Shown here: positions 1 through 44,485 of the stretch, piece by piece
Numbering within the stretch: the first letter of the stretch is position 1
Layout of the letters: every line of letters begins with the position of its first letter
Assembly: GCA_028866835.1 (NCBI GenBank)
Contig: JAGWHJ010000011.1
Location: forward strand, 1 to 44,485
Source: Microcaldota archaeon
GTDB lineage: Archaea; Micrarchaeota; Micrarchaeia; Micrarchaeales; CABMGC01
Direction: 5' to 3'
DNA length: 44,485 bases
Program-made: the position numbers and the translations under genes
Notes under the pieces: model-generated
Databases searched by the model: none
Told to the model about the DNA's origin: nothing
What the model saw: the letters and a program-made list of their open reading frames with translations, nothing else

Positions 1-270
1 CTTGGTTGGGTGTTTCTGCAGCCATTGGCTTACTTGTTTCCACGACATATTTGCGAGCTTTTTAAGGTCGTTTCGATCTTCAAATACATTATTGTCCACT
101 CCTTCTAGTCCACTTACGTTTTGGCCTGTGTTGTTCGCTTCCTTGCCTATGTAGGCCATATTATCCAAAAGTATATACCTTCTCTTGAGTATGCCTACAT
201 CCCCTTCTAATTTGGCTTCTGTGTGTCTAATGTCTTGAAGTAATGTTGTCCTTTCAGTATACGACCTGTC
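1..270 (-). CDS. Partial ORF leaving the left edge, unknown function
   Basis: On the minus strand a frame stays open for 90 codons from just after a TAA (271-273) to the window edge. The first ATG in that frame is at 157-159; upstream codons read as a charged, probably helical peptide containing DIRHTEAKLEGDVG and, further on, WKQVSQWLQKHP. The composition looks coding and is more AT-rich than most of the window. If translation begins at 159 only 53 codons are visible. No family is recognised. It would lie downstream of the surface-protein gene on the same strand. It could also be chance open frame or a gene remnant; the start cannot be decided from this window. Confidence 0.3.
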
Positions 271-314
271 TTATAGTCCATGAAGTCAGAATAAATCATG
301 GATTGCGGCTCTTT

Positions 315-3014
315 TCAGAGATGGGAGAAGAAGCTCACAATCCAGTCCCATATCTGCTGAAGTATGTTCGGCTGGCCGGTACCAGTAGGAATTGTAGTTG
401 TTGAGCCTGCGGTCGTTGTGTTCTGGGCTTGCGTTGTGGCGGCCTGGGCAGTGGTCATGGAAGATACTGTCGATGAGGCACTTGATGGGGACGTGGAGAC
501 CGCAGATGTGGAGCTGCTGGGTGCCGTGGAGTTGACAGACGTCGATGTTATCGAAGATGAAGATGCTTGCGCCCTGTAAAGGCTCTCTATGGTCCCGCCG
601 TATACCGTGTAGTTATGGTTGCATTGCACATTGGCCCCCAACCCATAAGCAGTACCAGTGAATAGATAGACCCTGCCATTTGATGTGAAGGAGCATGCAA
701 CTGAGACGTCGAGCATCTGGCTTGTGCCAAAGGTCATGGTGTCGGGCAACTGCCCCTGATATAGGCCTGAAGACACCGAGCTGCCGCCCCCTGTCAGATA
801 GATCCTGAAGACTGGCGCCGATGAATTGGTGATGTTAGTCAGGTTGTCCTCAAACATTTCCGAAACAGTTGAGGCACCACCTCCGCCTCCCAGCGGCGTT
901 TGTAGCACTACGAGATTAATTGTGGGATCCACTGACATATAATTGCCATTGCTGACAGAATTGAACACGAAGCTCTGCGTGCCAGCGCCAAGAGAGTTGT
1001 ACGTTGTTGAAAATCCTTGGCTGAAGCTGTTGACAGGACTGCCATCAAGATAGATGTTTGCCGGCATCTGGTTGTTGGCGGTGACTATGTTCACCGTGAC
1101 GGTAAGCGGGAAAATCGCGCTGGGACTGCCGCTCAGGTTCATCGTCTGGTTCTGGCTGTTCAGCAGCACATTCGTGCCGTTTGCAAATGAAAACCTCATC
1201 TTTATCTGGGGGAAGGAAGGCATCACGTCAAAGGTCTTGCTCATGAACATCGGCAGATAGTTCCCGTTCCCGCCAGTTGAGAACGAGAAGCGGAAGTTTG
1301 TGGCGGCGCCCGAGGCCAGCGCATACTGCAGTGTGTTTGTTGTAGTGCCAACAACATTGGAACCATAGAGAAGAGTGGCACTGAGCTGGTTTCCTGGGGT
1401 GCTAATGCTGAAGATAACATTGCTTGGGGTGGTGCCGTTGTAGAAGAAGTTTGAGAACAGGGATATGCTTGTGGGTTCTTTTGCAGGCAGGGTGCCCTGT
1501 ATGCTGTCATCCGAGCTCTTGAGTACGGATATCACATTTGCGCCAAAGTTTGCGACATATAAAAGTTTCCCGTCCGGCGAGCTTGTAACGGAAATTGGCC
1601 TTGACACAGCCAGCGAGTTTACGACAACCGCGCTCAATATATTGTCCGTGAACGGATTTATGATTGCAATTGTATTGCTGTTGTAGTTTGTGACGTAGAG
1701 TTTAGGGACCTTCGGGTCTATTGTTATCGATGCGGGACCGTTTAGCGCAAGGTTGCCCGCCCCTGTTATATTTGCAACCACTCCTGGATTTGTAGAGGAA
1801 GCATTGATCACGCTTACCGTGTTGGTACCGAAATCCGCAACATAGACATAGCCGAAGAAGGTGGCAGCAACTCCCCTTGGTGCGGCACCACTGCCGAGCT
1901 GTATCACATTGCCTACCGTCATCGTTTGCAGGTTTATGGGTACGATGGAATTGCTAAGATTTCCTGCGACATATAATATCGGATTTCCACTGCGGTCGAA
2001 GAAGGTATCAAGCGCGTCAGGCCCGCTTATCTTGCCTGCCAGCGAGATATTAAAGGCTGAAAAGGGTCGAGGTCCAGACTGCGCCGGGCTCATTATCGTT
2101 ATGTTGTCGGTGCCGTAATCGGCAAATGCCATTCCGAATCCTATGCTATTCGCTTCCGGCGCAACGGCAACAGGCTCGGCGCCGTTTCCTAGGTTCATCG
2201 TAGCCATGACCTGTTTGGTGGCGGTGTTTATTACGGATATGCTGTTCGCCCCATAGTTGACCGTGCCAACAATTGTCGGTGCAGTAGCACTCATCATCTG
2301 CGGTGGCGCTACGAGACTCTTCGGCCCAACTCCCACCGGAATGACTGCTGTTATGTTAGATGCAGCTATGTTTGAAGGCACTATGGTTATCAATGTAAGG
2401 GTATTGTTGCCGAAATTCGTGACATAGGAAAGGAATCCTCCTGGTGCAAGGTAGTCCAATTCTGGCGTCGCAGGCATCACGCCTATTACTGGTATTGCAT
2501 TGGGTTGCACGCTTAGGGCCAGTGTGTTTGTCCCAGAATCTTTTACAATGCCATTGAATTGCCAGGCCCCGTAGACGGTATTGGAAAAGACCGTGTTTGA
2601 CGGATTCATCATGTTTGTTGCAGCTATTATGTTTGTCGATATGACCGCTGGAGTTATGATATTGTATGTGACGCTATTGAAGGTAACCTGGAGGGTGTTG
2701 TAAGACGATGCATTTACCGTAAAGGCAAGGTAGTTGCCGCTCGCAGGAAGCGAAACTGTAATTGTATTGCTCAGGCTTGTACCGGAAGGCAGCACGCAGG
2801 ATCCGCCTGGCTGCGGCTTGCACCATACCAGATTAGCAGTATAGGGCCCTGCGCCGCCATTGATTATCATATTTACCGTAGTGCTCTGATTGTATGTAAT
2901 GAAAGTAGTCCCAGAGGTTATCCCGGTAACTGCAAGTTGCGCATTAACTAGAATCGGCTGCAACGCAAAAAGCATTGCGATCTGCAAGCACAAAAATAAA
3001 TATCTAATACGCAT
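315..3014 (-). CDS. Secreted YVTN-type beta-propeller surface protein
   Basis: An 899-residue exported protein. Residues 1-26 form a signal peptide (basic start, hydrophobic core, ending near NAQ). A first Ig-like stretch is followed at about residues 185-520 by roughly seven blades of the YVTN beta-propeller type, seen as repeated motifs such as YVTNFGNNTL, YVADFGTNTVSVIN, YVTNYNSNTIAIIN and YVANFGANVISVL. Further beta-rich sequence, a Ser/Thr-rich stalk (about 820-885) and a short aromatic tail (WDWIVSFFSHL) follow. It has many N-x-S/T sequons. A TATA-like TTTAAA lies near 3060 on the minus strand. Propellers of this class in archaeal surface proteins usually mediate binding or adhesion; the ligand here is unknown. 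The tail is too short and polar to be a clear membrane anchor. Confidence 0.85.
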   Translation of the reverse strand: MRIRYLFLCLQIAMLFALQPILVNAQLAVTGITSGTTFITYNQSTTVNMIINGGAGPYTANLVWCKPQPGGSCVLPSGTSLSNTITVSLPASGNYLAFTVNASSYNTLQVTFNSVTYNIITPAVISTNIIAATNMMNPSNTVFSNTVYGAWQFNGIVKDSGTNTLALSVQPNAIPVIGVMPATPELDYLAPGGFLSYVTNFGNNTLTLITIVPSNIAASNITAVIPVGVGPKSLVAPPQMMSATAPTIVGTVNYGANSISVINTATKQVMATMNLGNGAEPVAVAPEANSIGFGMAFADYGTDNITIMSPAQSGPRPFSAFNISLAGKISGPDALDTFFDRSGNPILYVAGNLSNSIVPINLQTMTVGNVIQLGSGAAPRGVAATFFGYVYVADFGTNTVSVINASSTNPGVVANITGAGNLALNGPASITIDPKVPKLYVTNYNSNTIAIINPFTDNILSAVVVNSLAVSRPISVTSSPDGKLLYVANFGANVISVLKSSDDSIQGTLPAKEPTSISLFSNFFYNGTTPSNVIFSISTPGNQLSATLLYGSNVVGTTTNTLQYALASGAATNFRFSFSTGGNGNYLPMFMSKTFDVMPSFPQIKMRFSFANGTNVLLNSQNQTMNLSGSPSAIFPLTVTVNIVTANNQMPANIYLDGSPVNSFSQGFSTTYNSLGAGTQSFVFNSVSNGNYMSVDPTINLVVLQTPLGGGGGASTVSEMFEDNLTNITNSSAPVFRIYLTGGGSSVSSGLYQGQLPDTMTFGTSQMLDVSVACSFTSNGRVYLFTGTAYGLGANVQCNHNYTVYGGTIESLYRAQASSSSITSTSVNSTAPSSSTSAVSTSPSSASSTVSSMTTAQAATTQAQNTTTAGSTTTIPTGTGQPNILQQIWDWIVSFFSHL

Positions 3015-3141
3015 TTCTCAATCCCAATTTATCCCAAAACATTATCAAAAGCAATGTTTAAATAGTTTTGCGTCTCCCTGGCCTCTCCGCCAGCCACATT
3101 TACAGAAAGATCCGGAGATAAAAACCTAAATGCTTAGTTAG

Positions 3142-3154
3142 TTTATTATAAATG
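3142..3154 (+). promoter_or_regulatory. TATA-like promoter of the Asn-rich protein gene
   Basis: The sequence TTATTATAAATG lies about 30-35 nt before the ATG at 3183, and GGTGATGGA just precedes that ATG. This placement supports translation starting at 3183, in the frame that encodes the signal peptide. Confidence 0.45.
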
Positions 3155-3182
3155 CGGTGAGAAAATACTACTCGGTGATGGA

Positions 3183-3903
3183 ATGGACCGAATGGAAATA
3201 GGAATAGCCGCAGTGGCTCTGACAGCAATCTTGGTAGGAGGCGCATATGCAGCCTCGAACATGACTTCCTTGCTTGGTCCCAAACTACCATAATAGTAGT
3301 TATGGCAACCAGTTGACAGCTAACTCTGGCATAACCTCCAACACGCCAATGTCCATAAATGCATTGGCAGCAAATTCTGCAAGCAACTCGAACGCTGTGC
3401 ACTCTAACACGATAGGCACAACGCATTCGAACGCAATGAACGCAACGAATTCTAGCGCAAACCTGACGGTCGACATAATGGTCGCACAGGCGCAGACAAC
3501 CAATGCGATGTCGCAGACTTCGAACGCGCTGAAGGCCATACACAATGCCCAGGCATCTGTCCAGCTTGCGATCAACAAGCTTGAGATCCTGCAGGCAAAG
3601 CTGGCCGCAAGTGCGAACGCGATAACTGCGATAAGCAACGGCACAAACACGACCAACACGATACATGCAACGGCAACGATAGGCAGCACGTCCAGTGCCC
3701 ACGCCGGCGCTTCCAACGGCATGGGAACCAGCAACACGGCAGCGGCCAACACGATGGCTGCAAACACGGCAACGACGTCCAACACGATGGCTGCTGGCCA
3801 TACCACAGCCAACGCAATGACTGGCAATACTGCTGGAAACAACACGTTGCATACCAGCAGCAACAGCGCGACAAGCAATACGGCTGGCTCAAACATAATC
3901 TAA
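3183..3903 (+). pseudogene. Asn/Thr/Ser/Ala-rich secreted protein split by a +1 frameshift
   Basis: From ATG 3183 a 36-codon frame encodes a good signal peptide (GIAAVALTAILVGGAYA) and ends at TAA 3291-3293. From about 3265 the next frame (+1) is open to 3903 and encodes some 205 residues of low complexity, rich in Asn, Thr, Ser and Ala with sequons such as NATNSS and NLT and late repeats of NTMA/NTAA type. The long frame has no ATG near its 5' end, only TTG at 3274. Skipping one base within GGTCCCAAAC (3276-3285) would join the two halves into a normal exported glycoprotein. A sequencing error in CCC/AAA, a real mutation or a programmed shift are all possible. A strong hairpin terminator follows. 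Confidence 0.6.
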
Positions 3904-3962
3904 GTGCCGGAGCGGTACCGTATTGTTGGAGGAGGCCAAAAACATCGATGAGAAAAGTGAAT

Positions 3963-3988
3963 TGGGGGGAAACCCCCATTTGTTTTTA
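3963..3988 (+). terminator. GAAA-loop hairpin followed by T-run
   Basis: TGGGGG (3963-3968) pairs with CCCCCA (3973-3978) around a GAAA tetraloop and is followed by TTTGTTTTTATT. It lies 60 nt after the stop of the Asn-rich protein and would end that transcript. Confidence 0.5.
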
Positions 3989-4089
3989 TTGCGCAATGCG
4001 CGATTGCTGTGCGCCACTTGCAATATTCCTATGTGCTCCAGGCGGATCCACGGTCTTATCCCCTCTTGGAATGCCGGCAAAGGAAAGAC

Positions 4090-4098
4090 GTATATACT
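4090..4098 (+). promoter_or_regulatory. TATA box for the PH-rhodanese gene
   Basis: GTATATACT is centred about 25 nt before the GTG at 4119 and 34 nt before the ATG at 4128, so the transcript would begin at or just before the start codon. Confidence 0.4.
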
Positions 4099-4127
4099 AC
4101 AAATGAGTACTAGAGATAGTGAGGGAT

Positions 4128-4991
4128 ATGGCGAGTAGGAGCCACATAGACCTTGGGCTCCAGAAGGCCATCGAGAAGCTCAAGGCAAGCGGGAAGTACG
4201 GGCATGTGCATGGCCCGCGATGCTCCAGCGAGATACAGAGGGTGCTAGAGCCCGAGGAGGAAACGATACTGGAGGTAAGGCAGAGCCACTTCAGGAATAT
4301 CTCCCCCGAGAGGATAATAGCGACTAACAGAAGGCTTATCATAGTCAGGCCCTCGTTCTGGGGGCACTACTTCGGGTTCAATATGCTTAGATACACTGAC
4401 ATAAGTTTCGTGCCATACAAGCAGCTCATCAGCATAGTGATGTCCAAGGGCAAGTTCCTGTCTACCATACACATGCGCATACACGGGTATACCGACGTGA
4501 GTTCCGCCATAAGGAACGAAGGCGAGATAGAGGGGATACGCAACAGGTACGCCATGGCATTTACCGTGTTCATAGAGGATGTTATAGAGGCAAGGGAGGA
4601 AGAGGAGCTTGAGGCAATGCACCAGCGCGGCTTTGCGGCCGAAGCTGCAGCCGATCCACCGTACGAAAAGAGCATCACGCTTGAGAATGCGGCCAGGATA
4701 GTCAATGAGAAGAGCGTAAAGTTCGTCTGGCTCGGGATAGAGCCAATCGGAGAAGTGGCGGCGATGCTCGGAACATCAACGGACAACGTAGTTACGTTCA
4801 ACACTGCAGCGGCAGGCCAGATGAGCAAGTCAGAGCTGTCGCAATACAAGGACTGCGTCTTTGTGAGCTACAGCGGCCAGATATCCAGGCACCTTGTCAA
4901 GTACCTCAAGCGCGAGTATGATATAGATGCGTACAGCCTCAACCGCGGCATCCTCGAGATCGCAAAGGCTGCATTCGAGAAGTTCAATTAG
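4128..4991 (+). CDS. PH-like domain fused to a Cys-less rhodanese-like domain
   Basis: A 287-residue soluble protein starting at ATG 4128, which has GAGGG just upstream (an in-frame GTG at 4119 is the alternative). Residues about 45-150 look like a bacterial-type PH domain: ILEVRQSHF, then IIATNRRLIIVRPSFWG, then a YKQLISIVMSKGKF strand pair. After a Glu/Ala-rich helix (about 150-175), residues 185-287 resemble a rhodanese fold, with FVWLG where LIDVR is usual and FVSYSGQIS where the active loop YCRSGxRS is usual. Ser247 therefore sits at the position of the catalytic Cys, so sulfur transfer is unlikely. A paralogue at 22216-23058 keeps Cys. The gene stands alone with its own promoter. The role is unknown; regulatory binding is inference. 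Confidence 0.75.
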   Translation: MASRSHIDLGLQKAIEKLKASGKYGHVHGPRCSSEIQRVLEPEEETILEVRQSHFRNISPERIIATNRRLIIVRPSFWGHYFGFNMLRYTDISFVPYKQLISIVMSKGKFLSTIHMRIHGYTDVSSAIRNEGEIEGIRNRYAMAFTVFIEDVIEAREEEELEAMHQRGFAAEAAADPPYEKSITLENAARIVNEKSVKFVWLGIEPIGEVAAMLGTSTDNVVTFNTAAAGQMSKSELSQYKDCVFVSYSGQISRHLVKYLKREYDIDAYSLNRGILEIAKAAFEKFN

Positions 4992-5064
4992 ATCCGCCGA
5001 ACTGTCCAGGCAGACGAAGTGCAGCTAATTATGCGTTAATGCGAGGCGTGCTAATCAAAAGCCC

Positions 5065-5508
5065 CTAGAGCCCTGCACCGGATCTTATCTCATCAGCCCA
5101 ATCTGTGGCCCTGCTCGTCTCGCCTTCAAGCAATGGGCCCTTGGTACCCTTAACGTAAAATCCAGTAGGTTTGGCTATTATCTTGGCTCCCGCCCTTTTC
5201 AATGCCCTTGATATGTTCTTTGCAGCATCCCCACTTGCGAAGCTCCTCAGCCTCGTATCAAATGCAGCTGCCTTTATCCCCGCAAGCCCGTCCTTGCCAA
5301 GGCCTTCCAGGAACTTCTTGGTAGGAGACGTGGGGCTCCACGCGTTTATGGGGCTGCCTACAACCAGTAGGTCTATCCCCTCAAGATCCGCATCCTTTAT
5401 CCTCCTTACTGAGACTGCCTTGACATTGCCGCCCAGCTGCCTGGCGATGCTCTCGGCAACAATCTTCGTGTTTCCGAAATTCGAATCATAGACCACGAAG
5501 CCCTTCAT
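5065..5508 (-). CDS. Flavodoxin-family protein
   Basis: A 147-residue flavodoxin-like protein. It opens with the FMN phosphate-binding loop (VVYDSNFGNTKIVAESIA, equivalent to T/S-x-T/N-G-x-T), continues with DLLVVGSPINAWSPT and then IKAAAFDTRL, as in single-domain flavodoxins that carry electrons on FMN. ATG 5508 is chosen because GAGGTG lies about nine bases upstream and the beta-alpha-beta fold starts at residue 2. An in-frame ATG at 5553 would add 15 residues that do not look like the fold; it lies about 27 nt from a TTTAAG box near 5583, so a leaderless longer form cannot be excluded. It is monocistronic. Partners are unknown. Confidence 0.8.
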   Translation of the reverse strand: MKGFVVYDSNFGNTKIVAESIARQLGGNVKAVSVRRIKDADLEGIDLLVVGSPINAWSPTSPTKKFLEGLGKDGLAGIKAAAFDTRLRSFASGDAAKNISRALKRAGAKIIAKPTGFYVKGTKGPLLEGETSRATDWADEIRSGAGL

Positions 5509-5731
5509 ATCAAGCCACACCTCACTGGATCTTACCATCGCTTTTGTATGCATCCTATATGCTATTATTCCCAGATCAACTTAAATAGCCTATCCAACAC
5601 GGTCCGGAAGCTGCATCTCCAAGCCAACAAGGCCACTCTATGTCAAGGCAGAATTCCTGCGGCCGTCAAGCACTGACGTATAGCACTGTCCCGCCAAGAG
5701 CACCGTCATGGCACCAGTCGACCCTGAGCCT

Positions 5732-6166
5732 TCACCCCCGGCTCACGGCTTTCTTCACAAGCGCTGCGATCTTCGCCTCCTCAGAGGCGGTCAACTTTGT
5801 CAGTGCGAAGACGACAGGCCACATGGCGCCCTGATCAAGGTTTGCCTTATCGCTGAAGCCCAAAGTCGAGTATCTCGCCTTGAACTTTCCCGCATTCTGG
5901 AAGAAGCATATGACCTTGTCCCCATTGGCATACGCCGGCATGCCGTACCATGTCCTGGGAGAAAGTTCCGGCGCGCTGGCGGTGATGATGGCATGGACCT
6001 TCTTGGCCATGGAGCGATCTGGCTCCTTCATCTTGGCGATAGCGGCAAGCACGGCTTCTTCACCGCCTACCTTCGAATTCTTTTCCTGAAGGTACTCCTT
6101 CATTGCGGCTATCTCCTCCTTGCTCAATCCCTTTGCCCTATTGCCTGCCTTTTTCATCTCATCCAT
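5732..6166 (-). CDS. DUF1801 (YdhG-like) protein
   Basis: About 144 residues. The central part, with [19 protein letters not shown] and [19 protein letters not shown], is characteristic of DUF1801, a small soluble alpha/beta family related to the frataxin-like fold and of uncertain biochemical role. ATG 6166 is favoured because GGTGG precedes it; a TTG at 6178 directly adjoining the stop of the upstream gene is possible. It is the last gene of an ArsR-AHSA1-DUF1801 operon. That trio recurs in many bacteria, where the members are presumed to respond together to small molecules, so transfer from bacteria is plausible. Confidence 0.85.
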
Positions 6167-6178
6167 GTTATCCACCAA

Positions 6179-6652
6179 CTATCCACCGAGCATCTCCCCC
6201 AGCTTGTCCATCTGGGAGTTCCAGCCCATCTCTGCCCCCTTTATCGCGAACTCCGCCTTCTGGTTTGCCTTAGTAACCGCAAAGCGCACGTCTATCTTGG
6301 TCTTGTTTCCAACTGGCGTTAGGTTGACGGTGACCATTGTTTCAAGCACGAGGCCCACCACGTCATCAGATGCGCTTGAGGCAAAGACAAGCCTCGTCTT
6401 TGGGGTCACCTCCTTGAAGACGCCGTTCATCGGCCACTTCTGTCCAGCAGCCTCTCCGAGCTCCTTGCCCGCAAGCATCACTATCCTGATCTTGCCGCCT
6501 GGTTTCGGGTCCCATTCACATGTTGGGTTCGTTACCCCCCTCGGGCCCCACCACTGCTGCACCAGCTTCGGGTCCATCCACGCATTCCATACAACTTCCT
6601 GCGGCGCATCAAAAACGCGCGATATTGTAAACTCCTTTATTGGTTGTTCCAT
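6179..6652 (-). CDS. SRPBCC/AHSA1 (Aha1-like) protein
   Basis: A 157-residue START-like ligand-binding protein. The N-terminal sequence FTISRVFDAPQEVVWNAWMD followed by QQWWGP is the usual opening of the activator-of-Hsp90-ATPase homologue family, and a late amphipathic helix (EMGWNSQMDKLGEML) is the usual close. The fold encloses a hydrophobic cavity for lipids or aromatic ligands; the ligand here is unknown. ATG 6652 is chosen because AGGTGA lies five bases before it and the domain begins directly after. Its start lies just inside the end of the ArsR-type gene upstream, and its stop adjoins the DUF1801 gene, indicating one transcript. Confidence 0.88.
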   Translation of the reverse strand: MEQPIKEFTISRVFDAPQEVVWNAWMDPKLVQQWWGPRGVTNPTCEWDPKPGGKIRIVMLAGKELGEAAGQKWPMNGVFKEVTPKTRLVFASSASDDVVGLVLETMVTVNLTPVGNKTKIDVRFAVTKANQKAEFAIKGAEMGWNSQMDKLGEMLGG

Positions 6653-6656
6653 GTTC

Positions 6657-6983
6657 TCACCTTTTTCTAGCATTCCTCTTTTTCTCATTCGCGAGTACTT
6701 CGTCGAGTCTTTGAAACCGCTCCTCCCACTGCTGCTTCATCTGGAGCGTCCATCTCTCAACCTCGCCTATCGTCTCCGGGTTTAGCTGGTATATGCGCTG
6801 CTGCGCATGCCTTTCAACTGTGACTAGCTTCGTTTCACGCAGGACCTTCAGGTGCTGGGAGACCGCCTGCGCGGTGATGTTGAATTTATCGCATATCTCT
6901 GTCGCTGTAAGGCTGCCCCTGCCTGCAAGTAGCTCCACGATCCTTCGCCTGTTTGGCTCGGCAAGGGCATAAAATACATCCAT
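6657..6983 (-). CDS. ArsR-family winged-helix repressor
   Basis: A 108-residue ArsR-type regulator. DVFYALAEPNRRRIVELLAG is the classic first helices, TATEICDKFNITAQAVSQHLKVLRE the helix-turn-helix, and LVTVERHAQQRIYQLNP the wing. No Cys pair typical of arsenic- or zinc-sensing members is visible. ATG 6983 is chosen over the longer frame at 7001 because the palindromic TATA CTTTATAAAG (7005-7014) is centred 26-27 nt upstream, giving a leaderless mRNA. The C-terminal helix is rich in Trp, Gln and Lys. It heads the operon with the AHSA1 and DUF1801 genes and probably represses its own promoter. Confidence 0.88.
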   Translation of the reverse strand: MDVFYALAEPNRRRIVELLAGRGSLTATEICDKFNITAQAVSQHLKVLRETKLVTVERHAQQRIYQLNPETIGEVERWTLQMKQQWEERFQRLDEVLANEKKRNARKR

Positions 6984-7004
6984 GATTGTCTTATAAACCA
7001 ACTA

Positions 7005-7014
7005 CTTTATAAAG
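7005..7014 (-). promoter_or_regulatory. Palindromic TATA box of the ArsR operon
   Basis: CTTTATAAAG is centred 26-27 nt before ATG 6983, the distance expected when transcription begins at the start codon. Confidence 0.5.
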
Positions 7015-7097
7015 ATGTTGCTTAAATAATGTATAAAAACCTACAAGCTAGAATCGCATACCGACCATCCGGCGACCCTCACCGCACAATGGCCTGC

Positions 7098-7907
7098 CTA
7101 TGTCATGTTGTGCATTGCCATGGCTCTTGTAGATTCTTCCATTGAAAATGCAGTACCACTCTTGCCCTTAACGTAAGTTACCGTGGGGGAAACCTCGAGA
7201 AGCAGAGCCATGGTTCTATTCTGCATTATCAATTCATTGTCAATGTGGAACATCAGCGTCCTGTTCGGCAGTTCGACCGGATATGTGATGCCATTTACCT
7301 CTATTGCAGCAGAGGTGATGTTAAAGGTTATGGCACCTATGCACAATCCGGAGGCCAGCTCCGTGTTGGCAATCATCCTGCTGTTGTTCGTCACCGACAT
7401 CAGATTTATGGTGCCTCCATTTCCGATCTCTGCCCTGCTGATGTTGCCGCTGGAGTTGAGATACGCGTATATTGGGCCGTATGTTATTGAAAGATCTTGC
7501 GTGCCATTGGGCACATTCGGCGGATCGGCCAAGAACAATTCAACGGTGCCATTAGTATTTGCGGTGTGCGCATTTCCCTCCAGCGTTAAAAAGTACAGCA
7601 ACAGCGCGCCGCATATGAGGAGAATGGCAAATGGGATGGTTAATGAGCGGTGGATTTTCCGGTCCTTGCCGTATCCCATCCCTATGCCATTTCCGCTGCC
7701 GCCGTCGCGGTTTAAAGTGTAGTATTTTATATTCCTGAAATGCTGGTCAGGAATCTTCCTTACGAGCCCCATCCGCTCAAGTTCCCTAAGGTGCTGGATG
7801 GTTGTTGTTGAAGTCAATTTCAGTCTGGGGTATATATCAATAAGCCTCATGTCTTCTTCTTGCAGCATTTTCAATATCTTGTTCTTTGTCTCCGAAGTTC
7901 CGCTCAT
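7098..7907 (-). CDS. Membrane-tethered winged-HTH regulator with extracellular sensor-like domain
   Basis: A 269-residue protein with an inside-out layout. Residues 1-70 are a winged HTH (NKILKMLQEEDMRLIDIYP, STTTIQHLRELERMGLVRK, then a wing ending YYTLNRD). A Gly-rich linker leads to one membrane helix at about 92-110 (IPFAILLICGALLLYFL). The rest lies outside the cell, has many sequons and begins VELFLADPPNVPNGTQDLSI, which resembles the DUF4382 beta-sandwich; that match is by eye only. The protein could couple an external signal to promoter binding. It diverges from the Met-rich/CcdA/thioredoxin operon across a short shared AT-rich region and is a good candidate regulator of it. ATG 7907 has GGGGAG just upstream. 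Confidence 0.75.
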   Translation of the reverse strand: MSGTSETKNKILKMLQEEDMRLIDIYPRLKLTSTTTIQHLRELERMGLVRKIPDQHFRNIKYYTLNRDGGSGNGIGMGYGKDRKIHRSLTIPFAILLICGALLLYFLTLEGNAHTANTNGTVELFLADPPNVPNGTQDLSITYGPIYAYLNSSGNISRAEIGNGGTINLMSVTNNSRMIANTELASGLCIGAITFNITSAAIEVNGITYPVELPNRTLMFHIDNELIMQNRTMALLLEVSPTVTYVKGKSGTAFSMEESTRAMAMHNMT

Positions 7908-7945
7908 TATCTCCCCAAAAACCTATACGAAACCTATTATCATCT

Positions 7946-7959
7946 AAATATATATAAAT
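7946..7959 (+). promoter_or_regulatory. Shared AT-rich promoter between divergent genes
   Basis: AAATATATATAAAT is centred about 30 nt before ATG 7983 on the plus strand and 45 nt before ATG 7907 on the minus strand. It can serve as the TATA box for the Met-rich/CcdA operon and perhaps for the divergent regulator. Confidence 0.45.
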
Positions 7960-7982
7960 GCCCATGGATGATATTAAGTGGG

Positions 7983-8363
7983 ATGAACATGAATCTAGTG
8001 GCAATCTTAGTTGCTGTGATCATTGTAATAGCAATAATCGCCATAGCAGCGTATTTTTATTTGTCGCAGAACGTCTCGGCACTTGGAAATAACCCGACTA
8101 CTGCAAACACCCAGGTAAACGAAACTGGCATGCACAACGGAAACCCAATGACTCATAATTCTATGAACGAGACAGGAATGAATAATGAGACCGGCATGAC
8201 GCACAATTCAATGAACGAGAGCAACTCCATGGCCGAAAATGCCATGGGCAGCAACTCGATGTCAGGGAATTCCATGGCCGAAAATACCATGGGCAGCAAT
8301 GCCATGACTGAGAACTCGATGGCCACAAACATGAGTTCGAGCTCCACTAATATGAGCCATTAA
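7983..8363 (+). CDS. Membrane-anchored Met/Asn-rich extracellular protein
   Basis: A 126-residue protein starting at ATG 7983 (another ATG is at 7989). Residues about 3-27 are one hydrophobic helix (LVAILVAVIIVIAIIAIAAYFYL). The outside portion is low complexity: about 15 Met and four His in some 77 residues, each Met followed by short Asn/Ser/Gly/Glu spacers, with several sequons. Two near-identical 15-residue units (SMAENAMGSNSMSGN and SMAENTMGSNAMTEN) are encoded by a 45-nt direct repeat. Spaced Met/His suggests binding of Cu(I) or oxidant scavenging, which is inference. It precedes ccdA by 24 nt and is probably co-transcribed. The Asn-rich protein at 3183 has a similar tail. Confidence 0.7.
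   Translation: MNMNLVAILVAVIIVIAIIAIAAYFYLSQNVSALGNNPTTANTQVNETGMHNGNPMTHNSMNETGMNNETGMTHNSMNESNSMAENAMGSNSMSGNSMAENTMGSNAMTENSMATNMSSSSTNMSH
8226..8300 (+). repeat. 45-nt tandem direct repeat inside the Met-rich gene
   Basis: A 29-nt block beginning TCCATGGCCGAAAAT recurs 45 nt later with one mismatch, encoding two copies of a 15-residue Met/Asn unit. It is an in-frame coding repeat. Confidence 0.7.
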
Positions 8364-8387
8364 CATGTATCGGGCCGGTGGATGTAG

Positions 8388-9113
8388 ATGAAGCAGCGTG
8401 ACCTGGTATTCCTCAACTCGGTATTCTTTGTCATAGGCTTCGTCTCTGTCTTCTCCGTAGTTGGCATAGTATTGCAGACCCTTGTGTCCCAGGTTGCGCT
8501 AAGCTTAATGAATGACCTGAGGCTTATCGGAGGGGGCATAATAATCGTCTTTGGCATAGCGCTGATCCTCTCAACAAGATACTTCATACCCATATTTACG
8601 CAGGAATACAAGATTCATGTCAAGAGATCCTCGTTCAGCAACAGCTTCGTATCGTCTTTTGTTTTTGGCGTTGCTTTTGCAATAGGATGGACGCCTTGTG
8701 TGGGCCCGATACTCGGGTCGATATATGCGCTGGCGATAACCTCCCCCAGCCTGGGCTTCCTGCTTCTACTTGCATATTCTCTTGGCCTCGGGATACCGTT
8801 CCTCATAGTCGGTGCGTTCGTATCAAAGTTTACTGAGTTCATGAAAAGGGTCAAAGGCCTGCTAAAGTACTTCAACATAGTCGGAGGCCTTTTCTTGATT
8901 GGAATAGGGCTGCTTGTGGTGACAGACTACATAGGCGTGCTTTCGGTATTCCTGGTAGGAACGAACGGATACATATCTTTCAACGGCCAGCTTAACTTCC
9001 TTATAGCAATATTGGCGGGCTTCCTGACATTCCTTTCACCATGCATACTTCCCCTGGTCCCTGCGTATCTTTCCTACATCGGCGGGACCACTACCGAGGC
9101 GGCGAAATCATGA
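8388..9113 (+). CDS. ccdA: CcdA/DsbD-type thiol transporter with circularly permuted helix order
   Basis: A 241-residue, six-helix membrane protein that should pass reducing equivalents from cytosolic thioredoxin across the membrane through two Cys. Both signature helices are present: AFAIGWTPCVGPILG with Cys104 and GFLTFLSPCILPLVPAYLSYI with Cys219. In canonical CcdA the FLSPC helix is first and GWTPC is fourth. Here the protein starts at the loop after helix 1 (MKQRDLVFLNSVFFVIGF) and the FLSPC helix is last, giving the order 2-3-4-5-6-1. Because six helices are kept, helix orientation is preserved. GGTGG precedes ATG 8388. The stop overlaps the thioredoxin start (ATGA), so the two are translationally coupled. 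Confidence 0.88.
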   Translation: MKQRDLVFLNSVFFVIGFVSVFSVVGIVLQTLVSQVALSLMNDLRLIGGGIIIVFGIALILSTRYFIPIFTQEYKIHVKRSSFSNSFVSSFVFGVAFAIGWTPCVGPILGSIYALAITSPSLGFLLLLAYSLGLGIPFLIVGAFVSKFTEFMKRVKGLLKYFNIVGGLFLIGIGLLVVTDYIGVLSVFLVGTNGYISFNGQLNFLIAILAGFLTFLSPCILPLVPAYLSYIGGTTTEAAKS

Positions 9114-10204
9114 AAATAAACATCTACGTCATCGTATTTGGCATAATCGCGCTGCTTATTATAATTGCAGGCATTTCAAGCATCTTCTTCAGCGGTCCCG
9201 GAGCCAACTCCCCAAACACCTCTCCGATAAATGTTACAAATCTGAAGAATTACGGACCTGCACCAAACATACAAGGCATATCTGCATGGATAAATTCCCG
9301 GCCGATAAACCTGACCCAACTTAAGGGAAAAGTCGTGCTTATAGATTTCTGGACCTATTCGTGCATAAACTGCATAAGGACAATACCGCACCTTAATGCA
9401 TGGGAGAACGAGTATGGAAACAACGGATTGGTGATAATAGGCGTGCATACGCCTGAATTCCAGTTCGAGAAGAATTACAGCAATGTACTCAATGCAGTGA
9501 ATCGGTTCGGAATAAAGTATCCCGTGGCACTGGACAACAATTACTCTACATGGATATCCTATAACAACCATTACTGGCCCGCAGACTACCTTATAGACAA
9601 GAACGGCAACATACGGGTTGAGCAGGCAGGCGAGGGCGATTACAACCAGACCGAGAAGCTAATAAGGGCGCTCCTTGTTGATGCAAATTACAGCATTCCA
9701 AACCAGATGACAAATGTGAGCATGGGGGTCAATTTCTCAGAAATAGGCTCCCCCGAGATGTATTTCGGCTACTCCGAGATAAGTGCACACGGAAGCTATT
9801 TCAGCGGCAACGACATGATGTCTCCTGAGAGCACGTTCAATTATACTGCAGGGAACTTGACGCAGCCGAATACCATATACCTGGCAGGGCAGTGGTACGA
9901 CGGGCCCGACAGCATGGTTGCTACGTCAAACTCCTCCAAGATCTTCCTTATCTACAAGGCCAAGAACGTGAACGTGGTGGCATCCGGCAGCGGGCATAGC
10001 ACCAGCATCGCCGTAAAGCTCGACGGCGAGAGCCTGAACCAGTCGTCGCTCGGGAGCGACGCAAAGGTGTCGGGAGGGGAAGCAATCGTCAATGTGAGCT
10101 CGTCAAGGCTCTACAACCTCGTATCGACGCCTTCCTACGGCATACACGTGCTGGAGATCGACGCAAGGCCGAACTTCAGGATATACACCTTCACCTTCGG
10201 ATGA
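9110..10204 (+). CDS. TlpA/DipZ-like extracellular thioredoxin with C-terminal beta-sandwich domain
   Basis: A 364-residue protein. Residues 5-28 are a membrane anchor; a thioredoxin fold follows with the active site WTYSCINCIRTIPHL (Cys85 and Cys88) and VVLIDFW before it, as in TlpA/DipZ proteins. The cis-Pro region is PADYLIDKNG. From about residue 210 to the end a beta-rich domain (TIYLAGQWYDGPDSM, IFLIYKAKNVNVVA) resembles the carbohydrate-binding-like domain at the C terminus of mycobacterial DipZ. ATG 9110 overlaps the ccdA stop, so the longer frame from 9041 is rejected. With CcdA it forms a split DipZ. It probably reduces or exchanges disulfides of exported proteins, possibly the Met-rich one. 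Confidence 0.88.
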   Translation: MKINIYVIVFGIIALLIIIAGISSIFFSGPGANSPNTSPINVTNLKNYGPAPNIQGISAWINSRPINLTQLKGKVVLIDFWTYSCINCIRTIPHLNAWENEYGNNGLVIIGVHTPEFQFEKNYSNVLNAVNRFGIKYPVALDNNYSTWISYNNHYWPADYLIDKNGNIRVEQAGEGDYNQTEKLIRALLVDANYSIPNQMTNVSMGVNFSEIGSPEMYFGYSEISAHGSYFSGNDMMSPESTFNYTAGNLTQPNTIYLAGQWYDGPDSMVATSNSSKIFLIYKAKNVNVVASGSGHSTSIAVKLDGESLNQSSLGSDAKVSGGEAIVNVSSSRLYNLVSTPSYGIHVLEIDARPNFRIYTFTFG

Positions 10205-10213
10205 CGTGCTTAT

Positions 10214-11014
10214 TCAGAAGACGAAGAAGCTCTTCCCGAAGAAGAAGCTCGAGAGCGTCCTCGATGCCTCCAGTATTATGACCCCGGCAATGCCGTAGCC
10301 CAGCAGCCTCTGGTTTACCCTGAACTTGAAGTGCCCTCCTAACAATATGCCTGGCACTCCGCCCAAGATCAGCAAGCCGGCGAAAGGCAGGTTTACGTGG
10401 CCCAAGTACAGCTGCGTTATTGTGGCTGCCAGTAATATAAGGCCGCCTTCGAATATAGCGACGCTCACAGCCGTCCTGCTGGGAAACTTGAGCAGTATTA
10501 TAAGCGCGGAAACAAGCACTGATCCTGTAGAAACTCCCGTAAGGCCGGCTATCAACCCGACAACAACACCTACTGCGAGTCCCTTGATTCTTAGGCTGCG
10601 GCCCATCTCGGGATCCTTTGTATGCACTACGCGCCTCATCCTGAACTGATATATCATGAGGACTGCCACGGCAAGCAATACCGCAGCCAAAAGAGGGGGG
10701 AACAGGTTCCATGAGATTATGGCCGAGCTATAGAATGCTCCAATAGCCGCCAATGGCACGCCAGTGATGGATATCATGAACAGGTAATTGGGCCTTAGCG
10801 ATTTCTTGAAGTAGTTCTGGAGGCTGCCAAAGAACTTTGTAACTGTCCCTTGTGTTGTTGCCGTGCCTACCACAAACGTCTTTCCTACAAGGCCGCCGAA
10901 GTCGAGAAGCAGTATGGGCGTCATAAGCGCGCCTGAGCCAACGCTGGTAAGCCCCACCAGCGCCCCGACCACGAATCCTAACGCGATTATGCCTGCTATT
11001 GTTATCGGATCCAA
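10214..11014 (-). CDS. TauE/SafE-family (DUF81) membrane transporter
   Basis: A 266-residue protein with about eight membrane helices in two halves. The half-repeats begin GFVVGALVGLTSVGSGALMTP and GVVVGLIAGLTGVSTGSVLV, the hallmark of the TauE/SafE family, which exports sulfite, sulfoacetate or other small sulfur or carbon anions. The only usable start in frame is TTG 11014, preceded by GGTGA. The gene converges with the thioredoxin gene (9 nt between stops). A palindromic operator lies between its TATA box and its start. Proximity to thiol-redox genes makes a sulfur substrate attractive, but this is inference. Confidence 0.87.
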   Translation of the reverse strand: MDPITIAGIIALGFVVGALVGLTSVGSGALMTPILLLDFGGLVGKTFVVGTATTQGTVTKFFGSLQNYFKKSLRPNYLFMISITGVPLAAIGAFYSSAIISWNLFPPLLAAVLLAVAVLMIYQFRMRRVVHTKDPEMGRSLRIKGLAVGVVVGLIAGLTGVSTGSVLVSALIILLKFPSRTAVSVAIFEGGLILLAATITQLYLGHVNLPFAGLLILGGVPGILLGGHFKFRVNQRLLGYGIAGVIILEASRTLSSFFFGKSFFVF

Positions 11015-11034
11015 GGCATCACCATTAATGTTAT

Positions 11035-11052
11035 TTAATGTTGTAACATTAA
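11035..11052 (-). promoter_or_regulatory. Perfect 8-bp inverted repeat, probable operator of the TauE gene
   Basis: TTAATGTT-GT-AACATTAA has two perfect 8-bp arms and a 2-bp spacer. It sits just downstream of the minus-strand TATA (CCTTTATATAG, 11054-11064) and covers the expected transcription start near 11031, the usual place for a repressor to block an archaeal promoter. Confidence 0.55.
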
Positions 11053-11053
11053 C

Positions 11054-11064
11054 CTATATAAAGG
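11054..11064 (-). promoter_or_regulatory. TATA box of the TauE-type gene
   Basis: CCTTTATATAG on the minus strand is centred about 45 nt before TTG 11014, predicting a leader of about 17 nt. Confidence 0.45.
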
Positions 11065-11196
11065 TTATTAAAAGCCCTCGTATCTGCTTGTAGCATTGCT
11101 GTCTCATAAACGGCTCTCGAAAGCCGAATTACGGAGCAAAAATAAATTTCTGTAAGCATTTAAATATGAGACAAAGCCAGTAGGCATTTGAGATAA

Positions 11197-13017
11197 ATGG
11201 CAGTAAAAGCAAGGCCGAATCTGGCTAATGCCACCCAACAGGCAACCGCAAGTGAAGGGCCCAAGATCGTTGACAAGGATGCGCTGGGCAGATTCCTGGC
11301 CGCCTCTGCGAAGGGCGGTACCTTCAAAGAAATAAGCAGAATTACGGACGTAAGCCCACAGGCTGTCCGGGCACGATTTAAACGCATGGAGGCTGCAGGA
11401 TACCTGATCAGGGCAAACGGAGACCATAGAATAACCTATACGCCAACTCCTTTGGGAGAAGAGCTGTTCAGGGACGTTGCCAGAGACATGCCGGAACTTG
11501 ACATGCCCGTTAACGGCAATCCGATTACCTTACAAATGCGTGCGGATAGTTCACAACGGATACTTGGTCTGTTTGATGAAGGGAATACCCCTGCCCAGAT
11601 ACACGAAAGTACCGGGCTGACCGAGCAATATGTAAGGAAAGTCCTGTTAAGGGAGGGCCGCATAGAAGGCAGGAAGATAATCGATCTCACAAGGGAGGAG
11701 GTTGAGGCAACATTTGATGCTGGCGGCACAATCAGAGAGATGGCCGCGCGCCTGGGCATCGGCGAGGGAAGTATGGCAAGGTTGCTCAGGGAGCACGACC
11801 TAAAGAAGACGGCATCACCGACCAGGGAGCAAGTCGAAGAGGCCTTCCGCATGGGCGGAAAGCTCGACGAGATGGCCAAGCGCGTTAAAGTCGGCAGAAC
11901 GCGCATGGCAGCGCTGCTTGAAGATTATGGCCTTAGGGAGATAAGGCGGAGGAGGGAGCAGCCCATAACCCCAGAGCAGGTAAAGGCGACATTCGATGAA
12001 GGTGGCACCATAAGGGAGATGGGCGAACGCATCGGCATCACCCGTGGTTACATGGGCCGCCTTTTAAAGAGATATGGTCTTAAGAGGGTGCTGGTAACAA
12101 TGGATCAGGTCGAAAGCACATTCCGCGCCGGCGGCACGCTAGAAGAAATGGCTGACAGGATCGAAGTCAGCAGGGGCTACCTGGCCAAGCTTTTGCACGA
12201 ATACGGCCTAAGGGAAAGACCAAAATCAGTTACAAGGGAGCAAGTGGAGGAAGCCTTCCGCGAGGGCGGCACAGTGGAGCTCGTCTCGGAACGCATAGGC
12301 AGGAGCCGGCAGCACACTTCCCGCCTGATGGAGAGATACGGCCTGCGCGAGATAAAGAGGAAAAGGCCTACACCGTCGCAAGCAGAAGTAGAGGCCGCAT
12401 TCCACGACACACACAATCTGGCTGAAATGAGCGCGGCTCTGGGCATCGGCAGAAAGAGGGCGAGCAGCCTGGCGAAGGCGTATGGCTTAAGAAGGGGCGA
12501 CGAATTCACCAAAGCACAAGTGGAGGAAGCCTTCCGCGCGGGAGGAACCGTAAAGGCGATGGGCGAACGCCTGGAAATATCCCCATCGCGTATGGCGAGG
12601 CTACTTGAAAAGCATCGGTTGAGGAGCATCAGAAGAAATTATCCAAAAAGGTCCCGTGAGGAGATCCTCGAGGCCCATTCGAGCTCCTCCTCGATCGAAG
12701 AGATGAGAATGCGCCTCCGCTGCGGATACGGCCATGCAGTTTATTACATCGAATCGTTGGGCCTGGCTCCGTTCCCGGAGCAGGTACTCGAGGCGGACAT
12801 CTCAAGGATGGTGGTGGATTTCAAAGCTCTGAAGAATGAACTTGCCGCAGCAGCAAGGAAGGGGAACGTTTCAGAGGCTGAGCTCCTCGGCGATCAGCTT
12901 GCGTCTTCAAGGAAACATATTGAAAGAGGCTTGGCGGACCTCAAAAGGCTGCATAGGTCCATAAGGCAGAACCTCACAGACGGAGGGATGCATGGCGCAG
13001 AACCGTCCCATTCCTGA
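11197..13017 (+). CDS. Tandem helix-turn-helix array protein (about nine modules)
   Basis: A 606-residue soluble protein. Residues 25-95 form a winged HTH (FKEISRITDVSPQAVRARFKRMEAAGYL). From about 118 to 530 come roughly nine copies of a module, each with an entry helix (REQVEEAFRxGG), a second helix (TIREMAERLGI) and a recognition-like helix (SRGYMARLLKRYGL). The Gly-Gly turns lie at 176, 220, 269, 312, 357 and 449, with degenerate versions near 130, 406 and 497. Spacing alternates between 43-45 and 48-49 residues, the longer ones having a basic linker such as REIRRRREQ. Residues 535-595 are a coiled coil. An array of HTH units suggests extended DNA contact. A TTTAAATA box is about 33 nt upstream. 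The target is unknown. Confidence 0.8.
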   Translation: MAVKARPNLANATQQATASEGPKIVDKDALGRFLAASAKGGTFKEISRITDVSPQAVRARFKRMEAAGYLIRANGDHRITYTPTPLGEELFRDVARDMPELDMPVNGNPITLQMRADSSQRILGLFDEGNTPAQIHESTGLTEQYVRKVLLREGRIEGRKIIDLTREEVEATFDAGGTIREMAARLGIGEGSMARLLREHDLKKTASPTREQVEEAFRMGGKLDEMAKRVKVGRTRMAALLEDYGLREIRRRREQPITPEQVKATFDEGGTIREMGERIGITRGYMGRLLKRYGLKRVLVTMDQVESTFRAGGTLEEMADRIEVSRGYLAKLLHEYGLRERPKSVTREQVEEAFREGGTVELVSERIGRSRQHTSRLMERYGLREIKRKRPTPSQAEVEAAFHDTHNLAEMSAALGIGRKRASSLAKAYGLRRGDEFTKAQVEEAFRAGGTVKAMGERLEISPSRMARLLEKHRLRSIRRNYPKRSREEILEAHSSSSSIEEMRMRLRCGYGHAVYYIESLGLAPFPEQVLEADISRMVVDFKALKNELAAAARKGNVSEAELLGDQLASSRKHIERGLADLKRLHRSIRQNLTDGGMHGAEPSHS

Positions 13018-13084
13018 TTTAAAAAGCTGCGCCTCTCAGTCCATGAAATTATAAATGCCAGCAGATAAATCTATGCTGATGTAA

Positions 13085-13954
13085 ATGAAAATCCCTTCAA
13101 AGAGACTCAAGAACGGCTTCGAGATGCCTGTCTTCGGCATCGGTACATGGCGCATGGGCGGGAGGTTCGAGCGCGATCCATCAAACGATGACGATGCCGA
13201 CATCCAAGCGATTAAGAATGCGATAGACCTCGGCATCACACACATAGACACCGCCGAGAGATACGCCGAAGGCTACGCGGAGACGCTGGTCGGCAGGGCT
13301 ATAGGGGGCACAGACAGGAAAAAGCTCTTCATAGTGTCCAAGGTGGCCCCCTACAATCTCACATACGATGGCATAATCGCAGCAGCCAAGCGGAGCCTCG
13401 AAAGGCTGCAGACAGATTACCTCGACCTCTACCTTATACACGCGCCGAATCCGGGCATACCTATAAAGGAATCGGTCTCCGCAATGGACTATCTTGCGGA
13501 CCAGGGAATGGTCAGGAGCATCGGCCTCTCCAATTTCAATCCCTCCCGTTTCGAGGAGGCCCAGTCTCACGCAAGGCACAAGATAATCGCGAACCAAGTG
13601 CATTACAATCTCATCTTCAGGGAGATAGAAAGGGAGGGGGTTCTTGATTACTGCCAGAATAACGACGTCATGCTCATCGCCTGGAGGCCTGTGGAGAAGG
13701 GGGCGCTGACAGGCAAAGGCATCAAGCTGCTTGATGATATATCGCAGAAATACCGCAAAACGCAGGCGCAGATAGCGATCAACTGGCTGGCATCCCAGCC
13801 TAATGTTGTGACGCTCTCCAAGATGCGGAACATCGACCATCTCAGGGAGAACCTCGGCGGGATAGGGTGGACCATGGATGGCAGCGACATAGAGAGGCTT
13901 AGAAAAGAATTTCCCGGGCAGAAATACGTCTCCGATGCTGTCCCTCTGATATGA
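13085..13954 (+). CDS. Aldo/keto reductase
   Basis: A 289-residue NAD(P)H-dependent oxidoreductase of the (beta/alpha)8 barrel type. The catalytic tetrad is complete: Asp55 and Tyr60 in HIDTAERYAEG, Lys86 in FIVSKVAPY, and His119 in DLYLIHAPN. GFGIGTWRMGG-type sequence near residue 20 and SIGLSNFNPS are family signatures. The C-terminal cofactor region (VVTLSKMRNIDHLREN) deviates from the usual IPG-x-S/K pattern, having LSK. It would reduce carbonyls to alcohols; the substrate cannot be told. It is monocistronic, between the HTH-array gene and a convergent ABC operon whose last gene ends immediately adjacent. Confidence 0.9.
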   Translation: MKIPSKRLKNGFEMPVFGIGTWRMGGRFERDPSNDDDADIQAIKNAIDLGITHIDTAERYAEGYAETLVGRAIGGTDRKKLFIVSKVAPYNLTYDGIIAAAKRSLERLQTDYLDLYLIHAPNPGIPIKESVSAMDYLADQGMVRSIGLSNFNPSRFEEAQSHARHKIIANQVHYNLIFREIEREGVLDYCQNNDVMLIAWRPVEKGALTGKGIKLLDDISQKYRKTQAQIAINWLASQPNVVTLSKMRNIDHLRENLGGIGWTMDGSDIERLRKEFPGQKYVSDAVPLI

Positions 13955-14863
13955 TCATATTGCCTGCTGCGTTGCGTTGATGTACCGCTGCGGCACAACG
14001 AATTCCGACTGCGATACATTCGTGGATACCAGATCCGCTGTTAGGGAAAAGGAATTGGGCAGGCCTGCGGAAACCAGCGTTTCATTCAGGAACAAGGGGA
14101 AGCCGTACTGCTTGTCAAGGCAGATGTCAATTACGCTGTAGTTCGACCGTGTGTTTGCGCTGGTCACGTTCGAGATTGCGAAATAGTCGCAGTTTCTGCC
14201 GAATACGTCCTTCACGCCGCTATAGCTGACCGAATTGTTGAAGACGAGCAGCGCCAGAGGCGTCACGTTCGCAATGGTGTAAGGCGTCACCTCAAGGTAG
14301 CTAAATCCATTGTCGCCATGGCTGCACGAAAGGCTTGAATTTGTGACGCTATTCGACAGATATGACGTGTAATTGAAGCATGTAAGCATCGTGTTCGTAT
14401 TGTAATAGTAGACCTTGCTTATGTTCTTCGCTATTGTTGAACCATTCTGCGAATCCGCGTACGTGACCACGCTGCTGAATACCGATTTGTTGTAGCTGCC
14501 GAACTTGTAGGAATCGAGAGTCTGGTTGCTCGTTACAGCTATGGTGTGATTGCCAGGAGCCGTTATGTAATTTATCGAATTGCCGAAGTAGTAGGACACA
14601 TGCATATTGGTTATGTTTGCCGACTGCCTGAGGTCGTTGATGAAGAGCGCCTGGGTGGCGTTGAGATTGGATCCGGAGACATTGTTGAGGACCTGGTTGC
14701 TTGTCAGGCCCGTGCCCGAAGCTCCGGAGAATTCATAGTATGCCAGTGCCATTACCGCAAGCACCGCTGCCAGGATGGCGACGTAGATCAAGGGGCTCCG
14801 CATTCCCCCAGCCGCTTTGGCGTTAGTTCCAGGATTGCTATTTTTCGCGTCCATAAATGTCAT
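13955..14863 (-). CDS. Membrane-anchored extracellular glycoprotein of the ABC operon
   Basis: A 302-residue protein with a short basic cytosolic start, one membrane helix at about 24-44 (LIYVAILAAVLAVMALAYY) and an extracellular remainder holding about twenty N-x-S/T sequons. Four Cys (in the MLTCFNY, LSCSHG, RNCDYF and DICLDK contexts) could make two disulfides. No domain is recognised. It lies 16 nt after the permease gene on the same strand, so it is probably the accessory or receptor protein of the ABC system. ATG 14863 is the first start; another is at 14854. Confidence 0.75.
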   Translation of the reverse strand: MTFMDAKNSNPGTNAKAAGGMRSPLIYVAILAAVLAVMALAYYEFSGASGTGLTSNQVLNNVSGSNLNATQALFINDLRQSANITNMHVSYYFGNSINYITAPGNHTIAVTSNQTLDSYKFGSYNKSVFSSVVTYADSQNGSTIAKNISKVYYYNTNTMLTCFNYTSYLSNSVTNSSLSCSHGDNGFSYLEVTPYTIANVTPLALLVFNNSVSYSGVKDVFGRNCDYFAISNVTSANTRSNYSVIDICLDKQYGFPLFLNETLVSAGLPNSFSLTADLVSTNVSQSEFVVPQRYINATQQAI

Positions 14864-14878
14864 CTTGGTTTCAATGGA

Positions 14879-16222
14879 TCAAAGCTGCCGCAATGCGTCT
14901 ATCGGCTGCATCTTTGACGCCCTCCACGCAGGGTATATGCCTGCCAACGCCGCAACAGAAACGGCCACTATCAGCGCTTCGGCTATTGTCCCTAAGGTGA
15001 AAACAGGTTCGAACGACAGGCCGCTCGAAGAGCCCGAGGAGCTTGAAGGACCGCCAAATTGGGCATTGTCCCCACCACCTCCGCCTCTGACCGCGACTGC
15101 CTGGCCGCTTCCGGCTTTGCCTCCTCCTGACGGGGCGCTGCTAAAACTGCCCGAGCCTCCTCCCGTGCTCGTGGAATTTGGCGAAGAGCTGGAGCTTAGC
15201 GAAGCCAATGTATACGCCCCTCCCGCACCTACCACGAGGCCCACGATTCCCCCCGCAAAGCCTATGATCATCGCCTGCACGAGGAACATCACAAGCACCT
15301 GCCTGCTAGTGAATCCGATGGACTTCATTATCCCTATCTCGTGCGTCCTCTCGAGGACGGCCATGAGCATTATGTTCATTATCCCTATCGATGCCACCAG
15401 AAGCGATATCCCTGCTATGAAGATGAGGAGCAGGCTGATCCCGCCTATCACCTGGTTTACCGTAGCCGCAATCTGCTGCGTGCTTAGGATGCGCGCATTG
15501 TTTCCATAGATATTCGTTAGCGTAGTGGTCAGCGGAGTGACGCTGCTTGCGTTGGTCGCCTTCACCAGTATCACGTTAAAAGAGGACCTGCCCAGCAGTT
15601 CCTCCGCTGCGGCCTCCGACATTATGACCGCTGTATTGACCGATATTATGAAGCTCGAATATGACTGCAGGATGCCCACTACCGGGACTGTGTACGACTT
15701 TGTGGATCTCCCTCCCCCAACCTCCAATGTCACCGGCGTGCCTATTGTTACGCTCTGCCTGCCTCCGTTGGATGACGGGAATGCAAGGCTGTATCCGATG
15801 ACGGAAGTCGGTGCAACAGTGTTGTTGTAAACCGACCCCTGGTATATGTTTATCCCGCTGAGCAGGCCCTGGAGTCCCTGGGACGATATACCGATCACGG
15901 ACACGGATGTGTTCTCGCTGGCTGTTTTCAGGGTCCCGGAACCCTCGACTATCGGTATCACTGAACTCACATTGGGAAGCGAGGATATCCCGGTGGTATC
16001 TGCCAGTGTAAACCCCGTGCTCCTCGTTGATGTCAGTATTATCGAAGTGGGGCCCAGCGCCTGGAGGGAGCTCTGCACGCTTGCGCTTATGCCTGCGGTC
16101 AGTGCGGTAAGCGAGACGATCGCGGCCACGCCTACCATCACCATGATTATTGTGAGCACCGTGCGTACCTTCTTCTCGCTAAGGTCCTTATAGCTAAGCC
16201 ATAGGATGTCCTGCAGCTTCAT
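14879..16222 (-). CDS. MacB/FtsX-type ABC transporter permease
   Basis: A 447-residue permease. A helix at about 20-45 (VLTIIMVMVGVAAIVSLTAL) is followed by a MacB-type periplasmic core (about 50-245), then three C-terminal helices with the FtsX signature AVLERTHEIGIMKSIGF. Unusually, the loop between helices 3 and 4 holds about 70 residues of Ser/Gly/Pro low complexity (SSSSPNSTSTGGGSGS, then AVRGGGGGDNAQFGGP). MacB-type systems do not pump through the membrane but use ATP to move an extracytoplasmic partner. The start overlaps the stop of the upstream gene by ATGA, so it belongs to the same operon as the ATPase. Confidence 0.88.
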   Translation of the reverse strand: MKLQDILWLSYKDLSEKKVRTVLTIIMVMVGVAAIVSLTALTAGISASVQSSLQALGPTSIILTSTRSTGFTLADTTGISSLPNVSSVIPIVEGSGTLKTASENTSVSVIGISSQGLQGLLSGINIYQGSVYNNTVAPTSVIGYSLAFPSSNGGRQSVTIGTPVTLEVGGGRSTKSYTVPVVGILQSYSSFIISVNTAVIMSEAAAEELLGRSSFNVILVKATNASSVTPLTTTLTNIYGNNARILSTQQIAATVNQVIGGISLLLIFIAGISLLVASIGIMNIMLMAVLERTHEIGIMKSIGFTSRQVLVMFLVQAMIIGFAGGIVGLVVGAGGAYTLASLSSSSSPNSTSTGGGSGSFSSAPSGGGKAGSGQAVAVRGGGGGDNAQFGGPSSSSGSSSGLSFEPVFTLGTIAEALIVAVSVAALAGIYPAWRASKMQPIDALRQL

Positions 16223-17508
16223 TTACTGCGCCTTTTCCTCTCCCTGTAAAGCATCACTCCAAGCACTATGACTATTACCAGCAGGATCAATGTTGCCAGG
16301 AAGTAGAAGCCACCGCCACCGCTGGCCGTTCTGTACTTGGCAACATCTGACGAATTTAACGCAAGGGCGGCTCCCAAAGTGACCGATGTGTTTGCCCACG
16401 TGGTGGTGTTCTGCCTGAATCCATTCAGGTAAGTTATCTTTATCGGTATCGAATAGGTGCCGCTCTTCAGGCTGGTGTTCGTGTTTATCGATACAGTGAC
16501 CGGGGTTTGCGCGTCAGCCCCGATGTCCCCTACAAATACCGTATTCGAGCCGTAGTTCGAGAATCCGCGCGGCAATATCGGGGTTACGGCCACTGCAGAT
16601 GCTGTTGCGGTTCCTATGTTTGTCAATACGAACGATGTCGAAAATATGTCCCCCGGAGACGGTGCTCCCGGAGCGTTCGTGAATCCGCTCGTGCTTATGT
16701 TTGTAGAACCGCCTGATATCATCTCTATATTCTGCTCTATCTGATTCAGCTTTGTCCCGTTGTAGAAGTTCACAGTTAGGTTAAGCGGTATGGTCGCCGA
16801 AGCGTTCCTTGAAACGTACAGGCTTTCGTTCAGATTCATGGACTGCCCCGCCCCAATCGCGTTGACCTGTATCGGCTGGTCCGATAGTATCGCAACTCCG
16901 TCGGTTGCTGGCACTGAGAGCTTGACCGACAGAGCGCTCAGCGTTGTGGCCCCGGTATTTGTCAGGTTTATCCTGACATTCTGTATGTTCCCGGCATTCA
17001 GCGTCCTCTGCGTCAGATTGACCGAAAGCTGCGATGGGCATACCTGGGTCTCGAAGGTCAGGTTTCTTGTCTCGGTGTCTGAGTAAAGCTGGTAGAAGTA
17101 ATACGTTATCCCTATTCCCGGATTCATTATCGATGATGCATTAGCAGTTACAAACACCGGCAGCATTGCAGTAAAGTAATTGCCTGGATTGATGTTGTTT
17201 GTGCCTGCGGTGCTGCTGCCTATGGCATATACGCTCTTGGAACCGCTTATGCTTAGCTGCACGTTCTGCATCGTCGGCCCGGAGAGCGTAGGCGCGCCGG
17301 CATTAAGCTGGGAAGGCGTCCCGCCATTGGATACTGTTATTGGTATGTGATTTATCTGGCCCCTGCAGAGATATGCGGCGTTTGAGGTTATATAGAAGTT
17401 CGGCGGCGTTGGTATGGGCGAAGGGCCGCTCGTCCCGGCAAATGCCAAGGGCAGAAGGGCCGCCTGCGCGAACAGCACCGCAAGCATAGAAAGTATCCAG
17501 ATTCTCAT
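16219..17508 (-). CDS. Secreted CARDB/NEW3-like repeat protein with C-terminal anchor
   Basis: A 429-residue exported protein with a signal peptide (1-24, ending AFAG), two or three beta-sandwich repeats of the COG1361/CARDB type (for example LTNTGATTLSALSVKLSVP and LTNIGTATASAVAVTPILP), a C-terminal membrane helix (FYFLATLILLVIVIVLGVML) and a basic tail RERKRRSK. Such proteins commonly partner archaeal MacB-type ABC modules. Its ATG overlaps the ATPase stop (ATGA), and its own stop overlaps the permease start, so all three are coupled. Confidence 0.82.
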   Translation of the reverse strand: MRIWILSMLAVLFAQAALLPLAFAGTSGPSPIPTPPNFYITSNAAYLCRGQINHIPITVSNGGTPSQLNAGAPTLSGPTMQNVQLSISGSKSVYAIGSSTAGTNNINPGNYFTAMLPVFVTANASSIMNPGIGITYYFYQLYSDTETRNLTFETQVCPSQLSVNLTQRTLNAGNIQNVRINLTNTGATTLSALSVKLSVPATDGVAILSDQPIQVNAIGAGQSMNLNESLYVSRNASATIPLNLTVNFYNGTKLNQIEQNIEMISGGSTNISTSGFTNAPGAPSPGDIFSTSFVLTNIGTATASAVAVTPILPRGFSNYGSNTVFVGDIGADAQTPVTVSINTNTSLKSGTYSIPIKITYLNGFRQNTTTWANTSVTLGAALALNSSDVAKYRTASGGGGFYFLATLILLVIVIVLGVMLYRERKRRSK

Positions 17509-18197
17509 TTCACTACCTCCTCTTTTTCCATTTTACCATCCTTAATATAAATCACCCTGTCGCAGGTCCTCGTTATGTCTGGGTTGTGCGTGATCATCAC
17601 TACAGTCACCTTCCTTTCATTGCATATCTTCCTGAAGAGCCTCACGACCTCGTCACCAGATTTTGTGTCGAGGTTTCCCGTAGGCTCATCTGCAAGCAGG
17701 AGCGAGGGATTGTTTACTAATGCCCTGGCTATCGCGACGCGCTGCTGTTCCCCGCCGCTTAATTTATTGGGCGTAAGGTGAAGCCTGTGCCCGAGCCCCA
17801 ATTGCGTAAGCAGCGCATCCGCCCTCCTCTTCCTCTCTTCGGATGGCACTCCTATTACCATGAGCGGAAGCTCTACGTTCTTCTCCGCGTCGAGCCCGTT
17901 GATCAGGTTAAACGCCTGGAACACGAAGCCAAGCTGCCTGTTCCTGAACTCTGCAAGCATGTCGCCCTTCATCTCCGATGTTGCTATGCCGTCTATGTAT
18001 ATCTCACCCTTCGTCGGCCTGTCTATCGTGCCTAGCATGTTCATGAGCGTAGACTTGCCGCTGCCGGAAGGGCCTACTATAGCGTCAAACTCGCCCTTCT
18101 TCAATGCGAAAGAGACGCCGTCAACGGCCCTTACCTGCGTGTCTCCGGCTTGAAAAATCTTGGAGACATTCGTAACCTTTACTGAATAATCAGGCAT
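17505..18197 (-). CDS. MacB/LolD-type ABC transporter ATPase
   Basis: A 230-residue ATPase with Walker A GPSGSGKST, Q-loop in LGFVFQAFNLI, signature LSGGEQQRVAIARAL, Walker B LLLADEPTGNLD and H-loop VVMITHNPD. Length and motifs match the LolD/MacB subfamily that drives FtsX-like permeases. It is the first gene of a four-gene minus-strand operon whose first three cistrons overlap by ATGA. The C-terminal KDGKMEKEE is usual. The ATG at 18197 is unambiguous. The substrate or process (surface-protein handling, lipoprotein release or peptide efflux) cannot be decided. Confidence 0.93.
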   Translation of the reverse strand: MPDYSVKVTNVSKIFQAGDTQVRAVDGVSFALKKGEFDAIVGPSGSGKSTLMNMLGTIDRPTKGEIYIDGIATSEMKGDMLAEFRNRQLGFVFQAFNLINGLDAEKNVELPLMVIGVPSEERKRRADALLTQLGLGHRLHLTPNKLSGGEQQRVAIARALVNNPSLLLADEPTGNLDTKSGDEVVRLFRKICNERKVTVVMITHNPDITRTCDRVIYIKDGKMEKEEVVK

Positions 18198-18249
18198 GAT
18201 TCGTTTAGCACCTCCCCTATTAAAAAGCTAGTAGTGCGTTTCGGTTTTT

Positions 18250-18531
18250 TCATTCGGTTTTCCCGAGCTGGTCGATATAGTCCCTGTGCACGTAGCACCA
18301 GTTCCACTCCATGCCGGGAAATGCGGTCATCATGGTGTGGCGTGTCGCTTCGAAGTGTTTGGTCGCATGTTTGCCGATTGATGAATCGCAGCACCCTACG
18401 TGGCCGCAATCCAGGCAAAGCCTGAGATGCACCCAATGTGTGCCGTCCTTGAGGCATTCTTCGCATCCTTCCGGTGTCCTGGGTTTTACAAGCGGCTTAC
18501 GCACTCCCCTCGAATGTATGCAGCTCAACAT
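18250..18531 (-). CDS. Small UBP-type zinc-finger protein
   Basis: A 93-residue protein consisting of one zf-UBP domain: Cys23 and Cys26 (GCEEC), Cys39 and Cys42 (CLDCG), Cys47, then His55, His59 and His65. In eukaryotes this domain binds the C-terminal Gly-Gly of free ubiquitin; stand-alone prokaryotic members are common and of unknown role. The pocket segment WVHLRLCLDCGHVGCCDSS is intact. It starts seven bases after the stop of the AHSA1-type gene at 18539, so they are co-transcribed. The exact start is uncertain by up to about 18 residues because the domain begins near residue 20. Confidence 0.85.
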   Translation of the reverse strand: MLSCIHSRGVRKPLVKPRTPEGCEECLKDGTHWVHLRLCLDCGHVGCCDSSIGKHATKHFEATRHTMMTAFPGMEWNWCYVHRDYIDQLGKTE

Positions 18532-18538
18532 GCAAACA

Positions 18539-18943
18539 CTATCTGGCCTTGAAATATTCCATTAACGGCTTCCAGTACCAATCCTTCCAGCCCTCGGTAT
18601 AGTCCTTGATCTGGCTTTTAGGCACCTTCGACTGGACCATCGTGAGCTCGGTCCTCCTCCCGACCCGCCTAAGCGTTATCGTGACTATCGATGGCGGATA
18701 GCCATCCGGCCATTCGGAGGTACTCCACTCCTGCACTATCCTTTTGTTCTTTACCAGCTCCAGGTTCTTCCCAGTTATATAATTGTCCCATGCGGCCATC
18801 TTGCCGCCCTCTCTCGGCACTATCTTTGCCTTGCTGCCAGTAAACTTAGAGTGTATCCTTGAATCCATGTACGCCCTGTAGACCTCTTCGGTAGTAGCGT
18901 CTATCATGATCTTCTGCTTTATTGTTCCGGTCTTGTTCTCCAT
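18539..18943 (-). CDS. SRPBCC/AHSA1-family protein
   Basis: A 134-residue START-like protein. It opens IKQKIMIDATTEEVYRAYMD, continues with SKFTGSKAKIVPREGGKMAAWDNYITG and ends with a long helix including EGWKDWYWKPLMEYF, all typical of the AHSA1 branch. It probably binds a hydrophobic ligand or a chaperone. A minus-strand ATTTATAG lies about 35 nt upstream of ATG 18943. It heads a two-gene unit with the zf-UBP protein; that pairing is common for these families in bacteria. Confidence 0.87.
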   Translation of the reverse strand: MENKTGTIKQKIMIDATTEEVYRAYMDSRIHSKFTGSKAKIVPREGGKMAAWDNYITGKNLELVKNKRIVQEWSTSEWPDGYPPSIVTITLRRVGRRTELTMVQSKVPKSQIKDYTEGWKDWYWKPLMEYFKAR

Positions 18944-19078
18944 GTGAAATCCCCATGTTATGTGCGCAGGTAAACTATAAATATGACTAAGCGCCAGTTC
19001 AAACTGACTGTTTTTGAGCGAGATCTGCTGGCATGATTCATTGCACCAGATTACGGTGCAATCGTATACGGCGAAAAC

Positions 19079-20320
19079 ATGCGAACTAAACTGAGACCTA
19101 TTTCGGACGACCTAGTCGGCGTGAGAAGGGCTACCGGGAGGTTCGAGGTCCAGTTGGAGATACCCCAAACGTCGACGCTTACGGAAAGGGAGATAGACAA
19201 GATACTCGCTGCAAGCAGCTGGAGCGCCAATCCCGCAGCCATTGCGGATGGATACGAGGGAGGAAGGTCCATACTCCTGCGCAGGGACGAGCCGATCAGA
19301 AAGGGGCCCGTCAAGCTAGGCGGCCTGCAGGTCAGCGGCATAGGCTACAAGCGGCTGGAGCTCGGCAACGACCACTTCGGCACTAGCAGGGACAACGGCT
19401 TCCACGAGCCCAGCAGCGAGAATTTCATGGCCATGGTAGGCGGAGGAGACCTGATGTCAACCGCCCGCGCAAGGGGCAGGAAAGTTATCTCCGATACCCC
19501 CAGCTACAGGGCTCTCGGAACGTACACTTCAACCGAGTTGGCGGAGAAGATAAGCAAGACCAACGAGATTAGCGGCGTGCCGCTTGAGAGATTGCTCGTG
19601 CCGCATGTGGAGGCATACGGCAGGTACCTTGCCCCGTCTCTGCAGGGCCGTGACGGTCCGTTCGGCTTCATCGTGTTCCCCGTGCCGGATCCTTCAAAGG
19701 AGAGGGCCATAAACGACTTCCTTAGGCCGTTCCACGCAGCTGTAAAAGGCATGGGCCATGAGGATGCGCTATCATTTTTCCACCGCGATCTCTCCCCATA
19801 TATAGGGATACTCGTGAATGGCCTCAGGGAGCTGCACGACGAAGGCAGAAGGGTGCACCTTCAAACGCACATGGGCAACTTTTACATAATAGAAGGGATT
19901 CCGTACCTTGTGGATTGGGGCACCATGAGGAGGCTGGGCAACAATGCCTATGAGAACATAATCAACAGGTGCCTCGATATAGAACGTCCTGTCGACGACT
20001 ACGCAACCCTATTGCGAAAGATCTTCGCGTCTATCACCGAGGTACAGGCAGGTGAAGGAAAACTGGCCGCATTCGAAAAGGTCCTTTCAGCATACGCAAG
20101 AATCCCGCTTGAGGAGGTTGGCATGGCTCAATTCAGCAGGGCCCTCATCGAGACCTTCGGAAGGTTCCCGACATACGTGGAGGCCTCCGTGGAATGGATG
20201 AAGGCCAGGGGCATGGAGGGATACAGGAACGTCGTGGTCAGGCCTGCAAAGGCGAAGGCAGGAAGAAACGAGCCGTGCCCATGCGGGTCCGGGAAGAAGT
20301 ATAAGCACTGCCATGGCTGA
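19079..20320 (+). CDS. Kinase-fold (SelO/APH-like) protein with C-terminal SEC-C zinc motif
   Basis: A 413-residue protein. The middle resembles a protein-kinase-like fold: GGRSILLRRDEPIRKG near residue 61 could be the nucleotide-binding sheet, VHLQTHMGNFYI (259-270) aligns by eye with the catalytic loop HgDlHpgNil, and YLVDWGTM (276-283) with the metal-binding DxG. The usual catalytic Asp is Gln262 while Asn267 and Asp279 remain, so it is a pseudokinase or, like SelO, an enzyme with altered chemistry such as AMP transfer. Residues 395-413 are a SEC-C zinc motif (EPCPCGSGKKYKHCHG). Family placement is inference. It is monocistronic. Confidence 0.6.
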   Translation: MRTKLRPISDDLVGVRRATGRFEVQLEIPQTSTLTEREIDKILAASSWSANPAAIADGYEGGRSILLRRDEPIRKGPVKLGGLQVSGIGYKRLELGNDHFGTSRDNGFHEPSSENFMAMVGGGDLMSTARARGRKVISDTPSYRALGTYTSTELAEKISKTNEISGVPLERLLVPHVEAYGRYLAPSLQGRDGPFGFIVFPVPDPSKERAINDFLRPFHAAVKGMGHEDALSFFHRDLSPYIGILVNGLRELHDEGRRVHLQTHMGNFYIIEGIPYLVDWGTMRRLGNNAYENIINRCLDIERPVDDYATLLRKIFASITEVQAGEGKLAAFEKVLSAYARIPLEEVGMAQFSRALIETFGRFPTYVEASVEWMKARGMEGYRNVVVRPAKAKAGRNEPCPCGSGKKYKHCHG

Positions 20321-20339
20321 AAACCGAATTATGGGCAGC

Positions 20340-20678
20340 TTACCTGACTTTGTACACGTCGCTGCCCACGGAGACGGGATGGTTTACCTTTATCCCTACG
20401 TCATCGCCCTCTCCTGCCTCAATCACATCCTCTCTGTTTATCTGCATGCTTGAGACCTTCTGCCTTATTGCGTCATCCCCGCTAACTATCTCGATGGTGT
20501 CCCCCACCTTCAGCCCCAATCTGAGCGTTATCGCAGCGACGTTTATCTTGTCGAAGAACTGCTCCACTGTCCCGACAAGCACTTTGCTGCCTGCCGCAGG
20601 CCTGGCCGGCAGCACCTCGCCGCGCTGTTTCGCCTCCCACTCCTCCACCGATTCTATCGTGTTATCGATGTCATCCAT
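20340..20678 (-). CDS. EF-Tu domain II-like translation-factor-like protein
   Basis: A 112-residue protein with a single beta-barrel matching domain II of translational GTPases: VGTVEQFFDKINVAAITL, then LKVGDTIEIVSGDD, then SSMQINREDVIEAGEGDDVG ending VSVGSDVYKV. Stand-alone copies occur in many archaea and bacteria next to or fused with U32 peptidases; the role is unknown, perhaps RNA or tRNA binding. The first 30 residues are acidic and probably disordered. It converges with the kinase-fold gene (19 nt between). Confidence 0.8.
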   Translation of the reverse strand: MDDIDNTIESVEEWEAKQRGEVLPARPAAGSKVLVGTVEQFFDKINVAAITLRLGLKVGDTIEIVSGDDAIRQKVSSMQINREDVIEAGEGDDVGIKVNHPVSVGSDVYKVR

Positions 20679-20731
20679 ACAAGCCTATAATCCAGATAAA
20701 ATAATAAATCCGCATCTTTGTTGATGGTCCT

Positions 20732-21595
20732 TTAGCCCAGCGATAACAGCACCAGCCCGAGAACAGCAATCGCTACCCCACCGATCTGGATCTTCGTTAT
20801 CCGCTCATGAAGCAGCATTATGGCAAGCAGGACCGTTACCACAGCCGCGGCAGCGGTGATCGGCGCAACTATGTCAACGTAATTGTAAATGACCCCTAAA
20901 TTGTAGGCAAGGAATGACGCGACGATCAATACTGATACGAAAAAGAGGTTTTTCGATTCCTCTTTCGGAAGGCTGAAATCCGCCTTGATTATTATGCCGT
21001 ACAGCAAGATAAAAAATAGCCTCGCAAAATACACAAGAAATATCGCAGAAAATACCCCCAGCGCCTCTGTAAGTATGCTTATTAAAAAGAAGTATACTCC
21101 CCAGCCCAGCATCGATACCAAGCCGTACTCAACGCCGCTGTGCAGCTTTCTCGAGCCCAGCCTCAACAGGTCCCCTGTATTCAATGAAACCAGTATGGTG
21201 CCGAAAATGACCAGGCAGATGAACAGGACCTGCAGGTCTGTCACTATCTCATTGAGGAATACAAAGCCGAGGATCGCGCTGATTGCCGCCCATCCTGAAG
21301 TGACCGGGGCTATTATCGAGGCGCTTCCGAACTGGAGTCCCTTCATCATGAATATGCTGCCCGCTGCCGAGCCGAGCCCTGCGCCCATTATGATCGCCAG
21401 CAGATACGGCGTTATCGGGACGTAGTGGAAAAGGAACAATGCCAGGATGAACGTGGTGATTACCTGGAAGACCGTAGGCCAGAGGGCGGTCCTGAAAGCG
21501 CCTATGCTCTTTGAGGGCCTTACGAGGAGGAAGTCCACCACGCCGAAGCCGAGCATGGACGCCACCCCGAATATTATGCCCAACACGAAGTCCAT
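20732..21595 (-). CDS. EamA/DMT-family transporter
   Basis: A 287-residue membrane protein with ten predicted helices in two EamA halves. The second ends TAAAAVVTVLLAIMLLHERI followed by GGVAIAVLGLVLLSLG; the first contains PVTSGWAAISAILGFVFLNE. Members of the drug/metabolite superfamily export or import amino acids, nucleotides or other small metabolites, and the substrate cannot be read from sequence. It starts at ATG 21595 and is monocistronic, diverging from the PPOX/PH-rhodanese operon. Confidence 0.9.
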   Translation of the reverse strand: MDFVLGIIFGVASMLGFGVVDFLLVRPSKSIGAFRTALWPTVFQVITTFILALFLFHYVPITPYLLAIIMGAGLGSAAGSIFMMKGLQFGSASIIAPVTSGWAAISAILGFVFLNEIVTDLQVLFICLVIFGTILVSLNTGDLLRLGSRKLHSGVEYGLVSMLGWGVYFFLISILTEALGVFSAIFLVYFARLFFILLYGIIIKADFSLPKEESKNLFFVSVLIVASFLAYNLGVIYNYVDIVAPITAAAAVVTVLLAIMLLHERITKIQIGGVAIAVLGLVLLSLG

Positions 21596-21731
21596 GAATA
21601 CGCAGCCCGAGGAATCAGTTGCAGTTCAGGATATTAAGCTTTTCAAGCCGTCCAAAACGCTTGGGCTTTAGAACAGGCTCTAGGCGGATAAAGGCAACAA
21701 TTATATAAGCAAGCGGCCAATACTAAAGCAT

Positions 21732-22214
21732 ATGCAAGACAAAAACGAATCATACGAGGAGGAAGCCAAGCGCCTGATAAGCGACAACAAGTACATGGTC
21801 GTGGCGACATCCGACAAGGATGGAAACTCATGGGCGGCGACCGTATTCTACGTATACGACAAGAAATACAATTTCTACTTCCTTTCCGCAGTAGATTCCA
21901 GGCACTGCGAGTTCATCAACAAGAATCCAAAGGTTGCGTTTGTCATATTCGATGCAAATCAGCCCATCGGCCATTCGGAGGGCATACAGGCCCTGGGGCG
22001 GGCATCATTCGTCAAGGACCGCGAGCTCGAGGAGGTAATAAAGCTCTACTCAAACAGGCTGTTTCCAAAGTCCACCATTCCTCCAGGCACGAGATATCCA
22101 AAGGAAAACTACGGCGAAGCATCGGAATTCCGCTTCTACAAGATCGAGGTCTCCAATCTCTATGTTACCGGCACTATAGACAGGAGGACAGAGGTGGATC
22201 GTACCAGCCTATAA
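21732..22214 (+). CDS. Pyridoxamine 5'-phosphate oxidase-like FMN-binding split-barrel protein
   Basis: A 160-residue split-barrel protein: YMVVATSDKDGNSWAATVFY, then NFYFLSAVDSRHCEFINKNP, then GIQALGRASFV, the usual pattern of PPOX/flavin-reductase-like members that bind FMN or F420. It probably forms a dimer and may reduce small substrates or bind haem. A TTATATAAG box near 21700 precedes ATG 21732. Its stop is followed one base later by the TTG start of the PH-rhodanese gene, so the two are probably translated together, a context that may hint at function. Confidence 0.87.
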   Translation: MQDKNESYEEEAKRLISDNKYMVVATSDKDGNSWAATVFYVYDKKYNFYFLSAVDSRHCEFINKNPKVAFVIFDANQPIGHSEGIQALGRASFVKDRELEEVIKLYSNRLFPKSTIPPGTRYPKENYGEASEFRFYKIEVSNLYVTGTIDRRTEVDRTSL

Positions 22215-22215
22215 G

Positions 22216-23058
22216 TTGGGTGTTTCAATAGAGGCTTACTTCACTAGGAGAGCCATCAGAGAGGCGAATTCCATTCTGGGTGAAGGCGAAGAGATACTGA
22301 TGACGTTAAGGCAGAGCCTCATAACGGACATAGCGCCGTCCTTTGCCATAGTGACGAACAAGAGGGTCATAATAGTAAACAACTCCTTCTTCGGGCTGTA
22401 TCTCAACCACAACCTGATAACGCCGACAGATTACAACAGCATATATTTCAAGCAGATAACCAGCGTAGTCGTCGTGAAGGGGAGGATCTTCGAATCCGTG
22501 AACATAAGGATACTGGGGGCCTTCGATGCAAATGTGGCGAAGCAGAGGCGGACCGAGGGCGAGATGGACGGGATTCACCGCGCAGATGCCGCGAAGTTCG
22601 TTAAGCTTGTGAACTCCCTGCTGCTCCCGCAACAAAACAGCAGCGCGCAGCAGAAGCAGCCAGAAAAGCAGGATGCCCAAAAAACCCTGCTCCAGATGTA
22701 CTACGCGTTCAAGGGCATAGACCAGTACGCCGACGTGAATGTCGACGAGCTCGACTATCCCGGCGTCCTGAAGCTCATCAGCGACGGCAAGTCATCGATA
22801 GTCTGGCTGGGCTCGGAAGAGCCTGAATACATAAGCGGCATACTCGGGATAAATGCCAGCAAGATAACCAAGCTGGATCCTGACGAGATAGGGACGGGAA
22901 ACAGGGAGCTGTTCGAGCCCTTGAGCGGCAAGGTCTTCGTATGCTACAATGGCAACATATCGAAGTTTGTTGCCAAGTACATAAAGAAGCAGTTCGGCAT
23001 AGGTGTGTATTGCCTTAAGCACGGCGTAGTCGGGCTCTTTTCGGGCAAAGCCTCGTAG
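22216..23058 (+). CDS. PH-like domain fused to rhodanese-like domain, Cys-containing paralogue
   Basis: A 280-residue protein with the same architecture as the one at 4128. Residues about 25-135 are a PH-like domain (ILMTLRQSLI, AIVTNKRVIIVNNSFFG, then ITSVVVVKGRIFESVNIRI). A Gln-rich linker (139-158) leads to the rhodanese-like part (185-280), with SSIVWLGSEE at the first strand and FVCYNGNISKFVAKYI at the active loop. Cys243 lies where rhodaneses carry the catalytic Cys. TTG 22216 is the only start consistent with the reading frame; no ribosome site is clear, which fits coupling to the PPOX gene one base upstream. Its role is unknown. Confidence 0.72.
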   Translation: MGVSIEAYFTRRAIREANSILGEGEEILMTLRQSLITDIAPSFAIVTNKRVIIVNNSFFGLYLNHNLITPTDYNSIYFKQITSVVVVKGRIFESVNIRILGAFDANVAKQRRTEGEMDGIHRADAAKFVKLVNSLLLPQQNSSAQQKQPEKQDAQKTLLQMYYAFKGIDQYADVNVDELDYPGVLKLISDGKSSIVWLGSEEPEYISGILGINASKITKLDPDEIGTGNRELFEPLSGKVFVCYNGNISKFVAKYIKKQFGIGVYCLKHGVVGLFSGKAS

Positions 23059-23098
23059 CCATCGTTCCGCCCTACGGTTGCATAAAAAGGAGTAAGAG

Positions 23099-24673
23099 AT
23101 GGAACCGAAGACAACAAACCACTATTTGATACCGATAGCGATACTCGCGTTGGCATCTCTGTTCGTTGTGATAAGCGTCTACAACTCCAAGGGGGTGGGC
23201 TGGGACTTCCTCGATGCCTACCTTTCCGGCCAGAGCCTCCTAAGGGGGGATTTTTACTACACCGTCACTAACTACGGGACTGCTGCGAACCTCAGCCTGA
23301 ATCCAAGCTCGCCGTTCCTCGAGATGCTGAGGAACTCCTCCCTTGTGAACTACATAAATGTCTCGCGAGCATACGCGCCTGAATTCATAAACCTGATAGA
23401 GACGAAGGACGTGTACTTCACATCGGAGAAATACCCGGGCCCCATACTTGTCATGGCCCTTGCCTACCTGATCTTCAAGGGCATGGCCATAGATGTATAC
23501 CTTGCCATCCTGGTGCTGCTGGTCTGCATCGGCGTGGTATACGCATCGCGTAGGCTGAAGATAGACCCGATCGTGCTCGCATCCCTTCTTCTCTCCGTAT
23601 ACCTTGTCAAGTACACCATGCTCTTCAACAGCAGCGAGTCGCTCTCCATAGGGATACTGCTCTTCGCAATTGCACTGCTGGTTAGGGACAGCCCCTACTT
23701 CGGCCTTGTGATAGGGCTTGCAGGCATTGCAAAGTACAACAACTTCGTATTCATACCTATGATCCTGCTCCTGAGCACAAGGGTGAAGAAGGCCCAGGCA
23801 GCGCTGCTTCTGGCTGTGCCGATAGTGCCGTGGCTGGCGTACAACTTCCTCCTGTTCCAGAATCCGTTGCACAGCCTGATAGGCAACATAGCTGAGACCG
23901 CTGCAAACAATGTCAATCTTGCTGCAGATTCTGTGCAGTCGATAATCGGCGTCGTGCCATATCCGTACGAGCTGGTGGAGGTGCTTGCCTATCCGCTCGC
24001 TGCCCTGATCATCTTCGCGGCTTTGATGGCGTCTCTGGGAAAAACCAGGACCGATCCGGCGAGGCTCTACAAGGCCATGGCAAAAGACAGAAGGTACCTT
24101 GTCATATCTGTGTTCCTCGTAATAGCCGTGGCCGGCTTTATCGTGACGATAGGCCACATAGACGGGCCGGTAAGGGAGTTGTACGCAGTATATCTTGGGC
24201 TTTCGGTCCTGCTGTGCCTGGTACTGGCCGATAACATCAACAGGCTGAAAATTCCGCACATCATGCGCTCCGCAGCGCCAAGGGCTGTTCCGGCACTGTT
24301 CTTCCTGGTAAGCCTCTCGACATTGGCGCTGTACCTGGACTATTCGCAGGCAAACCCCGGATGGATGCAATACGCGTCAAACGATCCTGTGTTCAGGGAA
24401 GCCTCCGCCGCTCTATTCGCGCAAGGCCTGTCGAATTGCACGGTTGTCAGCAATGCGTGGCCATACCTGAGGAACCTGAACGTCACCGCGTACAGCGTCC
24501 AGTACTACGACCAGCCCCTGTACAACCTTGGGCTCAACAGGGTGGCTATTGTCGTCTTCCCGAACGTCGGCGTGCCCGCCTCGTTCGCACACCTTAGCAA
24601 CATAAGCAGGGTCTACCTCTACGGAAACTTCACCATATACGTGCCCGCGGATCACGCCTGCAACCTGCACTAG
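23099..24673 (+). CDS. GT-C-like multi-pass membrane glycosyltransferase
   Basis: A 524-residue protein with about ten to twelve helices. After helix 1 comes VGWDFLDAYLSGQSLLRGDFYY, whose Asp residues at the first outside loop resemble the metal or lipid-phosphate site of GT-C enzymes (ArnT/PMT/GT87 type). A soluble C-terminal part of about 100 residues (CTVVSNAWPYLRNLNVTAYS onward) lies outside. Such enzymes move a sugar from a polyprenyl-phosphate donor to protein or lipid, which would suit the many sequon-rich exported proteins nearby. GGAG precedes ATG 23099. It is 40 nt after the PH-rhodanese gene and may be co-transcribed. Specific subfamily is not assignable by eye. Confidence 0.65.
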   Translation: MEPKTTNHYLIPIAILALASLFVVISVYNSKGVGWDFLDAYLSGQSLLRGDFYYTVTNYGTAANLSLNPSSPFLEMLRNSSLVNYINVSRAYAPEFINLIETKDVYFTSEKYPGPILVMALAYLIFKGMAIDVYLAILVLLVCIGVVYASRRLKIDPIVLASLLLSVYLVKYTMLFNSSESLSIGILLFAIALLVRDSPYFGLVIGLAGIAKYNNFVFIPMILLLSTRVKKAQAALLLAVPIVPWLAYNFLLFQNPLHSLIGNIAETAANNVNLAADSVQSIIGVVPYPYELVEVLAYPLAALIIFAALMASLGKTRTDPARLYKAMAKDRRYLVISVFLVIAVAGFIVTIGHIDGPVRELYAVYLGLSVLLCLVLADNINRLKIPHIMRSAAPRAVPALFFLVSLSTLALYLDYSQANPGWMQYASNDPVFREASAALFAQGLSNCTVVSNAWPYLRNLNVTAYSVQYYDQPLYNLGLNRVAIVVFPNVGVPASFAHLSNISRVYLYGNFTIYVPADHACNLH

Positions 24674-24683
24674 AATCGGGCAT

Positions 24684-25406
24684 CTAGCCCTTGTTTGTAC
24701 TCTTCCCTATGTATATCCTGGCAAGCTCCAGCATGCTTTTTGAGAATGGCGAATTCCTGTTCAGCTTCAATGCAGGTATCTGCCTTACCTCGCTCTCGTA
24801 CACTATGGGATCGTCAGGCAGCACGGCGAGCGCCCTTGCCCCGAATGCGTCCTCTATCTCCCTTACCGGTATCTCGCCCTTCCTGTTGGTGACCCTGTTA
24901 AGGACGAGGCTCTTGTTCAGCTTTGCCTTGCTGTAGATAGCGCTGAGCTCGAATGCCATCCTCATGGATCGCATCGTTGGCGTCGACACTATGAGCCCAT
25001 CGTCGAATATCCTCATGGTTATGTTGTCGTACAAACCGGTCGGGGTGTCTATAACCACGAAATCGAACCCTGCTGCCTCGTCCAAGCGCAGGGGGACCTG
25101 CTTGAGGTCCGACCTCTTGACCTTGATTGTGACGCTCAGGATGCCCGGAACTACATAAAGCTCCGTATTGTCGTATTTCACTGCGACATCCTTGAGCCCC
25201 TTTTTGCGTTCGAGGAGGTCGCTCATGCCTGCTTTGACGTCCTCGATGTCTAGGTAGAAGCCCACTGAGGGGTTTATGTAGTCCCCGTCTATAAGAAGGA
25301 CCTTCTTGCCGAGCATGCTCAGGGCCAATGCCAGGTTTACGCATACCGCAGTCTTTCCCACGCCGCCACTCTGTGAACCGACCCTTATCACGTAAGGCTT
25401 TCCCAT
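24684..25406 (-). CDS. MinD/ParA-like P-loop ATPase lacking the signature lysine
   Basis: A 240-residue ATPase of the SIMIBI class. The P-loop is GSQSGGVGKTAVC; the canonical deviant Walker A is KGGxGKT, so Ser13 replaces the signature Lys while Lys18 is kept. Switch I (KVLLIDGDYINPSVG) and switch II (DFVVIDTPTG) are intact. Other features match MinD or Soj: NKSLVLNRVTNRKGEIP and AVLPDDPIVYES. No C-terminal amphipathic membrane helix is obvious. ATG 25406 is chosen; GTG at 25415 is an alternative. It shares an AT-rich promoter with the divergent PPOX gene. Likely roles are spatial positioning or regulation; no partner is adjacent. Confidence 0.85.
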   Translation of the reverse strand: MGKPYVIRVGSQSGGVGKTAVCVNLALALSMLGKKVLLIDGDYINPSVGFYLDIEDVKAGMSDLLERKKGLKDVAVKYDNTELYVVPGILSVTIKVKRSDLKQVPLRLDEAAGFDFVVIDTPTGLYDNITMRIFDDGLIVSTPTMRSMRMAFELSAIYSKAKLNKSLVLNRVTNRKGEIPVREIEDAFGARALAVLPDDPIVYESEVRQIPALKLNRNSPFSKSMLELARIYIGKSTNKG

Positions 25407-25439
25407 GACAACCACATATACTACTGATTTTTCTATGCA

Positions 25440-25449
25440 TATTTAAACC
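25440..25449. promoter_or_regulatory. Shared TATA (ATTTAAAC) between divergent genes
   Basis: TTTAAA at 25442-25447 is centred 25-26 nt before ATG 25470 on the plus strand, so that transcript is probably leaderless, and 38 nt before ATG 25406 on the minus strand. Confidence 0.5.
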
Positions 25450-25469
25450 TTCTATGCCAATCTAGTTTT

Positions 25470-25964
25470 ATGGAGAACATCAGACAGCTTATCAAGTCCA
25501 TCATGGACCAGGGAGTGCTGCTGAATCTCGCAACGTACGACAGCAAGGGCCCCTGGGCATGCTCCGTTTCCTACATCAACGATGCCCGCTTCAACGTCTA
25601 CTGGATATCCGACAACAACTCGAGGCACTCGAAGGCCATAATCAAGAACCACAAGGCGGCAGGAACGATAACGCTGACGGACAGGGGCCGCACAGGGCAG
25701 AAGCTCGTCGGCCTGCAGGTGGAGGGAAGGGCGGAAAGGGTCGAAGACAACATACTGGAGATAGCGACAACGCACGTGTTTCAGGGCGGAAGGGAGGTGC
25801 CGCACAGGAACTACAAGCTGGGCGCAGGGAAATCCTGGTACAAGCTCGAGCCTACAAAGGTAGACCTGATATACGAGCCATCATTCGGCATGGTCAAGAA
25901 GCAGTTGAGGCTGCCATCGAAGAAGGATTCCGATAAGTACTACCGTTTCTGGAAATCGACGTAG
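25470..25964 (+). CDS. Pyridoxamine 5'-phosphate oxidase-like protein, second copy
   Basis: A 164-residue split-barrel FMN-binding protein: GVLLNLATYDSKGPWACSVSY, NVYWISDNNSRHSKAIIKNH, AAGTITLTDRG and a later GLQVEGRAERVED segment. It is related to the protein at 21732 (the SRH motif in the second segment is shared) but is more basic and ends differently (FGMVKKQLRLPSKKDSDKYY). It probably binds FMN or F420 as a dimer; the substrate is unknown. Its mRNA looks leaderless. It stands alone, divergent from the MinD-like gene. Confidence 0.87.
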   Translation: MENIRQLIKSIMDQGVLLNLATYDSKGPWACSVSYINDARFNVYWISDNNSRHSKAIIKNHKAAGTITLTDRGRTGQKLVGLQVEGRAERVEDNILEIATTHVFQGGREVPHRNYKLGAGKSWYKLEPTKVDLIYEPSFGMVKKQLRLPSKKDSDKYYRFWKST

Positions 25965-26070
25965 TGATCCTCGCCCTGGTACTGGGCTGGGGATTTAATA
26001 TATTGGACATCCTATATGTTTATATATTTGAAGATGCATGATGGAATGCAGCTATTCTTAAGGTGGGATA

Positions 26071-27024
26071 ATGGAAGTGGCAAGAAAGATGCATGCGGTC
26101 AGGATACATGAATACGGGGCCCCCGATGTCCTCAAGTACGAGGAAGCCGATGTGCCAGTCTTGGCGCCCGGCGAGGTCCTTGTCAGGATAAGCTACGCCA
26201 GCGTGAATCCGTTCGACTACAAAGTGAGAAGCGGGTCGACCCAGTCCTATCTCAAGCTCAAACTGCCCGCGATCCTTGGCATAGACCTTGCAGGGACGGT
26301 AGAGCAGGTCGGAGACAAGGTCTCAAGGTTCAAGAAGGGCGACAGGGTTTTCGGAAGGGCCGATTTCAAGGCAGGGGGGAGCTATGCTGAGTACGCGGCA
26401 GTCAAGGAAGACGACCTCGCGTTTGCGCCAAAGTCTATTTCATTGAAGGAAGCCGCAGCCTTGCCTGTTGTGACAGGCACGGCAATGACCGCGCTATTTG
26501 ATGTAGCAAAGGTGAAGAAGGGCATGAGGGTGCTCATAACAGGCGCTTCAGGCGGGGTCGGAAGCATGGCGGTGCAGCTGGCTAAGAGCGTCGGGGCATA
26601 CGTGATAGCCACTACGTCAGCAGAGAACATGGAGATGCTGAAATCTCTCGGCGCAGATGAGGTGATAGACTACACCAAAGGGGACTTTTCCAAGGAAGTG
26701 AAGGAGCCTGTGGATGTCGTCTTCGATACCGTTGGAAGGGACACCCTCTCGAAGAGCTATGGCTTGGTCAAGAGGGGCGGCATCCTTGTGACAAGCGCAG
26801 GCATGCCTGACGAGACCTTGGCAAAGAAATACGGCATAACCGCGAAGGGCTTCCAGGCGCGCATAGACCATAAGAGATACGAAGACATCGCAAGGCTTGT
26901 CGATGAAGGGAAGCTCAGGGCAGTAATAGGCAAGGAGTTCCAGCTCTCGGAGCTGAAGGCTGCGCACGAGCTGAGCGAGAGCAGGAAGGCAAGAGGCAAG
27001 ATAATAATAAAGATAGCGAAATAG
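26071..27024 (+). CDS. Zinc-independent NADPH:quinone oxidoreductase-like MDR enzyme
   Basis: A 317-residue medium-chain dehydrogenase/reductase. It starts MHAVRIHEYGAPDVLKYEEA (residues 7-26), contains VNPFDYKVRSG, the GHExxG-equivalent LGIDLAGTVEQVGDKV without zinc ligands, the nucleotide-binding motif ITGASGGVGSMAVQLAK and a C-terminal SRKARGKIIIKI. It should reduce quinones or enones using NADPH. AGGTGGG lies about eight bases before ATG 26071, supporting that start. It is monocistronic, followed by AT-rich sequence leading into the tRNA-Pro island. Confidence 0.9.
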   Translation: MEVARKMHAVRIHEYGAPDVLKYEEADVPVLAPGEVLVRISYASVNPFDYKVRSGSTQSYLKLKLPAILGIDLAGTVEQVGDKVSRFKKGDRVFGRADFKAGGSYAEYAAVKEDDLAFAPKSISLKEAAALPVVTGTAMTALFDVAKVKKGMRVLITGASGGVGSMAVQLAKSVGAYVIATTSAENMEMLKSLGADEVIDYTKGDFSKEVKEPVDVVFDTVGRDTLSKSYGLVKRGGILVTSAGMPDETLAKKYGITAKGFQARIDHKRYEDIARLVDEGKLRAVIGKEFQLSELKAAHELSESRKARGKIIIKIAK

Positions 27025-27167
27025 TGTGAGAAAAGCAGGGTTATGTATAAACGTTAATCCTTAACAAAAAGCTGCTATCTTGATAAGTTAGACATTCCTC
27101 CATCGCTTCCTATTCCTTCTTCTCCGTTTTTGGGTTATTCCTGCTCTACTCATAGTTTTTCCTCTTC

Positions 27168-27183
27168 TTGATTATATAATCAA
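27168..27183. repeat. Perfect 16-bp palindrome
   Basis: TTGATTATATAATCAA is its own reverse complement. It lies in a 206-base gene-free AT-rich stretch (27025-27230) between the oxidoreductase gene and the tRNA-Pro fragment. It may be a protein-binding site or chance in AT-rich DNA. Nothing else was seen in this stretch apart from pyrimidine runs. Confidence 0.35.
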
Positions 27184-27230
27184 TAGATAGACATAATATT
27201 ATGGAGCCTTCTGCGGCCCAAGAAAGGTAG

Positions 27231-27261
27231 GGGGAGTCCGTGATTTGAACACGGTCTTGAA
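27231..27261 (-). repeat. 3' fragment of tRNA-Pro, probable att site of an integrated island
   Basis: The first 24 bases (27231-27254) are identical to 29429-29452 of the intact tRNA-Pro, and the next seven (TCTTGAA) match after a one-base gap. The copy covers the acceptor 3' strand, T arm and variable loop and then diverges. The direct orientation and position downstream of the tRNA 3' end are those left when an element inserts into a tRNA 3' half. Confidence 0.7.
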
Positions 27262-27305
27262 GTTAATTCTGATTGCCTGGCTTGCATTTGAACACGCTTG
27301 CTTGT

Positions 27306-28577
27306 TTAATCTAGTAACCATTTCCACAAAGGGATAAAATTTATATTCTGGCCTGAGATATTTTGAATCTTTTCGTAGTCCCAGGTTATAATTGTTAGTT
27401 TTTTACATTTTAGCCCCTTGCCTACCTTTAACAATGACTCAACTTCTGCACCTTTGATGTCTTTTTCTTCTGAGACATGGGTAACTTGCAATAATTCTTT
27501 TATATCGATTCCATCTTTGACGACGAAGTCTACCTCACTATTTGCAATGTCCCTGTAATAATAAAGTTCGGAGATAGGTGTAGCGCCGTATTTCCTCTTT
27601 AATTGTAGAAATACTAGATTTTCCATGAGTCTCCCCTTGTCGTAAGGAAGCCGCCAGGCAAGACCATTATCAGCAAGATAGACCTTCTTTGGCCAGCTGG
27701 ACCTAAGATTGATTTTTGTAGAGTATCTATCAAGGAAAAAGAATACCATTGTATCCTGCAATTTTTCTACATAATCGTATATCGTATTCCTCCCAAAAGG
27801 TATGCCATTTGATTTTAATGAATTTATGACTTTCCTGACACTCATTTCACTTGCAAAGCATTGTGTTACAAAATTGAATATGTATCTGGCAACCTCTATG
27901 CTCTTAGCGTTTTGCCTTTCTACAAAGTCCTTGAAGAATATTAATTCCCTATACTCTACAAGGAGTTTATCTTTGTCTTCTTTACCCAATACTATTTCCG
28001 GGAATCCACCAGACTCAAGATATTTGTTCAGGATATTCTTCAGTTTGCCTACATCACTTAAGTTGTCAGGATTTAATTCTGATTCGTTAGTTGCAACTAG
28101 AAATTCATAGAAGGAAAATGGCAATAAAAGATATGCAACGCCCCTACCCCTAAGTTGCGTAGCTAGTTCTTTAGTAAGCAGCTTTGAGGAAGAGCCCGTA
28201 ACATATACGATGTAGCCTCTGTCAAGCAGTGTCCTAACAAGGCTTTGCCAATCGGTTACGTTCTGTATTTCATCCAGAAATACGCTTTTTGCCTTCCTGC
28301 CACTTACTTCTGCAAAAATTTCTGTTATAACCTTTAGGGAATCTGTAGCAGAAATCCTTTTGAGGGCGATGTCTTCAAAATCAAGATATATTGCTTCGTT
28401 TTTGTTATATTTTGCTATTTCTTGCATCAATAGAGAGGTCTTGCCAGCCCTTCTTGGTCCTATGACAGTTGTAGCTTTCCCGCTTATGACTTTTAAATTT
28501 AGCTCCCTAGGGACAAGACGTTGATTTTTAGTCCTGAGATAATTAGATATATAATCCTTGACCAAGGCGGTTTCCAT
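27306..28577 (-). CDS. AAA_14/DUF4143 ATP-binding protein
   Basis: A 423-residue protein. The N-terminal AAA_14 domain has Walker A GPRRAGKT (40-47), Walker B SVFLDEIQ (about 98-105) and sensor VYVTGSSSKLL; a DUF4143 domain with a winged helix (RKVINSLKSNGIPFGRNTIYDYVEKL) follows, and a restriction-like core near SEVDFVVKDG ends it. The family is common in archaea and bacteria, often in mobile or defence contexts, with unknown biochemical role. It is intact, AT-rich and inside the tRNA-Pro island. A CTTAATAATG box about 27 nt before ATG 28577 suggests a leaderless mRNA, with an inverted repeat further upstream. Confidence 0.85.
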   Translation of the reverse strand: METALVKDYISNYLRTKNQRLVPRELNLKVISGKATTVIGPRRAGKTSLLMQEIAKYNKNEAIYLDFEDIALKRISATDSLKVITEIFAEVSGRKAKSVFLDEIQNVTDWQSLVRTLLDRGYIVYVTGSSSKLLTKELATQLRGRGVAYLLLPFSFYEFLVATNESELNPDNLSDVGKLKNILNKYLESGGFPEIVLGKEDKDKLLVEYRELIFFKDFVERQNAKSIEVARYIFNFVTQCFASEMSVRKVINSLKSNGIPFGRNTIYDYVEKLQDTMVFFFLDRYSTKINLRSSWPKKVYLADNGLAWRLPYDKGRLMENLVFLQLKRKYGATPISELYYYRDIANSEVDFVVKDGIDIKELLQVTHVSEEKDIKGAEVESLLKVGKGLKCKKLTIITWDYEKIQNISGQNINFIPLWKWLLD

Positions 28578-28612
28578 AATAAGTATTACTACTGATACAT
28601 TATTAAGGCTTT

Positions 28613-28633
28613 TTGTATCAGTAATTGATACAA
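28613..28633 (-). promoter_or_regulatory. Inverted repeat upstream of the island ATPase gene
   Basis: TTGTATCA-GTAAT-TGATACAA has perfect 8-bp arms. A further TGATACA half-site occurs near 28593. It lies about 36-56 nt upstream of the ATPase gene's start codon, which is probably also its transcription start, a position suited to an activator or an autoregulator. Confidence 0.4.
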
Positions 28634-28676
28634 TTTATATAACAGCGCCGAGCCACCTCTTGTTTTCAGCCATAAA

Positions 28677-29351
28677 TCAATCACTTTCTTTAAAGCCATT
28701 AAAGAACTCTTTTGCCCCCATACCAATTACTTTATACCTACTATTCTTAACTAAAATGGCTTCTGTATCATAGATTGCAACTACGGAGTAACTGGTATGT
28801 TTTACAGCATTTTCAACGATTGATCTCTGTTTCTCATCAAAATGCGCTGTTACTAGAAACGGTACCAGATTTAGTGCATTAAGATTCTTTAGACCATCTG
28901 GTCTTATATTAACAGAATTGGCGTTTTTCCAATACGCCATCTCTATCGTGGGGCAAACGATATAACTTCCAGCACTAACACCGATATAGATTTTACCCTT
29001 CTCCAGAACCTTAGGTAATATCTTGGTGAAATTACTCCTATTAGCAATATCGAGCAAATAGAAAGTGTTGCCACCTTCAACAAAAACTACATCAACTTTG
29101 TTTAGTTCAGCAATAAGTTTGTCCTTATCTAAAACTTTTAGATCGATCTCTATAACGTCGAAGAAGATATTTTTCAATATTGATCTTGAGTGTTCCATAT
29201 ACTGCTTATCGCTCTTCTGATCACCAGCATTTGGGATATAACCAACAGTGCAATCCTTTAGTGGTTTCTTACTTACCATGGAAAGTTCGGTGACTACTTC
29301 CTTCTGTTCTAGTCCCTGAGAAGAAGATAACAATAATAGCGTAAACGACAT
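28677..29351 (-). CDS. Peptidase S51 (dipeptidase E/cyanophycinase-like) protein
   Basis: A 224-residue Ser hydrolase of the class-I amidotransferase-like fold. Signatures are YIPNAGDQ, VVFVEGGNTFYLLD, the nucleophile elbow IGVSAGSYIV with Ser126, and LVTAHFDEKQR with the probable catalytic His. Relatives cleave Asp-X dipeptides or cyanophycin; a peptide-processing role is likely, the substrate unknown. It lies inside the tRNA-Pro island, 78 nt from the tRNA, and is AT-rich. About 100 nt separate its stop from the ATPase gene start, so it has a separate transcript or long leader. Confidence 0.85.
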   Translation of the reverse strand: MSFTLLLLSSSQGLEQKEVVTELSMVSKKPLKDCTVGYIPNAGDQKSDKQYMEHSRSILKNIFFDVIEIDLKVLDKDKLIAELNKVDVVFVEGGNTFYLLDIANRSNFTKILPKVLEKGKIYIGVSAGSYIVCPTIEMAYWKNANSVNIRPDGLKNLNALNLVPFLVTAHFDEKQRSIVENAVKHTSYSVVAIYDTEAILVKNSRYKVIGMGAKEFFNGFKESD

Positions 29352-29427
29352 TCAATCTATAAATTATTGTTGATAAAGTATTAAAACTGTTCAAAATCCT
29401 GATTCCTAATATAACCCCAAACGCAAA

Positions 29428-29500
29428 TGGGGAGTCCGTGATTTGAACACGGGTCTTGAACTCCCAAAGCTCAAAGCCTACCAAGCTAGCCTAACTCCCC
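29428..29500 (-). tRNA. tRNA-Pro (anticodon UGG)
   Basis: On the minus strand the 73-nt gene folds into a full cloverleaf: acceptor GGGGAGT/ACTCCCC, a D arm with two wobble pairs and loop AGCTTGGTA, anticodon stem TGAGC/GTTCA with loop TTTGGGA, a four-base variable loop, and T arm CCGTG-TTCAAAT-CACGG. The discriminator is A and CCA is not encoded. There is no intron. Its 3' half is duplicated at 27231-27261, showing use as an integration target. Confidence 0.93.
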
Positions 29501-29534
29501 AGTATTGGCGCTAATACTTAAATGAGGGAATATA

Positions 29535-30479
29535 TTAGCCTTGCTTTTTGCCAGCCCTTGAGGAGGACTTGGCCTTGGGAACTACCATGTCCTTGTAGAT
29601 CAGCGCAGCCGCGATGGTGAACCATGCCGAGAGGATGTTGCTCACCAGCGACACTACAATGGAAAACGGCGACTGGACTTCATGGAGCTCGTTATTTATG
29701 ATGGACCCGGTAAGGTTCATCTGCAATGCCGCTCTCGAAGAAGAGTTAAGCGCTGAAACATTATGAACCGCAGTCATGTTGTGCGCCGCTGAAAAATCAA
29801 AAGCGAAGATCTGGAGGACTACGGGCGCCTCTATTATCCCGACAATGATGTAGTACACGATGCCGACCACAAGGAACGCGAGGAAGACGTGCAGCCAGTT
29901 GCCCTTCACCGCTGCCCAGCTCATCCTTAATGAATCGATGGGGCCTTTCCTGCCCACCACTGCGAATGGTATGGTAAGCGATATCATTATCGAAGCATAG
30001 ACTGCCAGTATCACGTATGGTATGAACAGTATGAACAGCACGTGCACAAATATGCCAAGGAGGAATATGGCTGCGTATCCCACCCCGAAGGCGAGGAATA
30101 TCAGTATGTAATCGGCCAGTGCGTAAAGATACCTGCCCGCCGCGATCCTGAGCGCATCTGCGATGCCCCTGCTCCTTCCATAGTAGGCCTTCGCAAGCGT
30201 CGCCACCACAAAGAACATCTCAATGAGGAAAATCACGATCCAGATGCCGATGATGTAGATAACCCATCCGATAATGGTCTGGATAAAACTTCCCGGGCTT
30301 GCCGATCCGCTCTCAAAGTTTGCCAAGGCTGAACTTAACGTCCCGAATATGCCGGGTACGAGGAGGTAGGAGGCCACCGAGATGATTATCGCCTGGATAA
30401 GCACGATCATGAAGAGCTGCTTGTCCTCATACATCGAGAGGATGGTCCGTTTCGCTATATCTCCTGCGTCAATTGGCAT
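29535..30479 (-). CDS. Multi-pass membrane protein of unknown function
   Basis: A 314-residue protein with about six helices, including LFMIVLIQAIIISVASYLL near the start, IIGWVIYIIGIWIVIFLIEMF, and later VFLAFLVVGIVYYIIVGI. The pattern of helices with short loops and the pair AKAYYGRSRGIADALRIAA / RKGPIDSLRMSWAAVKGN resembles the DUF4013/glycerophosphodiesterase membrane-domain group; this is by eye. The C terminus is Lys-rich (KAKSSSRAGKKQG). GGAGATAT precedes ATG 30479. It lies 45 nt after the duplicated-domain protein gene on the same strand and is probably the last gene of the eL40-led cluster. Confidence 0.75.
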   Translation of the reverse strand: MPIDAGDIAKRTILSMYEDKQLFMIVLIQAIIISVASYLLVPGIFGTLSSALANFESGSASPGSFIQTIIGWVIYIIGIWIVIFLIEMFFVVATLAKAYYGRSRGIADALRIAAGRYLYALADYILIFLAFGVGYAAIFLLGIFVHVLFILFIPYVILAVYASIMISLTIPFAVVGRKGPIDSLRMSWAAVKGNWLHVFLAFLVVGIVYYIIVGIIEAPVVLQIFAFDFSAAHNMTAVHNVSALNSSSRAALQMNLTGSIINNELHEVQSPFSIVVSLVSNILSAWFTIAAALIYKDMVVPKAKSSSRAGKKQG

Positions 30480-30524
30480 TATATCTCCAGTTCACTTCCA
30501 CATCGCAATGATAAAAGCCTTGCG

Positions 30525-31430
30525 CTAGGGCTTCTTTTTCTTCTGACCCGGCATGCGGCCCTTGGGCTTCGGTATCTTGAGGCCTGGGAACATGTCCATG
30601 AGCGTCTGCGGGCTGACTTCTACGTCGAACTTCAGGTTCTGCATCATCGTGCTGAAAAGGTACGTCCTTGCCGCATCGGCAAGGGACGCGTTCGAGGAGC
30701 ACGCGCCGTCGAGCGCCTGCCTGCCATCCGCGGAATCGAGCGCGTCTATTATCCTCTCAAGGTTTGCTGCGCTCTTCCTGAGCTTGCCTGTTATGCTCTC
30801 GGCGTAGATGTCAAGCGCTCCAATGTCGATGCCAAGTATCTCTGCCTCCTTCCTGTCCGTCGCAATCCTTATCGATGACAGATGGGCGGATATCTCCTCA
30901 GGTTTCGTGTTGGGGTTTATGCTCATCTTCTTTATCGCTATCCAGTCCTTGTACTTTGCAGCGAATGTTATGCCATCTGTCGAGAAAGGCACGCTGCCGC
31001 TTGACCTGCGGTCCGCGGCATTGCCGCCGAACGCCCTGTCCCCTGCAGTCACGTACGAGAATATGCCGAGGTTCCGCATCGCCGCCTTGAAGAGGTAGGC
31101 CTTCGCGAACGGCTTGAGCTGTTCGCTATTGTCCGATGCCTTACCAACCGCAAGCTCGGCATCCCCGGATCCGAGCATCCTGTACAGCTTCGGGATCTCC
31201 CTGTACGATCCCTTTGCCATGCCATCTGTAAGATTGGAGGAATAGGAATCAAGCGACTTCGTGTCAATGCCCAGTATCTCAAAGGCCCTGTTGTCTACCT
31301 CCTTTCTTATCGATACAAGGAAAGAGGCTACCTCCTTCGGGCTTGTGCCTTGGCCTATGGAAAGGGTGCGTGCAGCTACCCAGCTCTTGTAGCGCGCAAA
31401 GAACTCTAGGGAATCTGGGCTGGAATCCAT
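30525..31430 (-). CDS. Soluble helical protein with an internal domain duplication
   Basis: A 301-residue protein built of two copies of a domain of about 115 residues. Copy 1 (10-124) holds ARYKSWVAARTLSI, ILGIDTKSLDSYSSNLT and AKAYLFKAAMRNL; copy 2 (156-268) holds AKYKDWIAIKKMSI, ILGIDIGALDIYAESIT and ARTYLFSTMMQNL at matching positions. No known family is recognised. The C terminus is a Pro/Lys tail. It sits between a small winged-helix gene and a membrane-protein gene within one minus-strand run. All-helical composition suggests a scaffold or binding role; nothing more can be said. Confidence 0.7.
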   Translation of the reverse strand: MDSSPDSLEFFARYKSWVAARTLSIGQGTSPKEVASFLVSIRKEVDNRAFEILGIDTKSLDSYSSNLTDGMAKGSYREIPKLYRMLGSGDAELAVGKASDNSEQLKPFAKAYLFKAAMRNLGIFSYVTAGDRAFGGNAADRRSSGSVPFSTDGITFAAKYKDWIAIKKMSINPNTKPEEISAHLSSIRIATDRKEAEILGIDIGALDIYAESITGKLRKSAANLERIIDALDSADGRQALDGACSSNASLADAARTYLFSTMMQNLKFDVEVSPQTLMDMFPGLKIPKPKGRMPGQKKKKP

Positions 31431-31457
31431 GCGAATACGACCGTTTGTAAGCTATTA

Positions 31458-31679
31458 TTAAGCATTAGGCGAAACGTAGTAGCCCGAGGCTTTCTCCCTG
31501 GCAACTCTCTTCACTACGCCCTTCTGCGCAAGTGTCACTAGAGCGTTGTTGACCATGCTCTTCGGCCTGTTGCACTTCTTCGCTATGTCGTCAGCCGTCT
31601 TCTTCTTCTCATCGCTTGTGGCTCCAAGCTCCTTCATCGCCTGGACAACCAGGCTTTCTATTGGATTTAGATCTACCAT
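31458..31679 (-). CDS. Small winged-helix DNA-binding protein
   Basis: A 73-residue protein that is one winged HTH: NPIESLVVQAMKELGA, then KKTADDIAKKCNRPKSMVNNALVTL and the wing GVVKRVAREKASGYYVSP. It may regulate the cluster it belongs to or act as a basic chromosomal protein. It starts 23 nt after the eL40 stop, so the two are probably co-transcribed. No ligand domain is present. Confidence 0.75.
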   Translation of the reverse strand: MVDLNPIESLVVQAMKELGATSDEKKKTADDIAKKCNRPKSMVNNALVTLAQKGVVKRVAREKASGYYVSPNA

Positions 31680-31702
31680 TTACATCAACTTGACAATTAG
31701 CA

Positions 31703-31855
31703 TCACTTCTTCACGCGCTTCTCCTTCCTCTTCGGCCTGAGGTACACAGAGCCGCACTTCCTGCACTTCAGCGTGCCCGCGTGGTTCCTGGCCTTGCACT
31801 TCCTGCATATCACAATGCGGCCAAGCTGTTCATCGGCCAAAGCGAATTTTCCCAT
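31703..31855 (-). CDS. rpl40e: Ribosomal protein eL40
   Basis: A 50-residue protein carrying the C4 zinc ribbon CRKCKARNHAGTLKCRKCG and a basic tail, the full archaeal eL40 length, with no ubiquitin fusion. It is a component of the large ribosomal subunit near the factor-binding site. ATG 31855 (MGKFALADEQ) is chosen over the longer frame from 31921 because TTTTATAG at 31877-31884 (TATA on the minus strand) is centred 26 nt upstream, predicting a leaderless mRNA. It heads the minus-strand cluster. Confidence 0.93.
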   Translation of the reverse strand: MGKFALADEQLGRIVICRKCKARNHAGTLKCRKCGSVYLRPKRKEKRVKK

Positions 31856-31876
31856 AATCTGCACTTTATGATAAGG

Positions 31877-31884
31877 TTTTATAG
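31877..31884 (-). promoter_or_regulatory. TATA box of the eL40 cluster
   Basis: CTATAAAA on the minus strand is centred about 26 nt before ATG 31855, fitting a leaderless transcript. Confidence 0.5.
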
Positions 31885-31906
31885 TATACCATCCTTTGGA
31901 CAATAA

Positions 31907-31918
31907 GATATAAAAAGG
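31907..31918 (+). promoter_or_regulatory. TATA box of the Yip1-like gene
   Basis: AGATATAAAAAG is centred about 43 nt before ATG 31955. A short leader with GAAAGGAA as ribosome site follows. Confidence 0.4.
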
Positions 31919-31954
31919 CATATTGTGTTCTATAATGTGGGTACGTGAAAGGAA

Positions 31955-32536
31955 ATGATGCTAATAGACGACTACAAGAACATATTCAACATAATGCTTC
32001 ACCCTGGCGATGCCACAAAGAAGGCAATGGGCGTTGGTGACGGCATAGTCTTCTTCTGGAAGAGCGCCGCAATACCTTTCATACTGCAGCTCATAGAGGT
32101 CATACTCTTCGCAAGCCTGTTCACGGCCGCGCTCGGCCCGCTCATGATGGCGGCCGGAAGCTCTTCAAGCACTGGCGGCGTTGTCTCGGGCCTTATAGCC
32201 GGCGCCACAGTTGTCTTTGTGGTCCTGCTGTTCGTCATCATAGTCCCGATAGCCATGATAATAGGGGCTGCGATAGTCTACGTAATAGGCAAGTACCTCC
32301 TCGGCTTCAAGGGCGATTACGCCAATACCTTCACCGGAATCGTGTACGGAACCGCCGCTGTATACGCCCTCATATGGATACCATTCGTGAGCATAATCGG
32401 CTATCTGTGGGGTTTCATAGTCGAGGTTATCGCAGTGGCGAACCAGAACAAGACCGATTGGGTCCATTCGTTTGTTGCGATAATCCTGCTGCCTGTGGTC
32501 CTTTTCATAATCTCCATAGCCGCCGCGGCATTGTAG
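31955..32536 (+). CDS. Yip1-family membrane protein
   Basis: A 193-residue protein with five helices. The N-terminal part, DYKNIFNIMLHPGDATKKAM, and the later segment GKYLLGFKGDYANTFTGIVYGTAAVYALIW are typical of prokaryotic Yip1-domain proteins, whose function is unknown. Residues 66-80 (AAGSSSSTGGVVSG) are a flexible outside loop. ATG 31955 is directly followed by a second ATG and preceded by GAAAGGAA. It is divergent from the eL40 cluster and monocistronic. Confidence 0.8.
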   Translation: MMLIDDYKNIFNIMLHPGDATKKAMGVGDGIVFFWKSAAIPFILQLIEVILFASLFTAALGPLMMAAGSSSSTGGVVSGLIAGATVVFVVLLFVIIVPIAMIIGAAIVYVIGKYLLGFKGDYANTFTGIVYGTAAVYALIWIPFVSIIGYLWGFIVEVIAVANQNKTDWVHSFVAIILLPVVLFIISIAAAAL

Positions 32537-32683
32537 ATGTGCTTCAGGCAAGCCCAAAGTCCTAAGAAACGAAACCTTACGAAACCGTTTAATACCTTGC
32601 ATTTATAAGTATTCTCGCTATATAAATTAGAGTAATGCCTTCTACAAAACCGTCCAAGGTCATAGCTCTTCTTTGGTGCAACT

Positions 32684-34834
32684 ATGTCTAATGGTATTGA
32701 GCTTACTGTCGCAGATGCGCTTGTAACCGATTCCGGCAGGAGCATAGCCAGGATCGATTCCAAATCGAGGAAGCTCCTTGACGTCCTCTCCGGAGACGTC
32801 ATAGAGATAAAAGGCAAGATAAAATCCACCGCTGCTTCCGTATGGCAGGCCCATCCAAGCGACGAAGGCCTCGGCTTCATAAGGATAGACGGATATCTTA
32901 GGCAGAACGTCGGCGTGGGCATAGGTGACAAGGTCTTCGTGAGCAAGGCAGTGGTGCATGATGCGGAGAAGATAATAATCGCCCCGCCTCCTGGGCAGAA
33001 GACCGCCATATCGCCGAATTTCTCCGATTATGCGAAGAGGAGGCTTGAGGGAAGGCCCGTAGTGAAGGGCGATTCCCTCCCGATACCCATGTTCGGGTTC
33101 TGGTTCAATTTCATAGTCGTGCAGGTCGTGCCGCACGGCGTTGTGAAGGTGACCTCCGGAAGCAACATAGTAGTAAAGGAGGAGCCCGTATCGGAATCTA
33201 TAGTCAAGATAGGGGACGTTCATTACGAGGACATCGGAGGGCTTGACGAGGCAAAGCAGAAGATACGAGAGATGGTTGAGCTGCCAATAAGGTATCCGCA
33301 GCTGTTCGAGACCCTGGGCATAGACCCGCCCCGCGGCGTGCTTCTCTACGGGCCGCCAGGGACCGGAAAGACCCTGCTGGCAAAGGCGGTTGCCAACGAG
33401 AGCGACGCTCACTTCCTCTCGATATCGGGACCAGAGCTTGTCAGCAAGTTCGTGGGCGAGAGCGAGGAGAAGCTGAGGGAGATCTTCAAGACCGCGAACG
33501 AGCATGCACCGTCGATAATATTCATGGACGAGATAGACGCCATAGCGCCGAAGAGGGAGGAATCCACAAACGAGGTGGAGCGCAGGATGGTGTCGCAGCT
33601 TCTTACGCTCATGGACGGCATAGGGCAGCGCGGCCAGGTCATAGTCCTTGGCGCGACCAACAGGCCGGATGCAATAGACCCTGCGCTCAGAAGGCCCGGC
33701 AGGTTCGACCGCGAGATCGAGATAGGCGTTCCAAACAGGAGCGCTAGGAAGCAGATACTTCAGATACACACGAGGAACATGCCGATGAAGGACGTGAGCC
33801 TCGATGAGCTTGCGAACATCACGCACGGATACACCGGCGCCGACCTCAACGCGCTTGTGCGCGAGGCCGCGATGTCTACGCTGAGGGGGATACTTCCAAA
33901 GATAGCTGACAAGAAGACGCTTCCGAATGAGATACTCCCAGACTTGAAGGTCACGCGCGACAACTTCATGGACGCGCTGAAGAACATACAGCCGAGCGCG
34001 CTCAGGGAGGTCTTTGTCGAGCGTCCCAATGTGCACTGGGCGGACATAGGCTCGCTCGAGCGGGTAAAGGAGGAGCTCAAGGAGGCCGTCGAGCTTCCGC
34101 TGAAGAACCCTGAGGCGTTCGAGCGCATGGGGATAAGGCCGATAAAGGGCATACTTCTCGTGGGGCCGCCAGGGACCGGAAAGACCATGCTTGCGAAGGC
34201 CGTGGCCACCGAGCGCGAGGCCAATTTCATATCCATTAAGGGGCCCGAGGTCCTGAGCAAGTACGTGGGCGAGAGCGAGAAGACGGTCAGGGAGATATTC
34301 AGGAAGGCGAGGCTCGCCGCTCCATGCATAATCTTTATAGATGAGATCGATTCAATCTCACATGCACGCGGCGAGATGGAGGATTCACACGTCTCGGAAA
34401 GGGTCGTGGACACGCTGCTCACGGAGATGGACGGCCTTAAGGAGCTCAAGAACGTTGTCGTTCTTGCTGCGACGAACCGCCCCGAGGACATAGACCCTGC
34501 TTTGCTGAGGCCCGGCAGGTTCGACAAGATAGTCGAGATACCCATGCCCGACGAGAACGCCAGGTTCCGCATCTTCCAGATACACACGAAGGGCATGCCC
34601 CTTGACAAGGACGTCGACCTCGAGGAACTCGCCGTGGCAACGGAGAACTACACCGGCGCGGAGATCGAGAATGTCTGCCGCGAGGCCGGGATGGCCGCAA
34701 TAAGGCTGAAAAGGGACATAGTCAAGAAGGAGGACTTCATTCACGCGCTTAACGACATAAGGCCTGCGATACCAAAGGAGGTCGCAGAGAGGATTAAGAG
34801 GTTCAAGGAGGAGCCAGAAAGCATGTATAGATAG
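32684..34834 (+). CDS. cdc48: CDC48/VAT AAA ATPase
   Basis: A 716-residue protein unfoldase with an N domain (1-185) and two AAA rings. D1 has Walker A GPPGTGKTLLAKAV near 222, Walker B IIFMDEIDAIAPKR near 278 and RRPGRFDRE; D2 has Walker A GPPGTGKTMLAKAV near 492, Walker B IIFIDEIDSI near 548 and LRPGRFDK. It extracts and unfolds proteins, probably for the proteasome. The last three residues, Met-Tyr-Arg, fit the HbYX motif by which archaeal AAA ATPases dock to the 20S core. A TATATAAATT box near 32620 lies before it. It is the first gene of a tight operon with eS6 and aIF2 gamma. Confidence 0.96.
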   Translation: MSNGIELTVADALVTDSGRSIARIDSKSRKLLDVLSGDVIEIKGKIKSTAASVWQAHPSDEGLGFIRIDGYLRQNVGVGIGDKVFVSKAVVHDAEKIIIAPPPGQKTAISPNFSDYAKRRLEGRPVVKGDSLPIPMFGFWFNFIVVQVVPHGVVKVTSGSNIVVKEEPVSESIVKIGDVHYEDIGGLDEAKQKIREMVELPIRYPQLFETLGIDPPRGVLLYGPPGTGKTLLAKAVANESDAHFLSISGPELVSKFVGESEEKLREIFKTANEHAPSIIFMDEIDAIAPKREESTNEVERRMVSQLLTLMDGIGQRGQVIVLGATNRPDAIDPALRRPGRFDREIEIGVPNRSARKQILQIHTRNMPMKDVSLDELANITHGYTGADLNALVREAAMSTLRGILPKIADKKTLPNEILPDLKVTRDNFMDALKNIQPSALREVFVERPNVHWADIGSLERVKEELKEAVELPLKNPEAFERMGIRPIKGILLVGPPGTGKTMLAKAVATEREANFISIKGPEVLSKYVGESEKTVREIFRKARLAAPCIIFIDEIDSISHARGEMEDSHVSERVVDTLLTEMDGLKELKNVVVLAATNRPEDIDPALLRPGRFDKIVEIPMPDENARFRIFQIHTKGMPLDKDVDLEELAVATENYTGAEIENVCREAGMAAIRLKRDIVKKEDFIHALNDIRPAIPKEVAERIKRFKEEPESMYR

Positions 34835-34841
34835 TGATACC

Positions 34842-35228
34842 ATGAAAATTGTATTCTCTGACAAAAAGACGGGAAAGACAGCGCAGGTTGAGGTTCCGAA
34901 GGACATCGAGGCTTCTCTCATGGGCAAGACGCTTGGCCAGGAGCTTGACGGCTCCGTCATAGGGCTTGACGGCTTCAAGCTGATGATAACAGGCATGAGC
35001 GACAACACCGGCGCTCCATCGAGATCCGAGATAGAAGGAACCAGGAAGGCGAGGCCGCTGCTGACAAGCGGCCCGGGCCTGAGGAAGGCGGGGAAGGGCT
35101 ACCGCGCAAGGAGGATGGTCCGCGGCAACACGATCAGCGCCGACACAGCGCAGATCAACACCGTGATATCGACTTACGGGACGAAGCCGCTCGACGAGTT
35201 CTTCAAGGCAAAGGAGAAGAAGGAGTGA
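34842..35228 (+). CDS. rps6e: Ribosomal protein eS6
   Basis: A 128-residue small-subunit protein with typical archaeal eS6 features: MKIVFSDKKTGKTAQVEVP, ELDGSVIGLDGFKLMITGMSD, RPLLTSGPGLRK and the basic RARRMVRGNTIS. Length fits archaeal members, which lack the long phosphorylated tail of eukaryotes. It begins seven bases after the CDC48 stop and ends ten bases before aIF2 gamma. eS6 next to the aIF2 gamma gene is a conserved archaeal arrangement. Confidence 0.95.
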   Translation: MKIVFSDKKTGKTAQVEVPKDIEASLMGKTLGQELDGSVIGLDGFKLMITGMSDNTGAPSRSEIEGTRKARPLLTSGPGLRKAGKGYRARRMVRGNTISADTAQINTVISTYGTKPLDEFFKAKEKKE

Positions 35229-35238
35229 TTGGTTTTCT

Positions 35239-36453
35239 ATGCTGAACCAGAGTGAACTGAACATAGGTACGCTCGGCCATGTGGACCATGGCAAGACTAC
35301 GCTTACCGCCGCTATAACCCATTCGTGGACCGACGTCCACAGCGAGAGCGTGAAGCGGAGCATGACCATAAAGCTGGGCTATGCCGATGCTGTGATAAAG
35401 GAGTGCGCGGGCAAGGACAGCGGGGTAATCTACACTACCGGGGACATGTGCGCAGACGGCGGCGCGCCAAAGCCGATACGCCGGATCTCATTGCTTGATG
35501 CTCCGGGGCACGAGACGCTCATGGCCACCGCGATAGCGGGATCAAACATAATAGACGGTGCGCTTTTCGTCATATCGGCAACTGAACCGTGCCCAATGCC
35601 ACAGACGAAGGAGCACCTGATGATAATAGACGCCCTGCACATAAAGGACGTCGTCATTGTCCAGACAAAGATAGACATAGTCGGGAAGGACAAGGCAATA
35701 GAGCATTACAGGCAGATAAAGCAGTTCGTGAAGAACAGCAGCATAAGGGACGCCCCCGTCATACCGGTCATGGCCAACAAGGACGTCAATGTCGACCTCG
35801 TCCTCGCAGAGCTAGCGAAGATCAAGGTACCAGACCGAGACGTGAGCGCCAATCCGCTCATGTACATAGCAAGGTCGTTCGATGTCAACAAGCCAGGCAC
35901 GCCCATACGCGAGATAAGCGGCGGCGTCATAGGGGGCTCCATAATAAGGGGCAGCTTCAAGGTCGGTGACGAGATAGAGATAAGGCCCGGCCTCAATACC
36001 TCAAAGGACAAGGTCAAGCGCGAGCAGTATGAGCCGATAATAACCACCATATCCAGCATCTCGGCGGGCAGCGACAAGCTGGACAGGGCGATAGCCGGCG
36101 GCCTTATCGCCATCGGCACCAGTGCGGATCCCGCAATCACGAAGGCCGACGGGCTGGTCGGGCATCTTGTAGGTCACGTGGGAAAGCTTCCGGAGCCCAC
36201 CAATTCACTCCAGCTGAAATACACGCAGCTCGGCAGGGACGACCTCCCGAAGCAGGCATTCAGGCCCGAAGAGCCCGTGCTGCTTGGCATAGGCACCGGC
36301 ACTATAGTCGGATACATAAAGAAGGCGAGGAAGAATGCGCTTGAGATAACGCTGAGGCACCTCACCTGCGTTGACAAGAGCGCGAAGGTGTCCGTGCTCA
36401 GGAACTTCTCGCAGCGCTGGAGGCTCTCGGGATACGGCTCGCTAGTGGTATAG
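35239..36453 (+). CDS. eif2g: Translation initiation factor aIF2, gamma subunit
   Basis: A 404-residue GTPase that brings initiator tRNA to the ribosome. G1 is GHVDHGKTTL, G3 DAPGHETLM, G4 QTKID, followed by the beta-barrel domains (GGVIGGSIIRGSFKVGDEIEI and later LLGIGTGTIVGYIKKARKN). The zinc knuckle normally made of two CxxC pairs is degenerate: only KECAGK and DMCADG remain, one Cys each. The tail overlaps the convergent DHH gene by 12 nt. ATG 35239 has only a weak ribosome site, so coupling to eS6 is likely. Confidence 0.95.
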   Translation: MLNQSELNIGTLGHVDHGKTTLTAAITHSWTDVHSESVKRSMTIKLGYADAVIKECAGKDSGVIYTTGDMCADGGAPKPIRRISLLDAPGHETLMATAIAGSNIIDGALFVISATEPCPMPQTKEHLMIIDALHIKDVVIVQTKIDIVGKDKAIEHYRQIKQFVKNSSIRDAPVIPVMANKDVNVDLVLAELAKIKVPDRDVSANPLMYIARSFDVNKPGTPIREISGGVIGGSIIRGSFKVGDEIEIRPGLNTSKDKVKREQYEPIITTISSISAGSDKLDRAIAGGLIAIGTSADPAITKADGLVGHLVGHVGKLPEPTNSLQLKYTQLGRDDLPKQAFRPEEPVLLGIGTGTIVGYIKKARKNALEITLRHLTCVDKSAKVSVLRNFSQRWRLSGYGSLVV

Positions 36454-37419
36454 CTCAGCGGCCTTGCTCTCTATGTACCTGAATACCTTTTCCTTCCCAT
36501 TTGCCGTCTTCACTCCCTTCAAAAGACTGTCCTCAAGTGTGAATCCCGAGGCATGGGGATGCCCTCCGCCTCCAAGGCTGTTCGCTAGCAGCGAGATGTC
36601 CGCCTTCATGCTCCTTATGTGGCCGTGCCCGTTCCTCACGTTTATGTACACGGATATGTCCTTCTTTGAGCTGCCATATACCGCGGCGCAGCCCGCAGTT
36701 GACTGGATGTCCTCCGAAAATCCCACCGCTATCTGCTTTCCGATGTAGAGCCTCTTCACCATGGCCTTTATCCTCGATTCGTTGAGCTTCCTGAATCTCT
36801 CCGCGTCGCCCGCGATACGCGCATCGAAGAGCTTTCCATTGCTGATTACATCGGCTATGTGCCTCAGTTTGCTGTGAGCCTGCGTCCTCGACCTCAGCGT
36901 GTTGTAGCTCGTTATGCTGAGCGCATAGGTGCCTATCGTCGCGTAATAGTCATGGCGTTTCGGCTTTATGTTGAAGTCCGAGTAATGCACGATCTCCGCG
37001 AACTCTTTCGTGAACTGGTCGTTGAAGCCAAGCGCCCTCATTGTTATCTCAGTGCCGCAGTACGAGGCGTTCTCCCCCACTATGGCGACGTCGCACAAAG
37101 AGGCCACGCTCTCAACAGAATCCGCGTTCCAGGGATGGTGGTCGAACCAGAATACCATGCCCTCTAGCCTCTTCACCTTGTTGATTATCCTCAGCATCGC
37201 GGGCTCCATCTCCTTGTTCGGGCCTAGGTCCGCTATTACCAGAAGCGCGTTCTTGAGGTTGAACCTGCAGATCCTCTCCTCTATGTACTCCGCATCGGAG
37301 CCGGAATAGCCAGCAAAGAAGAGATGGCTTAGCGGCACGCCGTACTTCCTCTTCACCAAGGCCGCGCTGCCGACGCCGTCTATATCGCTCGTGTGGACTA
37401 TCGCAAAGACGTTCTCCAT
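36442..37419 (-). CDS. DHH-family phosphoesterase
   Basis: A 325-residue metal-dependent phosphoesterase. DHH signatures are HTSDIDGVGSAAL (DxDG), LLVIADLGPN, FWFDHHPW and, in the DHHA1 part, LGGGGHPHASGFTL. Archaeal members include oligoribonucleases, cyclic dinucleotide phosphodiesterases and RecJ-like nucleases; the substrate cannot be assigned. It overlaps the aIF2 gamma tail by 12 nt in convergent orientation. ATG 37419 is 26 nt from a GATTTTTAACC box, so the mRNA is likely leaderless. Confidence 0.9.
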   Translation of the reverse strand: MENVFAIVHTSDIDGVGSAALVKRKYGVPLSHLFFAGYSGSDAEYIEERICRFNLKNALLVIADLGPNKEMEPAMLRIINKVKRLEGMVFWFDHHPWNADSVESVASLCDVAIVGENASYCGTEITMRALGFNDQFTKEFAEIVHYSDFNIKPKRHDYYATIGTYALSITSYNTLRSRTQAHSKLRHIADVISNGKLFDARIAGDAERFRKLNESRIKAMVKRLYIGKQIAVGFSEDIQSTAGCAAVYGSSKKDISVYINVRNGHGHIRSMKADISLLANSLGGGGHPHASGFTLEDSLLKGVKTANGKEKVFRYIESKAAELYH

Positions 37420-37438
37420 GATGGATATGCATGGCCTA

Positions 37439-37450
37439 AGGTTAAAAATC
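37439..37450 (-). promoter_or_regulatory. TATA box of the DHH gene
   Basis: GGATTTTTAACC on the minus strand is centred about 26 nt before ATG 37419. Confidence 0.4.
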
Positions 37451-37464
37451 CAGTAGGAAAAGAG

Positions 37465-37491
37465 AGGGCCTGCGGGGGAAATGCAGGCCCT
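37465..37491 (-). terminator. Strong hairpin after the coiled-coil HTH gene
   Basis: AGGGCCTGC (37465-37473) pairs perfectly with GCAGGCCCT (37483-37491) around a nine-base loop. On the minus strand it lies 13 nt after the HTH gene stop and is followed by pyrimidine-rich TCTCTTTTCCT, as in an intrinsic terminator. Confidence 0.55.
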
Positions 37492-37503
37492 ATTATATTA
37501 CAC

Positions 37504-38010
37504 TTACTGTGGAGGTGATATAATTTGTATTTTGGTCGCCTTGTCAGCATCAAGAGAATAATAGGCCCTGTGCCCTATCTGGTGCCTCTTCAGAAGGCCC
37601 ATCCTCCTAAGGTTGTTCAGCCTTGCGGATGCGCCGTTCCTGCCCCTGTACTGGAAGAGGTCCTTTACGTCGTCAGCGCAGATCATGCCCTTTGCCTGCG
37701 CCATCTCTACTATCGTCAAATCCATCCTGCCGAGCGGGAATTCCGCCCTGGGCTGCTCCTGCATCGAGCCCTGCACCTCAATGGGCACGCTTGTTATCCT
37801 CTGTTCCATCTTGCCGATCCTGTCCATTATGCTTGTAAGCATTCGGTTCGTCCTTTCACGCTCCTCTGTCATGTACTTGACCAGTGCGCTGAGTTCGCTG
37901 TCCATCTGGACCACCTCTGGCTTCTCGCTCTTCTGCATGAGCTCCTTTACCTCATTCCTAAGGCGGGAGAGTTCATCTTCAAGCGCTTTTTTATCCTTGT
38001 TCAGCGACAT
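37504..38010 (-). CDS. Coiled-coil plus winged-helix regulator
   Basis: About 168 residues from ATG 38010, which has GGTGTGGGT immediately upstream (an ATG at 38025 or TTG at 38076 are alternatives). Residues 5-75 are a coiled coil (ALEDELSRLRNEVKELMQ, ERTNRMLTSIMDRIGKME). Residues about 95-160 form a winged HTH with DLTIVEMAQAKGMICADDVK, GASARLNNLRRMGLLKRH and wing HRAYYSLD. It probably acts as a dimer on DNA. Its leader and promoter contain a perfect palindrome and a longer inverted repeat, suggesting autoregulation. No ligand domain is visible. Confidence 0.75.
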   Translation of the reverse strand: MSLNKDKKALEDELSRLRNEVKELMQKSEKPEVVQMDSELSALVKYMTEERERTNRMLTSIMDRIGKMEQRITSVPIEVQGSMQEQPRAEFPLGRMDLTIVEMAQAKGMICADDVKDLFQYRGRNGASARLNNLRRMGLLKRHQIGHRAYYSLDADKATKIQIISPPQ

Positions 38011-38034
38011 ACCCACACCATTCATGACAGTTCG

Positions 38035-38080
38035 ATGATTGTTCCACGCAAGTTGCGAGCAAGTCGCATGAAACAATCAT
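38035..38080 (-). repeat. Inverted repeat in the leader of the HTH gene
   Basis: ATGATTGTT (38035-38043) and AACAATCAT (38072-38080) are perfect 9-nt arms around 28 nt that hold a smaller GCGA/TCGC hairpin. In the mRNA it would form a long stem-loop just upstream of the start codons. Confidence 0.4.
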
Positions 38081-38086
38081 GATTGT
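38073..38086 (-). promoter_or_regulatory. Perfect 14-bp palindrome near the HTH gene's transcription start
   Basis: ACAATCATGATTGT is its own reverse complement. It lies about 27-40 nt from the centre of the TATTTAAAT box (38110-38118), so it should cover the minus-strand transcription start and is a likely operator. Confidence 0.45.
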
Positions 38087-38106
38087 ATCATATCACTACT
38101 CTTAAA

Positions 38107-38118
38107 GGTATTTAAATG
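38107..38118. promoter_or_regulatory. Bidirectional TATA (GTATTTAAAT)
   Basis: The near-symmetrical TATTTAAAT is centred about 26 nt before ATG 38139 on the plus strand and about 27 nt before the palindrome at 38073-38086 on the minus strand, so it can serve both directions. Confidence 0.45.
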
Positions 38119-38138
38119 TTGCTGTACTTGATGGTGCC

Positions 38139-38350
38139 ATGGAAGAAATAGTGGAACAGCGCGAAAAAGCACGCACAAGCACGAAAACCCTCGACAAATG
38201 CCTATACTGGAAGTTTCCAACACAGGAAAACTTCCACTATTTTGGAGTTTTTGCAATCCTATCCTTTCGGTCTTGCATTGCCTTGTTCCATGATTCTTAT
38301 ACTACTTTATACTACTACTTAAAGGTATCATTGCAGGAAATAGCGAAGCA
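38139..38350 (+). ncRNA. Possible structured leader RNA, or 71-residue leader ORF
   Basis: Two mutually exclusive stems can form: AAATAGTGGAA (38146-38156) with TTCCACTATTT (38232-38242), and TGGAAGTTTCC (38208-38218) with GGAAAACTTCCA (38225-38236). They share 38232-38236. The stretch begins where a leaderless transcript from the upstream TATA would start. An ORF of 71 codons (ATG 38139 to TGA 38354) crosses it and overlaps the next start by GTGA, so it may encode a leader peptide. The ORF's composition (Cys, Phe, Tyr, Ser) does not look like a normal protein. Neither reading is proven. Confidence 0.35.
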
Positions 38351-38656
38351 GTGACAAGACTCTCTGTCGAAACGCTTGAGGCTCTTTCATACGGAGGTTC
38401 CTTTGAGGAGCAACACGCTATTCTAGCGAACCCCGAAGCGACAAAAAGGCTGCCTGAAGCTGAGCTTAAGCGACTCATAAGAGAATATCCATGCGTTGCT
38501 CTCAGGAATCCGCTGACCGTGGGAATGCTTAGCACGGTAAAGTTAATGGAGATGGCCAGAGACGCCCAATTTCCAGACCTTGCCGCCGAGGCTGCATTGG
38601 CGCTCCAGACAAGACTTGCCGCTAGGGATCTGGGCACTGCTGCGTCTGCAGGCTAA
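38351..38656 (+). CDS. Small helical protein of unknown function
   Basis: A 101-residue, Leu/Ala/Glu-rich protein with helices such as VETLEALSYGGSFEEQHAIL, AELKRLIREYP and LAAEAALALQTRLAARD, which could be two or three HEAT-like hairpins. GTG 38351 is the start; it overlaps the stop of the upstream short ORF by GTGA and is 26-30 nt from an ACTTAAAG box near 38320. No family is recognised. It is convergent with a small minus-strand gene, with stop codons overlapping. Confidence 0.55.
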   Translation: MTRLSVETLEALSYGGSFEEQHAILANPEATKRLPEAELKRLIREYPCVALRNPLTVGMLSTVKLMEMARDAQFPDLAAEAALALQTRLAARDLGTAASAG

Positions 38657-38844
38657 GCCTTGTCCAGTATCTCTTTGATTTGGTTGACTGCCTGTTCTGC
38701 CTCGTCCTCAGTCATCTTGTTTATGTCGTTTTTGGCATTGTCTATATATCCGTTTGCGAGGCCAAAAGACTTCTCTCTTATCTTGTATTTATTCACAAAA
38801 TATTCGAGCAGGTTCAGCAGCTTATCCTTATTTGCCATTTTCAT
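38653..38844 (-). CDS. Small helical protein of unknown function
   Basis: A 63-residue charged protein (KDKLLNLLEYFVNKYKIRE, SFGLANGYIDNAKNDINKM, EAEQAVNQIKEILDKA) made of probably three helices. ATG 38844 is chosen, with ATG 38838 close behind; the longer frame to 39003 runs into the divergent KH gene and is rejected. ATTATAAATG (minus strand, near 38873) lies 27-29 nt upstream, fitting a leaderless mRNA and shared with the divergent KH gene. The function is unknown. Confidence 0.65.
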   Translation of the reverse strand: MKMANKDKLLNLLEYFVNKYKIREKSFGLANGYIDNAKNDINKMTEDEAEQAVNQIKEILDKA

Positions 38845-38914
38845 CCCAAAAGGAATTTGGAATTGACATTTATAATATTTTTGCATGCTTAACATAACCA
38901 TTCGGCTGTACGCT

Positions 38915-39439
38915 ATGGAACACCTCCTCATACCATACAAGAGGGCGGCCATGCTGAAGGACAAGGCCCTTGCTGCGCTCGAAAAGAGGCTAAAATGCAG
39001 CATAAAGGTAGTGAACGGGAACGAGGTGGTGATAGAGGGAAGTCCTTACGATGAATACAATGCGAAGAACGTCATACAGGCCTTCGGCCGCGGCTTTGAG
39101 ATGGATGCTACGTACAAGCTGCTTAGCGAGGAATATTTCTTCGAGCAGATAAACCTTAAAGATGTATTCCATACAAAAGACCAGATACTGCGCGTCAAGG
39201 CGAGGATAATCGGCAAGGAAGGAAAGGCGAAGGAGTACATAGAATCGGTGAGCGGCGTGCAGCTCGCCATATTCGGCAGCACGGTCAGCATGATAGGGAA
39301 GATAGACGAGATACAGGTGGCTAAGACCGCGCTGAAGGTTCTTATAGAAGGCGGGATGCATAAGACCGCTTACAGGGTCATGGAGAACGAGAGGAAGAAG
39401 ATGAGGATGGAAGAGTATGGTAGACACGATAGCGGCTGA
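38915..39439 (+). CDS. KH-domain RNA-binding protein (Pno1/Dim2-like)
   Basis: About 174 residues from ATG 38915 (MEHLLIPYKRAAML), which matches the usual N terminus; ATG 38885 would add ten residues. The second KH region contains AFGRGFEMDATYKLL and RIIGKEGKAKEYIESVSG, the hallmarks of archaeal Pno1/Dim2 homologues that bind the 3' end of 16S rRNA during small-subunit assembly. The first KH motif is weak (LEKRLKCSIKVVNGNEVVIEG). Its 3' end overlaps the topoisomerase VI gene by 23 nt, so the two are co-transcribed, a known archaeal neighbourhood. Confidence 0.88.
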   Translation: MEHLLIPYKRAAMLKDKALAALEKRLKCSIKVVNGNEVVIEGSPYDEYNAKNVIQAFGRGFEMDATYKLLSEEYFFEQINLKDVFHTKDQILRVKARIIGKEGKAKEYIESVSGVQLAIFGSTVSMIGKIDEIQVAKTALKVLIEGGMHKTAYRVMENERKKMRMEEYGRHDSG

Positions 39440-41075
39440 GGAGATATTCAAGGAGCTCAAGCAGCACTCCATTTCGGAGTTCTTCAGGAAGAACAGCCAG
39501 ATGCTCGGCTACTCCGGCAAGGTGAGGTCGCTCACCACGGTCGTGCACGAGTACGTTACCAACTCGCTAGACGCGTGCGAGGAGGCCGGCATACTCCCGG
39601 AGATAACGGTGGAGGTGAAGGAGCTATCGGAGAGCAGGCACTCCATAAGGAACACGGACAACGGGCCCGGAATACCTTCAAAGATAATAGGGAAGGTGCT
39701 TGCGACGGTCCTCTCTGGGACAAAGTTCCACAGGTACATACAGCAGAGGGGGCAGCAGGGAATAGGCGGCTCCGGGTGCACGCTCTTCTCGCAGATAACC
39801 ACGGGCAAGCCCATACATCTGCGATCAAGCACCGGCAGGAACGCTTACGAGTGCGACCTGACTATCGACATAAAGTCGAACAAGCCGCTCATAACCAACA
39901 TGAAGGAGTTCGAACCGTCGTCCTTCCGCGGGCTCTCCATATACGGGGAATTCGGGGAGACCAAGTACGAGAACAGCGACCACGGCGTCTACGAGTATCT
40001 CAGGAGGACTGCGCTCTCGAATCCGCATGCCACGATAAGGCTGGTAGATCCGGAAGGGAAGGAGACGGTGTTCCTGCGCTCCGTGCAGGAAATGCCGAAG
40101 AGGCCGAAGCCCACGAGGCCGCACCCGCTCGGGGTGACGACGAACGATCTCAGGGACTTCGCCCACCTGAGCGCCTCGAAGAAGGTGTCCTCTTTCCTAA
40201 CGGACACGTTCTCAAGGATGAGCCAGAACAAGGTCGAGGAGCTGAAAGGAATAGTGGCCAATGTGGACTTCGACAAGGATCCGCACACGCTCACTTGGGA
40301 CGAGGCGGAAGCGCTCGTTAAGGGCTTCAAGCAGGTCAAATGGATCGCGCCGGACCTCGATTCGCTTTCGACCGTCGGCGAGAAGCAGATAGAGCTCGCA
40401 ATGAAGAACATCCTCAATCCAAAGTTCATGTCAGTAGTCGAGAGGAGGCCGAAGGTCTTCAGGGGCGGCATCCCGTTCGTCGTGGAGGTAGGCATCGCCT
40501 ACGGGGGCAATTCGGGAAGGCAGACAGAGGAGGGGGTGAAGGGAACAATAATACGCTTTGCGAACAAGGTGCCGCTTCTCTTCGATGGCTCCGCTTGCGC
40601 CATCACCGAGGCCGCAAGCTCGATCCAATGGAAAAGATATCATATAAAGTCTTTCGACGAGGAGCCGATAACCCTGCTGGTGAACGTCTCGAGCGTCTAT
40701 GTGCCCTATTCGGGCGTAGGCAAGCAGGCCGTTGCGCAGGAGCCTGAGATAATAGAGGAGGTCAAGCTTGCTGTGATGGACTGCGGAAGGATACTGCAGA
40801 GGTACATAAGCGGCGAGAAGAACCTCTCCATACAGACGTCCAAGTACAACACAATAATGAGGTACGTGAGCCAGCTGGCCATAAACCTGAACGACATAAC
40901 GGGCATAAGCAAGGAGGAGATAGAGAAGGCGCTGAGGGCGGTCATAGAGAAGAGATACAAGCACATGCTTGAGGAGGAGAAGAAACTGCAGGAAGCGGCC
41001 GCTTCTATAGAAACCGCAGAACAACCCTCCGCTGAAGGCGAGAACGCTGCCGAAGAGGATTCAGAGGCCGAGTGA
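39417..41075 (+). CDS. top6B: DNA topoisomerase VI subunit B
   Basis: A 552-residue GHKL ATPase subunit of the type IIB topoisomerase that relaxes and decatenates DNA. ATP-site motifs are VTNSLDACEEAG (Asn49), DNGPGIP (81-87) and the lid RGQQGIGGSG (111-120); the transducer domain follows with VEVGIAYGG, NKVPLLFDGSACAIT and SVYVPYSGVGKQAVA. The C-terminal extension is acidic and Ala-rich. Length matches archaeal members. Subunit A, which often follows, is not in the window. The end overlaps a convergent gene by 15 nt. Confidence 0.97.
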   Translation: MVDTIAAEEIFKELKQHSISEFFRKNSQMLGYSGKVRSLTTVVHEYVTNSLDACEEAGILPEITVEVKELSESRHSIRNTDNGPGIPSKIIGKVLATVLSGTKFHRYIQQRGQQGIGGSGCTLFSQITTGKPIHLRSSTGRNAYECDLTIDIKSNKPLITNMKEFEPSSFRGLSIYGEFGETKYENSDHGVYEYLRRTALSNPHATIRLVDPEGKETVFLRSVQEMPKRPKPTRPHPLGVTTNDLRDFAHLSASKKVSSFLTDTFSRMSQNKVEELKGIVANVDFDKDPHTLTWDEAEALVKGFKQVKWIAPDLDSLSTVGEKQIELAMKNILNPKFMSVVERRPKVFRGGIPFVVEVGIAYGGNSGRQTEEGVKGTIIRFANKVPLLFDGSACAITEAASSIQWKRYHIKSFDEEPITLLVNVSSVYVPYSGVGKQAVAQEPEIIEEVKLAVMDCGRILQRYISGEKNLSIQTSKYNTIMRYVSQLAINLNDITGISKEEIEKALRAVIEKRYKHMLEEEKKLQEAAASIETAEQPSAEGENAAEEDSEAE

Positions 41076-43460
41076 GTTCAGGTGGTAGGTGTCCACAAGC
41101 TTCACGTATCCGTAGTCTATCGCCATCTTCAGTACCTCCGATTCCTCGTTGTAAGACTTGTACAGGTTGTCTAGGAACCCCTGCTTCTTCTCGTCATCCA
41201 GGAAGACTATGAAGAGCTTCGACTTCGTGTTTATGGTCAGCTCCCTCATCCCGGAGAGGCTCGAATATATGGTGACGTAGCTCTGCGACGTCTTTGATGT
41301 CATTATCATGTCGGTGCCCTGTGCCATGTCAAGATCGGTGAAGAGTATTGCATTGGCCACGCAGAAGTCCCTCAGCCTCCTGAAGACCACGAGGTACTCT
41401 ATGTCGTGCTTCGAGTAGTCCATCCACTTCTTCGGGGCGAAGTAGTCGTCAGCAGAGATGATCTGCTTGCCCTCTATCAGCTTGTTCAGCACAGCAAGCG
41501 TGTTCTGTGATGTTATTGCAATCGAAGCGTTGCCATACTTGAGGTTGCTTCCTATGCCTGTCCTGATCTCTCCTACTGTGAGGGGCATGTACTTCCAGTG
41601 GTAGTAGTGGTTCACCAGATCGAAGACGTCTATCACCGCCTGCGGGTTCTCCTTCACCTTCTCCCTCCTTGAGGGCGGGAAAGAAGGCAGGTCTATGTAG
41701 TAGTCATCGCTCGGCGGCGCCACCAGTATCCTGTTCAGTATGATCACGACCACAGCCGCAATCCCGAACTCTATGTAGAATACGGGTATGCCAGCGGCCG
41801 TGTTTATGTAAGCATAATTGATCGTGTAATTGTTGCCGAGCATCACGAACCTGAACTGCTGGAGCCCGTAGTTCACCTGGCTGTTCTTCGGCAGCGTATA
41901 GTTTATCACGCCGCCCTCCACTGTACCTGTCTTCTGGTAGAGATTGTTAAGGCTCGCCCGGTACTGCACCCCGTTTATCGGCTTCTGGTGGCTGTTCACC
42001 TGGAAGTAGAAGGTGTCGTTCTTGAAATCGAGATTGAGCTTTGTTATGTTGAAATCGTCCAGCTTGAATATCGCATCGCTGTAGGTCTCGCCGTTCGCCT
42101 TCAGCTCCACGACGTAGTAGCCCGGCTGCATCACGAAGTTGGGGTACCTAACAACCTCGACGTCGTTCGTCATCGGCCCCATGTCGACCGTCTGTACGAG
42201 CTTGTTAAATCCTATGTTGTATATGCTCGCGGTCGTTATCTGCTGGCCTGTGAAGTTGGTTACGTATGCGGTAAGCTCGCCGCTCTCCGTCTGCCCGAGC
42301 TCCGGGCTTATGTAGACGACGCCATGGTCCACGTACCGCAGCCTGAACGGTATGTTTATCTCGTAATTCTGGTTGCTGTTCGCCAGCCTCATTGTTATCA
42401 GCGAGTAAGAGCTGTTCATCACCTCTCCCGGTGTGACCGCGCTCCAGTTCTCGATGACTGTCTGGTTCGCGGTGAACAGCGTCATCGCCCCGTTCTGTGC
42501 GATGCCGTTCTCTATGAAGGTCCCATAGGCGAACCTGCCGAGCCAGAACTTCGATTCTATCACCGTGGCGAGGTCGTTGGCAAGGGTCTGCGTGTTGTTG
42601 TTCCATCCGCCGGCTATGTTGTTGCTGAACGAAACGAGCGTCCCGTTGGTTACGTTCTTCGCCCAGACGCCGTAGAACTCGGTGGCGTTTCCGAAGAAGA
42701 ATGTCGGCGACTTGAAGGCAAGCGGCGTGTTGACCGTGAAGGCTGCGGTGTTGGCAGGGTTCAGCTGTATGGTGTTCATTCCGTAGTTCTGCAGGTCCTT
42801 CAGCGTCACGGGCGAGGCGTTCACGGTCTGCTGCGCGCACGTCACAGCGGTGGAGAAGTTCCTGCCTATGTATATCACGGAATCGCCCTGCTGGAGGAGC
42901 GTTAGCAGGGTGTAATTGGAGTACCTGATGCAGCCGTTTGTCGAGGTTGCATCCGGAAGGAGTATGTTAGGCAGCAGCCCCGAGGGTATTATTACGATCG
43001 ACCCCGGAGGTATGTCGTTTATCTTGTTTATCCCGACAAGGAAGAGAGTTGTCGTGTTGAGTATCCTACCGAAATGGTTTAGCCTGAAGTAGAGCGAGTT
43101 GTACAGCGCCTGCTCGTTGAAGCACTGGAGCTCAAGGCAGTAGTCCCCGACGTCCACTAGGTATATCTGCGGTACGGGGGACTTCGTATAGGTCCCTATG
43201 GTGAAATTTACGGACGAGACGTTCCTGAGGGCGTAGCTCACGGCCCCGTATGTCATGAAGCTGTGCGAGAAGTTGTACGTGAACACGCCCTTGTCCAGGA
43301 GCAGTACGTTTGCGTATATCGGGCCGGTTACTGGCTTTATCTCGTGCATGGTCTGGTTCTGGACTATGGTCTGCACCTGGTTCTGCACGTACAGGACGAG
43401 GCCGATGATAGCGAGGACGAAGACCGAGACGACTATTATTATTAAGGATCTCAGATTCAT
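41061..43460 (-). CDS. Large two-helix membrane protein with cytosolic C-terminal domain
   Basis: A 799-residue protein. A membrane anchor at about 5-25 (LIIIVVSVFVLAIIGLVLYV) begins a long extracellular part with many sequons and four Cys, then a helix near 572-592 (IEFGIAAVVVIILNRILVAP), then about 200 cytosolic residues. The cytosolic part starts DDYYIDLPSFPPSRREK, has a possible winged helix (GEIRTGIGSNLKYGNASIAI, then TLAVLNKLIEGKQIISADDY) and ends with KLFIVFLDDEKKQGFLDNLY. No family is recognised. Its ATG overlaps the stop of a small upstream ORF (ATGA). It converges with and overlaps top6B. Confidence 0.75.
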   Translation of the reverse strand: MNLRSLIIIVVSVFVLAIIGLVLYVQNQVQTIVQNQTMHEIKPVTGPIYANVLLLDKGVFTYNFSHSFMTYGAVSYALRNVSSVNFTIGTYTKSPVPQIYLVDVGDYCLELQCFNEQALYNSLYFRLNHFGRILNTTTLFLVGINKINDIPPGSIVIIPSGLLPNILLPDATSTNGCIRYSNYTLLTLLQQGDSVIYIGRNFSTAVTCAQQTVNASPVTLKDLQNYGMNTIQLNPANTAAFTVNTPLAFKSPTFFFGNATEFYGVWAKNVTNGTLVSFSNNIAGGWNNNTQTLANDLATVIESKFWLGRFAYGTFIENGIAQNGAMTLFTANQTVIENWSAVTPGEVMNSSYSLITMRLANSNQNYEINIPFRLRYVDHGVVYISPELGQTESGELTAYVTNFTGQQITTASIYNIGFNKLVQTVDMGPMTNDVEVVRYPNFVMQPGYYVVELKANGETYSDAIFKLDDFNITKLNLDFKNDTFYFQVNSHQKPINGVQYRASLNNLYQKTGTVEGGVINYTLPKNSQVNYGLQQFRFVMLGNNYTINYAYINTAAGIPVFYIEFGIAAVVVIILNRILVAPPSDDYYIDLPSFPPSRREKVKENPQAVIDVFDLVNHYYHWKYMPLTVGEIRTGIGSNLKYGNASIAITSQNTLAVLNKLIEGKQIISADDYFAPKKWMDYSKHDIEYLVVFRRLRDFCVANAILFTDLDMAQGTDMIMTSKTSQSYVTIYSSLSGMRELTINTKSKLFIVFLDDEKKQGFLDNLYKSYNEESEVLKMAIDYGYVKLVDTYHLNSLGL

Positions 43461-43660
43461 GGCTGCTCCTGCTCCCCAAGCCCGCCTTCACCTTCCTTCT
43501 TGACCAGGTACTTGTTTATAAGCTTGAGTACAAACTTGGAGGCTGCATTGGTCTCTCCCTTGATCCTTTTCAATGTCGTATAGACCTTTATGTACTGGAA
43601 GTTCTTTGTTATTGCAATGTTGTACTTGATGGAATCACCAAGGCCTTCAGTTCCTGAGCT
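43457..43660 (-). CDS. Small ORF without a start codon, possible frameshifted extension of the upstream gene
   Basis: The frame from 43660 to the TGA at 43457-43459 encodes a coding-like, basic helical sequence (IKYNIAITKNFQYIKVYTTL, then NAASKFVLKLINKYLVKKEG). It ends ATGA, coupled to the large membrane-protein start. There is no ATG or GTG in the frame and the only TTG is too far in. It overlaps the end of the upstream coiled-coil gene in the +1 frame, so a one-base shift near 43650 would extend that protein by about 63 residues. Alternatively it starts at a rare codon. Confidence 0.55.
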   Translation of the reverse strand, partial: SSGTEGLGDSIKYNIAITKNFQYIKVYTTLKRIKGETNAASKFVLKLINKYLVKKEGEGGLGEQEQP

Positions 43661-44381
43661 CTATGTATCCCATAGAGACCATCTTGTCGATTATCTGCTC
43701 GACCCTTGTTATCATCACGCTGTAGGTCTTTGCGAACTCCTCCATGTCTATGGAGCCGTTGTGCACCCTCAGCCACTCCTCCACGAGCACCATCAGGGCC
43801 TCGTCTGAGTACTTCTGCAGCTTCTGGAGCTGCTCCTTCAGCGACTTGTTCTCCTCGTTGAGCTCCGCGGTCTTTATCGTGAGGGTCCTGTTGGATGAGG
43901 AGATCTCGACGTTGAGCCGCTTCGTGTCCCTGTACTCGTTCAGTATCGAATCATACTTGTTGTAAAGGGCGTTGTAGTTCTGCGAGAGCCCGCTGATGAG
44001 GCTGTCCATCACCGAATCTATGTACTGCATGAACTTGAACTCGTCCATCTGGTACACGGGCCTCACCATCAGGCCCACGGCCATGAGGCTCTTCAGCGCG
44101 AAGGCCCTCCTGAGGGTCTCGCTGGTGTCCGGAGGTATCGAGTATATCAGCTCAACGCCCTGCTTCCTCATGCTTATTATGTGGAAGAGGTATGGCCGCT
44201 TGTTGATGTTCCTGCTCTCCACCCTTGCCATCACTACCGCATCGGAGATTATCTTGGAGGAATAAAAGGGCAGCTGCGACACCTTGTCAAGCACGTCCTT
44301 CGGCGTCCCGATAAACCTCCCTTCAAAATCAACCTGCTCCACCTTGGGCAAAGGGACTTGCTCATCAGCCACGGCTACCAC
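43647..44381 (-). CDS. Coiled-coil protein with C-terminal winged helix
   Basis: A 244-residue soluble protein. Residues 1-110 are an alpha/beta region (FIGTPKDVLDKVSQLPFYSS, then YLFHIISMRKQGVELIYSIP). Residues 120-195 are a coiled coil (YNALYNKYDSILNEYRD, LNEENKSLKEQLQKLQ). Residues 195-244 look like a winged helix (EALMVLVEEWLRVHNGSIDM, then RVEQIIDKMVSMGYIEL). No known family is recognised. GTG 44381 is the start used; a TATA (GATATAAAAAG) lies near 44432, 45-50 nt upstream. It heads an operon with the small ORF and the large membrane protein. Confidence 0.72.
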   Translation of the reverse strand: MVAVADEQVPLPKVEQVDFEGRFIGTPKDVLDKVSQLPFYSSKIISDAVVMARVESRNINKRPYLFHIISMRKQGVELIYSIPPDTSETLRRAFALKSLMAVGLMVRPVYQMDEFKFMQYIDSVMDSLISGLSQNYNALYNKYDSILNEYRDTKRLNVEISSSNRTLTIKTAELNEENKSLKEQLQKLQKYSDEALMVLVEEWLRVHNGSIDMEEFAKTYSVMITRVEQIIDKMVSMGYIELRN

Positions 44382-44426
44382 TGCGGGACATCATCTTAAC
44401 CCACACCTATCATTAACCATGCTAGC

Positions 44427-44437
44427 TTTTTATATCT
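44427..44437 (-). promoter_or_regulatory. TATA box of the coiled-coil operon
   Basis: GATATAAAAAG on the minus strand lies about 50 nt before GTG 44381 and predicts a leader of about 25 nt. Confidence 0.4.
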
Positions 44438-44443
44438 GCGTTC

Positions 44444-44458
44444 GGCTGCTCCGCAGCC
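44444..44458. repeat. Short perfect hairpin GGCTGC-TCC-GCAGCC
   Basis: Six-base arms around TCC, followed on the plus strand by a T-run near 44473. It may end a transcript running in from the right edge or be part of a gene beyond the window. Confidence 0.3.
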
Positions 44459-44485
44459 CAATCACTTTGCCTTTTTTATGGCAAT

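Follow-up and report, generated by a model that had tools for sequence, protein, structure and literature searches.

How did two AT-rich genes come to lie between the tRNA-Pro gene of an uncultured archaeon with a small genome and a displaced copy of the 3′ end of that same tRNA, with no integrase beside them? The stretch of DNA analyzed here (the window, 44,485 nt) is contig 6 of a 1.09-Mb Candidatus Micrarchaeota genome, a draft MAG of 40 contigs that is 88% complete. The closest named records matching the island ATPase are also Candidatus Micrarchaeota, and the relatives compared all come from other genera, none congeneric with the genome of the window. A first-pass annotation described the locus as a small integrase-less genomic island at tRNA-Pro. 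This description is right in that a foreign island is bracketed by the tRNA and its fragment, with a parallel in the relative G020, but it is incomplete, as a casposon-type end at the tRNA-proximal edge was missed. The present analysis adds this end, which we read as the survivor of a casposon, an orthologous single-gene island in G020, an AbiE counterpart in G017 and the likely defense character of the cargo. The features are listed in Table 1.

Table 1. Features of the tRNA-Pro island and of comparable loci in relatives
Feature	Position	Strand	Basis
Displaced tRNA-Pro 3′ fragment, distal island end	27231..27261	-	Repeat search and reading by eye; equivalents in G020 and G017
423-aa AAA_14 + DUF4143 ATPase, PADLOC candidate defense family PDC-S01	27306..28577	-	Pfam, PADLOC 3e-86, composition, structure model
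Near-perfect palindrome TTGTATCAGTAATTGATACAA, between TATA-like box and ATPase start	28613..28633	.	Direct reading
224-aa peptidase S51 family protein, absent from the G020 island	28677..29351	-	Pfam 2.2e-33
Casposon-type terminal repeat (GGGGTTATATTAGGAATCAGGATTTTGAACA), left end only	29388..29418	-	Matrix from casposon ends of five relatives
CCCATTTGCGTTT, between tRNA end and terminal repeat, at the place of a casposon target duplication	29419..29431	-	14-bp duplication at the equivalent position in G017
Intact tRNA-Pro (TGG), insertion target	29427..29501	-	ARAGORN; same gene with conserved upstream neighbors in relatives
Five Micrarchaeota casposons	L029:4184-14936; L338:1378-11685; L339:7364-17141; L340:1339-14423; L341:4113-12617		
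tRNA-Ala cassette loci in many Micrarchaeota genera, sometimes tandem	L084 (8322-10428), L111 (3825-13177), L082 (7003-11004), L183-L212		

tRNA-Pro and its 3′ fragment bracket the island

The tRNA-Pro (TGG) is the only tRNA that ARAGORN finds in the window. A repeat search gives a 24-nt exact direct repeat (27231–27254 and 29429–29452) that corresponds to the T arm and acceptor of this tRNA and reads GGGGAGTCCGTGATTTGAACACGG on the plus strand; the probability that it arose by chance is negligible. By eye, the copy continues past the 24 nt for another 7 nt (TCTTGAA) after one missing G, so that it spans ~32 nt with one gap. The fragment has the same orientation as the tRNA and lies 2.2 kb away on its 3′ side. 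The duplication at this distance and an orientation that fits insertion into the tRNA 3′ half were both noted in the first-pass annotation and are confirmed, with the correction that the copy is slightly decayed. Its remarks on the enclosed genes hold as well. Both genes are AT-rich (GC 36–37%): the ATPase gene has a GC content of 0.374 and a GC3 of 0.373, and the S51 peptidase gene 0.360 and 0.338, far below the 39 other ORFs of the window (GC 0.527 ± 0.029, GC3 0.677 ± 0.077). The GC step coincides with the repeat ends. Between tRNA-Pro and the fragment Pfam finds the ATPase and the peptidase only, and no integrase. The locus thus has both the tRNA/fragment bracket and the foreign content, in composition and patchiness, of a tRNA-targeted genomic island.

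The repeat might instead be an old tRNA pseudogene, a rearrangement scar or an assembly artefact with no relation to the AT-rich genes. The slight decay of the fragment and the draft state of the 40-contig MAG would fit such an origin. However, the same bracket with an orthologous ATPase is present in G020, which was assembled independently (contig JAJYWY010000031.1). This largely refutes the whole explanation, including the pseudogene origin that had been named earlier as a refuting case; with the GC step at the repeats and the patchy occurrence of both genes also against it, we consider it extremely unlikely.

The same tRNA-Pro in relatives

G020 belongs to another genus of the same family. 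Its tRNA-Pro (TGG) is followed by the ATPase alone and then by a tRNA-Pro 3′ fragment, a unit of ~1.5 kb. The ATPases of the window and G020 share 73% protein identity, whereas the linked host genes are less alike (DUF2666 29%, HTH protein 61%, ribosomal L40e 61%), which favors horizontal transfer. DNA homology between the two loci starts ~60 nt upstream of the ATPase and extends through the gene. In G017, of a third genus, tRNA-Pro and a 3′ fragment enclose an AbiE pair. In G245 tRNA-Pro (TGG) is immediately followed by a tyrosine integrase, and a 61-nt copy of the tRNA lies 8 kb further on. Since defense genes, a casposon (described below) and an integrase element occur at the same tRNA in these relatives, the site is a docking place common to several kinds of mobile DNA.

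Relatives were also compared for an empty site, as had been proposed. The upstream half is found without the island: G007, G010 and G023 keep the order CDC48 - L40e - HTH - DUF2666 - tRNA-Pro with the ATPase missing behind the tRNA, and in G173 a homolog of the neighboring membrane protein adjoins tRNA-Pro, with no ATPase within the 312 nt available. No relative examined gave an empty site complete with its two flanks, because the left flank, a 21-codon basic ORF and a dehydrogenase, is unlinked to tRNA-Pro in these genomes. Both the ATPase gene and the S51 gene are patchy among relatives. The 21-codon ORF (27088–27153, minus strand) lies directly beyond the fragment and encodes a very basic product (MSRAGITQKRRRRNRKRWRNV); its DNA is ~80% conserved in several relatives, and the product may be a small ribosomal protein of the eL41 kind.

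The island genes

The PDC-S01 model of PADLOC covers residues 31–422 of the ATPase, nearly its whole length. Much of the Walker A motif, the DE of DEIQ, Glu319, Glu348, Asp350 and Gln364 are invariant across 66 members, nearly all archaeal. The structure model is confident (pLDDT 91.8), and Foldseek relates it to AAA+ proteins (Orc1/Cdc6, CED-4, TnsC) while leaving the C-terminal domain unresolved. Judged by its residues, this C-terminal part could be a nuclease-like domain without the usual lysine. A PDB sequence search gave no full-length relative, and a search of viral contigs gave two distant matches only. PDC-S01 is described as the fourth most common defense across prokaryotes; its members occur very widely as stand-alone genes, in both bacteria and archaea, and it is classed as a single-gene candidate lacking validation (PMC12988326). 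The cargo of the island is likely to be defense-related, with the ATPase as a candidate antiviral protein. The palindrome TTGTATCAGTAATTGATACAA in front of the ATPase gene is a possible operator; it is only partly conserved in G020. The S51 gene occurs in 20 of 162 genomes. Its best relative (52%) is found in G150, there too immediately behind a tRNA (tRNA-Glu).

Casposons in Micrarchaeota relatives

The 10.8-kb element of G017 has its left end 11 nt behind the CCCC of the same tRNA-Pro. It carries 31-nt inverted repeats (94%), Cas1 (6e-57) and a PolB-like gene (6.8e-7), and is flanked by a perfect 14-bp duplication, CCCGAGCTAATCAA; by structure it is a casposon. Related Cas1 genes (60–62% identity) lie between similar inverted repeats in G025, G029, G027 and G006, three of them at tRNA-Glu. 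These Micrarchaeota elements have a Cas1 of ~400 aa and inverted ends GGGGTTATATATAA..., and no description of casposons in Micrarchaeota was found in the literature searched. The order in G017 is tRNA-Pro, casposon, AbiE pair (L029:14937-16572) and a 34-nt tRNA-Pro 3′ fragment. As the AbiE pair and the fragment lie beyond the casposon, this locus represents a fragment-flanked defense cassette separated from its tRNA by a casposon. In G013, a stretch of ~3 kb behind tRNA-Pro (L040:3365-6525) is bounded by casposon-type inverted ends (76%), with no Cas1 match in the genome; it is possibly a non-autonomous casposon.

A casposon-type end at the tRNA-proximal edge

A weight matrix was built from one end each of the five casposons (G017, G025, G029, G027 and G006), with the window excluded, and both strands of the window were scanned. 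The best of all positions is 29418 on the minus strand, with 23.2 bits against 13.5 for the next. The site starts 10 nt behind the CCCC of tRNA-Pro, and the fit holds at both termini of its 31 nt. A looser and wider nhmmer profile of the terminal inverted repeats ranks the same site first, but with a weak E value of 0.68, so the assignment rests on the matrix score and on a position specified beforehand. In G020 the corresponding site scores lower, at 13.9 bits, and ranks third within 18 kb.

The position also agrees with what is known of casposon targets. The A. boonei casposase requires TCAAATC and, after 8 bp, a CC that marks the edge of the segment to be duplicated, and it duplicates 14–15 bp (PMC6614799). 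The 3′ region of the window tRNA-Pro has this TCAAATC/8 bp/CC layout. With the end at its tRNA-Pro target, the window lacks the 14–15 bp duplication, the inverted pair and Cas1. No second copy of CCCATTTGCGTTT adjoins an end anywhere in the window; position 19875 has one mismatch and no adjacent terminal repeat and is taken as chance. The matrix scan finds no right-hand terminal repeat in the window. A right-end candidate at 27038 (plus strand) was rejected, with a weak nhmmer score of 5.7 bits and no matching duplication. Cas1 was not detected in the genome of the window (draft, 88% complete). From its match and its place we read 29388–29418 as a surviving solo casposon end, which would mean that this tRNA has served two types of mobile element.

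A simpler account needs no casposon at all: the island would be a plain integrase-less tRNA island, both genes having come in a single tyrosine-integrase event with the integrase lost afterward, and GGGGTTATATTA would be only a promoter or tRNA-Pro trailer. In favor of it, a TATA-like box lies in this stretch, 60 nt ahead of the S51 start; of 29 distinct tRNA-Pro genes, 12 are followed by similar sequence, in many cases with no second end visible; and the nhmmer profile is weak. Against this, the sequence is the true inverted end of Cas1 elements in all five casposon genomes, the motif is found at none of 84 other tRNAs, and the site fits both 31-nt termini, exceeds every other window position by 10 bits and lies at the casposase distance. 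We consider this account unlikely. The related suggestion from G173, that GGGGTTATAT is an ordinary native trailer of tRNA-Pro, was dropped in view of the inverted pairs in the same five genomes.

The opposite extreme would make the entire island a non-autonomous casposon, or what is left of one, with both genes as cargo and the tRNA fragment incidental; this appears quite improbable. It would account for the casposon-type end at one edge, and the ~3-kb unit of G013 offers a model with such inverted ends and no Cas1 match in its genome. However, the right end and the second target duplication are missing, and casposase duplicates 14–15 bp, whereas the repeat here spans 24 nt or more of the tRNA, T arm included. 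In G017 the fragment, like the AbiE cassette, is on the far side of the casposon, and no such ATPase is found in the four casposon loci examined.

Tyrosine integrases and mobilization

Tyrosine integrases of ~315 aa are common across the order directly behind tRNAs and on the same strand (Glu, Gln, Leu, Arg, Val, Asn and Pro). At such loci (L035, L036, L037 and L143-L182) a shared arm motif like ACGACGACAAA is followed by a copy of the tRNA T-loop. A search of the genome for an integrase, proposed earlier as a check, succeeded in part. Four tyrosine integrases are present, three of them behind tRNA-Glu, tRNA-Arg and tRNA-Leu, and none known to target tRNA-Pro was found in this 88% complete draft. 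Considering how common tRNA-targeting integrases are in the order, the G245 case and these four enzymes, a tRNA-Pro integrase that acts in trans or has since been lost is plausible.

tRNA-Ala cassettes and the wider association of the ATPase with tRNAs

A broader finding is a set of integrase-less tRNA-Ala cassettes with a conserved noncoding arm of ~200 nt before the tRNA fragment and with defense cargo. In G026 the tRNA-Ala array begins with the intact tRNA and a 4.4-kb unit, after which an ATPase lies between two fragments; in G023, tRNA-Ala fragments separate three ATPases, and one of its units contains an AbiE pair. An arm search of 164 genomes gives clear matches in many genomes across the order; 59 are counted with a match, a large share of which match just a 22-nt tRNA stretch. 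A recognizable tRNA-Ala 3′ half follows 24 of 34 extracted arms. Next to the arm lie ATPases, a BsaWI-type restriction enzyme with a methylase, a PIN-domain protein and an AlbA_2 protein. The arm has no match in the genome of the window, where only 44 nt separate the ATPase stop from the fragment. Some tRNA-Ala genes contain hairpin-like introns (L111:3825-3927, L079:8827-8929, L080:6840-6940), and these hairpins resemble others right behind tRNAs and in cassette arms (AAAACTT...AAGTTTTATCAA type).

Within 300 nt behind a same-strand tRNA or fragment lie 7 of 51 ATPases against 9 of 500 other ORFs (odds ratio 8.7, p 2e-4); the sample is 40-odd Micrarchaeota loci picked for the ATPase, and as the loci are related the p value is approximate. 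This enrichment raises the question whether the AAA_14-DUF4143 ATPase could itself catalyze recombination or insertion for a one-gene element directed at tRNA ends. It is the sole gene of the G020 unit, it and the tRNA share one strand at the bracketed loci, and its AAA+ fold is near TnsC and Orc1. However, among 107 relatives, mostly from other archaeal groups, tRNA brackets occur in Micrarchaeota only, and the occurrence of the ATPase elsewhere without a bracket counts against such a role. The same tRNA-Ala cassettes hold other genes in its place, and the family is widespread as stand-alone genes (PMC12988326). A recombinase function of the ATPase is thus very unlikely.

Taking the tRNA-Pro and tRNA-Ala loci together, we tentatively suggest, at less than even confidence, a defense-gene cassette economy in Micrarchaeota. 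Integrase-less units of 1–3 genes (PDC-S01, AbiE, restriction-modification, PIN, AlbA_2), each ending in a tRNA 3′-half copy (tRNA-Ala with the ~200-nt arm, or tRNA-Pro), would be stacked one after another behind the intact tRNA; tRNA-targeting tyrosine integrases would mobilize them in trans, and casposons would use these tRNA ends too.

Discussion

The explanation we prefer, with moderate confidence, is a layered site: a defense-gene island that entered by site-specific recombination with a recombinase from elsewhere, and a later casposon of which one end survives. In the first step, a small cassette with a PDC-S01 ATPase, a putative defense gene, would have entered the 3′ half of tRNA-Pro, restoring the tRNA and leaving its original 3′ end as the fragment at 27231. 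As the cassette has no integrase, the recombinase would be a tRNA-targeting tyrosine integrase, supplied in trans or since lost. In the second step, a casposon placed like the intact one of G017 would have inserted ~10 nt past the 3′ end of the tRNA and later been lost by deletion, with only the left terminal repeat remaining. The S51 gene, which G020 lacks, may have arrived with the casposon event or separately. The island would presumably be immobile at present.

The locus resembles the Islander-type tRNA islands of tyrosine integrases in its intact tRNA, its displaced 3′ fragment of the same orientation and the foreign genes between them (PMC4383910). It differs in that there is no internal integrase, the units are only 1.5–2.2 kb with one or two genes, and a casposon-type end lies at one edge. 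The Islander survey demands an integrase and at least 2 kb (PMC4383910), and these filters make units like the present island invisible to it. With Family 2 casposons (Aciduliprofundum boonei AciBoo-C1 and Nitrososphaerota NitNCS1-C1), which are inserted at tRNA-Pro (PMC6614799, PMC6563490), the window shares the place just behind the tRNA-Pro 3′ end, the TCAAATC/CC layout and a casposon-type terminal repeat. Unlike them, it has no Cas1 or PolB, a single end and no verified duplication; the intact casposon is that of G017. The ATPase matches the PDC-S01 family of PADLOC (PMC12988326) and is found here in tRNA-flanked cassettes. Hitcher elements, CALIN cassette arrays and tycheposons (PMC11389934) likewise have cargo without its own recombinase and are proposed to move by helper enzymes, whereas the host here is an archaeon and mobilization in trans is presumed.

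Across the window locus and its relatives, one tRNA-Pro gene is used by tyrosine integrases, casposons and integrase-less defense cassettes. Two questions become testable: whether cassettes flanked by tRNA halves move in trans, and whether PDC-S01 is antiviral. The locus suggests a route by which very small archaeal genomes may gain single-gene candidate defenses such as PDC-S01.
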